Below are positions 1-64,000 of a stretch of DNA of 64,000 nucleotides, one piece after another (the stretch's first letter is position 1; each line of letters starts with the position of its first letter). The notes under the pieces were generated by a model. It did no database searches, was not told where the DNA came from, and was given only the letters and a program-made list of their open reading frames with translations. The DNA comes from Chthoniobacteraceae bacterium (GTDB lineage Bacteria > Verrucomicrobiota > Verrucomicrobiia > Chthoniobacterales > Chthoniobacteraceae). The position numbers were made by a program, and so were the translations under genes. The DNA is taken from assembly GCA_947479475.1 (NCBI GenBank), contig CANJZW010000011.1:1-64000 (forward strand), read 5' to 3'.

Positions 1-292
1 ACCCCTTTCGAACTTGCCCTTCAGACTGGGAATCCTCGGCGGCAAGGCAGAGTCGGCGGAAAGTGAGGGTGAAATCAGCGCCGCCCTCCTGCATGAGGTG
101 CAGAAGTTTTTGAACAAGCGCCAGATCTTACGGGGCTTCTTGTTTGAGGCCGAGTTTTGCCCGCAGCCCTGCGAGCCAATCCAGCAGTCTTAGGGCGGGC
201 TGTTCGCAGTCCAGACACTCCGGGTAGTGGCGCTCCATCACGTGCCGGGCCAGCAAAGCCACGGAGGGATCGTCGCTTTGCGCGCAAAATAT
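1..292 (-). pseudogene. SelO/YdiU-like (UPF0061) protein remnant
   Basis: Minus-strand translation from about 292 to the window edge gives a stretch resembling the C-terminal part of SelO/YdiU pseudokinase-type AMPylases. It contains GLRAKLGL, then QKLLHLMQEGGADFTLTFRR, a pattern known from that family. An in-frame TAA at 128-130 splits it. A RHYPE motif lies only about 25 residues before GLRAKLGL, although in complete proteins these are much farther apart, so an internal deletion is likely. No start codon is seen; a TGA lies at 293-295. It is probably a dead gene. The family call rests on short motif matches, so it is moderate at best. Confidence 0.42.
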
Positions 293-301
293 TCAAAAGT
301 G

Positions 302-804
302 CCCACCCTGATGTGGCTGAAATCCACCCGCGTCAAGTTTGTCTTCCTGCACCACCTCGTTGGAGGCTACGGCAAGGCGGCTCGGGGCGGGGCGGGGCGG
401 TTGCCGCTCCCCTTTACGAGTGGAGTGGGCACACGCCGGAGGGGGCGAATGTTTTCAAGGAAAAGCGTCCCGGCTGGCCGATGCCCATCCACAATCTGCT
501 CCTTAAACACGGGGTGAACGTCGTTTTTCACGGCCACGACCATCTTTTTGTGAAGTAGGACTTTGGCGGGATCGTCTACCAGGAGGTGCTGCAACCTGGC
601 TACCAGCGTTACGACAATTCCCGAAGCGCTCAGGAGGACGGCTATTCGGGGGGCCTCATCCAGGGAAGCTCCGGGCACCTGCGGGTCCGCGTGGAGGGCG
701 ACAGTGCGCGGGTCGATTACGTGCGTGCCTTCCTTCCCTCTGATGAAAGCGGGGTCAGGAAAAACGGCTCGTTTTCAGCGAGTGACGAAGTTCACCCGAA
801 ATAG
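302..804 (+). pseudogene. Metallophosphoesterase, frameshifted and interrupted
   Basis: The reading resembles the C-terminal half of a calcineurin-like phosphoesterase: KFVFLHHLVGG, then KRPGWPMPIH and the metal-binding VVFHGHDHLF motif, then IVYQEVLQPG. The first piece is in frame 2 and the rest in frame 1. The switch falls in a GGGGC repeat at 384-400, consistent with slippage of a five-base unit. A TAG at 556-558 then interrupts the frame at a place where relatives usually have a Gln-type codon, after which similarity resumes up to the stop at 802-804. The N-terminal half is missing. It is the second decayed gene in a row at this edge. Confidence 0.6.
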
Positions 805-938
805 GATTGGGAACGCTTGGTGGCGGCGCAAAATCGGGCGGAGGGCAAGGCCGGGCGGTTGGGGGGCGCTTTAAAGTGAAGGAATCGGCACGTGGGCTGC
901 TCTTTTCGCTGGGTGAATCAGCCCTCTGCCTGTCAAAA

Positions 939-1709
939 ATGGGCTCCTTTTCCTCCATGGCCTCCCACTGCATTGTTCTCATTCCGATCTACCGGCCCCT
1001 CTTGGAGCCTCTGGAGGAATTTTCAGTGGATTTATCGGTTCGAAAGCTTTTCAGCAGAGAGATGCTTTTCCTGGCTCCGGAAGGTTTGGACACGGCGTAT
1101 TACCAAAAGCGGTACCCGTTCATTGCGATTCAAACGTTTCCGGCAGGCTTTTTCGCCTCTATTCACGGCTACAACCAGCTGCTGTTGAACCCGGCCTTTT
1201 ACCAAATGTACGCCCAGTACGAGTTCATGCTGATTTTGCAGACGGACGCCATCGTGCTGCGGGACGAACTTTCCGAGTGGATGGCGCGCCCCTACGATTA
1301 CATCGGGGCGCCCTGGCCGGTGGCCAACGAACTGGTTGTGCAGATCCCCCCGTTTGACGGCGATCGAGGAAAGCACCTCAGGATTCACGTCGGCAACGGT
1401 GGGTTGAGCCTGCGCCGGAACCAAAGCTGCATTGAATTGCTCAACGAATATTCAGCGGCGTGCGACATGTTTATTCGCACCGGTTCGAGCGAGGATTTGT
1501 TCTTTTCCTTCATGGGTTCTGTTTCCAAACGCTTCATCCTGCCGAATGAAGTTGTCGCCTCGGAGTTCTCCCTGGAAATTTCACCCGAACAATACATCGC
1601 CATGAACGCAGGACGCTTACCCATGGGGGCGCACGCCTGGTGGAAACACGCCCACGCTTTTTGGATGGCGCAATTTAGTAGTGGCGACAGTCTGATTCAG
1701 GCGGTTTGA
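939..1709 (+). CDS. DUF5672-type glycosyltransferase-like protein
   Basis: The protein of about 256 residues matches the DUF5672 pattern: an N-terminal strand (CIVLIPIYRP), an APEGLD segment, a central LILQTDAIVL strand with the Asp typical of nucleotide-sugar-binding folds, the YDYIGAPWP motif, and GNGGLSLR followed by SSEDLFFSF. The family is annotated as putative sugar-transfer proteins in cell-surface polysaccharide synthesis; that role is inferred. The open frame extends upstream to a TTG at 807, but similarity begins near 957, so ATG 939 (or ATG 957) is preferred; no clear Shine-Dalgarno supports either. It is intact, unlike the two genes before it, and no other cell-surface gene flanks it. 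Confidence 0.7.
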   Translation: MGSFSSMASHCIVLIPIYRPLLEPLEEFSVDLSVRKLFSREMLFLAPEGLDTAYYQKRYPFIAIQTFPAGFFASIHGYNQLLLNPAFYQMYAQYEFMLILQTDAIVLRDELSEWMARPYDYIGAPWPVANELVVQIPPFDGDRGKHLRIHVGNGGLSLRRNQSCIELLNEYSAACDMFIRTGSSEDLFFSFMGSVSKRFILPNEVVASEFSLEISPEQYIAMNAGRLPMGAHAWWKHAHAFWMAQFSSGDSLIQAV

Positions 1710-1790
1710 TCGTTAGCGAGTCAGGCCTCAGCGCCTTTTATCCCGCGAGTTTATAAACGCAGTCCCCAACCCAGCATGATCCCCCCTCCA

Positions 1791-3269
1791 ATGAAATTCA
1801 TTCTGCATTCCCTTCTCCTTTTCACGGCCTGCTTGTCCCTCCAAGCGGCGGGCATTGCAGGGAAACATCCCAACATCATTTTCATCCTGACCGACGACCA
1901 GGGTTACGGGGATGTTTCCGCCAACGGAAACCCCATCCTCAAGACCCCGAACATGGACCGGTTGCATAACGAGGGCGTCCGCTTCACGGACTTTCACGTC
2001 AGCCCCACCTGCGCCCCCACGCGCTCCGCGCTTTTAACCGGGCGGCACGAGTTCAAAAACGGGGTAACCCACACCATCCTCGAAAGGGAAAGGATGACGC
2101 TGGAGGCCACGACGCTCCCGCAGGTGCTCAAAAAGGCGGGGTACACTTCCGGGATTTTTGGCAAATGGCATCTGGGGGATGAGGACGCCTACCAGCCGGA
2201 AAAACGGGGCTTTGACGAGGTTTTCATCCATGGCGCGGGCGGAATCGGCCAGCATTATCCGGGCTCCTGCGGAGACGCGCCCGGCAACATGTACGCGTCG
2301 CCCTTGATCAAACACAACGGGAAGTTCGAAAAAACCGAGGGGTACTGTACCGATGTTTTTTTTGCGCAGGCGACGCGGTGGATCGAGCAGGTCAAGGGCA
2401 AGAAGCCCTTTTATGTGCACATCGCCACCAACGTACCCCACGGCCCACTGCAGGTGAGGGACGAGGACCTTGCCCGCTACAAGGACAAGGTTGCAGATCT
2501 CGATGCGGCCAAATTTTTTGGGATGCTTGCGAACGCCGACGACAATATTGGGCGGCTGCTCGCCAAGCTTTCGGAGTGGGGGATCGAGAAAGACACGCTG
2601 GTGATTTTCATGAACGACAATGGTGGGACCGCAGGGTGCAAGGTGTTTAATGCCGGGATGCGGGGCACCAAGGGAACTCCTTTCCTGGGCGGCACCCGGG
2701 CGTCCTCGTTCTGGAGATGGCCCGGGACTTTGAAGCCGGCCGACGCCAATCAACTCACGGCGCACATCGATTTTCTCCCCACACTCGCCCAAATCGCGGG
2801 CGTGCCGCTCGATGCTAAAACCGCCGGGCAGGTCGAAGGACGCAGCCTTGTGCCGTTACTTGAAAACCCAGCCTCGGCCTGGCCCGCCCGCACCCTCTTT
2901 ACGCACCTCGGCCGCTGGGCAAAGGACAGTTCCCCGGAGACCGGCAAGTACATGAACTGCAGCGTTCGGACGAAGGACTTTCATCTGGTAAACACTTCGA
3001 AGCAAAACAAGCCCGAGTGGATGCTCTTTGACCTGAGGAACGACTTCGGCGAAGCAAACGACGTCGCGGCGCAAAACGGGGCCGTCCTTGAAGAAATGAA
3101 GGCCGCCTATGAGAAATGGTGGCCCGCGGTGGTGCCGATGATGGTCAACGAGACGACCCCTCTGGCTGCCGAAAATCCATTTTGGACTCTGTACCGCAAG
3201 CAGTTTGGAAGTCTGCCCCCGCCTGAGTCGGAGGCCTCGCAAAAGCGTCGGGCCCGGGACGACAAGTAG
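1791..3269 (+). CDS. Secreted arylsulfatase-family sulfatase
   Basis: The 492-residue protein begins with a signal peptide (hydrophobic residues about 4-20 ending SLQAA). The alkaline-phosphatase-like fold is marked by IIFILTDDQGYGD (metal-binding Asp pair) and the sulfatase motif CAPTR at residues 74-78, whose Cys is converted to formylglycine in this family. GKWHLG follows, as does a second metal motif in FMNDNGG. It should hydrolyse sulfate esters, probably of polysaccharides, outside the cytoplasm. ATG 1791 is chosen over ATG 1776 because it starts the signal peptide directly. The substrate cannot be deduced. No dedicated maturase or sugar transporter lies next to it. Confidence 0.9.
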   Translation: MKFILHSLLLFTACLSLQAAGIAGKHPNIIFILTDDQGYGDVSANGNPILKTPNMDRLHNEGVRFTDFHVSPTCAPTRSALLTGRHEFKNGVTHTILERERMTLEATTLPQVLKKAGYTSGIFGKWHLGDEDAYQPEKRGFDEVFIHGAGGIGQHYPGSCGDAPGNMYASPLIKHNGKFEKTEGYCTDVFFAQATRWIEQVKGKKPFYVHIATNVPHGPLQVRDEDLARYKDKVADLDAAKFFGMLANADDNIGRLLAKLSEWGIEKDTLVIFMNDNGGTAGCKVFNAGMRGTKGTPFLGGTRASSFWRWPGTLKPADANQLTAHIDFLPTLAQIAGVPLDAKTAGQVEGRSLVPLLENPASAWPARTLFTHLGRWAKDSSPETGKYMNCSVRTKDFHLVNTSKQNKPEWMLFDLRNDFGEANDVAAQNGAVLEEMKAAYEKWWPAVVPMMVNETTPLAAENPFWTLYRKQFGSLPPPESEASQKRRARDDK

Positions 3270-3513
3270 GCGTCGGTCTTCGCGTGGGAGACGTCTGTTT
3301 TCGGAGCGGGAGCGGGAGTGGCGTGTCGCGGCCTTCCGACGCCCCGATTTGACGTTGATTTTTTGTCCTGATTGAGAGTTTGGATCGCCCTCTTTCTTTT
3401 GAGCTCGGGATAAGTATTCTTCCTAGTGGACAATCAGGTTTTGATGGGCTTTAAGTACGGCGAAAGGAGCGTTCTGACTCCTTAGATCAGTAAGCCCCCC
3501 TCAATTATTTGTT

Positions 3514-5307
3514 ATGAATTTTAATTGTCCGACGTGCTCCATGCAGTTGATGGCGGATTCCCAAATGGCGGGACAATTAGTCAAGTGTCCGGGTTGTAAC
3601 TCCAAGCTGCAGGTGCCCGCGGGGTTTGAGGGAGATTCTCACAATGCCGGAGGGTCCGAACACGGAGGCTCTTCTGGCAGGAACCCCAGCCGGAATGTCT
3701 GGAAGGAGCAGGATCCGACCAATCCAAATTCGCTTCTGAGCGTTGGGATAGGGTTCGGGATTACCATCGTTTGGTTTGCGATCATTTATTTCTTCCAGGC
3801 GCCTGCGAGCAAGGTGTCCAGCGAGTTCACCACTGGGGAGACGCTGGCGAATCTGTTTTACAAGCACTTCACAGTCAGTTTTGCCAATACGTTGTTTTTC
3901 TGTTGGGCAGCGGCGATCTGTTATTTGAAGATGCTCAAACTCAAGCATCAGCGGCAGGCGATGCTTCTGGACGTGCTGCCCAGGGGTTTGGGGGAGCAGA
4001 TCAATGTTCAAAATGTGGGCACCTTTATTGACCATGTGTACGGGCTGCCGGAAACGCTTCGTGACAGTTTGATGGTCAACCGGATCCGCAAGGCCCTGGA
4101 GTTTTTCGAGAGCCGTCAGAACGTGGCGGATGTCAGTAGCCTGATGGGAAGCCAGTCAGCAATTGACGGATCCCGCATCATGGGGAGTTATATTCTGATC
4201 CGCGCCTTTTTGTGGGCGATCCCGTTGCTGGGATTTATCGGAACGGTGATCGGTCTCTCCCACGCGATCAGCGGCATGAGTTTCTCGAATGTGGAGGATG
4301 TCAGCAAGATCGTGGGATCCATTAACAACGTGACAAGCGGACTGGGGACGGCCTTCGACGCGACGCTTCTGGGGTTGGTCTTTGCAGTGGTGTTGAACTT
4401 CCCGTTGAATTCGCTGGCGAAGCACGAAGAAGAAGCGTTGAACGACATTGATGCCTTTTGTAACGAAGTCCTGTTGCCGCGGCTTGACGACGGTGCGTCC
4501 GGAGGTGCTCAGGACAGACAGAGTTCAGCCGCGAACGACATGGGGACTCTGGCCGAGGCGGTTGCCAGCGCCATTACGGCCTCACAGCGCGAATTTCTGG
4601 CCGATCTAAACACGCTTTCCGCGCGGATGTTGGATTACGCGAGCACCCTCGAGGGGCGCAACGAGCAATACCAGCAAGCCGCCTTGCAGCACCTCTCCGA
4701 ACAGGTTGGAGCCGTGGACGCCCGCACGCATGAGCATTTTGAAATGGTGCGCCAGCAGCAGGAAGGCGTCATGAACCATTTTTCCGCCAGTTTTGCGAGT
4801 TTGGAGCAGTCCAGCCGAGAGGCCTATGAGGCAATGGTGCACAGCCAGAACTCGGTGGTAAACCAGTTTACAGAAAAGGTCGGAGCCCTTTCGTCCGGGG
4901 TGGAGACCTTGGCGAAAAGCCAGATGGAGGCTGTGGCGGATCTCGCCCACAAGTTGGAATCGATGTCTGGCGGGGTCCAGAAGGCGTTATCTTCTTCGGT
5001 GGAGGCCAGCACTCGCGCGATGGTCGGAATGGGAGAACATCTCTCGAAGCTGGATCACAGCTCGAAAGATTACCAGCAGGCGGTGCATGCGGCGCAGCAG
5101 GAGGCAACCAAGCTCTTCGCTGACAAAATAGGGGTGATGTCTACCGGCTTGGGTGAATCGCTCCAATCCTCCGTGCAGTTGACTCAGAAAACGATTTCGG
5201 GAATCGAAGCCGGGATTGGAAGCCTGAATACGGTCTTGGAAAAGCTAAGCAAAGAGCAGGTTGTGGTGCAGCAGGTGCAGAAAAAAGGTTGGTTTGGGCG
5301 GAGTTAG
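3514..5307 (+). CDS. MotA/TolQ/ExbB-like channel with zinc ribbon and long C-terminal helical tail
   Basis: The 597-residue protein starts with a zinc ribbon (C5-x2-C8 and C25-x2-C28), then a Gly/Ser linker. Hydrophobic spans lie near 74-95, 118-140, 224-250 and 278-298. The last two carry PLLGFIGTVIGL and GLGTAFDATLLGLVFAV, hallmarks of the MotA/TolQ/ExbB stator family. Residues about 330-597 are predicted helical, Gln/Glu/Ser-rich and apparently coiled coil. It is the first gene of a three-gene operon (gaps of 51 and 17 bp) with two ExbD-like partners. Known relatives form pentamers around a dimer of single-span partners and conduct protons or sodium. The long cytoplasmic tail recalls ZorA, but no Zorya nuclease or helicase genes are present. 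Function is unknown. Confidence 0.82.
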   Translation: MNFNCPTCSMQLMADSQMAGQLVKCPGCNSKLQVPAGFEGDSHNAGGSEHGGSSGRNPSRNVWKEQDPTNPNSLLSVGIGFGITIVWFAIIYFFQAPASKVSSEFTTGETLANLFYKHFTVSFANTLFFCWAAAICYLKMLKLKHQRQAMLLDVLPRGLGEQINVQNVGTFIDHVYGLPETLRDSLMVNRIRKALEFFESRQNVADVSSLMGSQSAIDGSRIMGSYILIRAFLWAIPLLGFIGTVIGLSHAISGMSFSNVEDVSKIVGSINNVTSGLGTAFDATLLGLVFAVVLNFPLNSLAKHEEEALNDIDAFCNEVLLPRLDDGASGGAQDRQSSAANDMGTLAEAVASAITASQREFLADLNTLSARMLDYASTLEGRNEQYQQAALQHLSEQVGAVDARTHEHFEMVRQQQEGVMNHFSASFASLEQSSREAYEAMVHSQNSVVNQFTEKVGALSSGVETLAKSQMEAVADLAHKLESMSGGVQKALSSSVEASTRAMVGMGEHLSKLDHSSKDYQQAVHAAQQEATKLFADKIGVMSTGLGESLQSSVQLTQKTISGIEAGIGSLNTVLEKLSKEQVVVQQVQKKGWFGRS

Positions 5308-5358
5308 TCGGCGGCGCCTCGACGATCCCCCCTTTGACTCACGGAGCCCCCTGAAGCC

Positions 5359-6255
5359 ATGACCAGAAGACCCAGACACAAGGCAGACGAGATCATGATG
5401 ATCCCGTTTCTGGACATTCTTTGTTCGCTGATTGGCGTTCTCGTTCTCATCATCGTGGTGCTGGTGATTGCCCAGACCCAACGCATCAATGGCCGCACTC
5501 CCGAGGAGTTGCAACGGGCCCAGGAGTTCATCCGGATGCAAAAGATGCAGAAGGAGAATGCCATCAAATACAGCGGTCTGACAGACAAACTCGACAAGCT
5601 CACGAAAACTCAGGACGAAAGCCGGGCTAAAAAACTGGCTGCTGAAAAACTCAGCGAGATGCTCCGTCTTGCCGAGATGAATCAGGAAAAAAACAAGGAA
5701 TCCGCGAGCAAGCTCCAAAAAGAGCTGGAGGATCTCCTCGTGGAAATCCGGGGCCTGACGGCTCAGGATCCCGATTTGAAGGCGAAAATCGCGGAACTGC
5801 AGGCCGCCGTGGCCAAGCTTCAGGGGCCTGAGAACAAAGAACGCTCCGTCGTGGTCAACCCTCAGGGATCAGGACTGGCGGCGGGGTCGGTGATTTTCTT
5901 TGTGGATGCGGCGGGGGACAAGTTGACGTATTTCTGGAATGAAAAGGAAAAGGCCGTCGTCAGTGCGGTGCCGGAGGTGATCGTGGCGGATGCCGGGTTC
6001 AACGCGTTTCTGGAGGCCGTCAAGAAAGTGCCCCAGAGCAAGATTATCTTTCTGACCCGGGATGACGGGATGCGCTCTTACAACCTGGCGGCCGGTTGGG
6101 CGCAGTCCCAGTACAAATATCCAGTGGCGCAGCTTGGGAAGTTGCCAGTGCCCGGGCGCGGTGAGCTGGATATGAAATTGTTTGGAAATTTAGTCGGAAA
6201 ACTTCCGGCGCCTGCCCCCGAAAAACCAGCGCCGGGAGCGCCCCCTAAACCTTAG
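5359..6255 (+). CDS. ExbD/TolR-like single-span partner protein (first copy)
   Basis: The 298-residue protein has a short cytoplasmic N-terminus followed by one membrane span starting at IPFLDILCSLIGVLVLI. Asp19 sits where ExbD/TolR/MotB proteins keep the ion-carrying Asp. Residues about 45-160 are strongly helical and probably coiled coil (Lys/Glu/Gln-rich). A C-terminal globular domain (about 165-280) and a Pro/Ala-rich tail follow. It lies 51 bp after the ExbB-like gene and 17 bp before a second ExbD-like gene. The C-terminal domain does not show the OmpA-type peptidoglycan-binding pattern of MotB or ZorB. A role as stator partner is inferred from topology, the Asp and position. Confidence 0.7.
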   Translation: MTRRPRHKADEIMMIPFLDILCSLIGVLVLIIVVLVIAQTQRINGRTPEELQRAQEFIRMQKMQKENAIKYSGLTDKLDKLTKTQDESRAKKLAAEKLSEMLRLAEMNQEKNKESASKLQKELEDLLVEIRGLTAQDPDLKAKIAELQAAVAKLQGPENKERSVVVNPQGSGLAAGSVIFFVDAAGDKLTYFWNEKEKAVVSAVPEVIVADAGFNAFLEAVKKVPQSKIIFLTRDDGMRSYNLAAGWAQSQYKYPVAQLGKLPVPGRGELDMKLFGNLVGKLPAPAPEKPAPGAPPKP

Positions 6256-6272
6256 CCAGCTTTTTTCAAGTT

Positions 6273-7475
6273 ATGGCCCGCCGCTCAAAACCCCACGAGG
6301 AAGAACTTCCCTTTGTCGCCCTCATGGACACCATGACGAACGTCGTGGGGGTCCTGATTATTGTCCTCGTCATGATCGGGATCGGCCTGGCTAAGTCGGT
6401 GCAGAAGGTGCTCTCCGAATTACCGTCGGTGAGTGTCGAAGAACATGCGAAGCTCAAGGAGGAACTCGCCGCTTTTGACGCAAAGCGGGATCCGGCAGAG
6501 GTGGAGGCGGAAATTGCCAAACTGAAGGAGGAACTGGCCAAAGCGGCGGAGAAGTTAAAGACGCTGGAACTTCAGAAAGACAACAGTCCCACACCGATCG
6601 TTGATCTCGATAAGATGATGAAGGAGTTGGAAGCCGCCCGGAAGGAGCGGATGGAACGCAAGACCGCGATTGACCAATTGCTTGCGGAGATCGACAAGTT
6701 AAAGTTGAAGCTGGATACGACCCCACGCTTTGAGGCACAGCCTCCAGTGGTGGTGCGTTTGCCCAATGCCAAACCGATGCCCGAAAAAGCGGAGATCCAC
6801 CGGGTGCTTGTGAGCGAAAACCGGATCATGTTCCTGCAGAACCTACAGCTAGCCCAAGTGATCGAGGAGGAGCTCAAGAAGGATGGTTCGCCCTACACAC
6901 TCCGGCGTGAAACCTTGAAAGGGCCGGATGGAAAGCCGATCATGAAAAAAGGCCCCAGCGGCCTGCCGGTTCAGCAAAGAAAGACTTACTTTGACGGGGC
7001 CAAGATGGAGGTGTTCTTTAACGACCTTTTCAACAAACGCAAGGCGAGCAAACGCGATTTGAACCGGGATCTTTTGGTCAAAGTAGTCCAGATTCCAAAC
7101 TCTCCGACCGTTCAAATGAAGCTGGAGCCCAGGCCTGAAAGCGGCGAAACGGTGGCGCAAGCAATGCTCCAAACTTCCTTTTTTCGCTCCCAACTACGCG
7201 AGCTGAAAAAAGACCCGGATTCCGTGCTTTGGTTCCATGTCTGCAAGGATTCGATCCCCGCCTACTTGGGCGCCCGCGATATCGTCGATGCGACCGAGCA
7301 GCTTCCGGTGGGGTGGGAGATTTTTGACAGGCCGCTCTACACCCAAAATATGCCAGCGGACTTTCTGGTCGATTTCACCCCCGTGGTTGTCGCGCCAGCG
7401 GCCGCAGGAGCGGCAGTTAAGCCGCCAGGCCCCCCGCCCGTGGTGATCGCGGCGCCCAAGATGTCGGTGGATTGA
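6273..7475 (+). CDS. ExbD/TolR-like single-span partner protein (second copy)
   Basis: The 400-residue protein has the same layout as its upstream neighbour: N-terminal span LPFVALMDTMTNVVGVLIIV with Asp19 and the Gly26-Val-Leu also present in the first copy, then a coiled coil (about 50-160), a globular domain (about 170-350) and a Pro/Ala-rich end. The shared Asp19 spacing suggests the two are paralogous partners of one channel, possibly a heterodimer. A 17 bp gap implies co-transcription. After the stop, the operon runs into a convergent oxidoreductase gene; the 63 bp between holds an imperfect hairpin (about 7490-7521) without a T-run. Function unknown. Confidence 0.68.
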   Translation: MARRSKPHEEELPFVALMDTMTNVVGVLIIVLVMIGIGLAKSVQKVLSELPSVSVEEHAKLKEELAAFDAKRDPAEVEAEIAKLKEELAKAAEKLKTLELQKDNSPTPIVDLDKMMKELEAARKERMERKTAIDQLLAEIDKLKLKLDTTPRFEAQPPVVVRLPNAKPMPEKAEIHRVLVSENRIMFLQNLQLAQVIEEELKKDGSPYTLRRETLKGPDGKPIMKKGPSGLPVQQRKTYFDGAKMEVFFNDLFNKRKASKRDLNRDLLVKVVQIPNSPTVQMKLEPRPESGETVAQAMLQTSFFRSQLRELKKDPDSVLWFHVCKDSIPAYLGARDIVDATEQLPVGWEIFDRPLYTQNMPADFLVDFTPVVVAPAAAGAAVKPPGPPPVVIAAPKMSVD

Positions 7476-7538
7476 GATCCTAGAACCACGTCGAGCGTGA
7501 ACCCGAAGGTGCACGCTTCGCGATGGCCCGCCGGATTT

Positions 7539-8978
7539 CTAGATGGCGTCCTCTGTCGGAACAATAAAGGGGGCCCGGTATTCCCTAGTCAGCAGGGCGT
7601 CTGCTTTTGGGTTAGACGCGAAGGCTTCTAGTTGCGGATCTAGGTGGAGGTGTTCGCCAAAAATAAATTTGTTCCGCTCCATATCCACCCCGGCGTCCTT
7701 GAGGGACTCGAGAGTTTTTTCAAAGGTTCCACTCACATCGTCCTGTACGACCAAGGTGGAAAGCTGGGAGTGGATCTCCTCCGGAGTGGCTTCCCGACCA
7801 AGACGGTAGGAAATGTTCGCGATATGGCAGAGGGCGGCGGATTGGTGTCCTTCGAGAATGTCTGCAGCGAGGTCGGTGTGTTTTCTGGAACGGACGGCCC
7901 GGAGGAAGTTGGCAAAATGGTTTTCCGATTTGGCCAAGAAGACCTCTTTTGGTACGCCGTTGACATCAAACAGATGGCTGTCGGCAATGATTCCTTCAGT
8001 GCCGTAAAAGAACCACATGGAGCGGATGGCTGGATGAAACTGGGCGGTCCGCAGGTTGCGTGTTTCGGAGACGATTGTTTTGTCCCCAAAGTCGTGGATC
8101 GCCACTTGCGAGTTGGGGGTTTCGGCAACATCCCCGAATTTAAAACGGCCGCCATAGCTTAGGACGCTTTTGCCCAGGCCCTGGACTCCGAGGCCCCAGC
8201 GGCAGACGTCCGTGGCGTGGACGTTGCTGTTGCCTATTTCCCCGTTGCCAGTGTCCCACATCCAGTGCCAATCGTAGTGAAACTTTGCGCGCGTCAGTTT
8301 GCTCATCGGGGCTGGGCCGGCCCACAGGTTGTAGTCGCAACGGGGCGGGATCTGGCAGTTCACCGGCCCGCCGATGGAGGATCGGCCGCTATAAAAAATG
8401 CTGCGTGCCAGTTTGACCTCGCCAAGCTTTCCTTCGTGCATGTACGCGACCGCGGCCGCGAGGCCGCCCCGGGAACGGTTTTGGGTTCCAGCCTGACAGA
8501 TCCGGTTTAGTTTGCGCGCGGTCTGAACGATGCGCCGCCCTTCGGTCACGTTATGGCTGACGGGTTTTTCCACATAGACGTCCTTGCCGGCCTGCATCGC
8601 CCAGATGGCCGCCAGCGCGTGCCAGTGGTTGGGGGTCGCAATGAAGACAACGTCGACGGATTTGTCCTCAAACACCTCCCTCATGTCTTGCACTTTTGCA
8701 GGCATGGGACGCCCCATTCTCTGGAGAAGCGCGCCCACTTCATCGGTGCGCTCTGCGTCGGGGTCGCACACATAGGCGATGTCGCAGTCCGGGAGGCGGG
8801 CCAGTTCGCTTGCGTGCGCCTTGCCCCGGATGCCGCAGCCGATGATTGCGGCAGTGAGTTTGGAATTGGGGGAGACAGGGGCGGGGGCATCTGCGGCAAA
8901 AAGGGAGGCCGATGGAAGAGCTACGGCAGCGGCCATGAGGGAATCTTCAAAAAAGCGCCGTCTGGTGATGTGGTTCAT
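7539..8978 (-). CDS. Secreted Gfo/Idh/MocA family oxidoreductase
   Basis: The 479-residue protein has a twin-arginine-type signal (TRRRFFEDSLMAAAVALPSA). A Rossmann fold follows, with IIGCGIRGKAH as dinucleotide-binding loop, and YVEKPVSHN is the family EKP motif. The C-terminal part has the GFO_IDH_MocA pattern (WMWDTGNGEIGN, HATDVCRWGLG). These enzymes oxidise or reduce sugars and glycosides with tightly bound NAD(P); Tat export fits a protein folded with its cofactor. Thirty-five bp upstream another Gfo/Idh/MocA gene ends on the same strand, so the two are probably co-transcribed. The substrate is unknown. Confidence 0.85.
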   Translation of the reverse strand: MNHITRRRFFEDSLMAAAVALPSASLFAADAPAPVSPNSKLTAAIIGCGIRGKAHASELARLPDCDIAYVCDPDAERTDEVGALLQRMGRPMPAKVQDMREVFEDKSVDVVFIATPNHWHALAAIWAMQAGKDVYVEKPVSHNVTEGRRIVQTARKLNRICQAGTQNRSRGGLAAAVAYMHEGKLGEVKLARSIFYSGRSSIGGPVNCQIPPRCDYNLWAGPAPMSKLTRAKFHYDWHWMWDTGNGEIGNSNVHATDVCRWGLGVQGLGKSVLSYGGRFKFGDVAETPNSQVAIHDFGDKTIVSETRNLRTAQFHPAIRSMWFFYGTEGIIADSHLFDVNGVPKEVFLAKSENHFANFLRAVRSRKHTDLAADILEGHQSAALCHIANISYRLGREATPEEIHSQLSTLVVQDDVSGTFEKTLESLKDAGVDMERNKFIFGEHLHLDPQLEAFASNPKADALLTREYRAPFIVPTEDAI

Positions 8979-9013
8979 GAAGTTTTGATAAGGGTTGAAG
9001 GATACTCCGCGGC

Positions 9014-10036
9014 TCAGTGGCCTTTGGTGAGCTCTGCAAGTTTGATGGCAGCTTCGGCCTGGGCTTTTTGAAGAACGCCCGCGAGTTCCACCGGTTTGCC
9101 TCCCTGGCGTTCGCTTTCATCGGCGGCCTCCATGAAGGTGAATATTTCGAGGGTTTCTGTGGGAGTAACCGGCGCGATGCCCGAGCGGAAGAAGCGCCCG
9201 ACCTGCCTGCAGAGGGCTTCGTAGCTGATGCTCTTGCCCCCGTGCTGAACGCTTTTGGTGCCGTAAACGGTGGCGCCGAACTCCGCCTTTCCTTTGACGA
9301 TGCCCCGGTAGGTGCCCACGCGTCCGTCTTTCCAGACGCCGGTCACCTGGTCTTGGGTGGCGTTTTTGGAGCGGGCGACGGTTGTGCATCCCGGCCCCAT
9401 GAGGGTGAAGAGGGATTCCACGCCGTGAATGGCGTAGAAAAAGAGGTCCGGCGTGCCGCTCTGGTAGGAGCAGGGTCCCCAGGTGGTGGCGCCAAGAATC
9501 CCGCCGATTTCTTCGTTGCCAATCAAGGAGCGCAGGTCGCTGCCGAACCGGGACGAGGAACTGGAGAAGCAGGCGACCTTGTGTTGTTTTGCCAGCTCAA
9601 AAATGACGATGGCTTCCGCAAGTGTTCCGGCGAGGGGTTTGTCGATGAAGACGGGTTTGCCCGCCTTGAAGGCTTCGCGAGCTTCTGCCAAGTGGATGCG
9701 GCCATCTACGCTTTCAAGCAGGATGACATCGACTTTTTCCAAAAGCTTCGGAATGGAGTCCACGATTTCCACCCCCATGGCCTGGACCTGCTCTGTGAAC
9801 TTTTCCACCCGGTTTTTGCTCGCCGGCATGTCCGTACCGCCAGGATAACCCGCCACCACGGTGATTCCGGTTAGGTCTCCGTCTGACTTTGGATTGTTAA
9901 AAAGGCGCGTAAACGCGGGAACATGAGAGGTGTCCAAACCGATGATACCGGCCCGAAGTGGTTTTGGCGGTTCCTGTGCCAGCAGGGACAAGGGCAGGAG
10001 CAGGACGGTGGTTATGCACAAACGGGGGATTTTCAT
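9014..10036 (-). CDS. Gfo/Idh/MocA-like oxidoreductase with Sec signal
   Basis: The 340-residue protein begins with a Sec-type signal (ITTVLLLPLSLLAQ). The Rossmann segment is LRAGIIGLDTSHVPAF, where the third Gly of the usual GxGxxG loop is lacking (GLDTSH instead). VFIDKPLAG is the EKP-equivalent motif with Asp for Glu. This shorter subgroup is common in PVC genomes and some members may not be active dehydrogenases; that is inference from the loop. It is first in a likely two-gene unit with the oxidoreductase 35 bp downstream. It diverges from the giant Ig-repeat gene across a 254 bp spacer. Confidence 0.8.
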   Translation of the reverse strand: MKIPRLCITTVLLLPLSLLAQEPPKPLRAGIIGLDTSHVPAFTRLFNNPKSDGDLTGITVVAGYPGGTDMPASKNRVEKFTEQVQAMGVEIVDSIPKLLEKVDVILLESVDGRIHLAEAREAFKAGKPVFIDKPLAGTLAEAIVIFELAKQHKVACFSSSSSRFGSDLRSLIGNEEIGGILGATTWGPCSYQSGTPDLFFYAIHGVESLFTLMGPGCTTVARSKNATQDQVTGVWKDGRVGTYRGIVKGKAEFGATVYGTKSVQHGGKSISYEALCRQVGRFFRSGIAPVTPTETLEIFTFMEAADESERQGGKPVELAGVLQKAQAEAAIKLAELTKGH

Positions 10037-10154
10037 GGGGGGGAGGAGCCTTACAGAGACTTTCTAAGTCGACGGCTGAGTTGAGCAGTGTTGCGAGCAG
10101 ATAGTAAGGCTGAATATCTAACGGAAAGGCAGCGCGGAGAGGAATGGACAAAAG

Positions 10155-10170
10155 TGATTGAAATCAATCA
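10155..10170. promoter_or_regulatory. Short inverted repeat in divergent intergenic region
   Basis: TGATTG-AAAT-CAATCA forms a perfect 6 bp inverted repeat between the divergent oxidoreductase (start 10036) and Ig-repeat gene (start 10291). Its position suits an operator, but such short palindromes occur by chance. The rest of the 254 bp spacer shows no clear promoter. Confidence 0.2.
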
Positions 10171-10290
10171 TTAGCCTCGTTTCGGCGCAGAAATTGCTTT
10201 TAGAAAGAATGTATTCTGCCGCTGCCGAGCGATAGCAAATGAAGCTGTTAGGTGGTTTGGCTGTTTGGTGTCCCCCTTTTTCTTATTTCG

Positions 10291-13200
10291 ATGCATACCC
10301 TCTGTCGAATTCTCGTTTCGGTTAGGCCGCTGCTCCTGGGAGTGCTGCTCTGCTCGACTCTGTTCGGGGGGGTAAGCTCCTTTACAGGAACGCTGTTCGC
10401 GGAAGGAGTCTCTGTCCTTCCCGTTATTCAGACGCAACCTGAGTCGCAGACTGTCGGCGTGGGGGCAGCGGAGGTCATTCTGCGCGTGACGGCTAATAGC
10501 ACGGCCGCTCTGACTTACCAGTGGAGGAAGGGGGGCGTTTCTATCGTCGGTGGGACGGCGGCCAGCTACCGCATCGCCCCCGTTTATGTCACCGATGCGG
10601 GTAGATACGACGTCATTGTGACTAATTCTGCCGTACCTTCCAGCACCAGCAGCAGTGTTGCCACGCTGACAGTGCTTTCTCCCCCCACGATCACCGTCCA
10701 ACCCTCAAATGTGAGGGTTGTCCAGGGCAATGATGCAAAGTTGAGTGTGACGACTTCCGGCACAGGGCTCACCTACCAGTGGTTTAAGTCGTCTGCCGAC
10801 TCGGATTCCAAAGAGCTGATACCTGGGGCTACGGCTGCGGTTTACGTGGTGCCTGCGGACCAGATTGTCAGTGGGACGTTTTATGGGGTGGATGTCAGCA
10901 ACGGCCCCTTCTCTCTGACCAGCACGCGTGCTTCGGTCCTCGTAGGGGCGCGGCCCGTGATCAACGATCCGCAACCGGAGGGAGTCACTGCGGCGCCTGG
11001 CGGTTCTGCCACCTTTAGGGTTTTTGCAGTTGGGGGTGTGGGTGTGACTTATCAATGGAGGAAAGCGGGTGTGAATATCACGGGGGGAACCGCTTCGAGT
11101 TTTTCGATCCCCGCTGTCGCTTCGGGCAATGCCGGCGTTTATGACGTGGTGGTCTCGAATGGATTTGGAAGCGTGACGAGCGAACCCGCGGTGCTGGAAG
11201 TCGCTTCGGCCCCCAGTATTACTTTGCAACCCAACGCGGTGAGCGTGGGCGCCGGTGGTCTTGTCGTTTTGGAAGTCGGCGTCGCGGGCACCGGTCCCCT
11301 CAGTTACCGTTGGTTCAAGGCGAGCGGCGCAGGCTCGAGGGTGGAGATTCAAGGGGCTACGTCTGGGGTATATCAAATTTCCGGGGCCCAAGTCGGCGAT
11401 GGGGGATCCTACACTGTGGATGTCACCAATATCGCCGGGACGGTGAGCAGCGCGCCCATTGCTCTGACCGTGATTGCGGCGGGCGGCGTTGTGATTAATG
11501 AACAGCCTTTGGGCGGTAGTGTCCTCCTTGGAAGCCCTTACGCATTCAGCGTTGGAGTCGGTGATACAGCCCCGGTTTCTTATCAGTGGAGGAAGGGTGG
11601 CGTTCCCATCACGGGCGCGACGGCGTCCACCTACGCCCTCGCCGCCGTGCAGACCGCCGATGTGGGGTGTTATGACGTCCTCGTCCGGAATGCGGCTGGT
11701 GTCGTGAATAGCGTCCCTGCGTTTCTGGGGCTTGCCTCAGCCGTTTCACTGGAGCCCTACCAGTGGACGACGCTGGCAGGATCCCCGGGAGTTTCGGGGA
11801 CGGCGGACGGTTCCGGAGGAGACGCGCGTTTCAATGTGCCCGTCGGGATCGCCTTGAGCGCCTCAGGCACTTTGTATGTGAGCGATTCTGAAAACAGCGT
11901 CATCCGAAAGGTGACCGCTGGCGGGGTGGTGACAACGTTTGCCGGTGTGATGGGAACTCCGGGAATCCTTGACGGAGCGGCGCTTACCGCTCGGTTCGAT
12001 TCCCCGCAAGGGATCGCTCTCGATCCATCGGGCAATCTTTTCGTGGCGGATTCGAACAACAATGTCGTACGAAAGATCAGCGCACAGGGCCAGGTGACGA
12101 CTTTGGGAGTCGCCTTCGACGGCCCGCGGCGCGTTGCGGTTGACCCCAGCGGGAACCTCTATGTTCTGGACAACTTCACGCTTCAGAAAGTGAGCCCCAA
12201 CGGGACCGCTACCGTTCTCATGGGGGATACTCTGGGCACCGCGGTCTTCTTTCCTCAGGGCATGGCGGTGGATAAAAACGGCCGCTTGTTTGTCGCAGCC
12301 TTCGACGGAGCGGTGGTTCACATTCTCAAACGCAGCGATGCTGGCATCTTTGTGGACACGGGGTTTGGTCCGTACGATTTTGAGCTGGCGGACTTAACCT
12401 TTGGCCTAGGCGGCAATTTGTATGCCGCTTCCGGCAATTCAGTGTTTTTTTTAGGAGACACTGCCAGTACGGCGAATCCACCCGAAGGGCTGCCAGTCAG
12501 TTTGATGGACTTGGACGCCAGTCAGATTTATCCGAGGGCCATTGCCGTGAGCGATTCGGGGACCATTTTCGGGGTGGATCCCTTCAATTTCATGGTGCTT
12601 CGAGGCGCTGTCGTAGTTGGTTTGCCCGCCCTTTTGTCACAGCCTGTCTCTGCGGCGAACTCACCTTTGGCTTTGAGAATCTGGGCCGAGGGGGAGGGGT
12701 TGACCTATCAGTGGCTTTATAGGGATGCGCCTATCACTGGGGCCAATGCGCAGGAATTAAAGATCCCTGCCGCGCAGTTGTCCAATCCAGGGAATTTCAA
12801 GGTGATTGTCAGCAACGCGGCGGGTTCGGTCACCAGTCTTCCCGCAACATTCACAGGAGTCGGGCCTCTTTTTATCAGTTCGCATCCATCCAACAGGGTG
12901 GCCACCTCTGGGGATGCGGTCTCTTTTGAGGTGGGTGTCACCGGGCAAGCTCCGTTCACCTATCAGTGGCGCAAGGGAGGGGTGGCGATTTCTGGAGGAA
13001 CTGGCGCCACTTACACGATCACTGGGGCTAAGATCATCGATAGCGGAAGCTACGATGTGGTGGTGAAGAGTCCCACAAATGCGACAGGAGTCACTTCCCG
13101 GGCGGCTCTCTTGCAGGTAAACGTGCCTGCCGTGCCCGCCCAGGTTTTCAGTCAACCCGAAAGCCTCGAACTCGTCCTTGGGGCTAGGGCGACCTTTAAC

Positions 13201-15528
13201 GTCGCGGCTTCAGGGACCGCGCCAATCACCTACCAGTGGAAAAAAGGCGTGAGCGAAATCCCAGGCGCCACCCTGCCCTCCTATTCAATTGCCGCGGTCG
13301 GATCTGGAGACGTGGGAGACTATTCCGTGGTGGTTGCGAATATCGCCGGTTTCGAGTCGAGCGACATTGCGAAACTTTCCGTTTGTACTCCCGTGAGTAT
13401 TCTTGCCTCGCCGCAGGGAAGTTCGGTGCGCGAGGGGAACCCGGTGACCCTGACCGTTGGATTTGCGGGCACGAATCCCAGTTTTCAGTGGCGCAAGGGG
13501 GGGCGGCCAATTTCTGGCGGGACTTCCTCCAGCTATACAATCTCTTCCGTCAAAGCCGCGGATGCCGATTCCTACGATGTGGTGGTCTCCAACAGCGTAA
13601 ATACGGTCCCCAGCTCCACAGCCTCGTTGGTAGTGGAGACGCCCGTGGATATCCTCACGCAGCCTGCGAGTATCGCCGCAACCGTGGGCGTACGGATTGC
13701 TTTCAGCGTGACGGCGACGGGCACCAGCCCGAGTTACCAGTGGCGTAAAAACGGAACGCAAATTCCTGGGGAAACCAAGCCGATCCTTGTGCTGACCTCC
13801 CCGGCTGAGATCATCGATGCGGGCACTTACGACGTTGTTGTTTTTAACGCGTTCAGCCAAAAGACCAGCGCCGCTGCAACGCTCACCATCGCCCCGGGAC
13901 GGGGAATCTCGATTCTGCAATCCCCTCCCGCCATGGTCTATTGCATTCAGGGCACGAATGCCATGCTCGAGTTGGCGGTTGATCCCTTGGGAGAAGAAAT
14001 GCTCAGGACGACCTTCCGCCTGCTGAGCACCTCCGGCGATTTCACCGGCATTGCGGGCACGGTGCCTGATAACGGGGTGTTTTTAGTGCCGCTGAAGGCG
14101 CTCGTGACCGCGGGCACCTATCGCGTTGAAATTGCGAGAGAGTATAAGGCCGGGGCCGCCATTCCTCCAGTGAACACCGCGCCATTTCAGGTCTCTTTCA
14201 AGGGACTCGACAAGGCTGCGGGCTCGTATGAGATTTTGCTCGAAGACGTCAACGGCCTGCTCGGGGATTCAGCAACCTACAGGGGGCTCCTTGTCGCTAC
14301 CGTGAGTAAAACGGGCGCTGTGTCCGGACGGGTAATTTACAATGAAGCAACGGCTTTGGCGCCGCTCGTGGATGCGAGTCTCCGAACCTATATGCCGGTC
14401 ACCCGTTCTTTTAACGGCACCTTTTCCCCCTCTGAGGAGGATGCACTCAAACTGGTGTGTGTGCCGAAAACAGGGGCTCTGGCTCCAAACAACAGCCAGG
14501 AGTTGCGGATGGAGTTGGATTTTTCCGGGGCCGCTCCCCAGCTTAATGCTTTTGTAAAGGATAGAGCTTCTCTTCCCGGTGACGAAGACGGCGTGTTGAG
14601 TGCGGCGGTGGGAGGAGGGCAACTGCTGACGAAGATAAGTACGGATATGGCTGGCGTAGTGGCACGGTACACCCTCTCAACGGACTCGAGCCTCTCTCAG
14701 GACAGCGGACCGGGGAGTGATAACAACGCTTATATCCTGATCCAGGTTCTGTCCACCGGGCGAGTTTTGTGGACAAGCCGGCAGAGCGCCTCTGCAGGCA
14801 GCGGGTCGGCGGGACTCAGTTTGCAGGCAGACTCCACACTGGTTGCGCAATTTTACGAAGGCCGTTCTCTTTCGCCAACGGCGTTCCATTCGTCGACAAG
14901 CCTTTTTGGGTGTCTCTTTTTTACAAAGACTGGAGCTGTATGGGCGCCTTCGCTCTCAGCTGGGTATTGGGACGGCAGGCTTGAGAGACAGTCGAGTTAC
15001 ATTTCCAAATTCAACAAAAAGGTGAACTATGACAGCCTCAAATTTGACTTGGGAAGTGCCTTTAGCGCCGCCTTCAATTGGACGGGCGTCACGTTGCTGG
15101 ATTTTGGCGGCGGGGCCTGCCTCTGGAATGGAACGGCCCAAGGCTGGCTCAAGTTTTTTGGCGATTCGAGCGTTACGGCTCCGGTCCTTACGGCTCCGGT
15201 CCTTTATCTGACGGCAGAAGACCCCGCGGGGGAGGGCGGCGTCTTTATCTGGAGCCTGACCCTTTCGAGTGCAGGCGTTATCAAGACAGCGACTTACTCT
15301 CCGGGAGGTTCCCTGCAACCGGCTTTAAGTCTGCGTCTGGATCGTACAAAGGGCGAATGGACCGGTTCCTATCTCCCCTCAAATAGCAAAATTCGAAGGA
15401 ACCTGGTGGGCGCCTCTGTTTCGCCTCAGGACGCCGCCGACCCTCTCCGTGCGCAGGGTTGGGTGGAGTTGGGTGTTTTGCCAGCCATCCGGACGACGGC
15501 CTGGAAACTAGAAAACACGCCGCCGTAG
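10291..15528 (+). CDS. Giant secreted protein with ten Ig-like repeats and an inserted NHL-type propeller
   Basis: The 1745-residue protein has an N-terminal signal peptide (VRPLLLGVLLCSTLFGG). Ten Ig-like modules can be counted by their YQWRKGG-type core and YDVVVSN-type end: five before and five after an inserted NHL-repeat region (about residues 485-780) recognised by LDPSGNLFVADSNNNVVRKI-like units. The last 500 residues are not recognised. ATG 10291 is chosen over GTG 10252 because it places the signal peptide at the N-terminus. Such proteins in Verrucomicrobiota are surface or secreted and may bind ligands or cells; this is inference. No PEP-CTERM or sortase motif is seen at the C-terminus (it ends KLENTPP), so the anchoring or release mechanism is unclear. 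Confidence 0.85.
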   Translation: MHTLCRILVSVRPLLLGVLLCSTLFGGVSSFTGTLFAEGVSVLPVIQTQPESQTVGVGAAEVILRVTANSTAALTYQWRKGGVSIVGGTAASYRIAPVYVTDAGRYDVIVTNSAVPSSTSSSVATLTVLSPPTITVQPSNVRVVQGNDAKLSVTTSGTGLTYQWFKSSADSDSKELIPGATAAVYVVPADQIVSGTFYGVDVSNGPFSLTSTRASVLVGARPVINDPQPEGVTAAPGGSATFRVFAVGGVGVTYQWRKAGVNITGGTASSFSIPAVASGNAGVYDVVVSNGFGSVTSEPAVLEVASAPSITLQPNAVSVGAGGLVVLEVGVAGTGPLSYRWFKASGAGSRVEIQGATSGVYQISGAQVGDGGSYTVDVTNIAGTVSSAPIALTVIAAGGVVINEQPLGGSVLLGSPYAFSVGVGDTAPVSYQWRKGGVPITGATASTYALAAVQTADVGCYDVLVRNAAGVVNSVPAFLGLASAVSLEPYQWTTLAGSPGVSGTADGSGGDARFNVPVGIALSASGTLYVSDSENSVIRKVTAGGVVTTFAGVMGTPGILDGAALTARFDSPQGIALDPSGNLFVADSNNNVVRKISAQGQVTTLGVAFDGPRRVAVDPSGNLYVLDNFTLQKVSPNGTATVLMGDTLGTAVFFPQGMAVDKNGRLFVAAFDGAVVHILKRSDAGIFVDTGFGPYDFELADLTFGLGGNLYAASGNSVFFLGDTASTANPPEGLPVSLMDLDASQIYPRAIAVSDSGTIFGVDPFNFMVLRGAVVVGLPALLSQPVSAANSPLALRIWAEGEGLTYQWLYRDAPITGANAQELKIPAAQLSNPGNFKVIVSNAAGSVTSLPATFTGVGPLFISSHPSNRVATSGDAVSFEVGVTGQAPFTYQWRKGGVAISGGTGATYTITGAKIIDSGSYDVVVKSPTNATGVTSRAALLQVNVPAVPAQVFSQPESLELVLGARATFNVAASGTAPITYQWKKGVSEIPGATLPSYSIAAVGSGDVGDYSVVVANIAGFESSDIAKLSVCTPVSILASPQGSSVREGNPVTLTVGFAGTNPSFQWRKGGRPISGGTSSSYTISSVKAADADSYDVVVSNSVNTVPSSTASLVVETPVDILTQPASIAATVGVRIAFSVTATGTSPSYQWRKNGTQIPGETKPILVLTSPAEIIDAGTYDVVVFNAFSQKTSAAATLTIAPGRGISILQSPPAMVYCIQGTNAMLELAVDPLGEEMLRTTFRLLSTSGDFTGIAGTVPDNGVFLVPLKALVTAGTYRVEIAREYKAGAAIPPVNTAPFQVSFKGLDKAAGSYEILLEDVNGLLGDSATYRGLLVATVSKTGAVSGRVIYNEATALAPLVDASLRTYMPVTRSFNGTFSPSEEDALKLVCVPKTGALAPNNSQELRMELDFSGAAPQLNAFVKDRASLPGDEDGVLSAAVGGGQLLTKISTDMAGVVARYTLSTDSSLSQDSGPGSDNNAYILIQVLSTGRVLWTSRQSASAGSGSAGLSLQADSTLVAQFYEGRSLSPTAFHSSTSLFGCLFFTKTGAVWAPSLSAGYWDGRLERQSSYISKFNKKVNYDSLKFDLGSAFSAAFNWTGVTLLDFGGGACLWNGTAQGWLKFFGDSSVTAPVLTAPVLYLTAEDPAGEGGVFIWSLTLSSAGVIKTATYSPGGSLQPALSLRLDRTKGEWTGSYLPSNSKIRRNLVGASVSPQDAADPLRAQGWVELGVLPAIRTTAWKLENTPP

Positions 15529-15817
15529 GAGGCCGAATCAGAGGAATATCCGGACCAGTGCGGGGGCGATTGTATTTGCCTCAAAAATGGCGAGAGAGTT
15601 CGGCGCGTTGCAATGCAGTAAGGATTTCCGAAGCGCAGCGTGAGCTTAAAGCCAAGAGGCAATTTGCTTAGAAAATAGTCCCGCGCCCAGCGCAGGCGCA
15701 ACGTGCGCTTTCATTCGGTGAGAGTCGATGGGGGCTGTTGCAAAGAGCCCTTAACGAAATTTTTGCTGCCCTGACGCTCAAAAGGCCCGGGGAATAAACG
15801 ATCGCGATAGCCTTGGC

Positions 15818-16477
15818 TTAAGGCTTCTTCGGCGGTTCTTCCGGGCCTTTTTGGGGAGCTTCCCCGGCGCTTTGGGCGGCGCGCTTTTGAAGCTGCTCGC
15901 GCATTTTTTCTTTCTGCTCCGGGGTTAGTTCCGAAGAGATCCGTTCCATGCTTTGCTTTAGGATCGCGCGCTTTTCTTCGGGCGAGCTGGTTTTGTCGTC
16001 CTTCAAGGCTTTGAGTTTCGGGCCTTCCTCGGCAAGCACGGGCCTGATTTTGGCCATTTGTTCGTCGGAGAGGCCGAGTTTTTCTTTCATGGCCTGCAAG
16101 CGCTGCACCATTTCGTCCCGGATCTGCGAGCCTTTGCGCTGCGTTTCCTCGATGAGTTTGGCCCTTTGTTCCTTGCTCAGCACGGCCGCGAATTTTTCGC
16201 GGAAGGCACCTATCAGGAGGCCGGCCTGTTCCTTCTTTTGAGAGTCTGAAAGGGAGGCGTCCTCCTTCAGGGTGTTCAGCTTGGCCGATTCCTCCTCCAC
16301 CATGGGTTTGAGTTTTGCCACCTGCTCCTCGGAGAGCCCCAGCCTTTGCTTCATCGCTTCCACTCGTGCTTCCGGGCTCATGACGGTCGCCGCCGACTGG
16401 CCGTGGGCGCTGTCCAGCGAGGAAAAAGTGCTGATCAAACCAATCAGAAGGACGGGCAGAATGGGGGTCGGTTTCAT
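15818..16477 (-). CDS. Periplasmic LTXXQ/Spy-like helical protein
   Basis: The 219-residue protein has a signal peptide (PVLLIGLISTFSSLDSAHG). Two or three repeats of the form RLGLSEEQVAKLKPMVEEE / KLGLSDEQMAKIRPVLAEE follow, with LTPEQKEKMREQL near the end. This is the pattern of LTXXQ-motif proteins related to Spy/CpxP, small periplasmic helical chaperones or metal-stress sensors. The tail is rich in Pro/Lys/Glu. It stands alone; 289 bp on its downstream side (15529-15817), shared with the Ig-repeat gene stop, hold no recognised feature. A chaperone role is inferred only from the family. Confidence 0.75.
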   Translation of the reverse strand: MKPTPILPVLLIGLISTFSSLDSAHGQSAATVMSPEARVEAMKQRLGLSEEQVAKLKPMVEEESAKLNTLKEDASLSDSQKKEQAGLLIGAFREKFAAVLSKEQRAKLIEETQRKGSQIRDEMVQRLQAMKEKLGLSDEQMAKIRPVLAEEGPKLKALKDDKTSSPEEKRAILKQSMERISSELTPEQKEKMREQLQKRAAQSAGEAPQKGPEEPPKKP

Positions 16478-16816
16478 AAGGTGTGTAACACCGGAATATA
16501 GTCGTAGTTGCTGAAAAATCGCGTTCTTTTCTCTGGGGCCCGTGATTAGGGAGTCGAATGGCGCGGCTTTCTGCAGAGTCCCTCCCAGACGGTGTCAAGG
16601 GGATGCCGAAACCGGGCGGGAAAGCGGTTGGGCCCTGTCCCAGCGTTCGATGGAAACAGGGGCGCCCGAGGGACCGCTGCGGAGGGTTGCCTGGGCCTGC
16701 GCCATTTCGGAGCGGGAGAGTTTGAGGAGGTAGAGGAGGCAAGTGCTGAATTCGGCGGCTGAGGCTGCACGCGCCACATGGGCTTCGTGCGTTTGGAGAG
16801 CAGGTCGGAAGCGAGC
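16478..16816. other. Intergenic stretch with only a doubtful small minus-strand ORF
   Basis: This 339 bp separates radC from the LTXXQ-like gene. On the minus strand an open frame at about 16595-16795 reads through LLYLLKLSRSEMAQAQATLR and ends in PVSASP. It starts after a TGA at about 16821 and the only in-frame start is a GTG at 16777. Its composition is protein-like, but no family was recognised, so it is reported only as a possible small gene or remnant. Confidence 0.2.
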
Positions 16817-17512
16817 TCAGATCATTCCGATTTGTTTGAAGGAAAACCAGGGGCTCCGGCCGTTGTCGGCCGAGCCCAAAATGACGTGGTCCAACAACTG
16901 GACTTGCAGCAACTTGGAGGCTTCCGTCAGCCGGGCGGTCAGCCGCCTGTCGGCCTCGCTCGGAGTGGGGTCGCCAGAAGGGTGGTTGTGCACTAGGATA
17001 AAGGCGAAGGCGGCGGCGGTTAAGACGGGTCCGAAAATGTCTCTGGGATGGGCGATGCTTTCGTTCACCGTGCCTCGGGAAATCTCCTCCACACGCATGA
17101 GCTGGTAGCGGGTGTCTAGCAGAACTACTCGTAGCGACTCTTTGGTGAGGATCCGCATTTCCATACCCAGCAGTTGGAAGACGCGTTCGGGGGAGTCGAT
17201 GCGTTCACGGCGCACGCATTCTGCGCTCAACCGGGAGGCCAGCCCGAATGCGGCCACCAGTTGCGAGGCCTTGGAGTCGCTCAGGCCTCGCACCTTTGCC
17301 AGTTCGCTTGCGGAACAGCGACTTAAGCCCCCCAGAGAGCCGTAGCGTTTGAGCAACTGGCGGCCGAGTTCGACAGCACTGAGGCCTACAATTCCGGTGC
17401 GGATGAGAATGGAGAGCAGTTCGCCATCCGAGAGCGCTCCATGGCCCTGGGCGAAGAGTTTATTCCTGGGCTGTTCCCCCGCTTCTTTTTGCTCGTTTGT
17501 GCCTGCTTCCAC
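16817..17512 (-). CDS. radC: RadC-family JAB-domain protein
   Basis: The 231-residue protein has an N-terminal helix-hairpin-helix region (GSLGGLSRCSASELAKVRGL) followed by the JAB1/MPN-like metalloprotease-type domain. Metal-site residues appear in the family motif HNHPSGDPTPSEAD (His, His, Asp) and a preceding Glu in NESIAHP. The length matches full RadC. Despite the historic name, a DNA-repair role is not established for the family. It is monocistronic here. The start ATG 17512 gives the family N-terminus (DGELLSILIRTG). Confidence 0.92.
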   Translation of the reverse strand: MEAGTNEQKEAGEQPRNKLFAQGHGALSDGELLSILIRTGIVGLSAVELGRQLLKRYGSLGGLSRCSASELAKVRGLSDSKASQLVAAFGLASRLSAECVRRERIDSPERVFQLLGMEMRILTKESLRVVLLDTRYQLMRVEEISRGTVNESIAHPRDIFGPVLTAAAFAFILVHNHPSGDPTPSEADRRLTARLTEASKLLQVQLLDHVILGSADNGRSPWFSFKQIGMI

Positions 17513-17709
17513 ATCTTTAAAATCGCAGGAAGGTGGGCGGAAAGTGGCGATTACATTCCGGATTAGAAACAGCTAAGTGATGGGGAGCAGGCCCTGCTGA
17601 GGGGCGTGATTACCTTCCGCCCAGCGGGGCGATTAGAAGGCACGCCCCGGGAGGTCCCGGCCCTGGTCCTAACCGTAACGGCCTAGACTTGGCGACCCCT
17701 CTAGCCCTG

Positions 17710-17747
17710 GGGCTAGAACGAGCCCATAGGGCTAGAACGGGCCCATA
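17710..17747. repeat. Two 19 bp direct repeats beside the polyprenyl synthase stop
   Basis: GGGCTAGAACGAGCCCATA is followed directly by GGGCTAGAACGGGCCCATA, one mismatch apart, just beyond the stop codon of the minus-strand polyprenyl synthase gene. A further degenerate part runs into the coding end (GGCCTAGGC). Function unknown; chance duplication is likely. Confidence 0.5.
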
Positions 17748-17751
17748 AGGC

Positions 17752-18777
17752 CTAGGCCGAGCCCATGGGGGCGATCATGCTGTCGAGTGTTTCGCAAAGA
17801 CCGAAAAGTGATTCACGGTACACGGAGGGGTCCAAAAGCGCGACGCCATCCCGCGCTTCCTGTAACATTTGACGGCCAGTGTTCACCGCGTGGTGAAGGG
17901 CGCCTTTAGCCATTGCGGACTCCACGAGACCCCGGATGTCCTCCTCGTTTCCTTCCAGAATCAAGCTGCCCAGACGCTCGCGTTCGGTGGGTGAACTGGT
18001 GTTCAAAAGGTGGAGTATGGGGAGCGTCAACTTGCCCCGGCGCAGGTCGCTGCCGAGTGTTTTTCCTACCGTGCTTTCATCGCCCGCGAGATCGAGGCAG
18101 TCATCGTAAATTTGATAGGCGGTACCCAGGCGCATTCCGAAGTCGAAGAGGCCTTTTTGGGCGGCTTCAGAAGCGCCGTTGAGAAGTCCACCCATCTGCG
18201 TGGCCACGGCGAATAAGGCGCCGGTTTTCATTTCCAGGATGCGGAAATAATCTGGGACGGTGAGTTTAAAATCGAACCTGCGCTGCGTCTGGATGATTTC
18301 GCCGGAACAAACCTCGCCGGCGGCCTCTGCGATACGCCTGCATATCTTGCTGTCCTCGAAGGAGGAGGCAAGCTGGAGGGCGTGGGCAAACAGGCAATCG
18401 CCCAGCAGCACGGCGAGGGAATTGCCCCACTTGGCGTTGGCCGTGGGTTGTCCGCGGCGGAGGTCGGCGTGGTCGAGAATATCGTCGTGGACGAGCGTGG
18501 CGGCGTGAATGAGTTCCACGATCACGGCCAAGTCTGAGTGCGCGGGCAGGATGGCGCCGGTGGCACCTCCGGCTAGAAGAGCCAGGGCTGGGCGCAGACG
18601 CTTGCCGTGACTCTGGATGGCGTAGGCGACGTAGTGTTCTATGGCCGGGTCGAAGGCCTTGGCCTGCGCGCGGATGCGTTCTTCCACTTGGGAGAGACCT
18701 TCTGCAATCGGTTCGAACGCCTGTTTCAAGGCGAGGGTTTTGTCGAGCCGAGGCTCCAGTTCAGACGGCGGATTCAC
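17752..18777 (-). CDS. Polyprenyl diphosphate synthase
   Basis: The 341-residue trans-isoprenyl diphosphate synthase adds isopentenyl diphosphate units to an allylic primer, giving the side chain of quinones. The first Asp-rich motif is DDILD at residues 98-102 and the second is DDCLD at 225-229. GKRLRPAL (58-65) and the basic stretch LRRGQPTANAKWG follow the family. Length fits IspB/HepT-type enzymes. Product chain length cannot be read from the sequence alone. It is monocistronic; the next gene upstream is the sulfate transporter ATPase, 116 bp away and same strand. Confidence 0.9.
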   Translation of the reverse strand: MNPPSELEPRLDKTLALKQAFEPIAEGLSQVEERIRAQAKAFDPAIEHYVAYAIQSHGKRLRPALALLAGGATGAILPAHSDLAVIVELIHAATLVHDDILDHADLRRGQPTANAKWGNSLAVLLGDCLFAHALQLASSFEDSKICRRIAEAAGEVCSGEIIQTQRRFDFKLTVPDYFRILEMKTGALFAVATQMGGLLNGASEAAQKGLFDFGMRLGTAYQIYDDCLDLAGDESTVGKTLGSDLRRGKLTLPILHLLNTSSPTERERLGSLILEGNEEDIRGLVESAMAKGALHHAVNTGRQMLQEARDGVALLDPSVYRESLFGLCETLDSMIAPMGSA

Positions 18778-18892
18778 TTGCCAACGACGATAGAATGCCG
18801 CGCGGGGAAGTCAATCGCACCGGCGACAGGCCGCGGTTGTGTCCGCCAAGCCGCTCTGAAAACGAGTCGGTTTTTTCTGGAACGGTGTCTAT

Positions 18893-19882
18893 TCAGGATC
18901 TGGTCAGGGTCAAATGCACCCCCACTTCGTCGCCTTCGGAGAGCCCCATTTCTTCCAACTGCAGGCGGGTGATGTCCGCGTCCAGAGTTTCACGCGACTC
19001 TTGGATGCGCAGCGTTAAACGGGCGCTGGGTCCGGCGGCGAAGAGGTGTTCAATGGTGGCGTGGAGTTCGGCTGATGCATCACCTGCAAAAAGAATTTTC
19101 ACTTCATGGGGGCGGACGTAAAAAACATCGGGGCGCCCCGGTTTGCGCACCTTGTTCACGTCCCCCAGAAATTCGTAGACGAAAGGCGTGGCCGGGTGGT
19201 CGTACAACTGTTGGGGCGAGCCGATCTGCTCAATCTGCCCTTCGTTCATGACGACCACCACATCGGCCAGCTCCAACGCCTCCTGCTGGTCGTGAGTGAC
19301 AAAAATGGTGGTGACTCCGATTTCACGGTGAAAGGCCCGTAACCAGCGGCGCAGATCCTTGCGCACCTTCGCGTCCAGCGCGCCGAAGGGTTCGTCCAGC
19401 AGCAACACCTTGGGGTCGATCGCCAGGGCGCGGGCGAGGGCCACTCGCTGCCGCTGGCCGCCTGAGAGTTCCGAGGGGAGCCGCTGCTCAAGCCCGCCCA
19501 ACTGGACTAGGCGCAGCAGTTCCAGCACGCGGTCGCGGATGGCATCCTTGCTCGGGCGCGTTTTTTGCGGACGCACCTCCAGCCCGAAGGCGACGTTTTC
19601 AAAAACGCTCAGATGGTTGAAGAGGGCGTAATGCTGAAATACGAACCCTGCCTTGCGTTCGGCGGCTGGCCTTTCGGTGACGTCTTCCCCATTGATGACG
19701 ACGCTGCCCTGGCCGGCGTCTGGAAAATCCAGGCCGCCGATGATGCGCAGGAGCGTCGTTTTTCCCGAACCTGAGGGCCCAAGCAAGGCGACGAGCTGGT
19801 GGTCGGCGATCTCCAGGTTGATGCCGCGCAGGGCCTGAAACGTGCCAAAAGTACGGCGCAGATTTTGAACAACGATGGACAT
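18893..19882 (-). CDS. cysA: Sulfate/thiosulfate ABC transporter ATP-binding protein
   Basis: The 329-residue ATPase has Walker [10 protein letters not shown], signature [16 protein letters not shown], Walker [12 protein letters not shown] and H-loop FVTHDQQEA. The C-terminal TOBE-like regulatory domain begins at about residue 235 ([11 protein letters not shown]). It energises sulfate import with the two permeases encoded just upstream. ATG 19882 is chosen over 19921 because MSIVVQNL is the family start; this leaves 5 bp to the cysW stop. Overall similarity in length and motifs is to CysA rather than to molybdate or phosphate ATPases. Confidence 0.92.
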
Positions 19883-19887
19883 GGATA

Positions 19888-20727
19888 TCAGTGTTTTTGG
19901 CGACGCAAACCGACGCGCCATTCGATGAAAGTTTTAAGGGCAAGGGTCAGCAGGCCGAGCACGCTTAAAATGGAGGCGCAGGCGAAGGCGGCGGCGGAGT
20001 TGTATTCGTTGTAGAGAACCTCCACATGCAGCGGGAGGGTGTTGGTTTCGCCGCGGATGTGGCCGGAAACCACCGAGACGGCGCCGAATTCCCCCATGGC
20101 GCGAGCGTTGCAAAGGATGACCCCGTAGAAAAGAGCCCACTTGATGTTGGGAAGCGTGACGCGTCGGAAGGTTTGCCAACCGGAGGCACCCAGGCTCAGG
20201 GCGGCGTACTCCTGGTCGTTTCCCTGCGCCTGCATCAGGGGGATGAGTTCCCGGGCAACGAAGGGAAACGTGACAAAAACGGTGGCCAAAATCATGCCCG
20301 GTACCGCGAAAATGATCTGCAAATTGTGCGATTGAAGCCACGGGCCGAACAACCCCCGCGCCCCAAAAAGCAGCACCCACACCAACCCCGAGACCACCGG
20401 AGACACTGCAAAAGGAAGGTCGATGAGGGAGAGCAGCAGGCTTTTACCCTTGAAAGAAAACTTCGCAATCGCCCAAGAGGCGGAGATCCCAAACACCGCG
20501 TTGAGCGGGACGGAAACGAGCGCCACGGTGAGGGTGAGGTAGATCGCCGAAAGCGCGTCGGCTTCCGTCACCGCGTCTGCGTACACCTTAATGCCCTTGC
20601 GAAAAGCCTCCGCAAACACAAGAGCCAGTGGTACGAACAAAAAAAGCAGCAGGAAACCCACCGTGCAGCCGATGAGCAGCACGCGGGTCCAGAGAGGGTC
20701 CTGGGTGGAGCGGGTTTGTTCACTCAT
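19888..20727 (-). CDS. cysW: Sulfate ABC transporter permease CysW
   Basis: The 279-residue inner-membrane protein has six predicted spans. The cytoplasmic EAA loop (about residues 165-185) reads [20 protein letters not shown]. Features typical of CysW are [24 protein letters not shown] and [13 protein letters not shown]. It forms the permease heterodimer with the upstream CysT protein; the two genes overlap by 4 bp (ATGA at 20724-20727), indicating translational coupling. No sulfate-binding protein gene (sbp or cysP) is in the operon. Confidence 0.92.
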
Positions 20728-21554
20728 GCGCTGGTGCGGACAAGGGTTTTGCGCTGGAGAAAGTTAATCACAAGCAGCAGGACGAAGGAGACCACCAGCA
20801 TCATGGCGGCCAGCGCCGTCGCCCCCGCGTAGTCGTATTGTTCGAGTTTGGTGATGATCAGCAGGGGCAGGATTTCCGTCTTGCCCGGCATATTGCCCGC
20901 GATGAACACCACCGAGCCGTATTCGCCCACGGCTCGCGCGAAGGCCAGGGTCGTGCCCGTGATTAATGCGGGGACCAACTGGGGGTAGACGACCCGCCGG
21001 AAAGTCTGCCAGCGGGTGGCGCCCAGAGTCGCCGCCGCTTCTTCCTGCGCAGCCTCGAAATCTTCCAAGACTGGCTGCAGGGTCCTCACCACAAACGGCA
21101 GCCCGATGAAAACCATGGCGATCAAAATACCCGCCGGAGCAAACGCCACCTTGATGCCGTAAGGCTTGAGGAGAGCTCCAATCCACCCGTTGGGTGCGTA
21201 GAGAGTCGTGAGCGCAATTCCCGCCACGGCCGTGGGCATGGCAAAAGGCAGGTCCACGGAGGCGTCCAGAAAGCGGCGGCCTGGAAATCGGTAGCGGGTC
21301 AGAACCCACGCAATGAGCAGGCCGAAGACCCCGTTGAGCAGGCCCGCAAAGAGTGAGAGGCCAAAACTCAGCCGGCAGGCGGCCCAAACACGGTTCGTCC
21401 AAAGCGCTTCCCAAAACCCCTGCCACCCCAGCCCTGAAGCCTTCACGAAAACCATCAGGAGGGGAAAAATAACCACGAGGCCCAGATAGGCCAGGGTGAA
21501 TCCCAAGCTTAATCCGAACCCGGGCAGGATGCTACGCGGCCGCTTCGCTTGCAT
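20724..21554 (-). CDS. cysT: Sulfate ABC transporter permease CysT/CysU
   Basis: The 276-residue permease starts with the family-like [20 protein letters not shown] and has about six spans. Its EAA loop is [19 protein letters not shown] and its CysT-type end is [16 protein letters not shown]. It is first in the cysT-cysW-cysA order and is preceded by an Rrf2-type regulator on the same strand with a 114 bp gap (21555-21668). Expression is probably governed by sulfur supply through that regulator; this is inference from adjacency. Confidence 0.92.
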
Positions 21555-21668
21555 GATAAATGGGAATGGCAGTGTCGCCCGTCTTGCCGCCGCCAGTCTG
21601 CCAAGGCGGGGCGTGCCCCTCTGTCATTTTAGGGCGGGATTGGGGCGGCGTGGCCTTTGTCCTCTCTT

Positions 21669-22268
21669 TTAGCGGGACTCCTCCACGGGTGTTTGCTCGT
21701 CTGAATCCCCATCCGAGAGGACGGAGCGGATGCCTAGTTGGGAGAGAAACCCCTGGGCGGGGTCGGCGATGCGGCGGCCCGGCCGGGCGCACGGGGCGGG
21801 TTCGGGCGTGAAAGGCAGTGTGGCGTTGTCCTGGCGCATTTTACGCAGGGTGACTTCCACCACGTCGCCTAAAGTATACCGGTCCAGAATGTCCGAGATC
21901 GCATTGCGCACATCCACCATCAGCATGCGCAGGCCGCAGTGTTCCTCGTCAGGGCAGGAGCAGCGCGAATACTCCGTCTCGCTCGCGCAGGCGATGGGCG
22001 CGAGGCGGCCGTCAATAAGGCGAACCAATTCCCCCATTTTGATCTCGTGCATGGATTTGGCGATTTGGTAGCCGCCCAGTTTTCCGCGCTGCGTTTCCAC
22101 ATAACCCGCCTCCCGTAGTTCGAGGAGGATGCGTTCGACAAATTTCAGGGGCAGCCGGTTGCTCTCAGCCAGTTCGGAGACGGGCACGAGGGCTTTGCCA
22201 AGGGATTTGGCAATACCGAGTTGGATCATGGCCCGGAGGGCATATTCGCCTTTTTTGGTGAGAGTCAT
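21669..22268 (-). CDS. Rrf2-family transcriptional regulator, probably of sulfate uptake
   Basis: The 199-residue protein starts MTLTKKGEYALRAMIQL, the canonical Rrf2 opening. A winged helix with ERILLELREAGYVETQRGKLGGYQIAK follows. A Cys cluster (C-x8-C-x-C-x5-C, in CASETEYSRCSCPDEEHC) lies where IscR-type relatives bind an iron-sulfur cluster, although the spacing differs from IscR. It lies directly upstream of cysTWA on the same strand, as do CymR-like sulfur regulators in other bacteria. The Pro-rich tail of about 50 residues is unusual for the family. ATG 22268 is preferred over 22352 because relatives begin there. Confidence 0.85.
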   Translation of the reverse strand: MTLTKKGEYALRAMIQLGIAKSLGKALVPVSELAESNRLPLKFVERILLELREAGYVETQRGKLGGYQIAKSMHEIKMGELVRLIDGRLAPIACASETEYSRCSCPDEEHCGLRMLMVDVRNAISDILDRYTLGDVVEVTLRKMRQDNATLPFTPEPAPCARPGRRIADPAQGFLSQLGIRSVLSDGDSDEQTPVEESR

Positions 22269-22426
22269 GCGCGGTTGCTTCTTAAGTAGATAGAACTGGT
22301 ATGGGTTCAAAGGCAGATTGGCAAGTCTCTTTCGTATTCCCAACGCCCGCACCCAAGCGTCCCGCCGAAAAATCCTCCGGAATTGCCGCCCGCCGGCTCC
22401 AATCCGCCTCTACCGCCTCCCTGCCT

Positions 22427-22549
22427 GAACTACGAACCACGAACCACGAACTACGAACTACGAACTACGAACTACGAACTACGAACTACGAACAACGAAC
22501 CACGAACCACGAACCACGAACCACGAACAACGAACCACGAACCACGAAC
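22427..22549. repeat. Heptamer tandem repeat (GAACYAC, about 17.5 copies)
   Basis: A run of near-perfect 7 bp units, GAACTAC and GAACCAC with a few GAACAAC, begins at 22427 and ends about 22549. Because 7 is not a multiple of 3, all three frames are read cyclically; the plus strand encodes an ELRTTNY-type peptide, so open frames here are spurious. It sits between the Rrf2 gene and the 3' end of the peptidase gene, just 10 bp beyond the latter's stop. Such heptamers have been seen in other bacterial genomes as low-complexity arrays; here no role is evident. Confidence 0.95.
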
Positions 22550-22559
22550 CCCTGCGCCC

Positions 22560-23249
22560 TCAGTCGTCTCTGCGGCCCCCGAGCAGGGGTAGCAGATGGT
22601 AGAGGAACCACCCCAGCGAGCTCACAAACGCCGCCACATACGTCCAACCTGCCGCGTCCAACGTCTTGCATACGCCTTCCATTTCTCCGGGCGTCCCCAC
22701 GTAGCCCATGTCTGCGAGAATGCGCTTGGCCCGGTTGGAGGCGTCGAATTCCACGGGGAGGGTGACCAGATTGAAAGCCATGATCACGCCCCACGCCACG
22801 GCCATGATCCACGCCGCCGCCCTGGGACGCACCAAGCCGCTGAAGACCCCGATGAGCGGGATCCAAAGCAGGATCTGGTTTGCAATCGTAGTGACGCCGA
22901 CGGCCGCCATGCGCCACTGCAGGGGCGCGTACGCGAGTTTGTGCTGGATGGCGTGCCCGCATTCGTGGGCGGCGACACCGATGGCGGCCAGGGAGTTGCC
23001 GTGGAAGTTCTGGGAGGAGAGGACAAGTCGCTTCTGGCCGGGGTCGTAGTGATCTCCCAGGTTTTCATCAAACTCGAGGATTTCGACATCGAAAATACCG
23101 GCCCTCCTGAGGATGGAATCCGCCACGGCGGCGCCAGTGGCCCCGGAGGAAGCCGGGATGAGGCTGTAGTGGTTGTAAACCGATTTTACCCGCCACATTG
23201 CCCAAAGCGAAAGGGAAAGAGTCGCCGCGAATAGGAGGAAAACAGTCAT
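22560..23249 (-). CDS. Membrane zinc metallopeptidase, YugP type
   Basis: The 229-residue protein has an N-terminal span (TVFLLFAATLSLSLWAM), a soluble stretch and HECGHA, the HExxH-like zinc motif with Cys in its third position as in the YugP family. Two or three further spans follow (WIPLIGVFSGLV, AWIMAVAWGVIMAF, WTYVAAFVSSLGWFLYHLL) together with the conserved PVEFDASNRA. The family is a putative membrane-bound zinc peptidase whose substrate is unknown. ATG 23249 is preferred to TTG 23279. A 203 bp spacer (23250-23452) with a duplicated CCAAAGTTG separates it from the next gene. Confidence 0.85.
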   Translation of the reverse strand: MTVFLLFAATLSLSLWAMWRVKSVYNHYSLIPASSGATGAAVADSILRRAGIFDVEILEFDENLGDHYDPGQKRLVLSSQNFHGNSLAAIGVAAHECGHAIQHKLAYAPLQWRMAAVGVTTIANQILLWIPLIGVFSGLVRPRAAAWIMAVAWGVIMAFNLVTLPVEFDASNRAKRILADMGYVGTPGEMEGVCKTLDAAGWTYVAAFVSSLGWFLYHLLPLLGGRRDD

Positions 23250-23452
23250 AAAAAGGACGCTTCCGAAGGACACAAGCAATCTAGCTCATTTTAACGTGCG
23301 ACACAAGGGCTGTGCGTTCGAAAAGTTGGTAAAAAAGAGAGGTTGAAGTGCGCCGCCAGAGAGCAAACCAAGCGCCCCACAAGCTAAGCGCCAAAGTTGC
23401 CAAAGTTGCCGCCCAGCAGGCCGCGGCTTCCCTCCGTCCCCCCCGCCCCCGC

Positions 23453-25009
23453 CTACTTCCCAGGAATCTCGTTCAGCGTGTAGTAAGCCACGGGATGCAC
23501 CACCGCGCCGCCCTTGGCCGAACGCACGCCGTCCAGATGAAGCTCATGGATGTGTCCCTTGGTCAGCACGTCAAACTTCAGGCGGACCGATTTTCCATCC
23601 TTCGCCACCTCCGCCTTCTCAATCTTTGGCCAGACATCATCGACCTCCGGACTCCCGTACTTCGCCTGATAAATGTACGTAAATTCGCGGGCCGAATAAC
23701 TGGCGGGATTCCCAGCCGTCACGGGATCCACCGGTTCAGTGAAGGTCAGCTCGAACCCATCGGGTTTGGCGCGCATTTCATGGACCTCAAACGGGACTTT
23801 CCCCGTCCAGTCCACGCGCTCAAAGGCGAAGGGTTGTCCCCCCTTGGCGCCCCAACCGCGGTCTGAGCCGCCGACGAAAAATTTTCCGTCGCTACCCATG
23901 CGGGCGCCGATCGGGCCGGAGCGCAGTCCCTTTAAAAAGGGGAAAACAACCCCCTGTTTGACGCCATTGACCGTTTCCAGATAGACGCGGGAGATGTTGG
24001 AATGACTCTGGTCGGGGATGAAAAGCTGCTTCGCAAACGGCCCGAACTTGCCCCCGCTCAGGTCGCACACCACGGCCGTGGAGGAGTTGCCGATCTTTCC
24101 CGGGCCGTACACCATGTACACCGCCGGCGGCACCAGTTCCTTCACCCGTTCGCGCTCGATGACCATCCGGCTGACGTCGTTCGGTTCCACCGGACGCGGC
24201 CCCATGTTAGGCGCCAAATCATACCACTGGTTCCCCCCGGGATGCCCCTGGAAGCTGCCCGGGATGAGGTGCTGGAGGGTGCATGCCCCGTGCCAAGGCC
24301 CCTGGTTGTCGGTGTAATAAACCTCGCCGTCGGCGTCAAATCCCACGCCCCCCGGGGAACGCACGCCGCTGCAGGTGGGGACCATCGTACCGTCGGGTTT
24401 GACGCGCAGTGCCCAGCCTCGGAAAGGGGTTTTGCTGGAGAAAGAACCGGTGAGGCAGGCGAGCACCCAGAGGTCCCCGTTTTTGTCAAAACGCGACCCG
24501 AAGGAGTACTCGTGGTAGTCGCCGCTGACCCCCCACTTGTCGCAGACCGTTTCAAACCGGGTCGCCTTGCCCGCGCCGGTCTCGTCCTTCATGCGAAGCA
24601 CTTCGTACCGGTTGGTCGCGTACAACCAGCCGTCCTTGGTCGCGAGCCCGAGGATCTCGTGCTGCCCTTCGGCGAAACGCTGGTAGGTCACACTGTTTTT
24701 GGCCTCTGCCGCCGGGTCGGCTTCAAACTTCATTTCTTTCGGATTCCAAACCCCCGTGTTGGTCGCGTTTTGGGCGTTGGAGGCAATCCACACCTCGCCC
24801 CGGCGGGTGCCCATGGCGACCCTACCGTCGGGAAGGAACTCCACCGAACTCACCTCCAGGGCTGTCCCGGGAGGGGTCGGGAAGGTGGTGATCTTGTAGT
24901 ACTCGGCCTCCGTGGGGTCCGGCGCTTCCGCCCGCGCGACGGAGAGCAGGGCGGAGGTGGAGGGGAGGGTTCCGAGGAGAACAGAAAGGAGAAGGCGTTG
25001 CGCTTTCAT
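23453..25009 (-). CDS. Secreted beta-propeller dehydrogenase-like protein
   Basis: The 518-residue protein has a signal peptide (AQRLLLSVLLGTLPSTSALLSVARA). Propeller-type repeats are visible (SSVEFLPDGRVAMGTRRGEVW, LGLATKDGWLYATNRYEVLRM, GFDADGEVYYTDNQG), as in glucose/sorbosone dehydrogenase-like proteins. The C-terminal portion (about 390-518) looks like an Ig-type or Big domain. Soluble quinoprotein dehydrogenases of this fold use PQQ, but no PQQ-ligand set can be confirmed here. It lies 19 bp downstream of the cupredoxin-PA14 gene, so the two are probably co-expressed. ATG 25009 is chosen because it begins the signal peptide. The substrate is unknown. Confidence 0.75.
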   Translation of the reverse strand: MKAQRLLLSVLLGTLPSTSALLSVARAEAPDPTEAEYYKITTFPTPPGTALEVSSVEFLPDGRVAMGTRRGEVWIASNAQNATNTGVWNPKEMKFEADPAAEAKNSVTYQRFAEGQHEILGLATKDGWLYATNRYEVLRMKDETGAGKATRFETVCDKWGVSGDYHEYSFGSRFDKNGDLWVLACLTGSFSSKTPFRGWALRVKPDGTMVPTCSGVRSPGGVGFDADGEVYYTDNQGPWHGACTLQHLIPGSFQGHPGGNQWYDLAPNMGPRPVEPNDVSRMVIERERVKELVPPAVYMVYGPGKIGNSSTAVVCDLSGGKFGPFAKQLFIPDQSHSNISRVYLETVNGVKQGVVFPFLKGLRSGPIGARMGSDGKFFVGGSDRGWGAKGGQPFAFERVDWTGKVPFEVHEMRAKPDGFELTFTEPVDPVTAGNPASYSAREFTYIYQAKYGSPEVDDVWPKIEKAEVAKDGKSVRLKFDVLTKGHIHELHLDGVRSAKGGAVVHPVAYYTLNEIPGK

Positions 25010-25028
25010 GGTAAAACGTAAGGGCTGG

Positions 25029-26672
25029 TTACTGGGCGAGGGGGGCGTGGTTGGCGGGATGCGACTCGGGCCAGGCGTAGGTGATCTGGATTTGTTTGCG
25101 CGCGGGCACGAGCAGCGCGTCACCCGCGACGGTGGCGCCCTCCGCCTGGATCAGGAGCTGGTTTGGGTAATTCGTACCCGCCAGGTTGAGTTTTTCACCC
25201 TGCACGGCGAAGCCTTTGCCCGCAGGCGTCAGTTTCGATTTTTGCGAGAGCAGCAGGAAGGCCTTCGCAGGGATCTGGCCCTTGAGGGTGAGCGTGCGTA
25301 TCAACGTTCCCCCGCTCTTGAAGTCGCCCTTGGATTCGAGGCGGTCCTCCACCTCCACGCCCTTCCAAGTGTAATTAAAGGTGGGTACCCCCTTGGCGTC
25401 GAGCTGATAGCCCTTCCACGCATACCCTTCGAGGGGCTGGTCCGCCACAAAGGACGGCCACGCCGTCTCTGGAGCATCCAACACGGCGAAGGGGGGCGTC
25501 ATGTCCGAGGGCCGCACCACATCAAAACCCGCCGGGGGTTGATGGCCGCCGCCCCGGTTTTTCCAATGCCGGGCTGCGTCGATAAAGGCGCCCTTCCAGG
25601 CCATGGAGAAGTTCATGGTTTCCGCGCTCCAGGCGAAATTCAAGCCGCCGGGAAACCCGACGCCGATGCCGCGGTTCCCTGTCCCGGCGATGAAGTTGCG
25701 GTAAATGATCGGCCCGTCCTTGGGTTCAAGCGGCAGGCCGACGAACTCGTTCGTCTTTTGTTCCACCCCTTTTTTCCAGTTCGGCGGCGTCCAGCTTGAG
25801 AGAGCCGTCGTGTCGAAAGCATCGCTTTTCCAACCCACATACAGCTCGGCACCTCCGGCCGCCTGAAAGTATTCAATCCGGACCGGATATTCGCCCTTTT
25901 TGAGTTTCTTTTTGGACTCCTTCAGAGAGGCGGGATGAATGCCATCATTGTTTAAGACCCGCTCATCCCCAATCGTGATGCGGCAGCCGTCGTCGCTGGC
26001 GCAGTAGAAGGTGTATTCCGCATTGGCGGGGACGTTCAGTTTGCCGGTGAAAACCAGACCGTACTGGTTTTTGTAGTCGTCGAAGTTGAGCTGGACGAGG
26101 TTGCCCGGCACATCCCCCGTGCGGTGAGGGGTGAGGGTGGAAAAGTCGGGGAGATTTTTCCAGTCGCCGTGGTAGAGAGCAAATTTGAGGTCCTGAAGTT
26201 TTGGCCCTTCCCCAAGCACGCGGAGCACGCCCTGCATCGTCGCGGCGTGACCGGGAAAGCTGCATACGTAGGGGTAATTGCCCGGTTTGGAGGGCGCTGT
26301 AAACTCGATGACCTGCTTTTCGTGCGGGTTGAGCAGGCGGGACTTGAGCCAGACTTTGGGATCCTCTGGCAGGAAGTTGTTCTTCATGGCCTCCTCTGGC
26401 TTCTCGAGCATTTTCATCACGAGCTGCACGACGTCTGTACCGGGTTGGCAGAAGACGATGTTGTGGGGCATGTCGTCGGGATTCTCAAAGGTGAGCTTCA
26501 CCTTCGCCCCCGGGCTGACGATGATTTCGTTCAGCTCGAACTTCATCTGCGCGGTGAGCGTCTTAAGAGTGATTTCCACCGGTTCCTGCGCCTGCAGTGG
26601 CGAGGGAACTCCGAGGAGGCTGGCAGCGGTGGCTAACAGGCCTGAAAAGAGGAGGGGACGGAGAAGGGTCAT
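25029..26672 (-). CDS. Secreted cupredoxin-PA14 fusion protein
   Basis: The 547-residue protein has a signal peptide (LLFSGLLATAASLLGVPSPLQAQ) and then a type 1 copper domain (about 32-152) with His70 (MPHNIVF), Cys137, His142 and Met146 in the VCSFPGHAATM pattern. A PA14-type domain (about 170-300: LVFTGKLNVPANAEYTFYC and VRIEYFQAAGGAELYVGW) follows. The last 230 residues are unassigned but include a secretin-unrelated beta-rich region. The blue-copper domain should carry single electrons and PA14 domains often bind sugars. It is first in a likely operon with the propeller dehydrogenase, so electron transfer between the two is plausible; that is inference. Confidence 0.8.
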   Translation of the reverse strand: MTLLRPLLFSGLLATAASLLGVPSPLQAQEPVEITLKTLTAQMKFELNEIIVSPGAKVKLTFENPDDMPHNIVFCQPGTDVVQLVMKMLEKPEEAMKNNFLPEDPKVWLKSRLLNPHEKQVIEFTAPSKPGNYPYVCSFPGHAATMQGVLRVLGEGPKLQDLKFALYHGDWKNLPDFSTLTPHRTGDVPGNLVQLNFDDYKNQYGLVFTGKLNVPANAEYTFYCASDDGCRITIGDERVLNNDGIHPASLKESKKKLKKGEYPVRIEYFQAAGGAELYVGWKSDAFDTTALSSWTPPNWKKGVEQKTNEFVGLPLEPKDGPIIYRNFIAGTGNRGIGVGFPGGLNFAWSAETMNFSMAWKGAFIDAARHWKNRGGGHQPPAGFDVVRPSDMTPPFAVLDAPETAWPSFVADQPLEGYAWKGYQLDAKGVPTFNYTWKGVEVEDRLESKGDFKSGGTLIRTLTLKGQIPAKAFLLLSQKSKLTPAGKGFAVQGEKLNLAGTNYPNQLLIQAEGATVAGDALLVPARKQIQITYAWPESHPANHAPLAQ

Positions 26673-26911
26673 GGGAAAAAACGGTAAAAGACCGACGGTA
26701 TGCCAAGGGACAATCCCGACGGCAGCTAAATGTGAGGCTTTTTGTGTTATTTATGGTGGCTAGATTCCGCCTTGGCAGCGTTCATTTCGCCACTTTTCAA
26801 TCAGTCGGAACGGGCTGCAGGAGGGGGCGGCTGGTTTCAGTCGCTGCTCTTTCATGCCATCTCTCCTTGATTACTAATGAAGATGGGAGACGTTTGGAGG
26901 GAACTACACCC

Positions 26912-27862
26912 ATGAATTCCTCGAACCTATTCGTCTTGGGGCTGCTTTTACTCACGGCCAATCTTTCCCTGGGCGCCCTCTTTTCCCCTGCGCGCTCAGG
27001 GCGCGCTGGGGCGGACCGTCTCCTGCTTCTCTGGAAACTCCTCCTCCTCGCGGCCATTCAGATCGGAGCCTGGGCAATCGTCCTCCAACAAGGGGGCGCG
27101 GCGCCCACGTTGGCGGACTCCTTCACCCGCAGCGCCGCCTGCTTTGCTCTAATTGGCGGGTCCGGTGGAGGCCTGGCCCCCCCGTGGGGCGAAGTCGCAC
27201 CGTTCATCGCCCTCAACGGCCTCCTCTTTATCCCCGTGGCGCTTCTCCCCCTCCTCCGCGGCCCGGTCCCGAATTCGGAACTCGAGCCGGTTTCCTTACC
27301 TCCGCCGTTGCCTCCGCCGTTGCCTAGTTCCACTCAGGAAGAGCGTGTTGCGGGATCGTCCCCCACGGAGATGCCCGTTTCAGCGACGGTGCCGAGCCCC
27401 CCCTCCGGCGTGTCAATCGTCGCCGCCGCGAGGGTTGGCGCGAACGCTCCCAAGAGCGTTGCCACGAACGCTCCCAAGAGCGTTGCCACGAACGCTCCCA
27501 AGAGCGTTGGCACGAACGCTCCCAAGAGCGTTGCCTCGACCCAAAACCAATCGGTGAGCGGGACGGCTTCCGCGCCTTCGCCCGAGGGCGCGAGTTCGAG
27601 GGCGGTGAGCAGCAAGGCGGCGGACCGCCTTAAATCGGCGCCCCCCAACGCCGTGAATCTCACACCGGCGAAATCGGGAGAGGCAAATCTCGCAGACGCG
27701 GCGAATCCAGCCGGACCCGAGTTGCAACGGGGCGGGTTCCGTCCCAAGATTCCAAAGGCGCAACCTCTGAATGTGCAGTTGACTCCGGAAGAAGAGCTTA
27801 TGGAGCAGATGAAGCCCATCGGTCCGACGCCGCCTCCCATTCGGTTTGAGTGGAAAAACTGA
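26912..27862 (+). CDS. Membrane protein with Pro/Ala-rich tail and internal 24 bp repeats
   Basis: No family was recognised for this 316-residue protein. Residues 5-25 (LFVLGLLLLTANLSLGALF), about 38-60 (LLLLWKLLLLAAIQIGAWAIV) and about 95-112 (FIALNGLLFIPVALLPLL) are hydrophobic spans. The rest is Pro/Ser/Ala-rich and disordered, ending in a PPPIRFEWKN segment. A GGAGGG Shine-Dalgarno about 10 bp before ATG 26912 fixes the start; the longer frame from 26597 is not supported. It contains a NAPKSVAT repeat, four times (27441-27532). It is divergent from the cupredoxin gene across 239 bp and the tail recalls TonB-like or secretion adaptors, but that is a guess. Confidence 0.6.
   Translation: MNSSNLFVLGLLLLTANLSLGALFSPARSGRAGADRLLLLWKLLLLAAIQIGAWAIVLQQGGAAPTLADSFTRSAACFALIGGSGGGLAPPWGEVAPFIALNGLLFIPVALLPLLRGPVPNSELEPVSLPPPLPPPLPSSTQEERVAGSSPTEMPVSATVPSPPSGVSIVAAARVGANAPKSVATNAPKSVATNAPKSVGTNAPKSVASTQNQSVSGTASAPSPEGASSRAVSSKAADRLKSAPPNAVNLTPAKSGEANLADAANPAGPELQRGGFRPKIPKAQPLNVQLTPEEELMEQMKPIGPTPPPIRFEWKN
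27441..27532. repeat. Four 24 bp direct repeats with hairpin symmetry, inside a CDS
   Basis: Four copies of CGAACGCTCCCAAGAGCGTT start at 27441, 27465, 27489 and 27513, separated by GCCA or GGCA. Within each unit AACGCTC and GAGCGTT are inverted repeats, so each copy can form a small stem. Being a multiple of three, the units are translated as NAPKSVAT. They could be an expanded coding repeat or an insert of REP-like hairpins. Confidence 0.9.
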
Positions 27863-27941
27863 CGAGACTCCGCCTCCTTCTTGAGGTGCGGCCTCGTTTT
27901 TAATGCGCCCCCTCGTTCACCCGTTGCTTCCGCTTCGTTCC

Positions 27942-28739
27942 TTACGCGCCGCTCTGTTCCACGCGGTGCGCGACCCTTTCGATGTGCACCGCGCGGCCTG
28001 TTGTTTCGTCGATGTCGATCATCGCCCCATGCAGCACGACTGGGCCGCGCGCCACGGGGAAACTCACGGGCATGCTGGTGAGGAAGCGCTTTAAAATGGC
28101 ATCAATGTCGCGTCCCAAAATGCTGTCGATGGGGCCGCACATTCCCGCATCGCAAAGGAACGCGGTGCCGCCAGGGAAGATTTGTTCGTCAGCGGTTTGA
28201 GTGTGAGTGTGTGTGCCGACAACTCCGGAAACCTTGCCGTCTAGGAAGCGGCCCATGGCGATTTTTTCGCTGGTCGTCTCAGCATGAACATCGACGAAGA
28301 TGACGTGCGTCTCTTCCCTCATCCGCTCCACCTCGGCTTGGATGACCCGGAACGGGTTTTCCAAGGGCGGCTGCATGAAGGTGCGGCCCTGAATGTTAAT
28401 GACGCCCACCTTGCCTTTGGCGGTATCCAGCACGATGGAACCGTGTCCTACAGTTCCTGCGGGGTAGTTCAAGGGCCGTAGCAGGCGGGGTTCGGTGGGA
28501 AGGTAGGGAAGCAGGTCCTTCTGGTCCCACACATGGTCGCCGGTCGTGATCACCGCGACACCGGCACGCAGTAGATCGACGCTGATTTTTGGGCTGATGC
28601 CACGGCCTCCCGCAGAGTTCTCCCCGTTGGCGACGATGAAGTCCACTCCCCGCTCCTGTTTGAACCACGGGATTGAATCAATCACCGCCTTGCGGCCGGG
28701 TTCGCCAACGATATCACCGAGAAAAAGAAGCCTGAGCAT
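27942..28739 (-). CDS. ymdB: YmdB-family (TIGR00282) metallophosphodiesterase
   Basis: The 265-residue protein is of family length. LFLGDIVGEPGRKAV and ANGENSAGGRGI carry the N-terminal Asp/Asn metal ligands. GDHVWDQKD, DVHAETTSEK and VVGTHTHTQTADEQI supply further Asp/His ligands, and CDAGMCGP is the family motif. Characterised relatives hydrolyse cyclic nucleotides, particularly 2',3'-cAMP, and affect RNA turnover in Bacillus; the substrate here is inferred. It is followed at 54 bp by another minus-strand gene, without overlap. Confidence 0.9.
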   Translation of the reverse strand: MLRLLFLGDIVGEPGRKAVIDSIPWFKQERGVDFIVANGENSAGGRGISPKISVDLLRAGVAVITTGDHVWDQKDLLPYLPTEPRLLRPLNYPAGTVGHGSIVLDTAKGKVGVINIQGRTFMQPPLENPFRVIQAEVERMREETHVIFVDVHAETTSEKIAMGRFLDGKVSGVVGTHTHTQTADEQIFPGGTAFLCDAGMCGPIDSILGRDIDAILKRFLTSMPVSFPVARGPVVLHGAMIDIDETTGRAVHIERVAHRVEQSGA

Positions 28740-28793
28740 GGTGGGTTGATAGCGGGTCGTGCCATCTTCTGGCCAACCGATTCGGCAAGGATC

Positions 28794-29465
28794 CTAGCTG
28801 CCGACCGGAGAGACGGAGGGGCGCACCTTGAGGAAAACGCGGCCGGGCTCAATCCTGAGCGCCTCCAGGCGGTTCAGCAAAACTTGCTCTTTCTTCAACG
28901 AAGGCAGAAGCTTGCGTAGTACGTTTTCCTCGATTTTACGGATCCAGTACATCCCCAGGTTGACCCGCCCAAAGCTTGCGGTAAAGGGGCGCAACTGCAG
29001 TTTGCCGGCCTGCAAACTGACTGCGTAATTGACATGCAAGTGCAGCGCCAGACCGTGCCAGCGGTACACCGTTTGTAAAATAGCCTTCTCGGGTTCGAGG
29101 CGCAGGGAAGCTTTTTCGAAGGCCCAGGTGCCGTCTTTTTTTGGAGCGGGCGGAAGCACCTGCCCCAGGTGGGTGTTTATTTCCTCCAGACTAAACTCGA
29201 GCGTTGTCGGCTGTGGAGTAGCGATGGAACCGGAGACGAGCGGACCCAGCGTACGCGGTTTCACCAGTGAAACGGCTGCCGGCGGGGCGTCCGGCGCCCG
29301 TGCAAGCTGGATGGCGAGCGCAAGCAACGGGGCCAGAACAAGGGCCGCAATGAGCGAGCGCTGCAGGCCGGGCGTCCAAAAGGGCCCGGACGGGGCGCTT
29401 TGGGCGGAGGCCTTGCCGGCGGTTTTTGCCGGAGAACTCGAACTGCGCGGGGGGCGTGCAGCCAT
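28794..29465 (-). CDS. Membrane-anchored hypothetical protein
   Basis: The 223-residue protein has no recognised domain. An Ala/Ser/Pro-rich cytoplasmic N-terminus precedes one span (LQRSLIAALVLAPLLALAIQL, about 35-55). The periplasmic part reads as a mixed alpha/beta domain with repeated basic residues (KASLRLEPEKAILQ, YWIRKIEENVLRKL, RIEPGRVFLKV). ATG 29465 is preferred to 29501 because the next gene upstream ends at 29470, leaving 4 bp between the two. Close spacing with the FmdB-like gene suggests co-transcription. Function unknown; lipid or polymer binding would be a guess. Confidence 0.6.
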   Translation of the reverse strand: MAARPPRSSSSPAKTAGKASAQSAPSGPFWTPGLQRSLIAALVLAPLLALAIQLARAPDAPPAAVSLVKPRTLGPLVSGSIATPQPTTLEFSLEEINTHLGQVLPPAPKKDGTWAFEKASLRLEPEKAILQTVYRWHGLALHLHVNYAVSLQAGKLQLRPFTASFGRVNLGMYWIRKIEENVLRKLLPSLKKEQVLLNRLEALRIEPGRVFLKVRPSVSPVGS

Positions 29466-29469
29466 GGGC

Positions 29470-29829
29470 TTACTCGGAGGACTTCGGCTTGGACTTGCCA
29501 CCCTTGGGCGCCTCGCTTTTGGCTGGGGGGCTGGCTTTGGGCGTCTCAGTTTTTGAAGTCTCAGCTTTCGCAGGGGCTGCTTCGGCGCTCTTTGTATCGC
29601 TCTTGGCGCCAGACTTATAATTCTCGGACCGGTAGTCCGTGATATAAAAGCCGGACCCCTTGAAAATCAATCCGGCTCCAGTTCCTATCTGGCGCTTGAC
29701 CTTGCCTTTGCCCCACGTTTTTTGGCAGCAGGCGGACTGCGGACAAGTCTTGAGAGGCTCGTCTTTCATGGACTGGAAGAACTCGAACGTCTTGTGACAT
29801 TTCTCGCAGGTGTAATCGTAATTCGGCAT
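29470..29829 (-). CDS. FmdB-type zinc-ribbon protein
   Basis: The 119-residue protein starts MPNYDYTCEKCHKTFEFFQSM, the diagnostic beginning of FmdB-family zinc ribbons; the second metal site is in KTCPQSACC. IFKGSGFYITDYRSENY is also typical. After about residue 70 the chain becomes a low-complexity Lys/Ala/Pro/Ser tail absent from most relatives. The family name comes from a formamidase-operon regulator, but most members have no established role. ATG 29829 is preferred to 29970 because the family begins there. It overlaps nothing and is 4 bp from the membrane protein gene downstream. Confidence 0.85.
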   Translation of the reverse strand: MPNYDYTCEKCHKTFEFFQSMKDEPLKTCPQSACCQKTWGKGKVKRQIGTGAGLIFKGSGFYITDYRSENYKSGAKSDTKSAEAAPAKAETSKTETPKASPPAKSEAPKGGKSKPKSSE

Positions 29830-29926
29830 AGACCTAAAAAAGGGAAACGGGATCCTAGCACACCCGCGCAGGTGCGCAACGGCGGAGGAGCTTGCAGCAA
29901 GTGCCGCCCTGCACAGAGAATGGCGT

Positions 29927-30139
29927 ATGGAACGAAATGAAGCCATCCAGCAACTCCGCGCCGAGTGCAATCAACTGTCTGCCGTTATCACGCGAATGCA
30001 TCCGCTGGCACCGGCGCTGCAAGACGCCCCGACCCAAGCGGAGATTTTCAAGGCGCTCTTTGAGCTGACCAAACACGTCGAGACGGTGAAAAAACAGCTC
30101 ATGCGCCTGGAGCGCAGGGACGATAGCGAGCTGACTTAA
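29927..30139 (+). CDS. Small helical protein of unknown function
   Basis: The 70-residue protein is charged and helical throughout (MERNEAIQQLRAEC to QLMRLERRDDSELT), without a span or signal peptide. It is divergent from the fmdB-like gene (97 bp apart) and convergent with the flavoprotein gene that ends at 30184. The composition is protein-like and no gene competes for the same DNA on the minus strand, so I accept it as real. No family is recognised. Confidence 0.55.
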   Translation: MERNEAIQQLRAECNQLSAVITRMHPLAPALQDAPTQAEIFKALFELTKHVETVKKQLMRLERRDDSELT

Positions 30140-30183
30140 GCGTATCAGCGAAAACACTTTAGTTGCCTCTGGTGGCCTGCTTT

Positions 30184-31428
30184 TCAGGACGCTGTACCCC
30201 GGGCCATCGCCTGCCCGGCGAGCCATCCCGTGGTCCAGGCTGCCTGGAAATTGAAGCCGCCCGTGATTCCGTCGAGATCAAGCACCTCTCCCGCGAAGTG
30301 CAGCCCGGGACAAACGCGGCTTTCCATCGTTTTGAAATCAACCTGCTTGAGGCTCACTCCGCCGCAGGTGACAAATTCGTCCTTGTGCATGCTTTTGCCG
30401 GTGACCTGGAGTTCCGTGCGCAACAGTTTGTCGGCCAGCCCGAGGGCCGCCTGTTTTGTCAGCCGGTTCCAGCGTTCCTCCCCAAAGATCCCGGCGGCGG
30501 CGACCAGTCTTTCCCAAAGTCGCGAGGGTAGAGCAAAGAGGGGCGTGTTGGTCACGGCTTTGCCGGGGTGTTGCAGGCGCATTTCCTGAAACATTTCCAG
30601 CAACTGCGGCTCGCTCCGTTCCCCGCACCAGCGCACGCGCAGGGGAAAGTGATAGTCCCTCTCCTGGAGTTCCCGCGCTCCCCAGGCCGACAGCCTCAAA
30701 ATCGCGGGACCGCTCAAGCCCCAGTGCGTGAACAAAACCGGCCCCTTTTCCCTCAAGGCACTCCCGTGAATGCTGACTTCAGCCTGGGCCACGGCCAGAC
30801 CGGAAAGTTCACGCACCCAGCCGTCGTTGATGTGGAATGTGAACAGCGATGGGACTGGCGCAATAATTTCGTGCCCAAGCTTTTCGAGCAGGGAAGCCAG
30901 AGTGCCGTCGCGCCACCCGCCCGTGGCAATTAAGACCCTGCCTGCCCGGACAGTCCCTCCCCGGGGCCCCGAAAGGAGCACCTCCCAGCTCCCGTCCGGC
31001 GATGCGCGAAGCTCTTCCGCACCGCAGCGCACACGCACCTGAACGCCGGACGCCGAGGCTTCGCGTTCGAGGCATTCAATAATGGACTCGGAACGGTCCG
31101 TTGTGGGAAACATGCGTCCGTCCGCTTCTGTTTTCAACGCCACCCCGCGGCTTTCAAACCACTGGACCGTGTCGGAAGGCTGGAACCGCGAGAAGGCCGA
31201 AAGCAGGGCGCGCGCCCCGCGTGGATACCGGGTCGAAAGGGCGCGCGTTTCAAAGCAGGCGTGCGTCACGTTGCAGCGGCCGCCGCCGGAGATGCGCACC
31301 TTGGAGAGGGGTTGTGCGCCGCGTTCTGCAAGCAACACGCGGCAGCCGGGCCGTGTTTGGGCGGCGGTAATGGCAGCGAAATAACCGGCGGCTCCCCCGC
31401 CAACCACAAGGACGTCGAAATTCTCCAT
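30184..31428 (-). CDS. HI0933-family FAD-dependent oxidoreductase
   Basis: The 414-residue flavoprotein has the Rossmann motif VLVVGGGAAGYFAAI at residues 6-20. KVRISGGGRCNVTH is the signature of the HI0933/YhiN family. VLIATGG and GLHFAGEVLDLDGITGGFNFQAAW are the second FAD-contact region. The enzyme reaction in this family is unproven; it is annotated as an aminoacetone oxidase-type NAD(P)/FAD protein. It is followed upstream by the ABC exporter gene only 12 bp away (31441), same strand, probably as the third gene of a pfkB-ABC-flavoprotein unit. Confidence 0.88.
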   Translation of the reverse strand: MENFDVLVVGGGAAGYFAAITAAQTRPGCRVLLAERGAQPLSKVRISGGGRCNVTHACFETRALSTRYPRGARALLSAFSRFQPSDTVQWFESRGVALKTEADGRMFPTTDRSESIIECLEREASASGVQVRVRCGAEELRASPDGSWEVLLSGPRGGTVRAGRVLIATGGWRDGTLASLLEKLGHEIIAPVPSLFTFHINDGWVRELSGLAVAQAEVSIHGSALREKGPVLFTHWGLSGPAILRLSAWGARELQERDYHFPLRVRWCGERSEPQLLEMFQEMRLQHPGKAVTNTPLFALPSRLWERLVAAAGIFGEERWNRLTKQAALGLADKLLRTELQVTGKSMHKDEFVTCGGVSLKQVDFKTMESRVCPGLHFAGEVLDLDGITGGFNFQAAWTTGWLAGQAMARGTAS

Positions 31429-31440
31429 AAAAACCTAACT

Positions 31441-33162
31441 TCACCGCAGCTCGCTGTTGCGGCAAAGCTTTGTGTAAATGCCGTTGAGCGCAATGAGTTC
31501 GTCGTGCCGGCCGCGTTCCACGATGGCGCCACGGTCCAGAACCAGAATCTGGTTGGCGTTGTGGACGGTGGAAAGCCGGTGGGCGATGACAAAACACGTG
31601 CGCCGCTGCATGAGCCTCTCGAGCGCCTGTTGGATTTGGCGCTCCGTCTCGGTGTCGACGCTTGCGGTCGCCTCGTCTAAAATCAGCACAGGCGGGTCTT
31701 TTAAAAGCATCCGCGCAATCGCGATGCGCTGCTTCTCGCCAACGCTGAGTTTGACGCCGCGCTCTCCCACGAGCGTGTCGAGGCCTTCCGGTAAACGCGC
31801 AATGAAGGCGTCGGCATTCGCAGTTTCCAGCACCAAGCGGATCTCTTGCGGGGTGGCATTGGGTTTTCCAAACAGCAGGTTCTCGCGGAGCGTGCCGTTG
31901 AAGAGAAAACTTTCCTGCGTTACCAAACCCACAGCGTCGCGCAGTTTGGCCCGGGGAAATTCACGGATCGGGATGCCATCGAGCAAAACAGCGCCGCTGT
32001 CGTTTTCGTAAAAGCGGATCAACATCTGCACAAGCGTGGACTTGCCAGCCCCTGTTTCGCCCACCAAGGCCACCGTTTCGCCGGGGGAGGCCTCGAGGTT
32101 GATATCGTTGAGGACGGGGATCTCGGAGCGGTATCGGAAACCGACGCCCCGAAATTCCACCTTACCCTTGATGGTTGCAGTGGAAAGAGAGGGATTCCCG
32201 TTTTCATCACACTCGACCGGTTCGTCCAGGATTTCAAAAACGCGCTCTCCGGCGGCGCGGCCGGCTTGGAGGATCTGGTTGAGCTGGTGGAGTCTGCTGA
32301 TGGGGTCGTACAAAAAGCCGGTGAGAAGCAGGAAACTGGTGAGGTCGCCCACGCTCATTTCGTGCTTGAGGACGGCCTGGGCTCCAAAAGCCACGACCAC
32401 CACGAGGCCCAGAGAGGCGAGCAGCGCCATAGACGGATTGTAGACGGCCCAGACGCGCATCACCACCAGCGTGGCTTTCTGCAGTTGGCTGCTTGCCTCG
32501 TTGAAGCGCGCGTGTTGTTCCTCTTCACGAACGTAGGTCTTGATCTGCCGGATGCCCGCGAGATTGTCGTGCAGCATGGAGTTCATCGCAGAGGAGGCCT
32601 TCCGCTGGCCTCGGTACCGGAGTTTTGCGGTGAAGGTGTATGCAAGCGCGCCGCCTGCGAGCAGGGGAATGGGGGTAAACGACCACCAGGCGAGGGCAGG
32701 GTGATAGCTGAACAACATGCCGGCCACGATGATGATCTGCAGAACAGCGACGGCGCCCTGCTCAATGCCGTCGATGAGAACGCGCTCCACGGCGTTGACG
32801 TCCTCCATCACGCGGGTCATCAGGTCGCCGGTGGCACGATTGTCGAACCAGCGCAAAGGGAGGCGCTGAATGTGCGAGTAAAGATCACTGCGCAGATCAA
32901 AAATCACCTTCTGTTCAAAGGTGTTGTTGCAGATGATGCGAAGGGAGTTGAGCAAGTCGCGGGCAACGAAGGCTAGAAGCGCCCAGCCCACTAGGGGCCA
33001 GATCCGCTCCCCGCGGCCCGCGCTGACTTCATCCACGATGATTTGCGTGACCTTCGGGAAAACGATCACAAGCGCCGTGGAAAGCAGCGCGCACCCGAGG
33101 GTGCCGGCAGCCCATCCGGGATACCGGCGCAGATAGCGGAAGACCCGCAGGACGGTACTCAC
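31441..33162 (-). CDS. ABC exporter, fused membrane and ATPase domains (MsbA-like)
   Basis: The 573-residue half-transporter has six spans in the first 310 residues (WAAGTLGCALLSTALVIVF, VGWALLAFVARDLL, VLQIIIVAGMLFSY and others). The ATPase follows: Walker A VGETGAGKST, LSVGEKQRIAIAR signature, Walker B PVLILDEATASVD and H-loop CFVIAHRLST. It resembles lipid or multidrug exporters such as MsbA; the cargo is not predicted. It overlaps the PfkB kinase gene by 4 bp (33159-33162), so translation is likely coupled. Confidence 0.9.
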   Translation of the reverse strand: MSTVLRVFRYLRRYPGWAAGTLGCALLSTALVIVFPKVTQIIVDEVSAGRGERIWPLVGWALLAFVARDLLNSLRIICNNTFEQKVIFDLRSDLYSHIQRLPLRWFDNRATGDLMTRVMEDVNAVERVLIDGIEQGAVAVLQIIIVAGMLFSYHPALAWWSFTPIPLLAGGALAYTFTAKLRYRGQRKASSAMNSMLHDNLAGIRQIKTYVREEEQHARFNEASSQLQKATLVVMRVWAVYNPSMALLASLGLVVVVAFGAQAVLKHEMSVGDLTSFLLLTGFLYDPISRLHQLNQILQAGRAAGERVFEILDEPVECDENGNPSLSTATIKGKVEFRGVGFRYRSEIPVLNDINLEASPGETVALVGETGAGKSTLVQMLIRFYENDSGAVLLDGIPIREFPRAKLRDAVGLVTQESFLFNGTLRENLLFGKPNATPQEIRLVLETANADAFIARLPEGLDTLVGERGVKLSVGEKQRIAIARMLLKDPPVLILDEATASVDTETERQIQQALERLMQRRTCFVIAHRLSTVHNANQILVLDRGAIVERGRHDELIALNGIYTKLCRNSELR

Positions 33163-34076
33163 TTGGTTGCCTCAAACTGACTGAGCGCCCGGAAGGCCTC
33201 GTAGCGGGTCGTGATTTCAGCGGACTGGAGGGAGCGCAGACGTTCGAGGCTGAAGGCTTCGACGTTGAAGCTGGCCAGGACGCTGCCGTAAACGACGGCG
33301 TGCCGCAGGTCGGCGAAGGTTACCGTGCCAGTGACGTGGGCCGCCAAGTGGCCTGCCAGGCCGCCCGCGAACGTGTCGCCCGCGCCTGTGGGGTCGTGGA
33401 TGGTTTCCAGAGGGAAGGCGGGGCAGGAGAAAAATTCGTTTTCTCCGAAGAGCAGGCAGCCGTGTTCACCCTTCTTGATGGCGACGTAGCGCGGGCCCAT
33501 CGACCGGATTTGATGGCCTGCTTTGATAAGATTGTTTTCGCCGGTGAACAAGCGCGCTTCACCATCGTTGAGGATGAGCATGTCGACGCGCTTGAGGAGG
33601 GCCTCGAGATCTCCGCGGGCGATGTTGATCCAAAGGTCCATGGTGTCAGCGACCGTGAACTGGGGGCGGTTCATTTGGTCGAGGACGTGGCTCTGGAGGG
33701 AGGGCGCGATGTTGGCGAGCAGAACGATGGGGCTGGTGTTGTGCGAGGCGTTGAGGGTGGGCGTAAAGTGTTCGAAGACGTTCAGTTCAACAGAACGCGT
33801 TTCGCGGGTGTTCATGTCGACCATGTATTCACCCGACCAGCGGAAGGTTTTTCCCGCGACTTGCTGGAGTCCGGAAAGGTCGATTTTGCGTTGCGTTAGA
33901 AAATCGAGATGCGCGCGGGGAAAATCGTCGCCAACCACTCCCACGAGTTTCACCGGGGCGAAGAAGCTGGCGCTTACGGCTGCATAACTGGCGGAACCGC
34001 CGAGCAAATCGGCGTGTTCTGCAACGGGGGTTTTGACGGTATCAAGAGCGATGGAACCAACAACAAGGACAGACAT
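33159..34076 (-). CDS. PfkB-family carbohydrate or nucleoside kinase
   Basis: The 305-residue protein has the family N-terminus VLVVGSIALDTVKTP, GGSASYAAVSASFFAPVKLVGVVGDDF, and the C-terminal DPTGAGDTFAGG motif, in which the Asp is the catalytic base and the GAGD loop forms the anion hole. The insertion EHFTPTLNASHNTSPIVLLANI is seen in relatives annotated as sugar kinases; the substrate is unknown. ATG 34076 is chosen over 34142 because the family begins at MSVLVVGS. A 432 bp spacer (34077-34508) separates it from the next plus-strand gene. Confidence 0.88.
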   Translation of the reverse strand: MSVLVVGSIALDTVKTPVAEHADLLGGSASYAAVSASFFAPVKLVGVVGDDFPRAHLDFLTQRKIDLSGLQQVAGKTFRWSGEYMVDMNTRETRSVELNVFEHFTPTLNASHNTSPIVLLANIAPSLQSHVLDQMNRPQFTVADTMDLWINIARGDLEALLKRVDMLILNDGEARLFTGENNLIKAGHQIRSMGPRYVAIKKGEHGCLLFGENEFFSCPAFPLETIHDPTGAGDTFAGGLAGHLAAHVTGTVTFADLRHAVVYGSVLASFNVEAFSLERLRSLQSAEITTRYEAFRALSQFEATK

Positions 34077-34508
34077 GGGTGGATAAGGTGGGTGGGTGAG
34101 GGGTGAAGCATGAGCGCCTGACGCCCTCTCGGCAAGCCACACGCGCGAGGGTTACTGGGCCGCACACTCGGGAATATCGCATGAGTAGCGTCTGTTTTCG
34201 TTAAAAAAATGTCCGAGTTAATCCGCGCAACGTTTTGTTCTGCCTCCGTGCAAGGAGGAGTTCACGGAGGCCCTCGTTAACCGTTAGGAAAAGGCGAAAA
34301 AGACTTCCGGGAAACGGAGAAAGCTACGCAGGGGATAAAAAAGTGCCTCGTTCCTACGCCTCCGTAAGCAAAGATTTTTCCTCACTAAACTGCTTCCCGT
34401 TAATGTTTGTAAGCTTTGGGATCTAGTAAAAGGTCTTGGAAAAGAGACACAAAGCGCGTAGAGCAAAGACCGTCAAAATCTTTGTGGCTCGTATGGTCCG
34501 CCGGGAAT
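34077..34508. other. AT-richer intergenic spacer, no gene seen
   Basis: This 432 bp gap holds short open frames only, none protein-like. It is visibly less GC-rich than the surroundings, with several T/A runs, and includes the divergent promoters of the PfkB kinase operon and the dehydrogenase gene. An imperfect CCTCCGT/ACGGAGG inverted repeat (about 34245-34279) is present. No convincing -35/-10 pair could be named. Confidence 0.4.
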
Positions 34509-36848
34509 ATGACGCGTTCCACCCCCCCCATGAATTTCTTTAGGCCAGGCCAGCCCGTCTTTAAATCCTGGGGCACGCAACCAGCGCTCTTTGGGTCCCT
34601 GTTTTTTACAACAGTCCTTAGCATGGGCTGTTTTGCCGGGGAATTTAAGTTTGGAAGCCTGGCCGTGAGGGTTCCAGACGAGTATGTCGTAGAACAGGTA
34701 GCCACTTCTCCTTTGGTGGAGCGTCCGGTGAACATGGCGTTTGACGAAACAGGCGCGCTATATGTCACGGATTCCTCGGGCTCCAACGAGCGTCCAGTGC
34801 AACAGCTCAAGAATCCGACCCATAGAATTCTTCGGCTTGTGGATAAGGATGGTGACGGTCGTTTTGACCACCAGACAGTCTTTGCAGACCATCTTTCTTT
34901 TCCAGAGGGCGCCATGTGGTTGGACGGTTCCCTCTACGTGGCCGCTCCGCCGGTAATCTGGAAATTCACAGATACGGACGGCGATGGGGTTGCGGACAAA
35001 CGCGAAGTCTGGTTTGACGGCGGAACGGTGACGGGATGCGCCAATGATTTGCACGGGCCTTATGCCGGTCCCGATGGATACATCTATTGGTGCAAAGGGG
35101 CCTTTGCCGAGCAACGGCATGCGCTTGCCAATGGGCGCAATTTAGTGACGCGTGCCTCGCACTTATTCCGAGCCCGCCCCGATGGAAGCGGCCGGGATAT
35201 GGTCATGACAGGTGGGATGGATAATCCGGTGGACGTTGTGTTTTCACGGACGGGGGAACGTTTTTTGAGCGGCACATTTTTTGTTAAGCCAGGAGGAGGT
35301 TTGCGCGACGGTATTTTGCATGCGCTTTACGGCGGTGTCTGGGGCAAAGAGCATGGCGTGCTGGAGGGCCATCCGCGCACGGGGGATTTGATGCCCGTGA
35401 TGACTCAACTCGGCCCTGCCGCAGCCTGCGGGCTTGAATTATTAAGAGGCAATGCACTTGGTTTGCAGGGCAGTTTGCTCTGCGCGCAGTTTAACCTCCG
35501 GAAAGTTTCCAGCCACAAACTCGTGCCCGAGGGCGCGACTTTCCGCACGTTAGACCAGGACCTGATTACTTCCGAAGACCCTGACTTTCACCCCACGGAA
35601 GTGATTGAAGATGCCGACGGGAGTGTTTTGGTAGCAGACACAGGCGGTTGGTATAAAATCTGTTGCCCGACTTCCAAAGATCTCAAACCTGAAGTGCTGG
35701 GCGGAATTTACAGGATCTCGCGTAAAGAGGCAAAGCGCCCGATGGATCCCCGCGGCGCGAAGTTGGAGTGGGCTAATGCGCCTGCCGGAGATCTTGCGTT
35801 GCGTTTATTGGACGCACGCCATGAGGTGTCAGCGCGCGCTGTCGGGTTACTGGCAAAAAGAGGGGAAGTCAGCGCAGCAATGGAGTCACTCGTGCAGAAA
35901 ACGTCCCTCCAGGGCCGATTGAATGCTTTGTGGACGTTAATCAGAATAAACAGTGCGGAAGCCAGAACGGCAGTCCGCGGAGCCCTTGCTGATAGCGAGC
36001 TCGAGGTTCAGACACTCGCGGCTTATGGCAGCGGGCTTTGGCGTGATCCAGCCTCCGTCCCCGGACTTCGTGTACTGCTCAAGTCAAAGGATCTGAGTTT
36101 AGCGCGGAGCGGGGCGGAAGCACTTGGACGCATCGGCGACAAGGGATCGATTCCCGCTCTGCTCGAAAGCACTCCGAGCGAGCGTTTCGGTTTTCATTCC
36201 ACAGCGTACGCCCTTTACGAAATTGGCGATGCCGCTGCAATATCTGCCGCCGCCACAGGGAAAGAAGGGGTTTCCGAGAAAGTGGCTCAAACAGCCCTCG
36301 CAATGATAGCAGTCCCGCAGCCGCTTTCGGTTCCTGCGTTGCCTCTTGTGACTCCATCGGCTTCTGGCGATCCAGTTTTGCGCCAGCAACAGTTCGCCAG
36401 ATTACATGAGCTGCTCGCCTTGATGAAAGGCGGCAACGCCAGTCGCGGAGCTGAGTTATTCAAAAGCCCACGCGCTTTGTGCACGACCTGCCACGCCGTC
36501 GCACAGGCGGGCGGGGTCTTGGGGCCGGACCTTACGAAGGTTGGGGCGATTCGGACTGCCACAGACCTCCTGGAAGCCATCATTTTTCCCAGCAGCAGTT
36601 ATGTGCGCAGTTACGAGCCGGTGCTCATCAGGCTGCGTTCAGGGGAGCAGCATTACGGCATCATCCGAGATGAAACACCCGACTCACTGCGCTTGGCATC
36701 GGGGCCAACCACAGAAACAAAGGTGCCCAGGAGTGAAGTCATCGCCATTACGGAAGGCTCGATGTCACTCATGCCGCCGGGCTTTGATGGCCTTCTCTCT
36801 CCTGAAGAACTGGCTGACCTCGTGGCCTATCTCCTTACCCTCCGCTAA
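34509..36848 (+). CDS. Secreted beta-propeller dehydrogenase with HEAT repeats and cytochrome c domain
   Basis: The 779-residue protein has a signal segment (PALFGSLFFTTVLSMGCFAG) and an N-terminal propeller of the PVC membrane-bound dehydrogenase kind (about 60-420). Two acidic loops occur in it, DKDGDGRFD and DTDGDGVAD, resembling calcium-binding repeats. HEAT-type helical repeats lie at about 440-600. The C-terminal heme-binding CTTCH is at residues 658-662, with a possible axial Met near the end. This arrangement is typical of Planctomycetes/Verrucomicrobia and is assigned to periplasmic oxidation with electron transfer; substrates are mostly unknown. ATG 34530 is a possible alternative. 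It is followed at 2 bp by the next gene. Confidence 0.85.
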   Translation: MTRSTPPMNFFRPGQPVFKSWGTQPALFGSLFFTTVLSMGCFAGEFKFGSLAVRVPDEYVVEQVATSPLVERPVNMAFDETGALYVTDSSGSNERPVQQLKNPTHRILRLVDKDGDGRFDHQTVFADHLSFPEGAMWLDGSLYVAAPPVIWKFTDTDGDGVADKREVWFDGGTVTGCANDLHGPYAGPDGYIYWCKGAFAEQRHALANGRNLVTRASHLFRARPDGSGRDMVMTGGMDNPVDVVFSRTGERFLSGTFFVKPGGGLRDGILHALYGGVWGKEHGVLEGHPRTGDLMPVMTQLGPAAACGLELLRGNALGLQGSLLCAQFNLRKVSSHKLVPEGATFRTLDQDLITSEDPDFHPTEVIEDADGSVLVADTGGWYKICCPTSKDLKPEVLGGIYRISRKEAKRPMDPRGAKLEWANAPAGDLALRLLDARHEVSARAVGLLAKRGEVSAAMESLVQKTSLQGRLNALWTLIRINSAEARTAVRGALADSELEVQTLAAYGSGLWRDPASVPGLRVLLKSKDLSLARSGAEALGRIGDKGSIPALLESTPSERFGFHSTAYALYEIGDAAAISAAATGKEGVSEKVAQTALAMIAVPQPLSVPALPLVTPSASGDPVLRQQQFARLHELLALMKGGNASRGAELFKSPRALCTTCHAVAQAGGVLGPDLTKVGAIRTATDLLEAIIFPSSSYVRSYEPVLIRLRSGEQHYGIIRDETPDSLRLASGPTTETKVPRSEVIAITEGSMSLMPPGFDGLLSPEELADLVAYLLTLR

Positions 36849-36850
36849 GA

Positions 36851-38320
36851 ATGATCACACGCCGCCACACTATACAGGCTCTTGCAGGCTTCGGTTTAGG
36901 TTCACTCGTAGGGAGAGCCGAATCTTCTGACAATCCAATCGTGCTTGAAAACAAACGCCCTGGAACGCGTCGCTGGCAGTTAGAGCGACCCCGCTTGGAT
37001 ACAGGCACAAAGATTAGGTGTTCAGGGATTGAAGGCTACGCTTCCTCTCCCAGCGTGAAGGCTGGAGAGACTGTGCGTTTTCATGTGAGTACACATCCCG
37101 CGTCACCTTGGTCTATGGAAGTGTACCGAATGGGGTGGTACGGCGGAGATGGAGGCCGTTTGCTGGCAAAATTGGGGCCTTTCGAGGGGGGGGCACAACC
37201 CGAGGCAACGATGGGCGAGAAACGGGTGCGGCTCTGCGGATGGCCGGCGGGTGCGGAATGGACGGTGCCTGCAGACGCGGTGAGCGGGGTCTATCTCTGC
37301 AAGCTAAGCGCCGGGGATAATGGTCCTCAGAGCTATATCATTTTTGTGGTGAAAGACGCGCGCAAGGCAGACTTTCTTTTTCAATGCAGCGACTTTACCT
37401 GGCAGGCTTACAACCGGTGGCCCTCAACGTTTTCACTCTACGATGATGGTGCCAATGAATGGTATTGGGGCGGTGGCGTTCATGTAAGTTTTGAAAGGCC
37501 CTACGGCAAGTACCGGCAAATCTTTGACGCCCCGCTATCCACAGGTTCTGGCGAATGGTTTTTGTGGGAGTTTCCATTCGCGTTTTGGCTCGAAGAACAC
37601 GGCTACGACGTCTCCTACATTTCCAACCTCGACACGCATAGCGATCCCGTCGGAATCCAGCGTGCGAAGGGGTTTCTCTCCATTGGGCACGACGAGTATT
37701 GGACCATCGAAATGTTTCGGAATGTTCAGGCCGCACTTGCCGCAGGCGTTAACCTGGGATTCTTCTCCGGCAATGCGGTTTGCGGTCGGGTTGTTTATGA
37801 TAAAAAGCTGGCGGCCATCGAGCGGGTCGGTGTGTTTGGGCCTCCCGGAGGAACGCGCGAGTTCCAACACATGGCCTCTCTCCCGCACGAACGTCCATAC
37901 GCCAATGAGCTGGTTGGCGCGCATAGCACAGGACCAGTGACAGGAGGTGCGGACTGGGTGTGCTCGCTGCCGGAGCACTGGCTCTACCAAGGCACCGGCA
38001 TGAAAAAGGGAGAAGGTATTCCAGGGTTGATCGGCTGGGAATGGCACGGCGACCCCGCTCCAATTCCTGGTCTGGAAATCGTCGCTTCTGCGCCCACCCA
38101 GTCGGCTCCCGGTAAACCCAATGGCGGGGTGCACACCGGCACCGTTTATCCAGGCCCTAAAGCAAATTTTGTCTTCAATGCGGGCACCTGCTGGTGGGCG
38201 GACGGACTCAGCGCACCCCCGGGATACGTGCGACCCAAAGTTTACACTGAGCCCAAAGGCCCAGATTTCAGAGTCCAACGCATGACGGAAAACATCCTGA
38301 AAAAAATGAGCCGCAAATAG
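36851..38320 (+). CDS. Secreted N,N-dimethylformamidase large-subunit-like protein
   Basis: The 489-residue protein starts with a twin-arginine-type signal (ITRRHTIQALAGFGLGSLVGRA). The body resembles the DMFase beta-subunit family: VYRMGWYGGDGGRL, LFQCSDFTWQAYNRWPS, LSTGSGEWFLWEFPF, LSIGHDEYWTIEMF and FVFNAGTCWWADGL. DMFases hydrolyse dimethylformamide to dimethylamine and formate, but many secreted family members have other, unknown substrates. It is only 2 bp downstream of the dehydrogenase/cytochrome gene, so the pair is co-transcribed. No gene for a small subunit is visible nearby. The enzymatic activity is inferred only from family resemblance. Confidence 0.8.
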   Translation: MITRRHTIQALAGFGLGSLVGRAESSDNPIVLENKRPGTRRWQLERPRLDTGTKIRCSGIEGYASSPSVKAGETVRFHVSTHPASPWSMEVYRMGWYGGDGGRLLAKLGPFEGGAQPEATMGEKRVRLCGWPAGAEWTVPADAVSGVYLCKLSAGDNGPQSYIIFVVKDARKADFLFQCSDFTWQAYNRWPSTFSLYDDGANEWYWGGGVHVSFERPYGKYRQIFDAPLSTGSGEWFLWEFPFAFWLEEHGYDVSYISNLDTHSDPVGIQRAKGFLSIGHDEYWTIEMFRNVQAALAAGVNLGFFSGNAVCGRVVYDKKLAAIERVGVFGPPGGTREFQHMASLPHERPYANELVGAHSTGPVTGGADWVCSLPEHWLYQGTGMKKGEGIPGLIGWEWHGDPAPIPGLEIVASAPTQSAPGKPNGGVHTGTVYPGPKANFVFNAGTCWWADGLSAPPGYVRPKVYTEPKGPDFRVQRMTENILKKMSRK

Positions 38321-38491
38321 AGAGAGTGTAACCCGCTCGTTTCACTGGGGCAGACAAGTCAGACCTCTAGGCTCCCATTCGACCCAACAGATTCCCAGAG
38401 ATTTTCACACCTGGCGTCAATACCTGCCGAATATCCGCCACGACGGAAAATCCGGGGTTCTAATTTCTCTAACCATTCCCCTCACCGCTGC

Positions 38492-39847
38492 ATGATTCTC
38501 CCGATTTTTTTTCTAACGTTGCTCACGACCGTTGGTGTCATGGGGCAGAATTCACTCGCGCCCGACGGTTGGACCACGGCCTCACCGCGAGCTGAAATCA
38601 TGCCTGATTTCTCCTATAATCCAGATGGTGGACCGGATCAAAAAGGCAGCTTTGTTATTGAGTCCGGTTCTCGTGAAGGACTCGTCGGACGGTGGACGAA
38701 AAGCTTCCCAGTCAAAGGTGGTGAGTATTATCAATTTAGCGTGCTGCGCAAAATCACGGGCGCTGAATCACCACGGCGCGCTGGAGTTGCCCGAGTCTTG
38801 TGGCGTGATTCAAAAGGTAATTCCGTGCGACATGATGAACCATCAAGCGCCTCCTATGCGACAGGTAAGCAACCCGGCGCTGAGCCAGAATATCCGATGG
38901 ACGGTGAGACGGATTCTTATGGCTGGACGACCGTGAGCGATGTCTATCACGTGCCGTCTAGCGCACAACAGGCGGTGGTCGAACTAGAGTTTCGTTGGGC
39001 TTCTCGCGCTCATTTAGAATGGGCCCAAGTTTCACTAATAAATGTACCAGCGCCAGCACCCCGCATCGCGCGACTCGCTACAGTTCATTTTGTCCCGCAT
39101 GAGGCGAAGACATCGGAAGAGCGCCTGCGGGCCTATGTGCCGATGATTCTCGAAGCCGCCCGACAAAAAGCCGATCTCGTGGTTCTTCCCGAGACCCTCA
39201 CATACGGCAGAGGTTCAACGTATCTGAATGTTGCAGAACCAATCCCCGGACCGTCTACGGAATTTTTCGGCGCACTTGCGAAAGAACATCGCATGTATCT
39301 CGTCCCCGGACTCGTCGAGCGCGACGGCCCCCTCATTTACAATGTCGCCGTTCTTATTGGGCCCGATGGGAAAGTTGTAGGTAAGTATCGCAAAATATGT
39401 CTGCCGCGTACGGAGATCGAAGCGGGTGTCAGCCCTGGCCACGAGTATCCAGTCTTCCAGACACGTTTTGGCAAATTAGGGCTGATGGTTTGCTACGACG
39501 GCTTTTTCCCAGAAGTCGCCCGCGAGCTCAGCAACCGAGGCGCAGAGGTGATTGCATGGCCAGTGATGGGATGCAATCCCTTGCTAGGCGCGGCGCGGGC
39601 TTGCGAAAATCACGTCTATATCGTGAGCAGCACCCACACCGATGTCTCACGCGATTGGATGGTCTCCGCTGTTTTTGCTCAGGACGGAACTCGTCTCGCG
39701 CAGGCACATGAGTGGGGCACTGTCGCTGTCGCCGAAGTGAATCTGGATCGACGCCTGCACTGGTCAAGTCTTGGTGATTTTAAAGCTGAAATCCCGCGAC
39801 ATCGGCCAGTGTCGGTACGTGAATTCGAGCCCCCAGTGAAACCGTAG
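38492..39847 (+). CDS. Secreted carbon-nitrogen hydrolase with N-terminal accessory domain
   Basis: The 451-residue protein has a signal peptide ([17 protein letters not shown]) and a beta-rich N-terminal domain (about 25-185) that resembles a carbohydrate-binding jelly roll. The nitrilase-fold domain follows, with catalytic triad E234 (LPETLTYG), K301 (KYRKICLP) and C334 ([10 protein letters not shown]). Such enzymes hydrolyse amides or nitriles. It lies 171 bp after the formamidase-like gene on the same strand, possibly as the third gene of the unit. The secreted form with an accessory domain suggests a bulky extracellular substrate, but this is inference. Confidence 0.85.
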
Positions 39848-39902
39848 TGTATGGTATGTTCATGAATGGCTCGTCAGGAACGCTCCTGCTACTGGTTACG
39901 AT

Positions 39903-40001
39903 ATGATCTGGGATCTTCATTGCCATCTATCGGGAGTCCCGGGTGGCAGTCCTGAGGAATGCATGTCGCCAATCGTCACAATCCCGGGGTGTTGGCGGTG
40001 A
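39903..40001 (+). pseudogene. Amidohydrolase-type N-terminal remnant
   Basis: An ATG at 39903 starts a 32-residue reading MIWDLHCHLSGVPG, which resembles the HxH metal-binding beginning of TIM-barrel amidohydrolases found in PVC genomes. It then ends at TGA 39999-40001, within a tandem duplication. The following plus-strand frame (about 40042-40154) reads AILASMGTPGSRRENEETL and ends AAIAGE-stop; it may belong to another broken gene. The whole 39848-40282 gap therefore looks like decayed coding DNA. The assignment rests on a 14-residue match. Confidence 0.35.
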
Positions 40002-40041
40002 GTTTGGCGTGGGGTGTTGGCGGTGAGTTTGGCGTGGGGTG
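39986..40041. repeat. 25 bp tandem duplication
   Basis: GGGGTGTTGGCGGTGAGTTT plus GGCGT (25 bp) occurs at 39986-40010 and again at 40011-40035, followed by the first six bases of a third copy. Two exact copies suggest a recent slippage event. It lies over the end of the amidohydrolase-like remnant. Confidence 0.9.
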
Positions 40042-40282
40042 CGGAGCAGGTAGCGATCCTGGCTTCGATGGGAACACCAGGCTCGCGGCGTGAAAACGAG
40101 GAAACGCTCAAGAACAGCCTGCAAAGGGAATTCGCGGCGATTGCCGGCGAGTAAAAGAAAGTGTCGCGGACGGCGGTAGATCTATTTTGGGAGGCTCCCC
40201 GACTCAAAAAACAGGGGGCGGTGAAGGTCAGACGTGTGGGTTGCGGAGGGGAAGATCAGCCCATCCGGGGCCTTTCTGCCTT

Positions 40283-40846
40283 TTAAACGTGGAGGAAGTT
40301 TTGAAGCAGCTTTTTACCTTCCACCGTCAGGATCGATTCCGGGTGAAACTGCACGCCGTGGATCGGATACTCCTTGTGGCGCAGTCCCATGATTTCGCCC
40401 TCTACAGTCTCCGCCGTGATTTCGAGGCAATCGGGGAGAGATTCGCGGCGCACTAAAAGCGAGTGGTAGCGGGTGGCGTCGAATGGGTTTGGGAGGCCGG
40501 CGAAAACGCCCTCGCCCTTGTGCAGTATCGGGGACGTCTTTCCATGCATGAGGCGGCCCGCGCGGACGACTTCGCCCCCGAAAACGTCGCCGATGCACTG
40601 GTGCCCCAAACACACGCCAAACAGAGGGAGCCGGGGGCCGAAGGTGCGGATCACCTCGTTGGAGATGCCCGCTTCTTTGGGGGAGCAGGGGCCGGGCGAC
40701 ACGCAGATGCGCTCCGGTTTGAGAGCCTCGATTTCGGCGATCGACACCTCGTCGTTGCGTTTGACAAGGAGCTCCGCCCCCAACTCGCCGAAGTACTGGA
40801 CGAGGTTGTAGGTGAACGAATCGTAGTTGTCTATCACCAGAAGCAT
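40283..40846 (-). CDS. trpG: Anthranilate/aminodeoxychorismate synthase glutamine amidotransferase subunit
   Basis: The 187-residue class I amidotransferase has the nucleophile C79 in LFGVCLGHQ, the oxyanion stretch [13 protein letters not shown] and the His/Glu pair in [25 protein letters not shown] is the usual N-terminus. It releases ammonia from glutamine for the chorismate-using partner encoded 12 bp upstream, which is TrpE-like. PabA and TrpG cannot be told apart by sequence alone, but the pairing with a TrpE favours tryptophan synthesis. It is downstream gene of hisI-trpE-trpG on the minus strand. Confidence 0.9.
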
Positions 40847-40858
40847 AAGTCGGTTATG

Positions 40859-42385
40859 TCAGGGGTTGAGGGGTGTGGTGGAGCGTGCCCGGGCGATTGC
40901 GGCCATCATGCCCATTGCTTTGTTGACGCATTCCTCGTGCTCTCCTTCGGGCGTGGAATCGGCCACGACGCCGGCGCCGGTCTGAACGTAGGCGTGCCCG
41001 TCCTTGAGGACAACGGTGCGCAGGGCGATGCAGGAGTCGGTGTTGCCATCGAAGCCGAAGTAACCGACAGCGCCGGCGTAGACGCCGCGTTTGTGTTTTT
41101 CAAACTGGTTGAGGAGCTGCATGGCACGGATTTTGGGCGAGCCGCTGACGGTGCCCGCGGGGAAGGTGGCGCGCATGACGTCGAAGGAGGTTTTGTCGGG
41201 ACTCAGTTCGCCGGTGACGTGGGAGACGATGTGCATGACGTGGCTGTAGCGTTCGATCGTCATGAAGTCGGTGACTTTGACGGAGCCGAACTTCGAGATG
41301 CGGCCGACATCGTTGCGGGCGAGGTCGACGAGCATGAGGTGTTCGGCGCGCTCTTTGGGGTCGGCGAGTAATTCGGCGGCGTTGGCGTCGTCTTCGGCGG
41401 GTGTGGCGCCTCTGCGTTTGGTGCCTGCGATGGGGCGGATTTCGACGTGGCCGTTTGTGGCGCGGACGTGGACTTCGGGGGAGGAGCCGACGAGGGAGAA
41501 GCGGCCTGCCAGTTTGAGGCAGAACATGTAGGGCGAAGGGTTCACGTCCCGCAGGGTGCGGTAGAGGGTGAGCGCGTCGCCTTCGTAAGTGGTTTCAAAA
41601 CGCTGGGAGGGGACGATTTGGAAAATATCCCCGGCGTGGATGTATTCCTGGCTGGCCCGCACCATGGCTTTGTACTCTTCGGGCGTAGTGTTTGAGCGGG
41701 CTTCCGCCGGGGCGACTGGCTGAGATGGGACGGGGAGCTGGGGCAGGTGGGCGGGCTGGGAAAGCTTGGTCAGGATTGCGGCAGCGCGTTCTCCGGCAGC
41801 GGAGTAGGCGGCGTCGGCTTGCTCCGGGGAGGGCACGTGTGCATTGACGAGCACACGCATCCGGCGCGTGTAATGGTCGAAAATGAGGACGGCGTCGGTG
41901 AGGAAAAAAAGCGATTCGGGCAGGCCGAGTGGGTCGGGCTGGGGCTCGCCCACGGAGGGCTCGAAAAAGCGGACGGCGTTGTAGGAGAGGAAGCCCACGG
42001 CCCCGCCGGAGAAACGCGTGCCGGCGGCGTCGAGGCCCTCGGGTTTGACCCAACGGTAGGCGGCCAGGAGTTTTTCCAGTTCAGCCAGCGGATCGGAGGT
42101 GCTGGTGAATTCACGGGTGTGGCCGTCTTCAGTGAGCCGCACGGAGCGGCCGAGCGTTTCAAGAATGACGCGGGGTTCGGTGCCGACGAAGGAGTAGCGG
42201 CCGGCTTGAGCGCTGTTTTCGGCGGACTCGAGCAGAAAACTGTACCCGCCGGCATCCAGCTTTTGGAAGGCGGATACGGGGGTTTCGGTGTCTGCGAGTA
42301 GTTCGGTCCAGACGGGGATCAGGTTCCCACGGGAGGCGAGGGCGCGAAAGACTTCCAAGGAGGGAGAGAGGGGCGGGAGCGCCAT
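40859..42385 (-). CDS. trpE: Anthranilate synthase component I
   Basis: The 508-residue chorismate-binding enzyme has an N-terminal domain with SFLLESAE, the region that binds feedback tryptophan. The C-terminal domain contains GDIFQIVPSQRF, PIAGTKRRG, ERAEHLMLVDLARND and FPAGTVSGSPKIRAM, the chorismate-binding core. It makes anthranilate with TrpG ammonia. Two bp separate it from hisI (42388) and 12 bp from trpG. No leader peptide or attenuator was seen upstream. Confidence 0.93.
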   Translation of the reverse strand: MALPPLSPSLEVFRALASRGNLIPVWTELLADTETPVSAFQKLDAGGYSFLLESAENSAQAGRYSFVGTEPRVILETLGRSVRLTEDGHTREFTSTSDPLAELEKLLAAYRWVKPEGLDAAGTRFSGGAVGFLSYNAVRFFEPSVGEPQPDPLGLPESLFFLTDAVLIFDHYTRRMRVLVNAHVPSPEQADAAYSAAGERAAAILTKLSQPAHLPQLPVPSQPVAPAEARSNTTPEEYKAMVRASQEYIHAGDIFQIVPSQRFETTYEGDALTLYRTLRDVNPSPYMFCLKLAGRFSLVGSSPEVHVRATNGHVEIRPIAGTKRRGATPAEDDANAAELLADPKERAEHLMLVDLARNDVGRISKFGSVKVTDFMTIERYSHVMHIVSHVTGELSPDKTSFDVMRATFPAGTVSGSPKIRAMQLLNQFEKHKRGVYAGAVGYFGFDGNTDSCIALRTVVLKDGHAYVQTGAGVVADSTPEGEHEECVNKAMGMMAAIARARSTTPLNP

Positions 42386-42387
42386 GG

Positions 42388-42774
42388 CTAGGGTTTGGCG
42401 GCGTAGGTGGCGGCGGCGTTGAAGACGGGCGTTTCCTTGACTTCAAGGGGGTTGCCGGACCGGTCGACTTCCTGGAAAAAGCAGGATTGGTGGCCGGTGT
42501 GGCAGGCGCCGCCGGTTTGTTCGACTTCAAAAAGGAGCGTGTCCAGATCGCAGTCGACGTGGAAGCGGAGGACGCGCTGGGTGTGGCCGCTGGTTTCACC
42601 TTTGAGCCAGAATTTCTGCCGGGAGCGGCTCCAGTAATGCATCAGACCGGACTCCAGAGTGGATTGGAGAGAGGTGGAGTTCATCCACGCCATCATCAGG
42701 ACCCGGCCGGAGGAGGCGTCCTGGACGATGGCCGGGATGAGGCCGTCGGCGTTGTATTTCAGGGAAAGGTTCAT
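42388..42774 (-). CDS. hisI: Phosphoribosyl-AMP cyclohydrolase
   Basis: The 128-residue enzyme opens the purine ring of phosphoribosyl-AMP in histidine synthesis. Magnesium site DCDLD at residues 74-78 and zinc Cys residues C75, C91 and C98 ([13 protein letters not shown]) match the family; the N-terminal AMMVAWMN-like region is [14 protein letters not shown] 42774 is chosen over the long frame from 43053 because relatives begin there. It heads hisI-trpE-trpG, linking histidine and tryptophan pathways that share the PRPP pool. It is a HisI-only protein without the HisE domain. Confidence 0.92.
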
Positions 42775-43029
42775 GCGGTGAGAAAACGAAGGCGCGGATT
42801 CATAGCAGGGACGCCGGCGGTGAACCAGCGCGGAGGTGGATTTTGCGTGGGGATGGGGCCGCGAGTTTATACATAAGGGGGGAGCCTGGCCTTTTGCTTG
42901 GGCCAGAGGGCACCCTCCCTTTGGGCACGAAAAGGCGGGGGAAAGTGTCTGTCCCCCGGTCGTTGCTGTGTGGAGGCTGGGCAAAATGCGATTGCTTATC
43001 TTTACAGGGTCTGGGAAAGCTCGGGTCCA

Positions 43030-44304
43030 ATGCGGAAAACACCCCTGTCGCACCTGTCTTTCTTCGTCCTCGTCCTAGGTGTCGCTGTCTCATCGGCCGT
43101 CGAGACGTCGCCTCCAGAGGCGATCGAGAAGGCGCATGCCGAGACCTGGCGTCGGTTTGTGGACGAGCATGGGATCGTGCGCGATTTTGTGGGCGAGCTG
43201 CCGACGCCGGATGATTGCCGTTTGGGCAGGCCCAACGCCATCGGTTGGTGGAGTCCGATCGAGAACGGCCCGATGTTCACTGGCATGTATCTCAATGCGA
43301 TGGTCGAGCGCGCCCGTCGTTCAGGCGTGGACGCCGACAAAGCACAGGCGCGCAAGCTGTCGCAGGGTCTGCTGAAGTGTGCTTCGGTCTCTGACGTTCC
43401 CGGCTTTGTCGCACGCGGCATCGGTACGGACGGCAAGTGTCATTATCCGCTCAGTTCCGATGATCAGATGCAGCCGTGGTTCCTCGGTCTTCATGCCTAC
43501 TTTAAAAGCGACATCCCGACGGCTGCTGAGCGGGTGGTTATCGCGGCGAAGGTGCGCGCGGTCGCCGAAGTGCTCGAATCAACTGACTGGCGCGTGCCGT
43601 GTGACGGTGCGTTCAAGGGGGAGTTTCGCGGCGGGTTCAAGGGGGAGCTTTTCCGCGATGTGGTGCGTTATCTTTATCTTTTGCGTGCCACCCACGAGAT
43701 CAGCGGAGATGCCGTATGGCTTGAGCGTTACCGTGAGGCGCTCGGGGAGCGTCCCGAGAAGTCCGCCCAGACGAGGCTCGAGATCTGCGCCGAGGGTTAT
43801 CCGAGGGATCGCGAGGCGATCAAGAACATCGATGAGTATCAGCTTTGGATTTACGTCGGGAGCCAAACCGGGTTGGCAAAACTCGCCGGGCTCGAGACGG
43901 ACGAGAGAACAAAAGCCGCCTACCGCAAAGGGCTGTTGGTGAATGCAAAAAACGCGCTTCCCGCCGTGGAGGCGCATGTGAAGTTCGACAATGATGACCA
44001 GAAAGTCTTCGGCAGCGCCGATTGGCGGGCCGTTTATTCCAGTTGGTTCCCCCAGCCGACTCAGGTTGAGGCGAAGCGCTTGTCGGAGACGGGTGACCTT
44101 GCGAAACGCGGCCCCCGTAAGCATTACGAGTGTGCCTGGATGCGCAATCCGCTGGCTGGAGCGGTCATCGTCGCGCTCTCGGGTGAAGAGTGGGGAAGGG
44201 GGGCGGTGCTCAAGGCCATACAGCATTACGATTATAGCCGGATTAACATGGCGGAGTTCTTTTTCGCCGAGTGCGCTTACAACGCATTGCCTCCTGGCAA
44301 GTGA
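43030..44304 (+). CDS. Secreted alpha/alpha-barrel-like hypothetical protein
   Basis: The 424-residue protein begins with a signal peptide ([20 protein letters not shown]). The rest is helical with aromatic motifs ([73 protein letters not shown]), suggesting an alpha/alpha toroid as in some glycoside hydrolases, without a recognised catalytic set. A short duplication ([12 protein letters not shown], 43613-43648) is present. ATG 43030 is chosen over 42898 because the signal peptide begins there. It is divergent from hisI across 255 bp. Function unknown. Confidence 0.65.
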
Positions 44305-44358
44305 GATCGGATGGGGCCGGGTCAATTGAAAGGCGCCTCTCAAAAACCAACTCGCGCA

Positions 44359-44376
44359 CAGCTTTCCACAAAGCTG
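44359..44376. other. 7 bp stem between convergent genes
   Basis: CAGCTTT-CCAC-AAAGCTG is a perfect 7 bp inverted repeat between the convergent secreted protein gene (stop 44304) and the AraC gene (stop 44517). No T-run follows on either strand, so it is only a candidate terminator stem. Nothing else is seen in the 212 bp gap. Confidence 0.25.
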
Positions 44377-44516
44377 GAGGCCGCGCGCGGCAAGCGTCAA
44401 TGGAACAGACAGTTTTTCGTGGAGCACTCAGACTTTAACAGAAATAGCAAAGGTCAATGCAGCGCGTCATTATCCGCCACCTGCGTTCGTCGCTTCCCCG
44501 CGCCCAGGCTCTCGAG

Positions 44517-45386
44517 TTAAGATTCCTGGGTAGAACCTATAACCTTTCCGCGGAACACCAGGGGCGTCATCTGTTTACAGGCGAAAAAGCGACGGTTAAA
44601 ATTGGATAGATTGGTAAAGCCGCATTCTGAAGCCACATCCGAGACCCTAAGCTCTGTTTCCAGCAACAAACGCGCTGCACGCCCCAGGCGAATCTCATTC
44701 AAGTACATGGGCAATGTCCGCCCCGTACATTTGCGAAAAAATCGACTAAAAGCCCCTTCGCTCAAGGCTGCCACCTCGGCGACTTCCCTTCGCGTGATCG
44801 TTTTTCGAATCCGGGCGTGGATGAACTGCATGACACGCCCAACCCTGTCCTGATCCCGTAAATCAATGGGTGCCACGTACCCGGGGGCGCATAACGGCAC
44901 AAGCCCTTTTGCCGCAGCCAGATTGTCTAAAACCTCAAGCAGCTTTGCAATCCTTCGCAACGCCCTCAAAGAAGGAAGCGTCTCCAATTGCTGCGCGGTC
45001 TCCTCGCGCAGTGCGCCTACGATTTGAAAACCCCGCGCGGCTCTCTTAAACAGGCGTTGGATAGGCAGAAAATCAGGGTGTTTAACCAGGGATTCGCCAG
45101 CAAAACTGGCGTTAAATTGGATGATCAGAGCGTCCGCCGCCCCGTTGTCTCTGTCATGGTAAAATACGTGGGGTAAACCGCTTCCGATAAGCACAAGGTC
45201 GCCGGCCTGCAAATTCGTCACATGATCGCCGACAACACGGTAGCCCCCACTTTTTCGTACCAGAGCGAATTCAATCTCGGGATGGAAATGCCACGGCGTC
45301 CCATAATCGTCTCCCTGAATGTGTTCACAAAAAACAGCCTGCTCCGCACTCCACGGGATCTGTTCGCGAATGGCGCGGCGGCTCAT
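44517..45386 (-). CDS. AraC-family transcriptional regulator with cupin domain
   Basis: The 289-residue protein has an N-terminal cupin-like sensor (YGTPWHFHPEIEFALV, GDLVLIGSGLPHVFY). The C-terminal double helix-turn-helix of AraC proteins follows (TITRREVAEVAALSEGAFSRFFRKCTG and RVSDVASECGFTNLSNFNRRF). It is divergent from the Gfo/Idh gene, 78 bp apart, and so is the likely regulator of that gene set. No clear inverted or direct repeat operator could be named in the spacer. Confidence 0.9.
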   Translation of the reverse strand: MSRRAIREQIPWSAEQAVFCEHIQGDDYGTPWHFHPEIEFALVRKSGGYRVVGDHVTNLQAGDLVLIGSGLPHVFYHDRDNGAADALIIQFNASFAGESLVKHPDFLPIQRLFKRAARGFQIVGALREETAQQLETLPSLRALRRIAKLLEVLDNLAAAKGLVPLCAPGYVAPIDLRDQDRVGRVMQFIHARIRKTITRREVAEVAALSEGAFSRFFRKCTGRTLPMYLNEIRLGRAARLLLETELRVSDVASECGFTNLSNFNRRFFACKQMTPLVFRGKVIGSTQES

Positions 45387-45464
45387 GTCATAAAAGTATC
45401 AGAACTCGGCACCACGGACGAATCAAAATGTGATTTAACAGGGGAAATTTGTCTCGCTACTCTC

Positions 45465-46763
45465 ATGAATTCAATCGTATCCCCACTCGACCTTTCTCGG
45501 CGCAATTTCCTGCGCGCCTCATCTCTAGCTGCTGGCGCGATGGCATTTCCCGCTATCCTGCATGCCCAAAATAAGAAGGACCGTATTCGCCTTGGATTAG
45601 TCGGCTGTGGAGGCCGCGGAACAGGCGCTGCCAATGACGCACTTACCGTTGACCCAACCGTTCAACTTGTAGCCGTGGGTGATGTGTTCGGTGAAAAAGT
45701 GGAAACCGCGGTCAGCGGACTAACCGTCAAATACGCCGGCACTCCCGACCGCGTCGACGTGCCCAAAGAACGCCAATTTACTGGACTGGACGCCTACAAG
45801 CAGGTTCTTGCTTCCGACATCGATTGCGTGCTCCTGGCCACGCCTCCAGGCTTCCGGCCTCTGCACTTCGCCGCCGCAGTTGAGGCGGGAAAACACATCT
45901 TCTGCGAAAAACCGATGGCGACCGATGCGGCGGGAGTGCGTGCTGTAATTGAAGCTGCGCGCAGGGCTAAGGAAAAGCAGCTCAGTGTGACCGCCGGTTT
46001 CTGCTGGCGTTTCGATGCAGCTCGGAGAGATCTGTTTGGACGAATCCACGCCGGCGCCATTGGAGAGGTGCGTGGACTCTATCACACTTATTTGACCGGA
46101 TCAGTGAAACCCATGCCGGCTCTTGAGACGCGTAAAGAGGGTGTTACGGATCTCGAATGGCAACTGCGCAACTGGTACAACTTCACGTGGCTCTCCGGTG
46201 ATGGATTTGTCGAACAAGCCGTTCACAGCGTTGATAAAATGCTATGGGCCATGGAAGACAAACCGCCGCTCCGGTGCACGGCGACGGGTGGGCGCCAGAA
46301 TCCAAATCCCGGCGGAAACACATTTGACCACATTGAAGTGAATTTCGAATGGGCCAACGGCGTGCGTGGGGTCATGGCGCAGCGCCAGATCAGCGGATGC
46401 TTCAACGACAACAGCGACTACATCACCGGTGCGACGGGAATCGCCACCAGCAAATGGAGCCAGGCGCAGATTACGGGAGCAAATCCCTGGAAGTCCGAGG
46501 GCAAACACCTTGGAATGTATCTTCAAGAGCACAAGGAGCTCTATAGTTCCATACGGAATGGCGCGCCCATGAATGACGGAGAATGGATGTGCCAAAGTAC
46601 CCTCGCCGGTATCATGGGGCGCATGGCCGCGTATACCGGCCAAGAGGTGACATGGGAGCACATGCTCAAATCCCAGGAAAATCTGTTTCCGCAGAACCTA
46701 AAGTGGGACATGGAATTACCCGTGGCAGCAATGGCGTCGCCAGGTCGAACAAAGCTCATCTAG
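45465..46763 (+). CDS. Tat-exported Gfo/Idh/MocA oxidoreductase
   Basis: The 432-residue protein has a twin-arginine-type signal ([21 protein letters not shown]). [11 protein letters not shown] is the cofactor loop and [10 protein letters not shown] the EKP motif. [27 protein letters not shown] is the catalytic His-containing region. The longer frame from 45222 runs into the divergent AraC gene and is not supported; ATG 45465 begins the signal. First gene of the AraC-controlled cluster, it would act on a sugar or glycoside, probably at C3 given the DUF1080 protein downstream; that is inference. Confidence 0.88.
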
Positions 46764-46823
46764 ACGCAGCCTCAAAAAGGCAGCGGTGTCTTCTGCCACT
46801 TCATCTCAGTCATTTTCGCACCG

Positions 46824-46988
46824 ATGAAAAAATTCAATGTTGGAATCTTCGGTTATGGTTGGGCTGCGAAAGCCCATATCAAAGCGATCAACGCATCACA
46901 GCAAGCGCAGGTTTGTACCGTGTATTCGTCGCGACCGCTGGAGGGTTCGCAACTGAGCGCCGAACACGGAGGCAACACGTTGAGCTAA
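46824..46988 (+). pseudogene. Truncated Gfo/Idh/MocA N-terminal fragment (54 residues)
   Basis: ATG 46824 starts a 54-residue open frame reading [20 protein letters not shown], the beta-alpha-beta start of a Gfo/Idh/MocA oxidoreductase, then [10 protein letters not shown], and stops at TAA 46986-46988 just after the first strand pair. The rest of the enzyme is absent; the next gene starts 53 bp later. It is clearly a truncated relative of the preceding gene but not a copy, since the sequences differ. The deletion probably joined it directly to the NagB-like gene. Confidence 0.7.
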
Positions 46989-47041
46989 CCAACTGCCCTC
47001 GACAGCCTCACGTTGGAACTCTCAACCTTAAGACAACTTAT

Positions 47042-47980
47042 ATGCCACGCAAAACCAGCTACATCGCTCCCGATTGGTGGGATTACACAACGCTTGAGTC
47101 CGATCTCATCAACGACGCTGCCGCGCTCACCGAACGCGACCTTCTCCAACTTTCGCGCCCCGGTTTTGAGGTGGCCCTCTACGATACTCTGCAGGATTTT
47201 TATCTCGCAGAGGCCCTCGAATATATTACCGCCTGGCGCCAAGCGACCGCCGACAACCCGGTGGGAATCTGCGGCCCTATCGGCCCGACCGAACAGCTTC
47301 CCCTGGTTGCCAGATTGGTCAATGAACTCGGACTAAATCTCGAACATGCACACTTTTGGGGCATGGATGAATGGTTCGATGAATCCACACAAACCGAAGT
47401 GGCACCGACCCACCCGCTCTCCTTTGAAAAAGCCGACCGCGAACTGTGCTTTGATCGCATCCATAAAAACCTCGGGATGCCCGAGTCCAACCTCCATTTC
47501 CCAAAGGCAGATGTGGCTGGTTTTCGAAAGACATGGGACTCTGGCGTGCGCTGCGCTGTCATGCAGGGAGGGCAGGGAGAAATCAAACACTGGGCGTTTA
47601 ACGATCCCCTCAAGCGCGAAGGAAAATGGAAAAACGAGCCCCCAAGTGCCGCTGAATATCGCGAGCTCGCAACCCGCATTGTGGATCTTCATCCGGTGAC
47701 GCTGGGACAGAACGCGCGCACCTCCGGCGGCGGCAACATCACCATGGTTCCAAGAATGGCGATCACTGTGGGACCTCGGGAAACATGGAAGGCGGAAAAA
47801 GTCAGCATCTGGCACGCAGGAATGCACGATAATCCACTCGGGCAGCGTCTCACCGCTTTGATGATTTCGAAGGGAATCGCGGATACCGCAGTCCCTATGT
47901 CGCTGCTCACGGATCATCCGAACGTGAAATTCAACTATTACCGCGGCGGCTTGGGAAGCTGTTCGGTAGAAATGCATTAA
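47042..47980 (+). CDS. Glucosamine-6-phosphate deaminase-like (NagB family) protein
   Basis: The 312-residue protein has the NagB/sugar isomerase fold. [13 protein letters not shown] corresponds to the phosphate loop, FWGMDEWF to the Asp72 region of E. coli Nag[15 protein letters not shown] to its 136-149 segment, and [15 protein letters not shown] to the allosteric-end strand. Where E. coli has D141 and E148, this protein has Ile and Asp; H143 is kept. The reaction may thus be altered. It lies in an oxidoreductase-ThuA-DUF1080 cluster with a likely amino-sugar substrate. ATG 47042 is chosen because the family starts there, not at 46583. Confidence 0.8.
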
Positions 47981-48030
47981 CGGTGTCCACGTCGAGTCGC
48001 CCATACAGTTTCATCCCTAAAAAAATCCAC

Positions 48031-49044
48031 ATGATTAAATCCTCAATCCTCTCCCGTTTCTTTGCAGTGCTTCTGCTGTGCGGAGGTGTACCTGCGAATG
48101 CCTTGGCGGCTAATCCTTGGTTTATTTCCGAAGGTGGAAATGGCCCGGGAAAGGGAAAACACATTGTCTTGATAGCCGCCGAGGAGGCCTACCGTTCCGA
48201 GGAATCCCTGCCCATGATGGCGCAGATTCTCTCACGTCAGGGCTTCAAGTGCACAGTGCTCTTTGCCATTGATCCGGCGGATGGAACGATCAATCCGAAG
48301 ATCAAAGACAACATTCCCGGCCTCGAGGCGCTGGATACCGCGGATCTTCTGGTTGCGTTTTTGCGCTGGCGAGAATTGCCTGATGAGCAGATGAAGCACA
48401 TCATCGACTACACCGAGTCGGGCAAACCCATCCTTGGCATTCGCAATGCCACGCATCCCTTCAAGTACGTAAAACGCCCTGACAGCCCGTATGCCCGTTT
48501 CGACTCCGCCAGCAAGGAGCCTAGCGGCGGCTGGGGGCGGCTTGTGCTAGGCGAAACGTGGATCTCGCACTACGGCAAAAACCTCGTTGAAAGCACCCGC
48601 TGCGACATAGTGAAAACGGCTTCGGCGCATCCCATATTTAAGGTAATCCGCACGGGGTTTTGGATACCTGATGATGTTTATGGGATCGGCTCCACCTTGT
48701 CTGGCGACAGCACGCCTATCCTGCTGGGCCAGCCTTTGGAGGACTGGACGTCCGAAGCCAAACCTGTTGCGGAAAAGACGCCCCAACCCATTGCTTGGAC
48801 GAAGTCTTATACGGGAGCCATGGGTAAAACGGCACGGGTCTTCACCTCCACAATGGGCCATGGAGACGCATTTAAAATCGAAGCATTCCGCCGGATGCTC
48901 ACCAATGCGTGCCTGTGGTGCATGAACTTGGAAGACGCGATTGATCCGAGCTTCAACATGGATATCCCAGGAGATTATCATCCCGGGCCGGTTGGTGCCA
49001 AAGGACTCAAGCCGGGCATCCTACCGCAGGACTTCAAGAAGTAA
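48031..49044 (+). CDS. ThuA domain protein with signal peptide
   Basis: The 337-residue protein has a signal peptide (ILSRFFAVLLLCGGVPANALA) and a ThuA-like class I glutamine amidotransferase fold: HIVLIAAEEAYRSEESLP, FAIDPADGTINP, ADLLVAFLRWRELPDEQM and SGKPILGIRNATHPF. No nucleophilic Cys is found in the nucleophile elbow, in keeping with ThuA proteins. TSTMGHGDAFKIEAFRRML is a typical end. The family was named from trehalose use and often pairs with Gfo/Idh and DUF1080 genes in PVC genomes. It is 50 bp after the NagB-like gene. Confidence 0.85.
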   Translation: MIKSSILSRFFAVLLLCGGVPANALAANPWFISEGGNGPGKGKHIVLIAAEEAYRSEESLPMMAQILSRQGFKCTVLFAIDPADGTINPKIKDNIPGLEALDTADLLVAFLRWRELPDEQMKHIIDYTESGKPILGIRNATHPFKYVKRPDSPYARFDSASKEPSGGWGRLVLGETWISHYGKNLVESTRCDIVKTASAHPIFKVIRTGFWIPDDVYGIGSTLSGDSTPILLGQPLEDWTSEAKPVAEKTPQPIAWTKSYTGAMGKTARVFTSTMGHGDAFKIEAFRRMLTNACLWCMNLEDAIDPSFNMDIPGDYHPGPVGAKGLKPGILPQDFKK

Positions 49045-49069
49045 GCCTGCTCAACTCTCTCTTTCTTTT

Positions 49070-49816
49070 ATGAACAAAACCCTGCTCCTCAGTCTGATCT
49101 TGTGTGCTGCTGCGACCACTCATGCGCAAGATCCCTCCTCTTCGCCTGCAAAAGTCCAAATCGAGCGCGCGACAGTTCGCGCTTTTATCGATGATGAAAC
49201 CCCGGGATGGCGTTCGCTCGTAGAGAGCGACTTCGCCATCGTCAACACACCCGAAAATACTTGGGCCTGGAAAAGTGGGGTCCTGCACTGCACGGGCCAA
49301 CCTATTGGGGTTCTCCGGACCAAGCAGGAGTTCACAAACTTCGAAATGGTCGTCGAATGGATGCATGAAAAGTCCGCTGGGAATTCCGGCGTATTTGTTT
49401 GGGCCAAGCCAGAGTCGCTGGAAAAATTGACCCTTGAGGGCAAGCCGCGCCTGCCGGATGGCATCGAAGTTCAGATTCTCGACCACGGCTTCACTGAGAT
49501 GATGAAGGCCAAGGGAGCCAAGACCGACTGGTTCGGAACCAACGGCGATGTCTTCCCAGTTCACTCAAAAATGACGCCCTTCCCGCCGCTATCGCCCGAT
49601 GGCAGCCGCAGCTTCCCGCGCAAACACCTCAGCAAAGGGCACGGGGAGTGGAATCATTACTATATTCGGGCCATCAATGGAGAAGTGCGCCTCTGGGTGA
49701 ATGGCGAGGAGGTCTCCGGCGGCACCGCGATCGAACCTGCCAAAGGTTACCTGTGCCTGGAAAGCGAGGGATCTCCTATTCAGTTTCGGAAATTGCGCGT
49801 GCGGGAGCTGCCTTAA
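49070..49816 (+). CDS. DUF1080 secreted glycoside-acting protein
   Basis: The 248-residue protein has a signal peptide (LLLSLILCAAATTHAQ) and the DUF1080 core: VLHCTGQPIGVLRTKQEFTNF, MVVEWMHEKSAGNSGVFVWA, DGIEVQILDHGF, WNHYYIRAINGEVRLWVNGE and GYLCLESEGSPIQFRKLRV. The fold is a concanavalin-like jelly roll. Some members were shown to hydrolyse 3-keto-glycosides, consistent with the Gfo/Idh enzyme of this cluster. It follows thuA at 25 bp and is the last intact gene before the scar at 49.9 kb. Confidence 0.88.
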   Translation: MNKTLLLSLILCAAATTHAQDPSSSPAKVQIERATVRAFIDDETPGWRSLVESDFAIVNTPENTWAWKSGVLHCTGQPIGVLRTKQEFTNFEMVVEWMHEKSAGNSGVFVWAKPESLEKLTLEGKPRLPDGIEVQILDHGFTEMMKAKGAKTDWFGTNGDVFPVHSKMTPFPPLSPDGSRSFPRKHLSKGHGEWNHYYIRAINGEVRLWVNGEEVSGGTAIEPAKGYLCLESEGSPIQFRKLRVRELP

Positions 49817-49942
49817 GGGACGCCGCAGAATCGCTTTGAGTTCTTCATGGACGCCAGCGTGGCGTGGTTGTTTTTGACATAGAATTTGTCGCCACAGCTT
49901 GCCCAAAAAGCGGGTACTGTGAGCCGTCTTTGTGTCACTCGT

Positions 49943-50173
49943 ATGAAAACGACCGTACTTCTCTCCCTGTTCGTGTGGGCTGTCTCGCCTGCCTTCGCCG
50001 ATGACTCCGCAAAACTCGCCGCCATTCTTGCTCCCGTCGGGGAGCACGGCGGTATGGTGAGGATTCCGCCGGGCGACTACGAACTCGATGGCGCGAAGCC
50101 GCTTCCGAGTCCCTCGCACACGACGGTGTCGGCCTACGGTGCACGGTTTCATTTGCCCAAGAAACTCGGAGAC
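49943..50173 (+). pseudogene. 5' fragment of a beta-helix (pectate-lyase-like) protein gene
   Basis: ATG 49943 opens a signal peptide (TVLLSLFVWAVSPAFA) followed by GGMVRIPPGDYELDGAKPLP and SAYGARFHLPKKLGD, the typical N-terminus of secreted right-handed beta-helix proteins. After about residue 77 the frame continues into DNA that encodes a methyltransferase on the other strand, so the remaining 300 or more residues are missing. The open frame to 50419 is therefore a chimera, not a gene product. Confidence 0.55.
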
Positions 50174-50176
50174 GCC

Positions 50177-50560
50177 GGTCCCGGGCAGGGGCTGAAAGAA
50201 GTTTCCGCTCACCCAGCCGATGTCTCCGGGCAGGATCGCCGGCCGCGCGATCAGGTCGAGGCCCGTCACGGTCGTGGAGACGAGTGCCGCGTTGATCTTC
50301 CGGTAAAGGCCGCCTTCCCCGGCGCCGATTTCAAGCATGAGGGGTGGCTCAGGCGTTTGGTTTCTGAGCTGGCTGACAATCCAGTGCGAGTTGCCACGGT
50401 GCAGGTCGATTCAGCATAAATCTCTGCGGCTCAGGATTGCGTGAGGATCCGAGGGATCCAGGATCTCGGGAAGGATAACGCGGTTTAGAGCAGGCATGGC
50501 GCGGTAAGCCGACTTTAGGACGGGATGCCCAATCTCCAGCCCGGGCTTTACAAAGCCGTG
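50177..50560 (-). pseudogene. SAM-dependent methyltransferase remnant with in-frame stop
   Basis: The minus-strand reading is PALNRVILPEILDPSDPHAI, then LSRRDLC, a TGA at 50411-50413, IDLHRGNSHWIVSQL, MLEIGAGEGGLYRKI (SAM motif I, about 50300-50338), VTGLDLIARPAILP and DIGWVSGNFFQPLPG. This matches the N-terminal half of class I methyltransferases of the RRDL-type family. The rest is missing at about 50177, where the beta-helix fragment begins. The upstream start is not found. The order and stops show a dead gene. Confidence 0.6.
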
Positions 50561-50658
50561 CTGGCCTGAACCGTGAGGTTGCGGCTTTGCCCCGCGGAGC
50601 GCGGGGAATCAGAGCCGACGGTTGCGCTTCGGCCGGCTATGCAGCAGTATCCACCGTC

Positions 50659-51408
50659 ATGAGCCGACCCGCTTCCCTACTCGCAGCCTCGCTGCTTTTG
50701 ATCTCTGCCTGCCCCGCAATCTCCGCCCCCCAATTCGACCTCGACTTGGAGTCTGGCGCGGTTTGGAACTCAAAGGCGGACGTGCGCATCCCAAACACCG
50801 GAGGCACCTTCTTTTCGCTCTCCAAGGACCTGAACGCCAGCGATCCAAACGCGTATTTCCGCGGCCGGCTCACATGGCATCCGGGGGCCAGGCATGACAT
50901 TTCTCTACTGTACGCCCCGCTGGAGATGGATTTCCGCGGACAGTTCAATCGCTCCGTGCGGTTCGCGGGCACCGACTTTGCGGCGGCGACCGCGACAACC
51001 GGAGCCTTCCGCTTTGACTCCTATCGGTTGACCTACAGGTACAATTTTCTCCAAACCGAGCGCTGCGTGTTCGGGATGGGCATTACGGCCAAAGTCCGCG
51101 ACGCCGAGGTAAGACTCGCCCAGGGCGGGAAGGCCACGAGTGATTCGGGCACCGGCTTTGTGCCTTTGGTAAACTACCGATTGGTGTGGCGTTTCTCAAA
51201 GCCCTTCAGCCTCCTCTCGGAGGGGGACGCGCTCGGCGCACCCCAGGGCCACGCCGTTGACGCGTCCGCGGCGCTGCAATGGCATGCCACCGAGCGCCTT
51301 TCCGTCCGGGTCGGCTACCGTATTTTGGACGGGGGCGCCGACAACGATACGGTTTACACGTTCAGCCGGTTCCATTACTCGCTGGTGGGCTTGAATTTCA
51401 GTTTTTAG
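50659..51408 (+). CDS. Outer-membrane beta-barrel-like protein
   Basis: The 249-residue protein has a signal peptide (LLAASLLLISACPAISA). Alternating strands with aromatic-Gly turns follow (FDLDLESGAVWNS, YFRGRLTWHPGARHDISLLYAP, YRLTYRYNFLQTERCVFGMGI, LSVRVGYRILDGG) and the chain ends in aromatic VGLNFSF, the usual C-terminal signature for barrel assembly. About eight strands fit a small barrel. Function unknown. ATG 50659 is preferred to 50587 because the signal starts there. It may share an operon with no neighbour. Confidence 0.75.
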   Translation: MSRPASLLAASLLLISACPAISAPQFDLDLESGAVWNSKADVRIPNTGGTFFSLSKDLNASDPNAYFRGRLTWHPGARHDISLLYAPLEMDFRGQFNRSVRFAGTDFAAATATTGAFRFDSYRLTYRYNFLQTERCVFGMGITAKVRDAEVRLAQGGKATSDSGTGFVPLVNYRLVWRFSKPFSLLSEGDALGAPQGHAVDASAALQWHATERLSVRVGYRILDGGADNDTVYTFSRFHYSLVGLNFSF

Positions 51409-51563
51409 CCGCCCTTCCGGATTTCCGGAAATTCTGAGGGAGCTGCTCGTCTATCCTTTGGCTGGACTCCAATCGTGGAATTCTGTAAAAGTAAGATACT
51501 TAACGCCCCCTCGTTTAAGCCGAAGAAGTCGCGCCGGGAGGTAAAAGCAAATTTCCATCCTCC

Positions 51564-52010
51564 ATGCCGCTCGATTTCTCTCCCGCCCGCCTTGCGTTCG
51601 AAACTGCACACCGTGAGAGCGAGCCGGCTTTCGAGACCTTTTTCCTGGCGCGCTTTTACGGCTTGGAGTTCTCGTATCGCGACGCGGCCTGCATCGTCCG
51701 GTTCCCGGTGCATGATTTCATGTTCAACCCGCAGGGCTGTCTGCATGGCGGCGTGACTGCGTTCGTGCTCGACGTGAGCATGGGGCACTTGCTCCGGCAC
51801 ACCTTAGGCGTGCCGGGCTCTACGATTGAAATGAAGACTCAGTATTTCGCGCCCATCCGCGGACCATTGGCTCGGTGCGAGGCGCGATTCCTGCACCAAG
51901 GGCAGCGCACCCATTTTCTGGAAGCGAAGATGTATGATGCTGATGAAACGCTGGCGGCGGCGGCCACTTCGACGTGGAGTGTGCGCAAGCCCGCTGTGAC
52001 CGAATCCTAA
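51564..52010 (+). CDS. PaaI-type hotdog thioesterase
   Basis: The 148-residue protein has the hotdog motif NPQGCLHGGVTAFVLDVSMG, in which HGG-x-x-x-x-x-x-D marks the PaaI-like acyl-CoA thioesterase group; IEMKTQYFAPIRGP follows as in the family. It hydrolyses CoA thioesters, probably of aromatic or keto acids, in the cytosol. It lies 63 bp upstream of the BKACE gene on the same strand and may belong with that catabolic set. The link is inference. The start ATG 51564 gives family length. Confidence 0.82.
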   Translation: MPLDFSPARLAFETAHRESEPAFETFFLARFYGLEFSYRDAACIVRFPVHDFMFNPQGCLHGGVTAFVLDVSMGHLLRHTLGVPGSTIEMKTQYFAPIRGPLARCEARFLHQGQRTHFLEAKMYDADETLAAAATSTWSVRKPAVTES

Positions 52011-52073
52011 CCGGCGCGTGAGTCAGACCATGCTGCCGACCCGAAGCTCAGAGACTAGCAAAGAACCACTAAC

Positions 52074-52973
52074 ATGAAGCCAACCATCCTATCCTGTGCC
52101 GTGACCGGAAGCTTCCCGACGCGCGAGCACAATCCTGCACTGCCGGTCACACCTTCTGAAATCGCCGAGGCGTGCATCGGAGCGGCGAAAGCCGGCGCTG
52201 CGATTTGTCATATCCATGTGCGCGATCCGGAAACGGGACGTCCGAGCATGAACCTCGAATACTATCGCGAGGTGGTAGAGCAGATCCGCGCCAGCGCCAC
52301 CGATCTAATCATCAATCTGACCACTGGGCCGGGCGGACGATACATTCCGAGCGACGATCAACCTGACGTTGCGGCTGAGGGGACGTTGTTCAAGACGCCG
52401 GAAATCCGCACTGAGCATATCGTCGCCTTGCAGCCGGAAATCTGCACCCTCGATCTCAACACGATGTGGTTTGGCGGTGGGGCGGTGATTAATAGCCCGC
52501 GCAACGTAAAACTCATGGCGGAGCGCATGTATGCTGCGGGTGTAAAGCCCGAGTTGGAAGTATTCGACACCGGAGATCTGGTGCTGGCGCAGGACTTGGT
52601 GGCGGATGGAACGGTGAAGGTGCCGGCGCTTTTCCAGATCGTAACTGGCGTCAAATACGGCATGCCGTCCACGCCTGAGATGATGTTACTCGCCAAATCA
52701 CAGTTACCGAAGAACTGCGAGTGGGCGGCTTTCGGTGCCGGTCGTCACGCCTTCCCCATGCTCGCGCAGGCCTTCATCCTCGGCGGTCACTGTCGGATCG
52801 GCATGGAGGACACCGTTTATCTGGCCAAGGGGGAACTCGCGCCAAGCAACGCCGCGCTGGTCGAGAAAGCCGTGCGGATCATCCACGAACTCGGAGGTAA
52901 ACTCGCGACGGTCGCGCAAGCTCGCGAACTGCTCGGGCTCAAGACCCCTGCGGCGCGTCAAGTGCGTCAATAG
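52074..52973 (+). CDS. BKACE (DUF849) beta-keto acid cleavage enzyme
   Basis: The 299-residue TIM-barrel enzyme has the zinc-binding HIHVRD at residues 46-51, GSFPTREHNPALPVTP near the N-terminus, LIINLTTGPGG, PEICTLDLNTMWFG and GGHCRIGMED near the end, all BKACE features. It condenses a beta-keto acid with acetyl-CoA to acetoacetate and a new CoA ester (lysine-fermentation Kce is the prototype), but substrates differ between subgroups. It starts a gene set that includes a 3-oxoacid CoA-transferase, which could recycle the acetoacetate. The specific keto acid is not predicted. It is 54 bp from the next gene. Confidence 0.9.
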   Translation: MKPTILSCAVTGSFPTREHNPALPVTPSEIAEACIGAAKAGAAICHIHVRDPETGRPSMNLEYYREVVEQIRASATDLIINLTTGPGGRYIPSDDQPDVAAEGTLFKTPEIRTEHIVALQPEICTLDLNTMWFGGGAVINSPRNVKLMAERMYAAGVKPELEVFDTGDLVLAQDLVADGTVKVPALFQIVTGVKYGMPSTPEMMLLAKSQLPKNCEWAAFGAGRHAFPMLAQAFILGGHCRIGMEDTVYLAKGELAPSNAALVEKAVRIIHELGGKLATVAQARELLGLKTPAARQVRQ

Positions 52974-53027
52974 TCCCAGGCATTGTTTCAGATCTAGCCA
53001 AGCAAATAACCTGCACAAACTCCTCCC

Positions 53028-53891
53028 ATGTCTTACCAGTTTGAACCTGCGGAACTGTATCGAATGCCAACTCATTTCGGCCCGGCGACCGGTCCGCGCC
53101 GAGGCCCCGATGGACAGCGCTTTGCCTGCAAGGACACGCCGAAAACTACGGCAATTTCTGTTAGTTTTCTGAGCCGGCCAGAGCCATTGAGCGCTCTATT
53201 ACCGCCGGGATTTTCGCTCGGGGCTGAGCCGCTGGTGACGGTCACGGCTACTTACATGAAGGAGATTGAGTGGCTGGCGGGTCGCGGCTATAACATGCTC
53301 GGGGTCACGATTCCGGCCATTTATCATGGCAAGGCAGGTCTGGTCGCGGGCAGCTTCCTGATGGTGCTCTGGGAGAACCTGACGGAGCCAATCATCACCG
53401 GACGGGAAGAGCTGGGTTACTCGAAGGTTTTTGCTGACCTGCCCGAGCCAGAGACACGCGGCGATGAACTGCACTGCGCGGCGAATTGGGATGGCTTCAG
53501 ATTCATGGACCTATCGGTCGGCCAACTCCAACCGCTCAGCGCTGAGCAAATCACCGGCAATTCCGCCGCCACCAAGAGTGCAGGCACTCTCCATTACAAG
53601 TATATGCCGCGGACAGGCGAGCCGGGACGAGCGGATGTTCAATACGCGGTGTTAACGCCAATCGCGGTGCCGAACCGTGTTGTTACCTCAATGTCACGAG
53701 GGCAGGGAGCGCTGCGGTTTCATCGCGCGCGGTGGGAGGACATGCCCACCCAGTATAGGATCGTGAATACGCTGCAAGCGCTGGACGTGCTCGAGTATCG
53801 CGGTGCCACTGTTGCTCACATGGTGGGCGGCAAGGATCTGAGCGACATCCAGATCCTCGACGCGCCGGATGGACCGGCGACGACGGCGTAA
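53028..53891 (+). CDS. Acetoacetate decarboxylase-family protein
   Basis: The 287-residue protein belongs to the ADC fold. The segment EPIITGREELGYSKVFADLP matches the ADC Schiff-base region; Lys133 aligns with the catalytic Lys. Other family elements are EIEWLAGRGYNMLGV and FLMVLWENLTEP. It might decarboxylate a beta-keto acid or act as a hydratase-aldolase like other superfamily members; the activity is uncertain. It is between BKACE (54 bp) and the FAD oxidase (56 bp) on the same strand, consistent with one operon. Confidence 0.85.
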   Translation: MSYQFEPAELYRMPTHFGPATGPRRGPDGQRFACKDTPKTTAISVSFLSRPEPLSALLPPGFSLGAEPLVTVTATYMKEIEWLAGRGYNMLGVTIPAIYHGKAGLVAGSFLMVLWENLTEPIITGREELGYSKVFADLPEPETRGDELHCAANWDGFRFMDLSVGQLQPLSAEQITGNSAATKSAGTLHYKYMPRTGEPGRADVQYAVLTPIAVPNRVVTSMSRGQGALRFHRARWEDMPTQYRIVNTLQALDVLEYRGATVAHMVGGKDLSDIQILDAPDGPATTA

Positions 53892-53947
53892 AACAATCTA
53901 ACGCGTTAGCGCATCTACCTCTTTGTCTTTGTTAGTAAAGGCTCCAC

Positions 53948-55321
53948 ATGACATCCCTCGCCGATCAACTCATCTCCCTTCTCGGTCCTGACCGTGTTTC
54001 TGTCACCAGCGCGGACATCGCCACGCACAGCACGGACAAATGGTTCGCGTCGCATCCGCCGGATGTCGTCGTGCATGCGGGATCAACGGACGACGTGTCC
54101 AAAGTGCTGCTCTTTGCCAATGAGCACAAGATTCCCGTCACACCGCAGGGCGCGCGCGTTGGCTATGTTGGCGGCTGCGTGCCCTTGCGCGGGGGTATTG
54201 CGCTTTCGTTGGCTAGGATGAACCGCATCCTCGAAATCAAGACCGAGGATGGAGTTGCCGTGGTTGAGCCAGGCGTCATCACCGGCGACTTGCAGGCTGC
54301 CGTGCGCAAACTGGGTTGGTTTTATCCGCCTGATCCCGCCTCACTCAAAGAATGCAGCCTCGGTGGCAACATCGCCGTAAACGCGGGCGGCCCTCGCTGC
54401 CTCAAATACGGAGTCACGCGGCATTACGTGCTCGGTTTGCAGGTGGTGCTGGCGGACGGTAGCATCGTAAACACGGGCGGCCGTTGTCACAAAAACAAAA
54501 CTGGCTTTGACCTCGTGGGTCTTATGGTGGGCAGTGAAGGCATGCTCGGCGTCGTCACGCAGGCCACGCTGCGCATCATCCCACATCCGCCGCAGCGCGC
54601 CATGCTCTCCGCAGGCTTCACCACCTTCGCCGAGGCCGCGAATGCGGTTCAGCGCATCCTTGGCAGCGGCTTCCTGCCTTCGGCGCTCGAAATCGCCGAC
54701 AAATTCACACTGCGATCCGCGCGCGAGTATCTCGGTGCCTCCGTCACGCCAAAGGGTGATGCGCATCTGCTTGTCGAGATGGATGGCCAGATCGAATCCG
54801 TGCGTGGTGAACTCACTCAGCTCGCCGCGCTAGTGCGTAGTCTCGGCAGTATTTCCTTGGAGGAAGCCGTGGGCGAAGAAGCCTGTGAAGCCTTTTGGAA
54901 ACTGCGCCGTGAGTTCAGCTACAGCCTGCGCAACACCGGCCTCATTAAGCTCAACGAGGACATCGTCGTCCCACGCAGTCGTTTGGTCGATCTCGTTGAG
55001 TTCGCCGAGCAATTGCAGGTCGAGTTTGGCTTCCCCGTGGCCAGCTTCGGGCATGCAGGCGATGGCAACATTCACGTCAACATCATGGTCCCCACGATGG
55101 ACGACCCAGCCATCCGGGAACGCGCCGAAGCCGCCTTGGATCGTCTTTTCCATCAAGTCATCGACTGGAACGGTGCCATCACTGGCGAGCACGGCATCGG
55201 CATCGCAAAGTCACGCTGGTATCCGCATGCCGTGCCAGAGGTCGCGCGCGCCATGCACACCACTTTGAAGAAAGCATTCGATCCCAACGGTATCCTCAAT
55301 CCGGGGAAGTTTATCGCTTGA
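53948..55321 (+). CDS. FAD-linked 2-hydroxyacid dehydrogenase (GlcD/D-lactate dehydrogenase type)
   Basis: The 457-residue flavoprotein has an N-terminal PCMH FAD domain (PDVVVHAGSTDDVSKVL, IPVTPQGARVGYVGGCVPLRGG, SLGGNIAVNAGGPRCLKYG) and the C-terminal FAD-oxidase domain with metal-binding FGHAGDGNIHVN and GEHGIG, ending DPNGILNPGKF. It oxidises a D-2-hydroxy acid such as lactate, glycolate or 2-hydroxyglutarate to the 2-keto acid, passing electrons to a quinone or cytochrome. ARVGYVG replaces the more usual GTG-x-x pattern of the FAD loop. It is followed at 16 bp by mmsA. Confidence 0.88.
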   Translation: MTSLADQLISLLGPDRVSVTSADIATHSTDKWFASHPPDVVVHAGSTDDVSKVLLFANEHKIPVTPQGARVGYVGGCVPLRGGIALSLARMNRILEIKTEDGVAVVEPGVITGDLQAAVRKLGWFYPPDPASLKECSLGGNIAVNAGGPRCLKYGVTRHYVLGLQVVLADGSIVNTGGRCHKNKTGFDLVGLMVGSEGMLGVVTQATLRIIPHPPQRAMLSAGFTTFAEAANAVQRILGSGFLPSALEIADKFTLRSAREYLGASVTPKGDAHLLVEMDGQIESVRGELTQLAALVRSLGSISLEEAVGEEACEAFWKLRREFSYSLRNTGLIKLNEDIVVPRSRLVDLVEFAEQLQVEFGFPVASFGHAGDGNIHVNIMVPTMDDPAIRERAEAALDRLFHQVIDWNGAITGEHGIGIAKSRWYPHAVPEVARAMHTTLKKAFDPNGILNPGKFIA

Positions 55322-55337
55322 GTTTATAAAACACGTC

Positions 55338-56849
55338 ATGTCAACAATACTCGAACTCTGTCCCAATTTCATCGCCGGCGAGTGGACACAAGCCAAGGGC
55401 GGCGCAACCCCTGTTTTTAATCCTTCAACCGGCGAAACCATTGCGGAATGTCCCGTCGGTTCTGTCGCCGACGCAAACGCTGCTGTCGAAGCCGCGCACG
55501 CCGCGTTTCCTGCGTGGATGGAAACGCCGCCTGTCGAGCGCGCGCGGATTCTCGGACGATTCAAGGCATTGGTTGAATCTAACTTCGAGGACATTGCCCG
55601 TGGCACCTCGCGCGAGCAGGGCAAGACGCTTGTTGAATCGCGTGGCGATGTGAAACGTGGCATGGAGGTCATCGAGTTCGCGCTCGGCGTGCCCTCGTTG
55701 CTCATGGGCGATGTGCTGGAGAACATCGCGCGCGGCATTGATTGCGAAGCCATCCGCCAGCCACTCGGCGTTTGTGTCGGCATCACGCCCTTCAATTTCC
55801 CCGCGATGATTCCGCTGTGGATGTATCCCGTTGCCATCGCTTGCGGCAACACATTCGTCCTCAAGCCGAGCGAAAAAGTGCCGCTCACCGCCATCAAGAT
55901 TGCCAAGCTGCTCGAACAAGCCGGGCTGCCGAAAGGTGTGCTGAATATCGTCCACGGCGGGCGCGAGGTGGTGGATACGCTGCTCACACATCCGAAGGTC
56001 AAAGCGATTTCATTCGTCGGCTCCACGCCGATTGCGCGCTACATTTATGAAACCGGCACGAAGCACGGCAAGCGCGTGCAGTCCAATGGCGGCGCGAAGA
56101 ACTACGTCATCCTCATGCCCGATGCCGACGTGGAAAACTCCACCCGCGGCGTCATCGAAGCTGCGTTTGGTTGTGCGGGCGAACGTTGCATGGCTGGTTC
56201 GACGGTGGTCGTTGTTGGCGGCGCGGGGAAAACCATTTTGCCCACCCTCATCGAAGCGACTCAGCGCATCAAGGTCGGTCCAACCGACCGTGAGACTCAG
56301 CCCGACATGGGCGCAGTCATTACCAAGCAGCATCGTGACCGTGTTTTGGAATTGATCGAAGTGGGCGTGAAGGAAGGCGCAAAGATTCCCGCCGACGGGC
56401 GCGGCGTAAAAGTCACGGAAGCACCCAATGGTTTCTACGTCGGCGCGACGATTCTCGACCACGTCCAGACCGGCATGACGGTGGCAAAGGAGGAGATTTT
56501 CGGCCCGGTGCTGAACGTGATGCACATGGAGGATTTGGACCAAGCCATTGAGCTGGCGAACAAATCATTTTACGGCAATGGCGCGGCCATCTTCACCCGT
56601 AACGGCAAGGCGGCGCGGGAATTTAAGCATCGCGTCAACTGCGGCATGGTCGGCATCAACATCGCTGTGCCCGCTTCGATGGCGTGGTTTCCGTTCAACG
56701 GTTGGAACGATTCGTTCTTCGGCGATCTCCACATGCAAGGCCGCGAAGGCGTGCAATTCTTCACACAGCAAAAAGTCACGACGAGCCGCTGGTTTAGTTA
56801 CGGCGAAGGTGACATCTGGCATACCGAAGCAAAGAAAGCTTATGTATAA
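55338..56849 (+). CDS. mmsA: Methylmalonate-semialdehyde dehydrogenase (CoA-acylating)
   Basis: The 503-residue aldehyde dehydrogenase has nucleophile C284 in AAFGCAGERCMAG, PFNFPAMIPLWMYPVAIACGN and FVGSTPIARYIYETGTKHGK, all MmsA features; the usual general-base Glu is not required in this CoA-dependent class. It converts methylmalonate semialdehyde to propionyl-CoA (or malonate semialdehyde to acetyl-CoA), releasing CO2, with NAD+. Its end overlaps the start of the SDR gene by 8 bp (56842-56849). Length and motifs are standard. Confidence 0.93.
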   Translation: MSTILELCPNFIAGEWTQAKGGATPVFNPSTGETIAECPVGSVADANAAVEAAHAAFPAWMETPPVERARILGRFKALVESNFEDIARGTSREQGKTLVESRGDVKRGMEVIEFALGVPSLLMGDVLENIARGIDCEAIRQPLGVCVGITPFNFPAMIPLWMYPVAIACGNTFVLKPSEKVPLTAIKIAKLLEQAGLPKGVLNIVHGGREVVDTLLTHPKVKAISFVGSTPIARYIYETGTKHGKRVQSNGGAKNYVILMPDADVENSTRGVIEAAFGCAGERCMAGSTVVVVGGAGKTILPTLIEATQRIKVGPTDRETQPDMGAVITKQHRDRVLELIEVGVKEGAKIPADGRGVKVTEAPNGFYVGATILDHVQTGMTVAKEEIFGPVLNVMHMEDLDQAIELANKSFYGNGAAIFTRNGKAAREFKHRVNCGMVGINIAVPASMAWFPFNGWNDSFFGDLHMQGREGVQFFTQQKVTTSRWFSYGEGDIWHTEAKKAYV

Positions 56850-57681
56850 TCTGAAAGGGAAAGTAGCATTAGTCACCGGTGCCGGTGGCGAGCGTGGCAT
56901 CGGCCGCGCCATCGCTCTGCGCCTCGCGCAGGAAGGGGCGGACGTGGCGCTCAACGACATCCACACCGCATCGGCGCCGGGAAGCAGCTGGGGAGGCATG
57001 GCCCAGGTTGTTGGGGAAATCGAAGCCTTGGGTCGGCGCTCGCTCGGCATCGTTGCTGATATTGGTGACGCCACCCAAGTGCAGGCGATGATTGACCAAG
57101 TGATCGCAACCTTTGGCCGCATCGACATCCTGATTAATAATGCCGCAGCGCGAGCTGGCCGCGACCGCGTGCCGGTGGTGGAACTGGACGAGGCGGACTG
57201 GGATCGGGTGCAGCGTATTAATGCCAAGGGCACCTTCCTTTGCAGCCAGGCCGCGGCCCGCGCCATGCTCGCCAACCCGCACTCAGCTCGCGGGGGCAGG
57301 ATCATCAATATCGCCTCGACGGCCGGCAAGAACGGCTCGGCGCGTTACGCCGCGTATTGTGCCTCAAAGTTCGCGGTGGTGGGTTTCACGCAAAGCTTAG
57401 CGCAAGAGTTGGCCCCGCATGGCATCAATGTAAACGCGATCTGCCCGAGCCTCGTCGTCACAGAGCGGATCGATGATATCGCCACTGCCCTCGCGCCCTC
57501 AAATCTTACACCCGAAGATCAACGGGCCGCTTTGATCACACGGGCCTCAGGGCTTTCGCCGCTCGGGCGCATGGCCGAAGTCAACGACGTATCCGCACTG
57601 GCCGCGTTCCTCGCTTCGTCCGAATCCGACTATCTCACCGGCCTCGCGATCAGCGTGGCAGGTGGCAGCCAGATGCACTGA
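56842..57681 (+). CDS. Short-chain dehydrogenase/reductase
   Basis: The 279-residue NAD(P)-enzyme has the cofactor loop TGAGGERGIGRAI, INNAAARAG, and the active-site Y-x-x-x-K in YAAYCASKF with INIAST upstream. PHGINVNAICPSLVVTERI matches the usual C-terminal binding loop. It oxidises an alcohol or hydroxy acid of unknown identity. The start ATG 56842 is set by overlap with mmsA; the longer frame from 56548 runs within mmsA and is not real. It is the last plus-strand gene before a convergent SDR. Confidence 0.9.
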   Translation: MYNLKGKVALVTGAGGERGIGRAIALRLAQEGADVALNDIHTASAPGSSWGGMAQVVGEIEALGRRSLGIVADIGDATQVQAMIDQVIATFGRIDILINNAAARAGRDRVPVVELDEADWDRVQRINAKGTFLCSQAAARAMLANPHSARGGRIINIASTAGKNGSARYAAYCASKFAVVGFTQSLAQELAPHGINVNAICPSLVVTERIDDIATALAPSNLTPEDQRAALITRASGLSPLGRMAEVNDVSALAAFLASSESDYLTGLAISVAGGSQMH

Positions 57682-57744
57682 TCACGCCGGACCGGGCGGC
57701 GCGAAGAGGATAGGCAGACGCGCCTTCATTTCATCAAACGGTGA

Positions 57745-58566
57745 TTAATGCGGCACGGTGGCGCTCAGCCCACCGTCAATCACAAGTTCCGTCCCTGTGA
57801 TATAACTGGCGCGATCCGAAGCAAGAAACACCGCGGCTTCGGCAATATCCCAAGCCGTTCCCATGCGGCCCAAGGGCACAACCTTGTTCCGCCGTTCCTT
57901 CATCTCTTCCAGTGAGCATCCCGCGTAGGCTCCGCGCAGGACGACTTCGATCCGTGGTGTATCGATCAATCCCGCGACGATGGTATTGGCGCGGATCCCA
58001 TAGGAGGCGTAGTCGATTGCGAGGGTCCGCGTCAAAGCAATCGCAGCCGCCTTCGTGGCCGCATAGGCCAGCGATGAATAACCCAGATGACGGAGGGCGG
58101 CGATGGAGGACGTCGTCAGGATGACTCCGCGGCGGCGTTCCATCATTCCCGGCAATACGGCCTGCGTTGCCACATGGAGGGAGGTGACATTGGCATCCTG
58201 AATGCGCCGCCAGTCGGCCGCACTGGTATCGCGAGCATTGCCGCTCTTCGACAACCCGACGTTGTTGTGCAGCACGTCGATGGTCCCCAGTTGCTCAGTG
58301 ACCTCGCGCACCAGTGACTCCAGCGAGGTGTCATCAAGGACATCGACTTGGAATGCCTCCGCCGTGCCGCCTTCACTTCGGATGATCTCCACGGTTTCCA
58401 CAGCGGATGGCAAGTTGAAATCGGCGACGGCGACTCTGGCACCTGCTCTCGCGTAAGCGACCGAAATGGCTCGTCCGATACCCCACCCAGGGGCGATCGA
58501 ACCACCCCCGATCACGAGGCAGAGGCGTTCAGTCAGGATGTTCTCGCGGGAAGGGATAACGAGCAT
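57745..58566 (-). CDS. Short-chain dehydrogenase/reductase (opposite strand)
   Basis: The 273-residue protein has GGGSIAPGWGIGRAI (cofactor loop), LHNNVGLSKSG, TTSSIAALRH and the catalytic YAATK. The VVIGGG loop is looser than in the other SDR. It is convergent with the plus-strand SDR and divergent from the MFS gene (start 58684). Being opposite in the middle of the set, it could belong to an adjacent transcription unit but acts on similar chemistry. The substrate is unknown. Confidence 0.88.
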   Translation of the reverse strand: MLVIPSRENILTERLCLVIGGGSIAPGWGIGRAISVAYARAGARVAVADFNLPSAVETVEIIRSEGGTAEAFQVDVLDDTSLESLVREVTEQLGTIDVLHNNVGLSKSGNARDTSAADWRRIQDANVTSLHVATQAVLPGMMERRRGVILTTSSIAALRHLGYSSLAYAATKAAAIALTRTLAIDYASYGIRANTIVAGLIDTPRIEVVLRGAYAGCSLEEMKERRNKVVPLGRMGTAWDIAEAAVFLASDRASYITGTELVIDGGLSATVPH

Positions 58567-58683
58567 CGGTGCACTTTAGTAAGCGCCTCGGAGTTAGGCA
58601 ATATTTGAATGAGAATCATGCTGGAAGTTGCCATTCATCTTGCCTACAACTGGTATCTTACGCAGCGATCTCGCCCCCCCGAA

Positions 58684-60063
58684 ATGTCCGACAATAAATC
58701 CAACCCCGCCGAGCCGCCATACCCGCCCGCATCCTATGCCTGGTATACGCTCGGGGTGCTGACGTTCGTCTATATTTTCTCGTTCATTGATCGCACCATC
58801 TTGAACCTGCTGGTCGGGCCGATTCGCCGTGATCTGAACATCAATGACACGCAGATGAGCGTGCTTATGGGCTCGGCTTTCGCGTTGGCCTATACATTTT
58901 TCGGCATTCCCCTTGGTCGCATGGCGGATACCAAGAACCGGCGCGGATTGATCGCAGTGGGTTTTGTCGTCTGGAGTTTGTTTACCGCCGGCTGCGGACT
59001 GGCAAAGAACTTCTGGCAGATGTTGCTCATGCGGATCGGCGTGGGCGTGGGCGAGGCATCGCTTTCACCAGCGGCTTACTCCTTGATCTATGATTACTTT
59101 CCACCGCATCGCCGTGCGACTGCGCTGAGTATTTACGGCACCGGGATCTACCTGGGCGGAGGCATCGCGCTGCTGCTGGGTGGCTTGGTGATCAAGCTGG
59201 CCTCAGGGCAGGAATCGTGGGCCTTGCCAATCATTGGAGAAACCCGGCCATGGCAGATTATTTTCCTGATGGTGGGTTTGCCCGGCATTCTCTTCTCACT
59301 CCTGCTCTTCACCTTTCAGGAGCCGATCCGCCGGGGCATGCGGCAGGTGCGCGATGCCGCTGGTGGCTTGAAACAAGTCGAGACTCCACTGCGGGAAGTC
59401 GTCGCCTATATCAAAGCGAATAAGGTCACCTTTCTCTGCCATAATCTGGGGATTTCACTGTTCGCCGTTTCAACCTATGGATCGAAGGCGTGGATACCGA
59501 CGTTCTTTGTCCGGACGCATCATTGGACGTCTGGAGACATTGGCATCCAGTTCGGCATCATCCTCGCGGTGTGTGGAACGATCGGCATTATCAGCGGGGG
59601 ACGACTGGCAGACTACCTGGCGTCGCGCGGTCATCGCGAGGCGAACCTGCGTGTCATGTCGCTAGCCCCGATCCTCGCAGCTCCGATCAGTCTTGCTTTT
59701 CCGCTGGTGGAAAGCCCGACGCTGGCACTCGCGCTGCTGGTACCCTTGATGTTTCTCATGTCAGCACCCTATGGCTGCGCACCGGCGGCCATCACGCAGA
59801 TCATGCCCGCACCCATGCGCGGACAGGCCGGGGCGCTCTACCTTTTTGTCAATGTGTTGGTCGGGCTCGGCTGCGGCCCCACTGCGATCGCGCTCACGAC
59901 CGACTACTTCTTTCACGATGACGCCATGCTGCGGTATTCCCTGGCCTTCGTGACTGCCACCGCGCAGGTGGCGTCAGCGATCATCCTCTGGTTTGGGCTG
60001 AAACCCTTTGTCCGCAGTCTCGATCGGCTCAAGGCATGGAACACCGCGCATGCACCTGAGTGA
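58684..60063 (+). CDS. MFS transporter, spinster/ACS-like
   Basis: The 459-residue membrane protein has about twelve spans (FTFVYIFSFIDRTILNLL onward). The family signature between spans 2 and 3 is GIPLGRMADTKNRRGL. FIDRTILNLLVGPIRRDL and GVGVGEASLSPAAYSLIYDY are typical of spinster-like and anion:cation symporter MFS proteins, many of which move organic acids. It would carry the substrate or product of the catabolic set. ATG 58684 is preferred to 58609 because relatives begin with a Pro-rich tail then span 1. It is 59 bp from the CoA-transferase gene. Confidence 0.88.
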   Translation: MSDNKSNPAEPPYPPASYAWYTLGVLTFVYIFSFIDRTILNLLVGPIRRDLNINDTQMSVLMGSAFALAYTFFGIPLGRMADTKNRRGLIAVGFVVWSLFTAGCGLAKNFWQMLLMRIGVGVGEASLSPAAYSLIYDYFPPHRRATALSIYGTGIYLGGGIALLLGGLVIKLASGQESWALPIIGETRPWQIIFLMVGLPGILFSLLLFTFQEPIRRGMRQVRDAAGGLKQVETPLREVVAYIKANKVTFLCHNLGISLFAVSTYGSKAWIPTFFVRTHHWTSGDIGIQFGIILAVCGTIGIISGGRLADYLASRGHREANLRVMSLAPILAAPISLAFPLVESPTLALALLVPLMFLMSAPYGCAPAAITQIMPAPMRGQAGALYLFVNVLVGLGCGPTAIALTTDYFFHDDAMLRYSLAFVTATAQVASAIILWFGLKPFVRSLDRLKAWNTAHAPE

Positions 60064-60122
60064 TCTCCAAATCAGCCATTTCGATTCCGTGACGTTTTTT
60101 GAGCCCCACCACCCTTCTTCCG

Positions 60123-61469
60123 ATGAGCAAAGTATTCTCCAACGCCAAGGCGGCCCTCGATGGGTTGCTCCACGATGACATGACGATCGCAGCCGGAGGC
60201 TTCGGTCTCTGCGGCATTCCTGAGAACTTGATAGCCGAGCTGCGCGACCAGGGAGTGAAAGGGCTGACCATCATCGGCAACAACGCTGGCGTGGACGACT
60301 TTGGAATGGGAATCTTGCTCAAGACCCGGCAGGTGAAAAAAGTCCTGGCCTCTTATGTGGGTGAAAACAAGGAGTTCGAGCGTCAGGTGCTCGCTGGCGA
60401 ACTCGAACTGGAGCTGGTGCCCCAGGGCACTCTCGCCGAGCGGTTGCGCGCCGGCGGCGCGGGCATCCCCGGTTTCTACACGCGCACCGGATTCGGCACC
60501 ACTCTGACCGAGGGCAAGGAGACAAAATGTTTCGACGGAAAGACCTATGTGCTCGAACCCAGCATCACGACAGACCTCTCCATCATCAAGGCATGGAAGG
60601 GCGACCGCTCCGGCAATCTGGTTTTTCGGAAGACCGCGCGGAACTTCAATCCGATGATCGCGACTTGCGGCCAGGTCTGCGTGGCCGAGGTGGAGGAACT
60701 CGTCGAAGTCGGTGACCTCGATCCCGACCAAATCCACACGCCGGGGATCTATGTGGACCGCATCATCGAGGGCTCGAACTATGAGAAGCGCATCGAGTTC
60801 CTCACGGTCCAAGATAACGCCGCGGCGAAAAAGGAATCCCCCGTTCGGGAACTGATGGCGATACGCGCCGCGCAGGAATTGCGCGACGGCTTCTATGTGA
60901 ACCTTGGCATCGGCATCCCGACGCTCGTGGCCAACTTCATCCCAAAAGGCGTCAACGTCACTCTCCAGTCCGAGAACGGCCTGCTCGGCATCGGCCCATT
61001 CCCATCCGAGGACCAAGTCGATCCCGACCTGATCAACGCTGGCAAGCAGACGATCTCGACGATTCCCGGCTCAGCCTTTTTCTCCGGCTCCGACTCGTTT
61101 GCCATGATTCGCGGTGGCCACATTGACCTCTCAATTCTAGGCGCGCTCGAAGTGGCCGCCAACGGCGACATCGCGAACTGGATGGTGCCAGGGAAAATGG
61201 TGAAGGGTCCCGGCGGAGCGATGGATCTGGTCGCCGGCGTGCGGCGAGTGGTCGTGGTCATGGAGCACTGCGCCAAGGACGGCAGTCCGAAGATTCTTCC
61301 GCAGTGCACGCTGCCCATCACGGGCAAAGGGGTGGTCAGCCTGATAATCACAGATCTCGGTGTGTTTGAGGTGAAGCCGGGCGGAGGCCTCGTGCTGACG
61401 GAACTGCATCCCGGAGTGAGTCTCGACGAGATACGCGCCCGCACCGGTGCACCGTTCGAGGTGGCGTGA
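60123..61469 (+). CDS. 3-oxoacid CoA-transferase, fused A and B subunits
   Basis: The 448-residue protein is a head-to-tail fusion. Residues about 1-235 match subunit A ([29 protein letters not shown]-like LTIIGNNAG). Residues about 240-448 match subunit B ([33 protein letters not shown]). The Glu at residue 284 in SENGLLG is the CoA-thioester-forming residue. It transfers CoA from succinyl-CoA (or another donor) to a 3-oxoacid such as acetoacetate, the predicted product of the BKACE in this set. ATG 60123 gives the family start. It is the last gene of the set. Confidence 0.93.
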
Positions 61470-61762
61470 TTAAGGATAGGATAGCAGGAAATCAAATGGT
61501 CGCTGAGTCCGACAGCCAGAACGATTTCAAAAGCTGTTCGACGCAGTTGCGAAGTGAGCTGAATATCTGCGCTTCCGAAGCCCGTGCCTCTGCAAATTCG
61601 ATGATTCTCTCCCGACCTGGGAACAAGGGGGCAGTGTTCATTTTCTTGCCGCCACAAACTACAGATGTCATTTGCGTCTGATGAAGCTCCGATATGGCGC
61701 GGAGTATTCCTGGTTCCTGGCTGAGAAAATGAAAGCACATGAACACGGACCCCTTGTTCCTC
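61470..61762. other. Spacer with no recognised gene
   Basis: This 293 bp between the convergent CoA-transferase and kinase genes holds only a minus-strand open frame (61492-61741, from an ATG) that encodes an 80-residue Ser/Cys-rich peptide of no recognised family. It has no supporting ribosome site. I regard it as probable noise. Confidence 0.3.
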
Positions 61763-64000
61763 CTAGCGTTCGCACACAATCCGGAAACCCACACCCGACT
61801 TCTTGACTTCCGATACGTGAAAATACCGGTGCGAGGAGAGCATCAGTTGTTCCTCTCCCTTCCACCAATCACAACCCCGAAGCACACGCGCACCCTTTTC
61901 CATGCCGTCGAGCATCCACTCCTGTACGTTCCCTCCTAAATCATAGAACCCAAGACTGTTCGGCTTGAAGGAAGCCACTGGGGCGGTCCCTTTGATTCCA
62001 TCCACCCCGATTTTCCGACCATCCGCCTGACCGCTTTCCAAGACGGCATAGTTTCCTTCGTCAGGTTTGGGTGGAAAGGAGTCGCCCCAAGGGTACTTGC
62101 TTTTTCCAGCAGCAGCCTCCCACTCGGAGTTTTTGGGAAGCCTCCATGTTTTGCCCGTTTGGAAACTCAACCAATCACAACACGCCTTGGCTTGATGCCA
62201 GGTTTGTTCTGCCACCGGGTGTTCGTCCGATTCCGGATATTCGTGCAGTGGGGTGATGACTTCATGCGGCATCCACGCATACGAACCGGAGGCTTTCGCG
62301 TAGAGCTTCCATTCCGCCACCGTAAACTCAGTGCAACTCATGTGAACCGACGTATGGGGAACCGGAAGGAGCTTCTTCTCCAATCGCCGAACTAATTCCG
62401 CAAGAGCCGCTTTATCCACAAGTTTTCCGAGGCTTGAGGAGGGAAGAGCTTTGATGCGGATATTCCGGTACGAACAGCCGGAAACCGACTGAAGTCCGAT
62501 CAAGCCCGACGAAACGGATTCCGTGCGGGATTTCGAGAATTTCACCGACTTCAAGCCCTTCGACTCTGGCCGTTGATTCCACTCGGGAGATCCAATTTCA
62601 TAATCACACACGAGCACTCCATTCACCCAGTGTTTGCAATGATTTCCTTTTTGCTCCAGGCGTGCCGTGTTCCATGTTCCCGCAGAAAACGAGGCATCCC
62701 GCGTCGCGTGCAAAAGTCCCCAGCAGGATCCAGATTTCCATCCTGCGTCTTCATTAAATTCCGTGCCGCACAACTGCATTTCCAAAAAGGCAATAGGCGT
62801 CTTGCCCTCATTCAAAAGAGTTCGAAAGAAGATGCCGCCGTTTGATTTCTTCTCGTCGGAAACCTTCCACTCCAACTCGAGTTCAAAATCCTCGAAAGGC
62901 TCATCGAACATCAACCAGTTGTGGCCTTCCCCAGTCATTTCGCCGTTGAGTATCCTCCATTCGAGCGGATCCGGCGTTTGTACTCCACGCCAACCCGCGA
63001 ACGTTTTTCCATCAAACAAAGCCCTCCACTGCCCTGGAGAGTTGGAGGAGGCACTCCCATTCGGTGTTTTCGAGGAGCGCGCGCCTTTGTTCGGAGTCCA
63101 AACAATCCGACCGACCGCGGCAAGCGCCAGGGCGAGCAAGGGCAATCCGAACGCAAGAGCGATGCGCGGGGTGAAAGTGCGGGAAGCCTTTTTTTGAAAA
63201 GAGGTTCCCGCGGCGTGCAGAGGCTCCGTCATTTGCGTCGGTTCAGACAGGGACGCGTAGGCGCTTTGAAGATCCGCGCTCAGTTCGGCGTAGCTTGCAT
63301 GACGGTCTTCGGGAGCCTTTTGCAGCATCTTGGTCACCACCGCTCCCACCGCTGGAGGCAGATCCGAATTGAGCGAACGCACATCAGGAATCTCCGCGCC
63401 GATATGTTTTATCATTACCGAAACCGCGCTGTTTGCGGAATAGACCGGAGAGCCGCTCAAAAGATGGAAAAGCGTTGCGCCCAGGCTGTAGATGTCGGTG
63501 CGGAAGTCGATGTCGCGTTTGCCCTCGGCCTGCTCCGGACTGATGTACAGAGGGGTGCCCATGGACGCGCCGGTCATGGTGAGGCCTTGCTGTTGGTCGG
63601 AGCTTTTTGCCAGACCCAAATCGCCCAGCTTCACCTCCCCGTCATTGGAGAGAAAGATATTGTCTGGCTTGATGTCCCTGTGGATGAGTTGGGCCTTGCG
63701 CCACCCGTGCTCGAGGGCGGTTTGGACGTGCATGCCGATGGCGAGCGCCTCCGCCGCTTCGAGTTTGCCGAGACGTTTGAGGCGGGCTTGAACGCTTTCG
63801 CCATCGACAAACTCCATGGCAAACCAGTGAATGCCGTCGCTTTCTCCAGCGGCATACACCTGGACTAGGTTTGGGTGGTTTAGGCCTGCGGCCGCAACAG
63901 CTTCGTTATGAAAGCGGGAGACAAATTCCGCATCTGAAGAAAGTGATGACTGAAGCGTTTTGATCGCTACCAAGCGCCTGAGAACCGTTTGGCGTGCCTT
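61763..64000 (-). CDS. Hanks-type Ser/Thr kinase fused to DUF1080 and FGE-like domains (5' partial)
   Basis: The gene runs off the right edge, so its N-terminus is missing; the visible part is about 745 residues. The kinase has VAIK (ATP-binding Lys), HRDIKPDN (catalytic) and LGDLGLA (DLG variant of DFG). One span (IALAFGLPLLALALAAVGRIV) follows. A DUF1080 domain comes next (GQWRALFDGKTFAGWRG, FEDFELELEWKVSDEKKSNGGIFFRT), then an FGE/SUMF1-like domain (WRLPKNSEWEAAAGKSKYPWGD, NSLGFYDLGGNVQEWMLDG, GVGFRIVCER). The cytoplasmic kinase would be linked through the membrane to a periplasmic sensing or sugar-binding region. No output is known. The TAA-type stop lies at 61763. Confidence 0.85.
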   Translation of the reverse strand, partial: KARQTVLRRLVAIKTLQSSLSSDAEFVSRFHNEAVAAAGLNHPNLVQVYAAGESDGIHWFAMEFVDGESVQARLKRLGKLEAAEALAIGMHVQTALEHGWRKAQLIHRDIKPDNIFLSNDGEVKLGDLGLAKSSDQQQGLTMTGASMGTPLYISPEQAEGKRDIDFRTDIYSLGATLFHLLSGSPVYSANSAVSVMIKHIGAEIPDVRSLNSDLPPAVGAVVTKMLQKAPEDRHASYAELSADLQSAYASLSEPTQMTEPLHAAGTSFQKKASRTFTPRIALAFGLPLLALALAAVGRIVWTPNKGARSSKTPNGSASSNSPGQWRALFDGKTFAGWRGVQTPDPLEWRILNGEMTGEGHNWLMFDEPFEDFELELEWKVSDEKKSNGGIFFRTLLNEGKTPIAFLEMQLCGTEFNEDAGWKSGSCWGLLHATRDASFSAGTWNTARLEQKGNHCKHWVNGVLVCDYEIGSPEWNQRPESKGLKSVKFSKSRTESVSSGLIGLQSVSGCSYRNIRIKALPSSSLGKLVDKAALAELVRRLEKKLLPVPHTSVHMSCTEFTVAEWKLYAKASGSYAWMPHEVITPLHEYPESDEHPVAEQTWHQAKACCDWLSFQTGKTWRLPKNSEWEAAAGKSKYPWGDSFPPKPDEGNYAVLESGQADGRKIGVDGIKGTAPVASFKPNSLGFYDLGGNVQEWMLDGMEKGARVLRGCDWWKGEEQLMLSSHRYFHVSEVKKSGVGFRIVCER

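Follow-up and report, generated by a model that had tools for sequence, protein, structure and literature searches.

The ion-driven motors MotAB, ExbBD and TolQR each build both of their axle chains from one gene, so the two chains are hard to mutate separately. A central question for rotary models of these systems is if the aspartates of both axle chains are required and if the chains are equivalent. The arrangement of one channel gene with two axle genes is already known and is not itself new. It has been described in exbB-exbD1-exbD2 clusters (PMC3551730) and in the AglRQ/S system of Myxococcus, where the channel gene is accompanied by two different axle genes, each with a predicted transmembrane (TM) aspartate (PMC9389320). 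Zorya ZorAB combines a MotA-like channel, which has a long helical cytoplasmic C-terminal tail, with a single-span partner carrying a TM aspartate, and the tail of ZorA is essential for defense (PMC11890865). In a survey of the superfamily, the non-flagellar members were found to be greatly diverse, with both N- and C-terminal extensions (PMC12505986).

The window analyzed here, a stretch of 64,000 nucleotides from a Chthoniobacteraceae bacterium, contains an operon of one channel gene and two axle genes, termed A, B and C, which apparently represents a motor family of Verrucomicrobiota that has not yet been described. No description of the trio was found in the open-license literature and, given the breadth of the superfamily survey (PMC12505986), single members are possibly included there without comment.

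Operon organization and the channel protein

The three genes and all of their parts described below lie on the forward strand. Gene A, encoding the channel subunit (3514-5307, 597 aa), is followed after 51 nt by gene B for the first axle partner (5359-6255, 298 aa), and this after 17 nt by gene C for the second (6273-7475, 400 aa), which makes for a tight operon and agrees in all three cases with the positions given by an earlier sequence-only reading. Profile searches recover A-B-C in the same order and mostly with short gaps at 38 loci including the window, a set that holds a few genomes twice (e.g. L038 and L075 are identical), and because the trio is kept in this way, chance or frameshifted ORFs were rejected as an explanation. 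In the source genome of 5.07 Mb, assembled in 214 contigs, there are nine PF01618 channels, including a likely flagellar MotA, and nine PF02472 ExbD genes, which are all located elsewhere and do not include B or C.

Protein A belongs to the channel superfamily, with residues 199-310 matching PF01618 (MotA_ExbB) at 38.9 bits against a cut-off of 22.9. Hydropathy predicts two TM helices upstream of the channel domain and two inside it, that is, a MotA-like four-helix topology. The segment with TM1 (residues ~73-101) and TM2 (~120-141) at 3730-3936 includes H118 and N125, and the pore helices TM3 and TM4 (~227-297; 4192-4404) include A231 and A283, all of which are specific to one of the two types of the system described below. 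The pore helices also contain T244 and T284, which are present in 42 of 42 group I sequences, the group to which the window belongs, and whose positions in the alignment correspond to the pore threonines of TolQ.

Two further parts of A had been proposed from the sequence alone, and both stand. The N-terminal zinc ribbon (residues 1-36; 3514-3621), for which weak LysW/MJ0042-type matches are found, retains its cysteines C5, C8, C25 and C28 in all 41 relatives that cover this end of the protein, and the helical tail, put earlier at about 270 residues and predicted to be cytoplasmic, measures 273 (4486-5304). The tail terminates in a conserved tip (5248-5304, consensus KKKGWFSR), with F594 present in 38/42 and W593 in 30/42 group I sequences. 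Among the relatives the length of the tail varies from 122 to 571 residues, mostly 122-135, with some of 165-175, others of 221-273 including the window, and 564-571 in L038/L075 and L083. In L038, a same-genus relative with a tail of 571 residues, a 306-bp tandem repeat (L038:3786-4442) lies inside the tail, and the tail seems to have grown by units of 102 aa.

With curated models A remains under the cut-offs for TolQ (19.4 vs 221 bits), MotA, ExbB and ZorA (33.3 vs 500 bits and 24.6 vs 100 bits for two models), in line with the earlier view that the locus does not exactly fit Tol, Exb, Mot or Zorya. Matches to ZorA below the cut-off are found in 23 of 24 A members, and the exbB2 model matches one of the 24 (E 0.0048).

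The axle partners

B and C are paralogous to each other (hhalign probability 99.1, E 1e-18), and in their AlphaFold models, with mean pLDDT values of 75.5 and 73.4, respectively, one TM helix is followed by a helical stalk of ~100 residues and this by a C-terminal domain. In B, the single TM helix comprises residues 15-44 (5401-5490) with D19 at 5413-5415, the long periplasmic stalk residues 48-154 (5500-5820) and the C-terminal beta-alpha domain residues ~178-279 (5890-6195). The corresponding parts of C are a single TM helix at residues 13-49 (6309-6419) with D19 at 6327-6329 and the type-specific V15, a periplasmic stalk at residues 55-148 (6435-6716) and a mixed C-terminal domain at residues ~174-367 (6792-7373). 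To our knowledge, AglRQ/S lacks a zinc ribbon and a long tail, and AglQ and AglS are without long stalks such as those of B and C.

Both partners in the window share D19 and the G26-V-L motif, as had been read from the sequence, but D19 in both is a trait of the window's clade and does not extend to the whole family, since among 39 B proteins 27 have Asp and 12 have Ser at position 19. In C, D19 is Asp in 38 of 38 proteins, and together with the PF01618 match of A and its invariant threonines this upholds the earlier recognition of the core of an ion-driven motor.

When the two models were queried separately against 350,542 PDB chains, the highest-probability match of B was the periplasmic domain of E. 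coli TolR (5by4; probability 0.95, E 0.015), and the same TolR structure was ranked first for C (E 0.12). Both matches are weak, and the point is rather that the two predicted models agree independently on what would be a TolR-like fold. Among 22 B and 22 C proteins, no Pfam family is matched beyond weak, mostly coiled-coil hits, with none to ExbD PF02472 and none to an OmpA-type peptidoglycan-binding domain. A comparison of the B and C profiles with the ExbD proteins of the source genome was not significant, and the sequences of B and C retrieve mainly coiled-coil matches from the PDB. The earlier statement that there is no peptidoglycan-binding partner is not warranted, because the C-terminal domains of the two axle proteins resemble the periplasmic domain of TolR, and a truncated form of E. 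coli TolR binds peptidoglycan (PMC4646322). The periplasmic domain of C carries an insertion of ~130 residues in L047, L049-L051, L053, L054, L079, L081 and L082, which is common to Verrucomicrobiaceae systems of both ion-path types.

Distribution and gene neighborhood

A scan of genome contigs with A yielded 23 loci, all in Verrucomicrobiota, and a class-wide search added members. Group I A is present in 20 of 236 sampled genomes of the class, accompanied by B in 19/20 and C in 20/20, and in the one genome without B (G012) the A gene is cut off by the end of its contig. With the 38 ordered loci, these counts answer in the affirmative the question, raised by the sequence-only reading, of whether the three genes co-occur. 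Outside the class but within the same phylum, the trio is complete in L113 and cut by the contig in L118. In genome G205 (L077, L127) an A-B pair has no C next to it, and a C is found close to the end of a different contig, which may be either a second operon cut by assembly or a truly split system.

In several lineages the trio is surrounded by housekeeping genes. In some Verrucomicrobiaceae it lies after ribBA-ribH-nusB, with ftsY in addition in L048-L051, and in others after plsY-gpsA; a defense-island reading was rejected on account of such surroundings in several lineages. Across the trio loci no neighboring gene is constant, and no TonB, Pal, OmpA-type, motility or defense gene recurs, nor do ZorC/D or ZorE. 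In keeping with the absence of a TonB or Pal partner noted earlier for the window, none is fixed beside its homologues, and the neighboring genes, likewise inspected for effectors, include no recurrent one.

Coordinated changes of intramembrane residues

In group I, 40 trios are complete (39 of them different), and they fall into a D-type, in which Asp at position 19 of B is found with Val at position 15 of C (26 trios), and an S-type, in which Ser in B is found with Asp at C15 (14 trios), with zero exceptions. With residues denoted by protein and position, B19, C15, C16, A118, A125, A231 and A283 switch together in 40/40 rows. The fixed differences between the types comprise A118 (H/R), A120, A125 (N/E), A231 (A/V or I) and A283 (A/T) in the channel, the last of which adjoins the pore threonine T284, and B13, B15, B19, C13-16 and C36 in the partners. 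They are located largely in or near membrane segments, and those in the gappy columns of the A tail rest on few rows.

Three points bear on the composition of the axle. First, the S-type C has aspartates at both C15 and C19, and therefore the axle keeps two acids, both on C and one turn apart. Next, a homodimer of the S-type B, which is without the aspartate, could not serve as a classical axle, and such a chain would make sense in an axle only beside C, which favors a mixed axle. Finally, since intramembrane residues of A, B and C switch as a set, the three proteins most likely have one ion path in common, and the co-switching seen in the alignments supports a single A-B-C complex with a putative heterodimeric axle. 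In the D-type systems, B and C might conceivably belong to two separate motors that share A.

Conflicting trees of the membrane and periplasmic parts

In the tree that includes ZorA-like outgroups, group I A is a clade of 45 rows with a support of 0.99 that adjoins groups III, II and IV. Because the pore region of these outgroups is poorly aligned, nothing beyond the monophyly of group I is drawn from that tree. Among the FastTree and quick trees, that of the A channel core needs one change between D- and S-type, and the combined tree of the B and C periplasmic parts needs four and places L079 (D-type) together with L081 and L082 (both S-type) with a support of 100. These three systems are of one genus by taxonomy codes and all lie behind ribBA-ribH-nusB. 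The channel core rejects their grouping (AU p 2.3e-7) and the periplasmic parts reject a D-type clade (AU p 1.35e-62), both values being optimistic because the tested clades were picked after the trees had been seen.

The identities of individual segments follow the same division. L079 and L081 have a zinc ribbon that is 100% identical and C-terminal domains that are 75-80% identical, but the values drop to 48% for TM1-2, 56% for B 1-45 and 46% for C 1-42; between L079 and the D-type L049, which is outside that genus clade, they are 81% in TM1-2, 84% in B 1-45 and 80% in C 1-42. These values and the conflicting trees thus indicate that the membrane parts of the three genes have moved or changed together, either by exchange or by parallel change, and the significant conflict between the channel and periplasmic trees that the intramembrane module changes as a unit. 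Synonymous sites are saturated, so that recombination and parallel change are not distinguishable. A contig artefact behind the mosaic was rejected, as L079 lies within a contig of 886 kb. The periplasmic tree has three independent D/S contrasts on well-supported branches, which all agree and are too few for a sign test. As judged from the sequences, the D- and S-type are not merely two old lineages.

Discussion

We consider it reasonably probable that the three proteins together make up a single ion-driven motor of the 5:2 class, in which a ring of A would surround an axle of one B and one C; the 5:1:1 composition, the rotation, the driving ion, the peptidoglycan anchor and the cytoplasmic output of this motor are what we infer. 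Ions would pass through the A ring along T244 and T284, and the Asp residues at the base of the axle helices would be loaded and then released, causing the ring and the axle to turn against each other. On the periplasmic side, the B:C axle would be prolonged by a helical stalk with the two TolR-like domains at its end. These domains could be anchors because truncated TolR binds peptidoglycan (PMC4646322), and they are probably attached to peptidoglycan or to an envelope partner encoded elsewhere. The zinc ribbon and the long tail of A with its conserved tip are predicted to face the cytoplasm and, as in ZorA, would be the likelier output or docking side; neither an effector nor a rotor was identified for the tail. 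A more far-reaching version, which we put forward tentatively and with slightly less than even confidence, is that of a motor family with an obligatory heterodimeric axle that has switched more than once in evolution between two intramembrane chemistries, one with Asp on both helices and the other with acids at C15 and C19 and a B without Asp. The channel and both axle helices would then be exchangeable as a single module, and the parts in the cytoplasm and periplasm would be retained.

It is also conceivable, if rather unlikely, that the trio is an envelope energizer of the Tol/Exb kind, an outward-working motor whose TolR-like domains would drive either a target in the outer membrane or a TonB- or TolA-like protein encoded elsewhere in the genome. 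The trio shares with TolQR and ExbBD, including the exbD1-exbD2 clusters (PMC3551730), the positions of the pore threonines and of the axle aspartate and, as far as the weak matches of both B and C suggest, a TolR-like periplasmic fold, and its core chromosomal surroundings in several lineages are consistent with such a role. However, A has a predicted MotA-like four-helix topology and scores under the TolQ and ExbB cut-offs, the Pfam ExbD family misses all 22 B and 22 C members, nine ordinary ExbD genes are found elsewhere in the genome, no TolA, Pal or TonB gene is fixed beside the trio, and the zinc ribbon and tail of A would be left unexplained.

A stand-alone Zorya-like anti-phage motor, which would sense envelope damage and signal through the tail, appears distinctly improbable. 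The MotA-like channel with its long helical tail and the single-span partners with a TM aspartate do resemble ZorAB, which was the nearest outgroup used in the weakly resolved A tree, and the sub-cut-off ZorA matches and the presence of group II cousins in DO-GTPase/GAP1-N2 conflict operons point in the same direction. In contrast to Zorya, the trio has two different partners, neither with an OmpA-type domain, an added zinc ribbon and a highly variable tail length, and there is no ZorC/D/E or other constant effector beside it; moreover, the ZorA scores are far under the curated cut-offs, and the conserved housekeeping context in several lineages is not that of a variable island. The trio is Zorya-like in its tail, yet it is not Zorya. 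A motor for gliding or surface-polymer transport is very improbable, for although AglR and its two different MotB-like partners have the closest published gene make-up (PMC9389320), which the trio matches with its paralogous and strictly co-occurring B and C, AglRQ/S is tied to gliding and sporulation machinery and Glt/Nfs-like neighbors are not recurrent in the trio loci.

The preferred A-B-C motor is of interest beyond its own family, as its separate axle genes and the S-type systems, with the canonical Asp in one chain and matching changes in the channel, provide a natural test of ion use. In addition, its group II cousins are wired into GTPase conflict operons. The group II loci (L056-L063 and L119-L130, e.g. 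L121:1301-12502) have a homologous channel and two axle genes in the same A-B-C order, with Asp in both partners. Unlike in group I, their A is ~300 aa long, without zinc ribbon or tail, and is embedded in an operon with FHA-DO-GTPase2, GAP1-N2/GAP1-M, a ~1040-aa protein, and GYF-type and vWA genes; the terms MotA, TolQ and proton channel are absent from the text that describes the GTPase conflict systems (PMC7159879).

In group III (L061, L064-L069) a channel of ~570 aa is found with partners of 165 aa (Ser) and ~212 aa (Asp), the residue being Ser or another in B and Asp in C across the group, and the trio is followed by a ~341-aa gene without a Pfam match and then by a HEAT-repeat protein. 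Group IV (L070-L074) has a channel of ~300 aa and two partners that carry the motif FLDCICCGFGA, with Asp in both, and in two loci a conserved ~486-aa gene without a Pfam match lies in between. Elsewhere in the window, positions 10252-15528 hold an ORF of 1758 aa, in which repeated Ig-like segments and NHL-like repeats can be recognized by eye.
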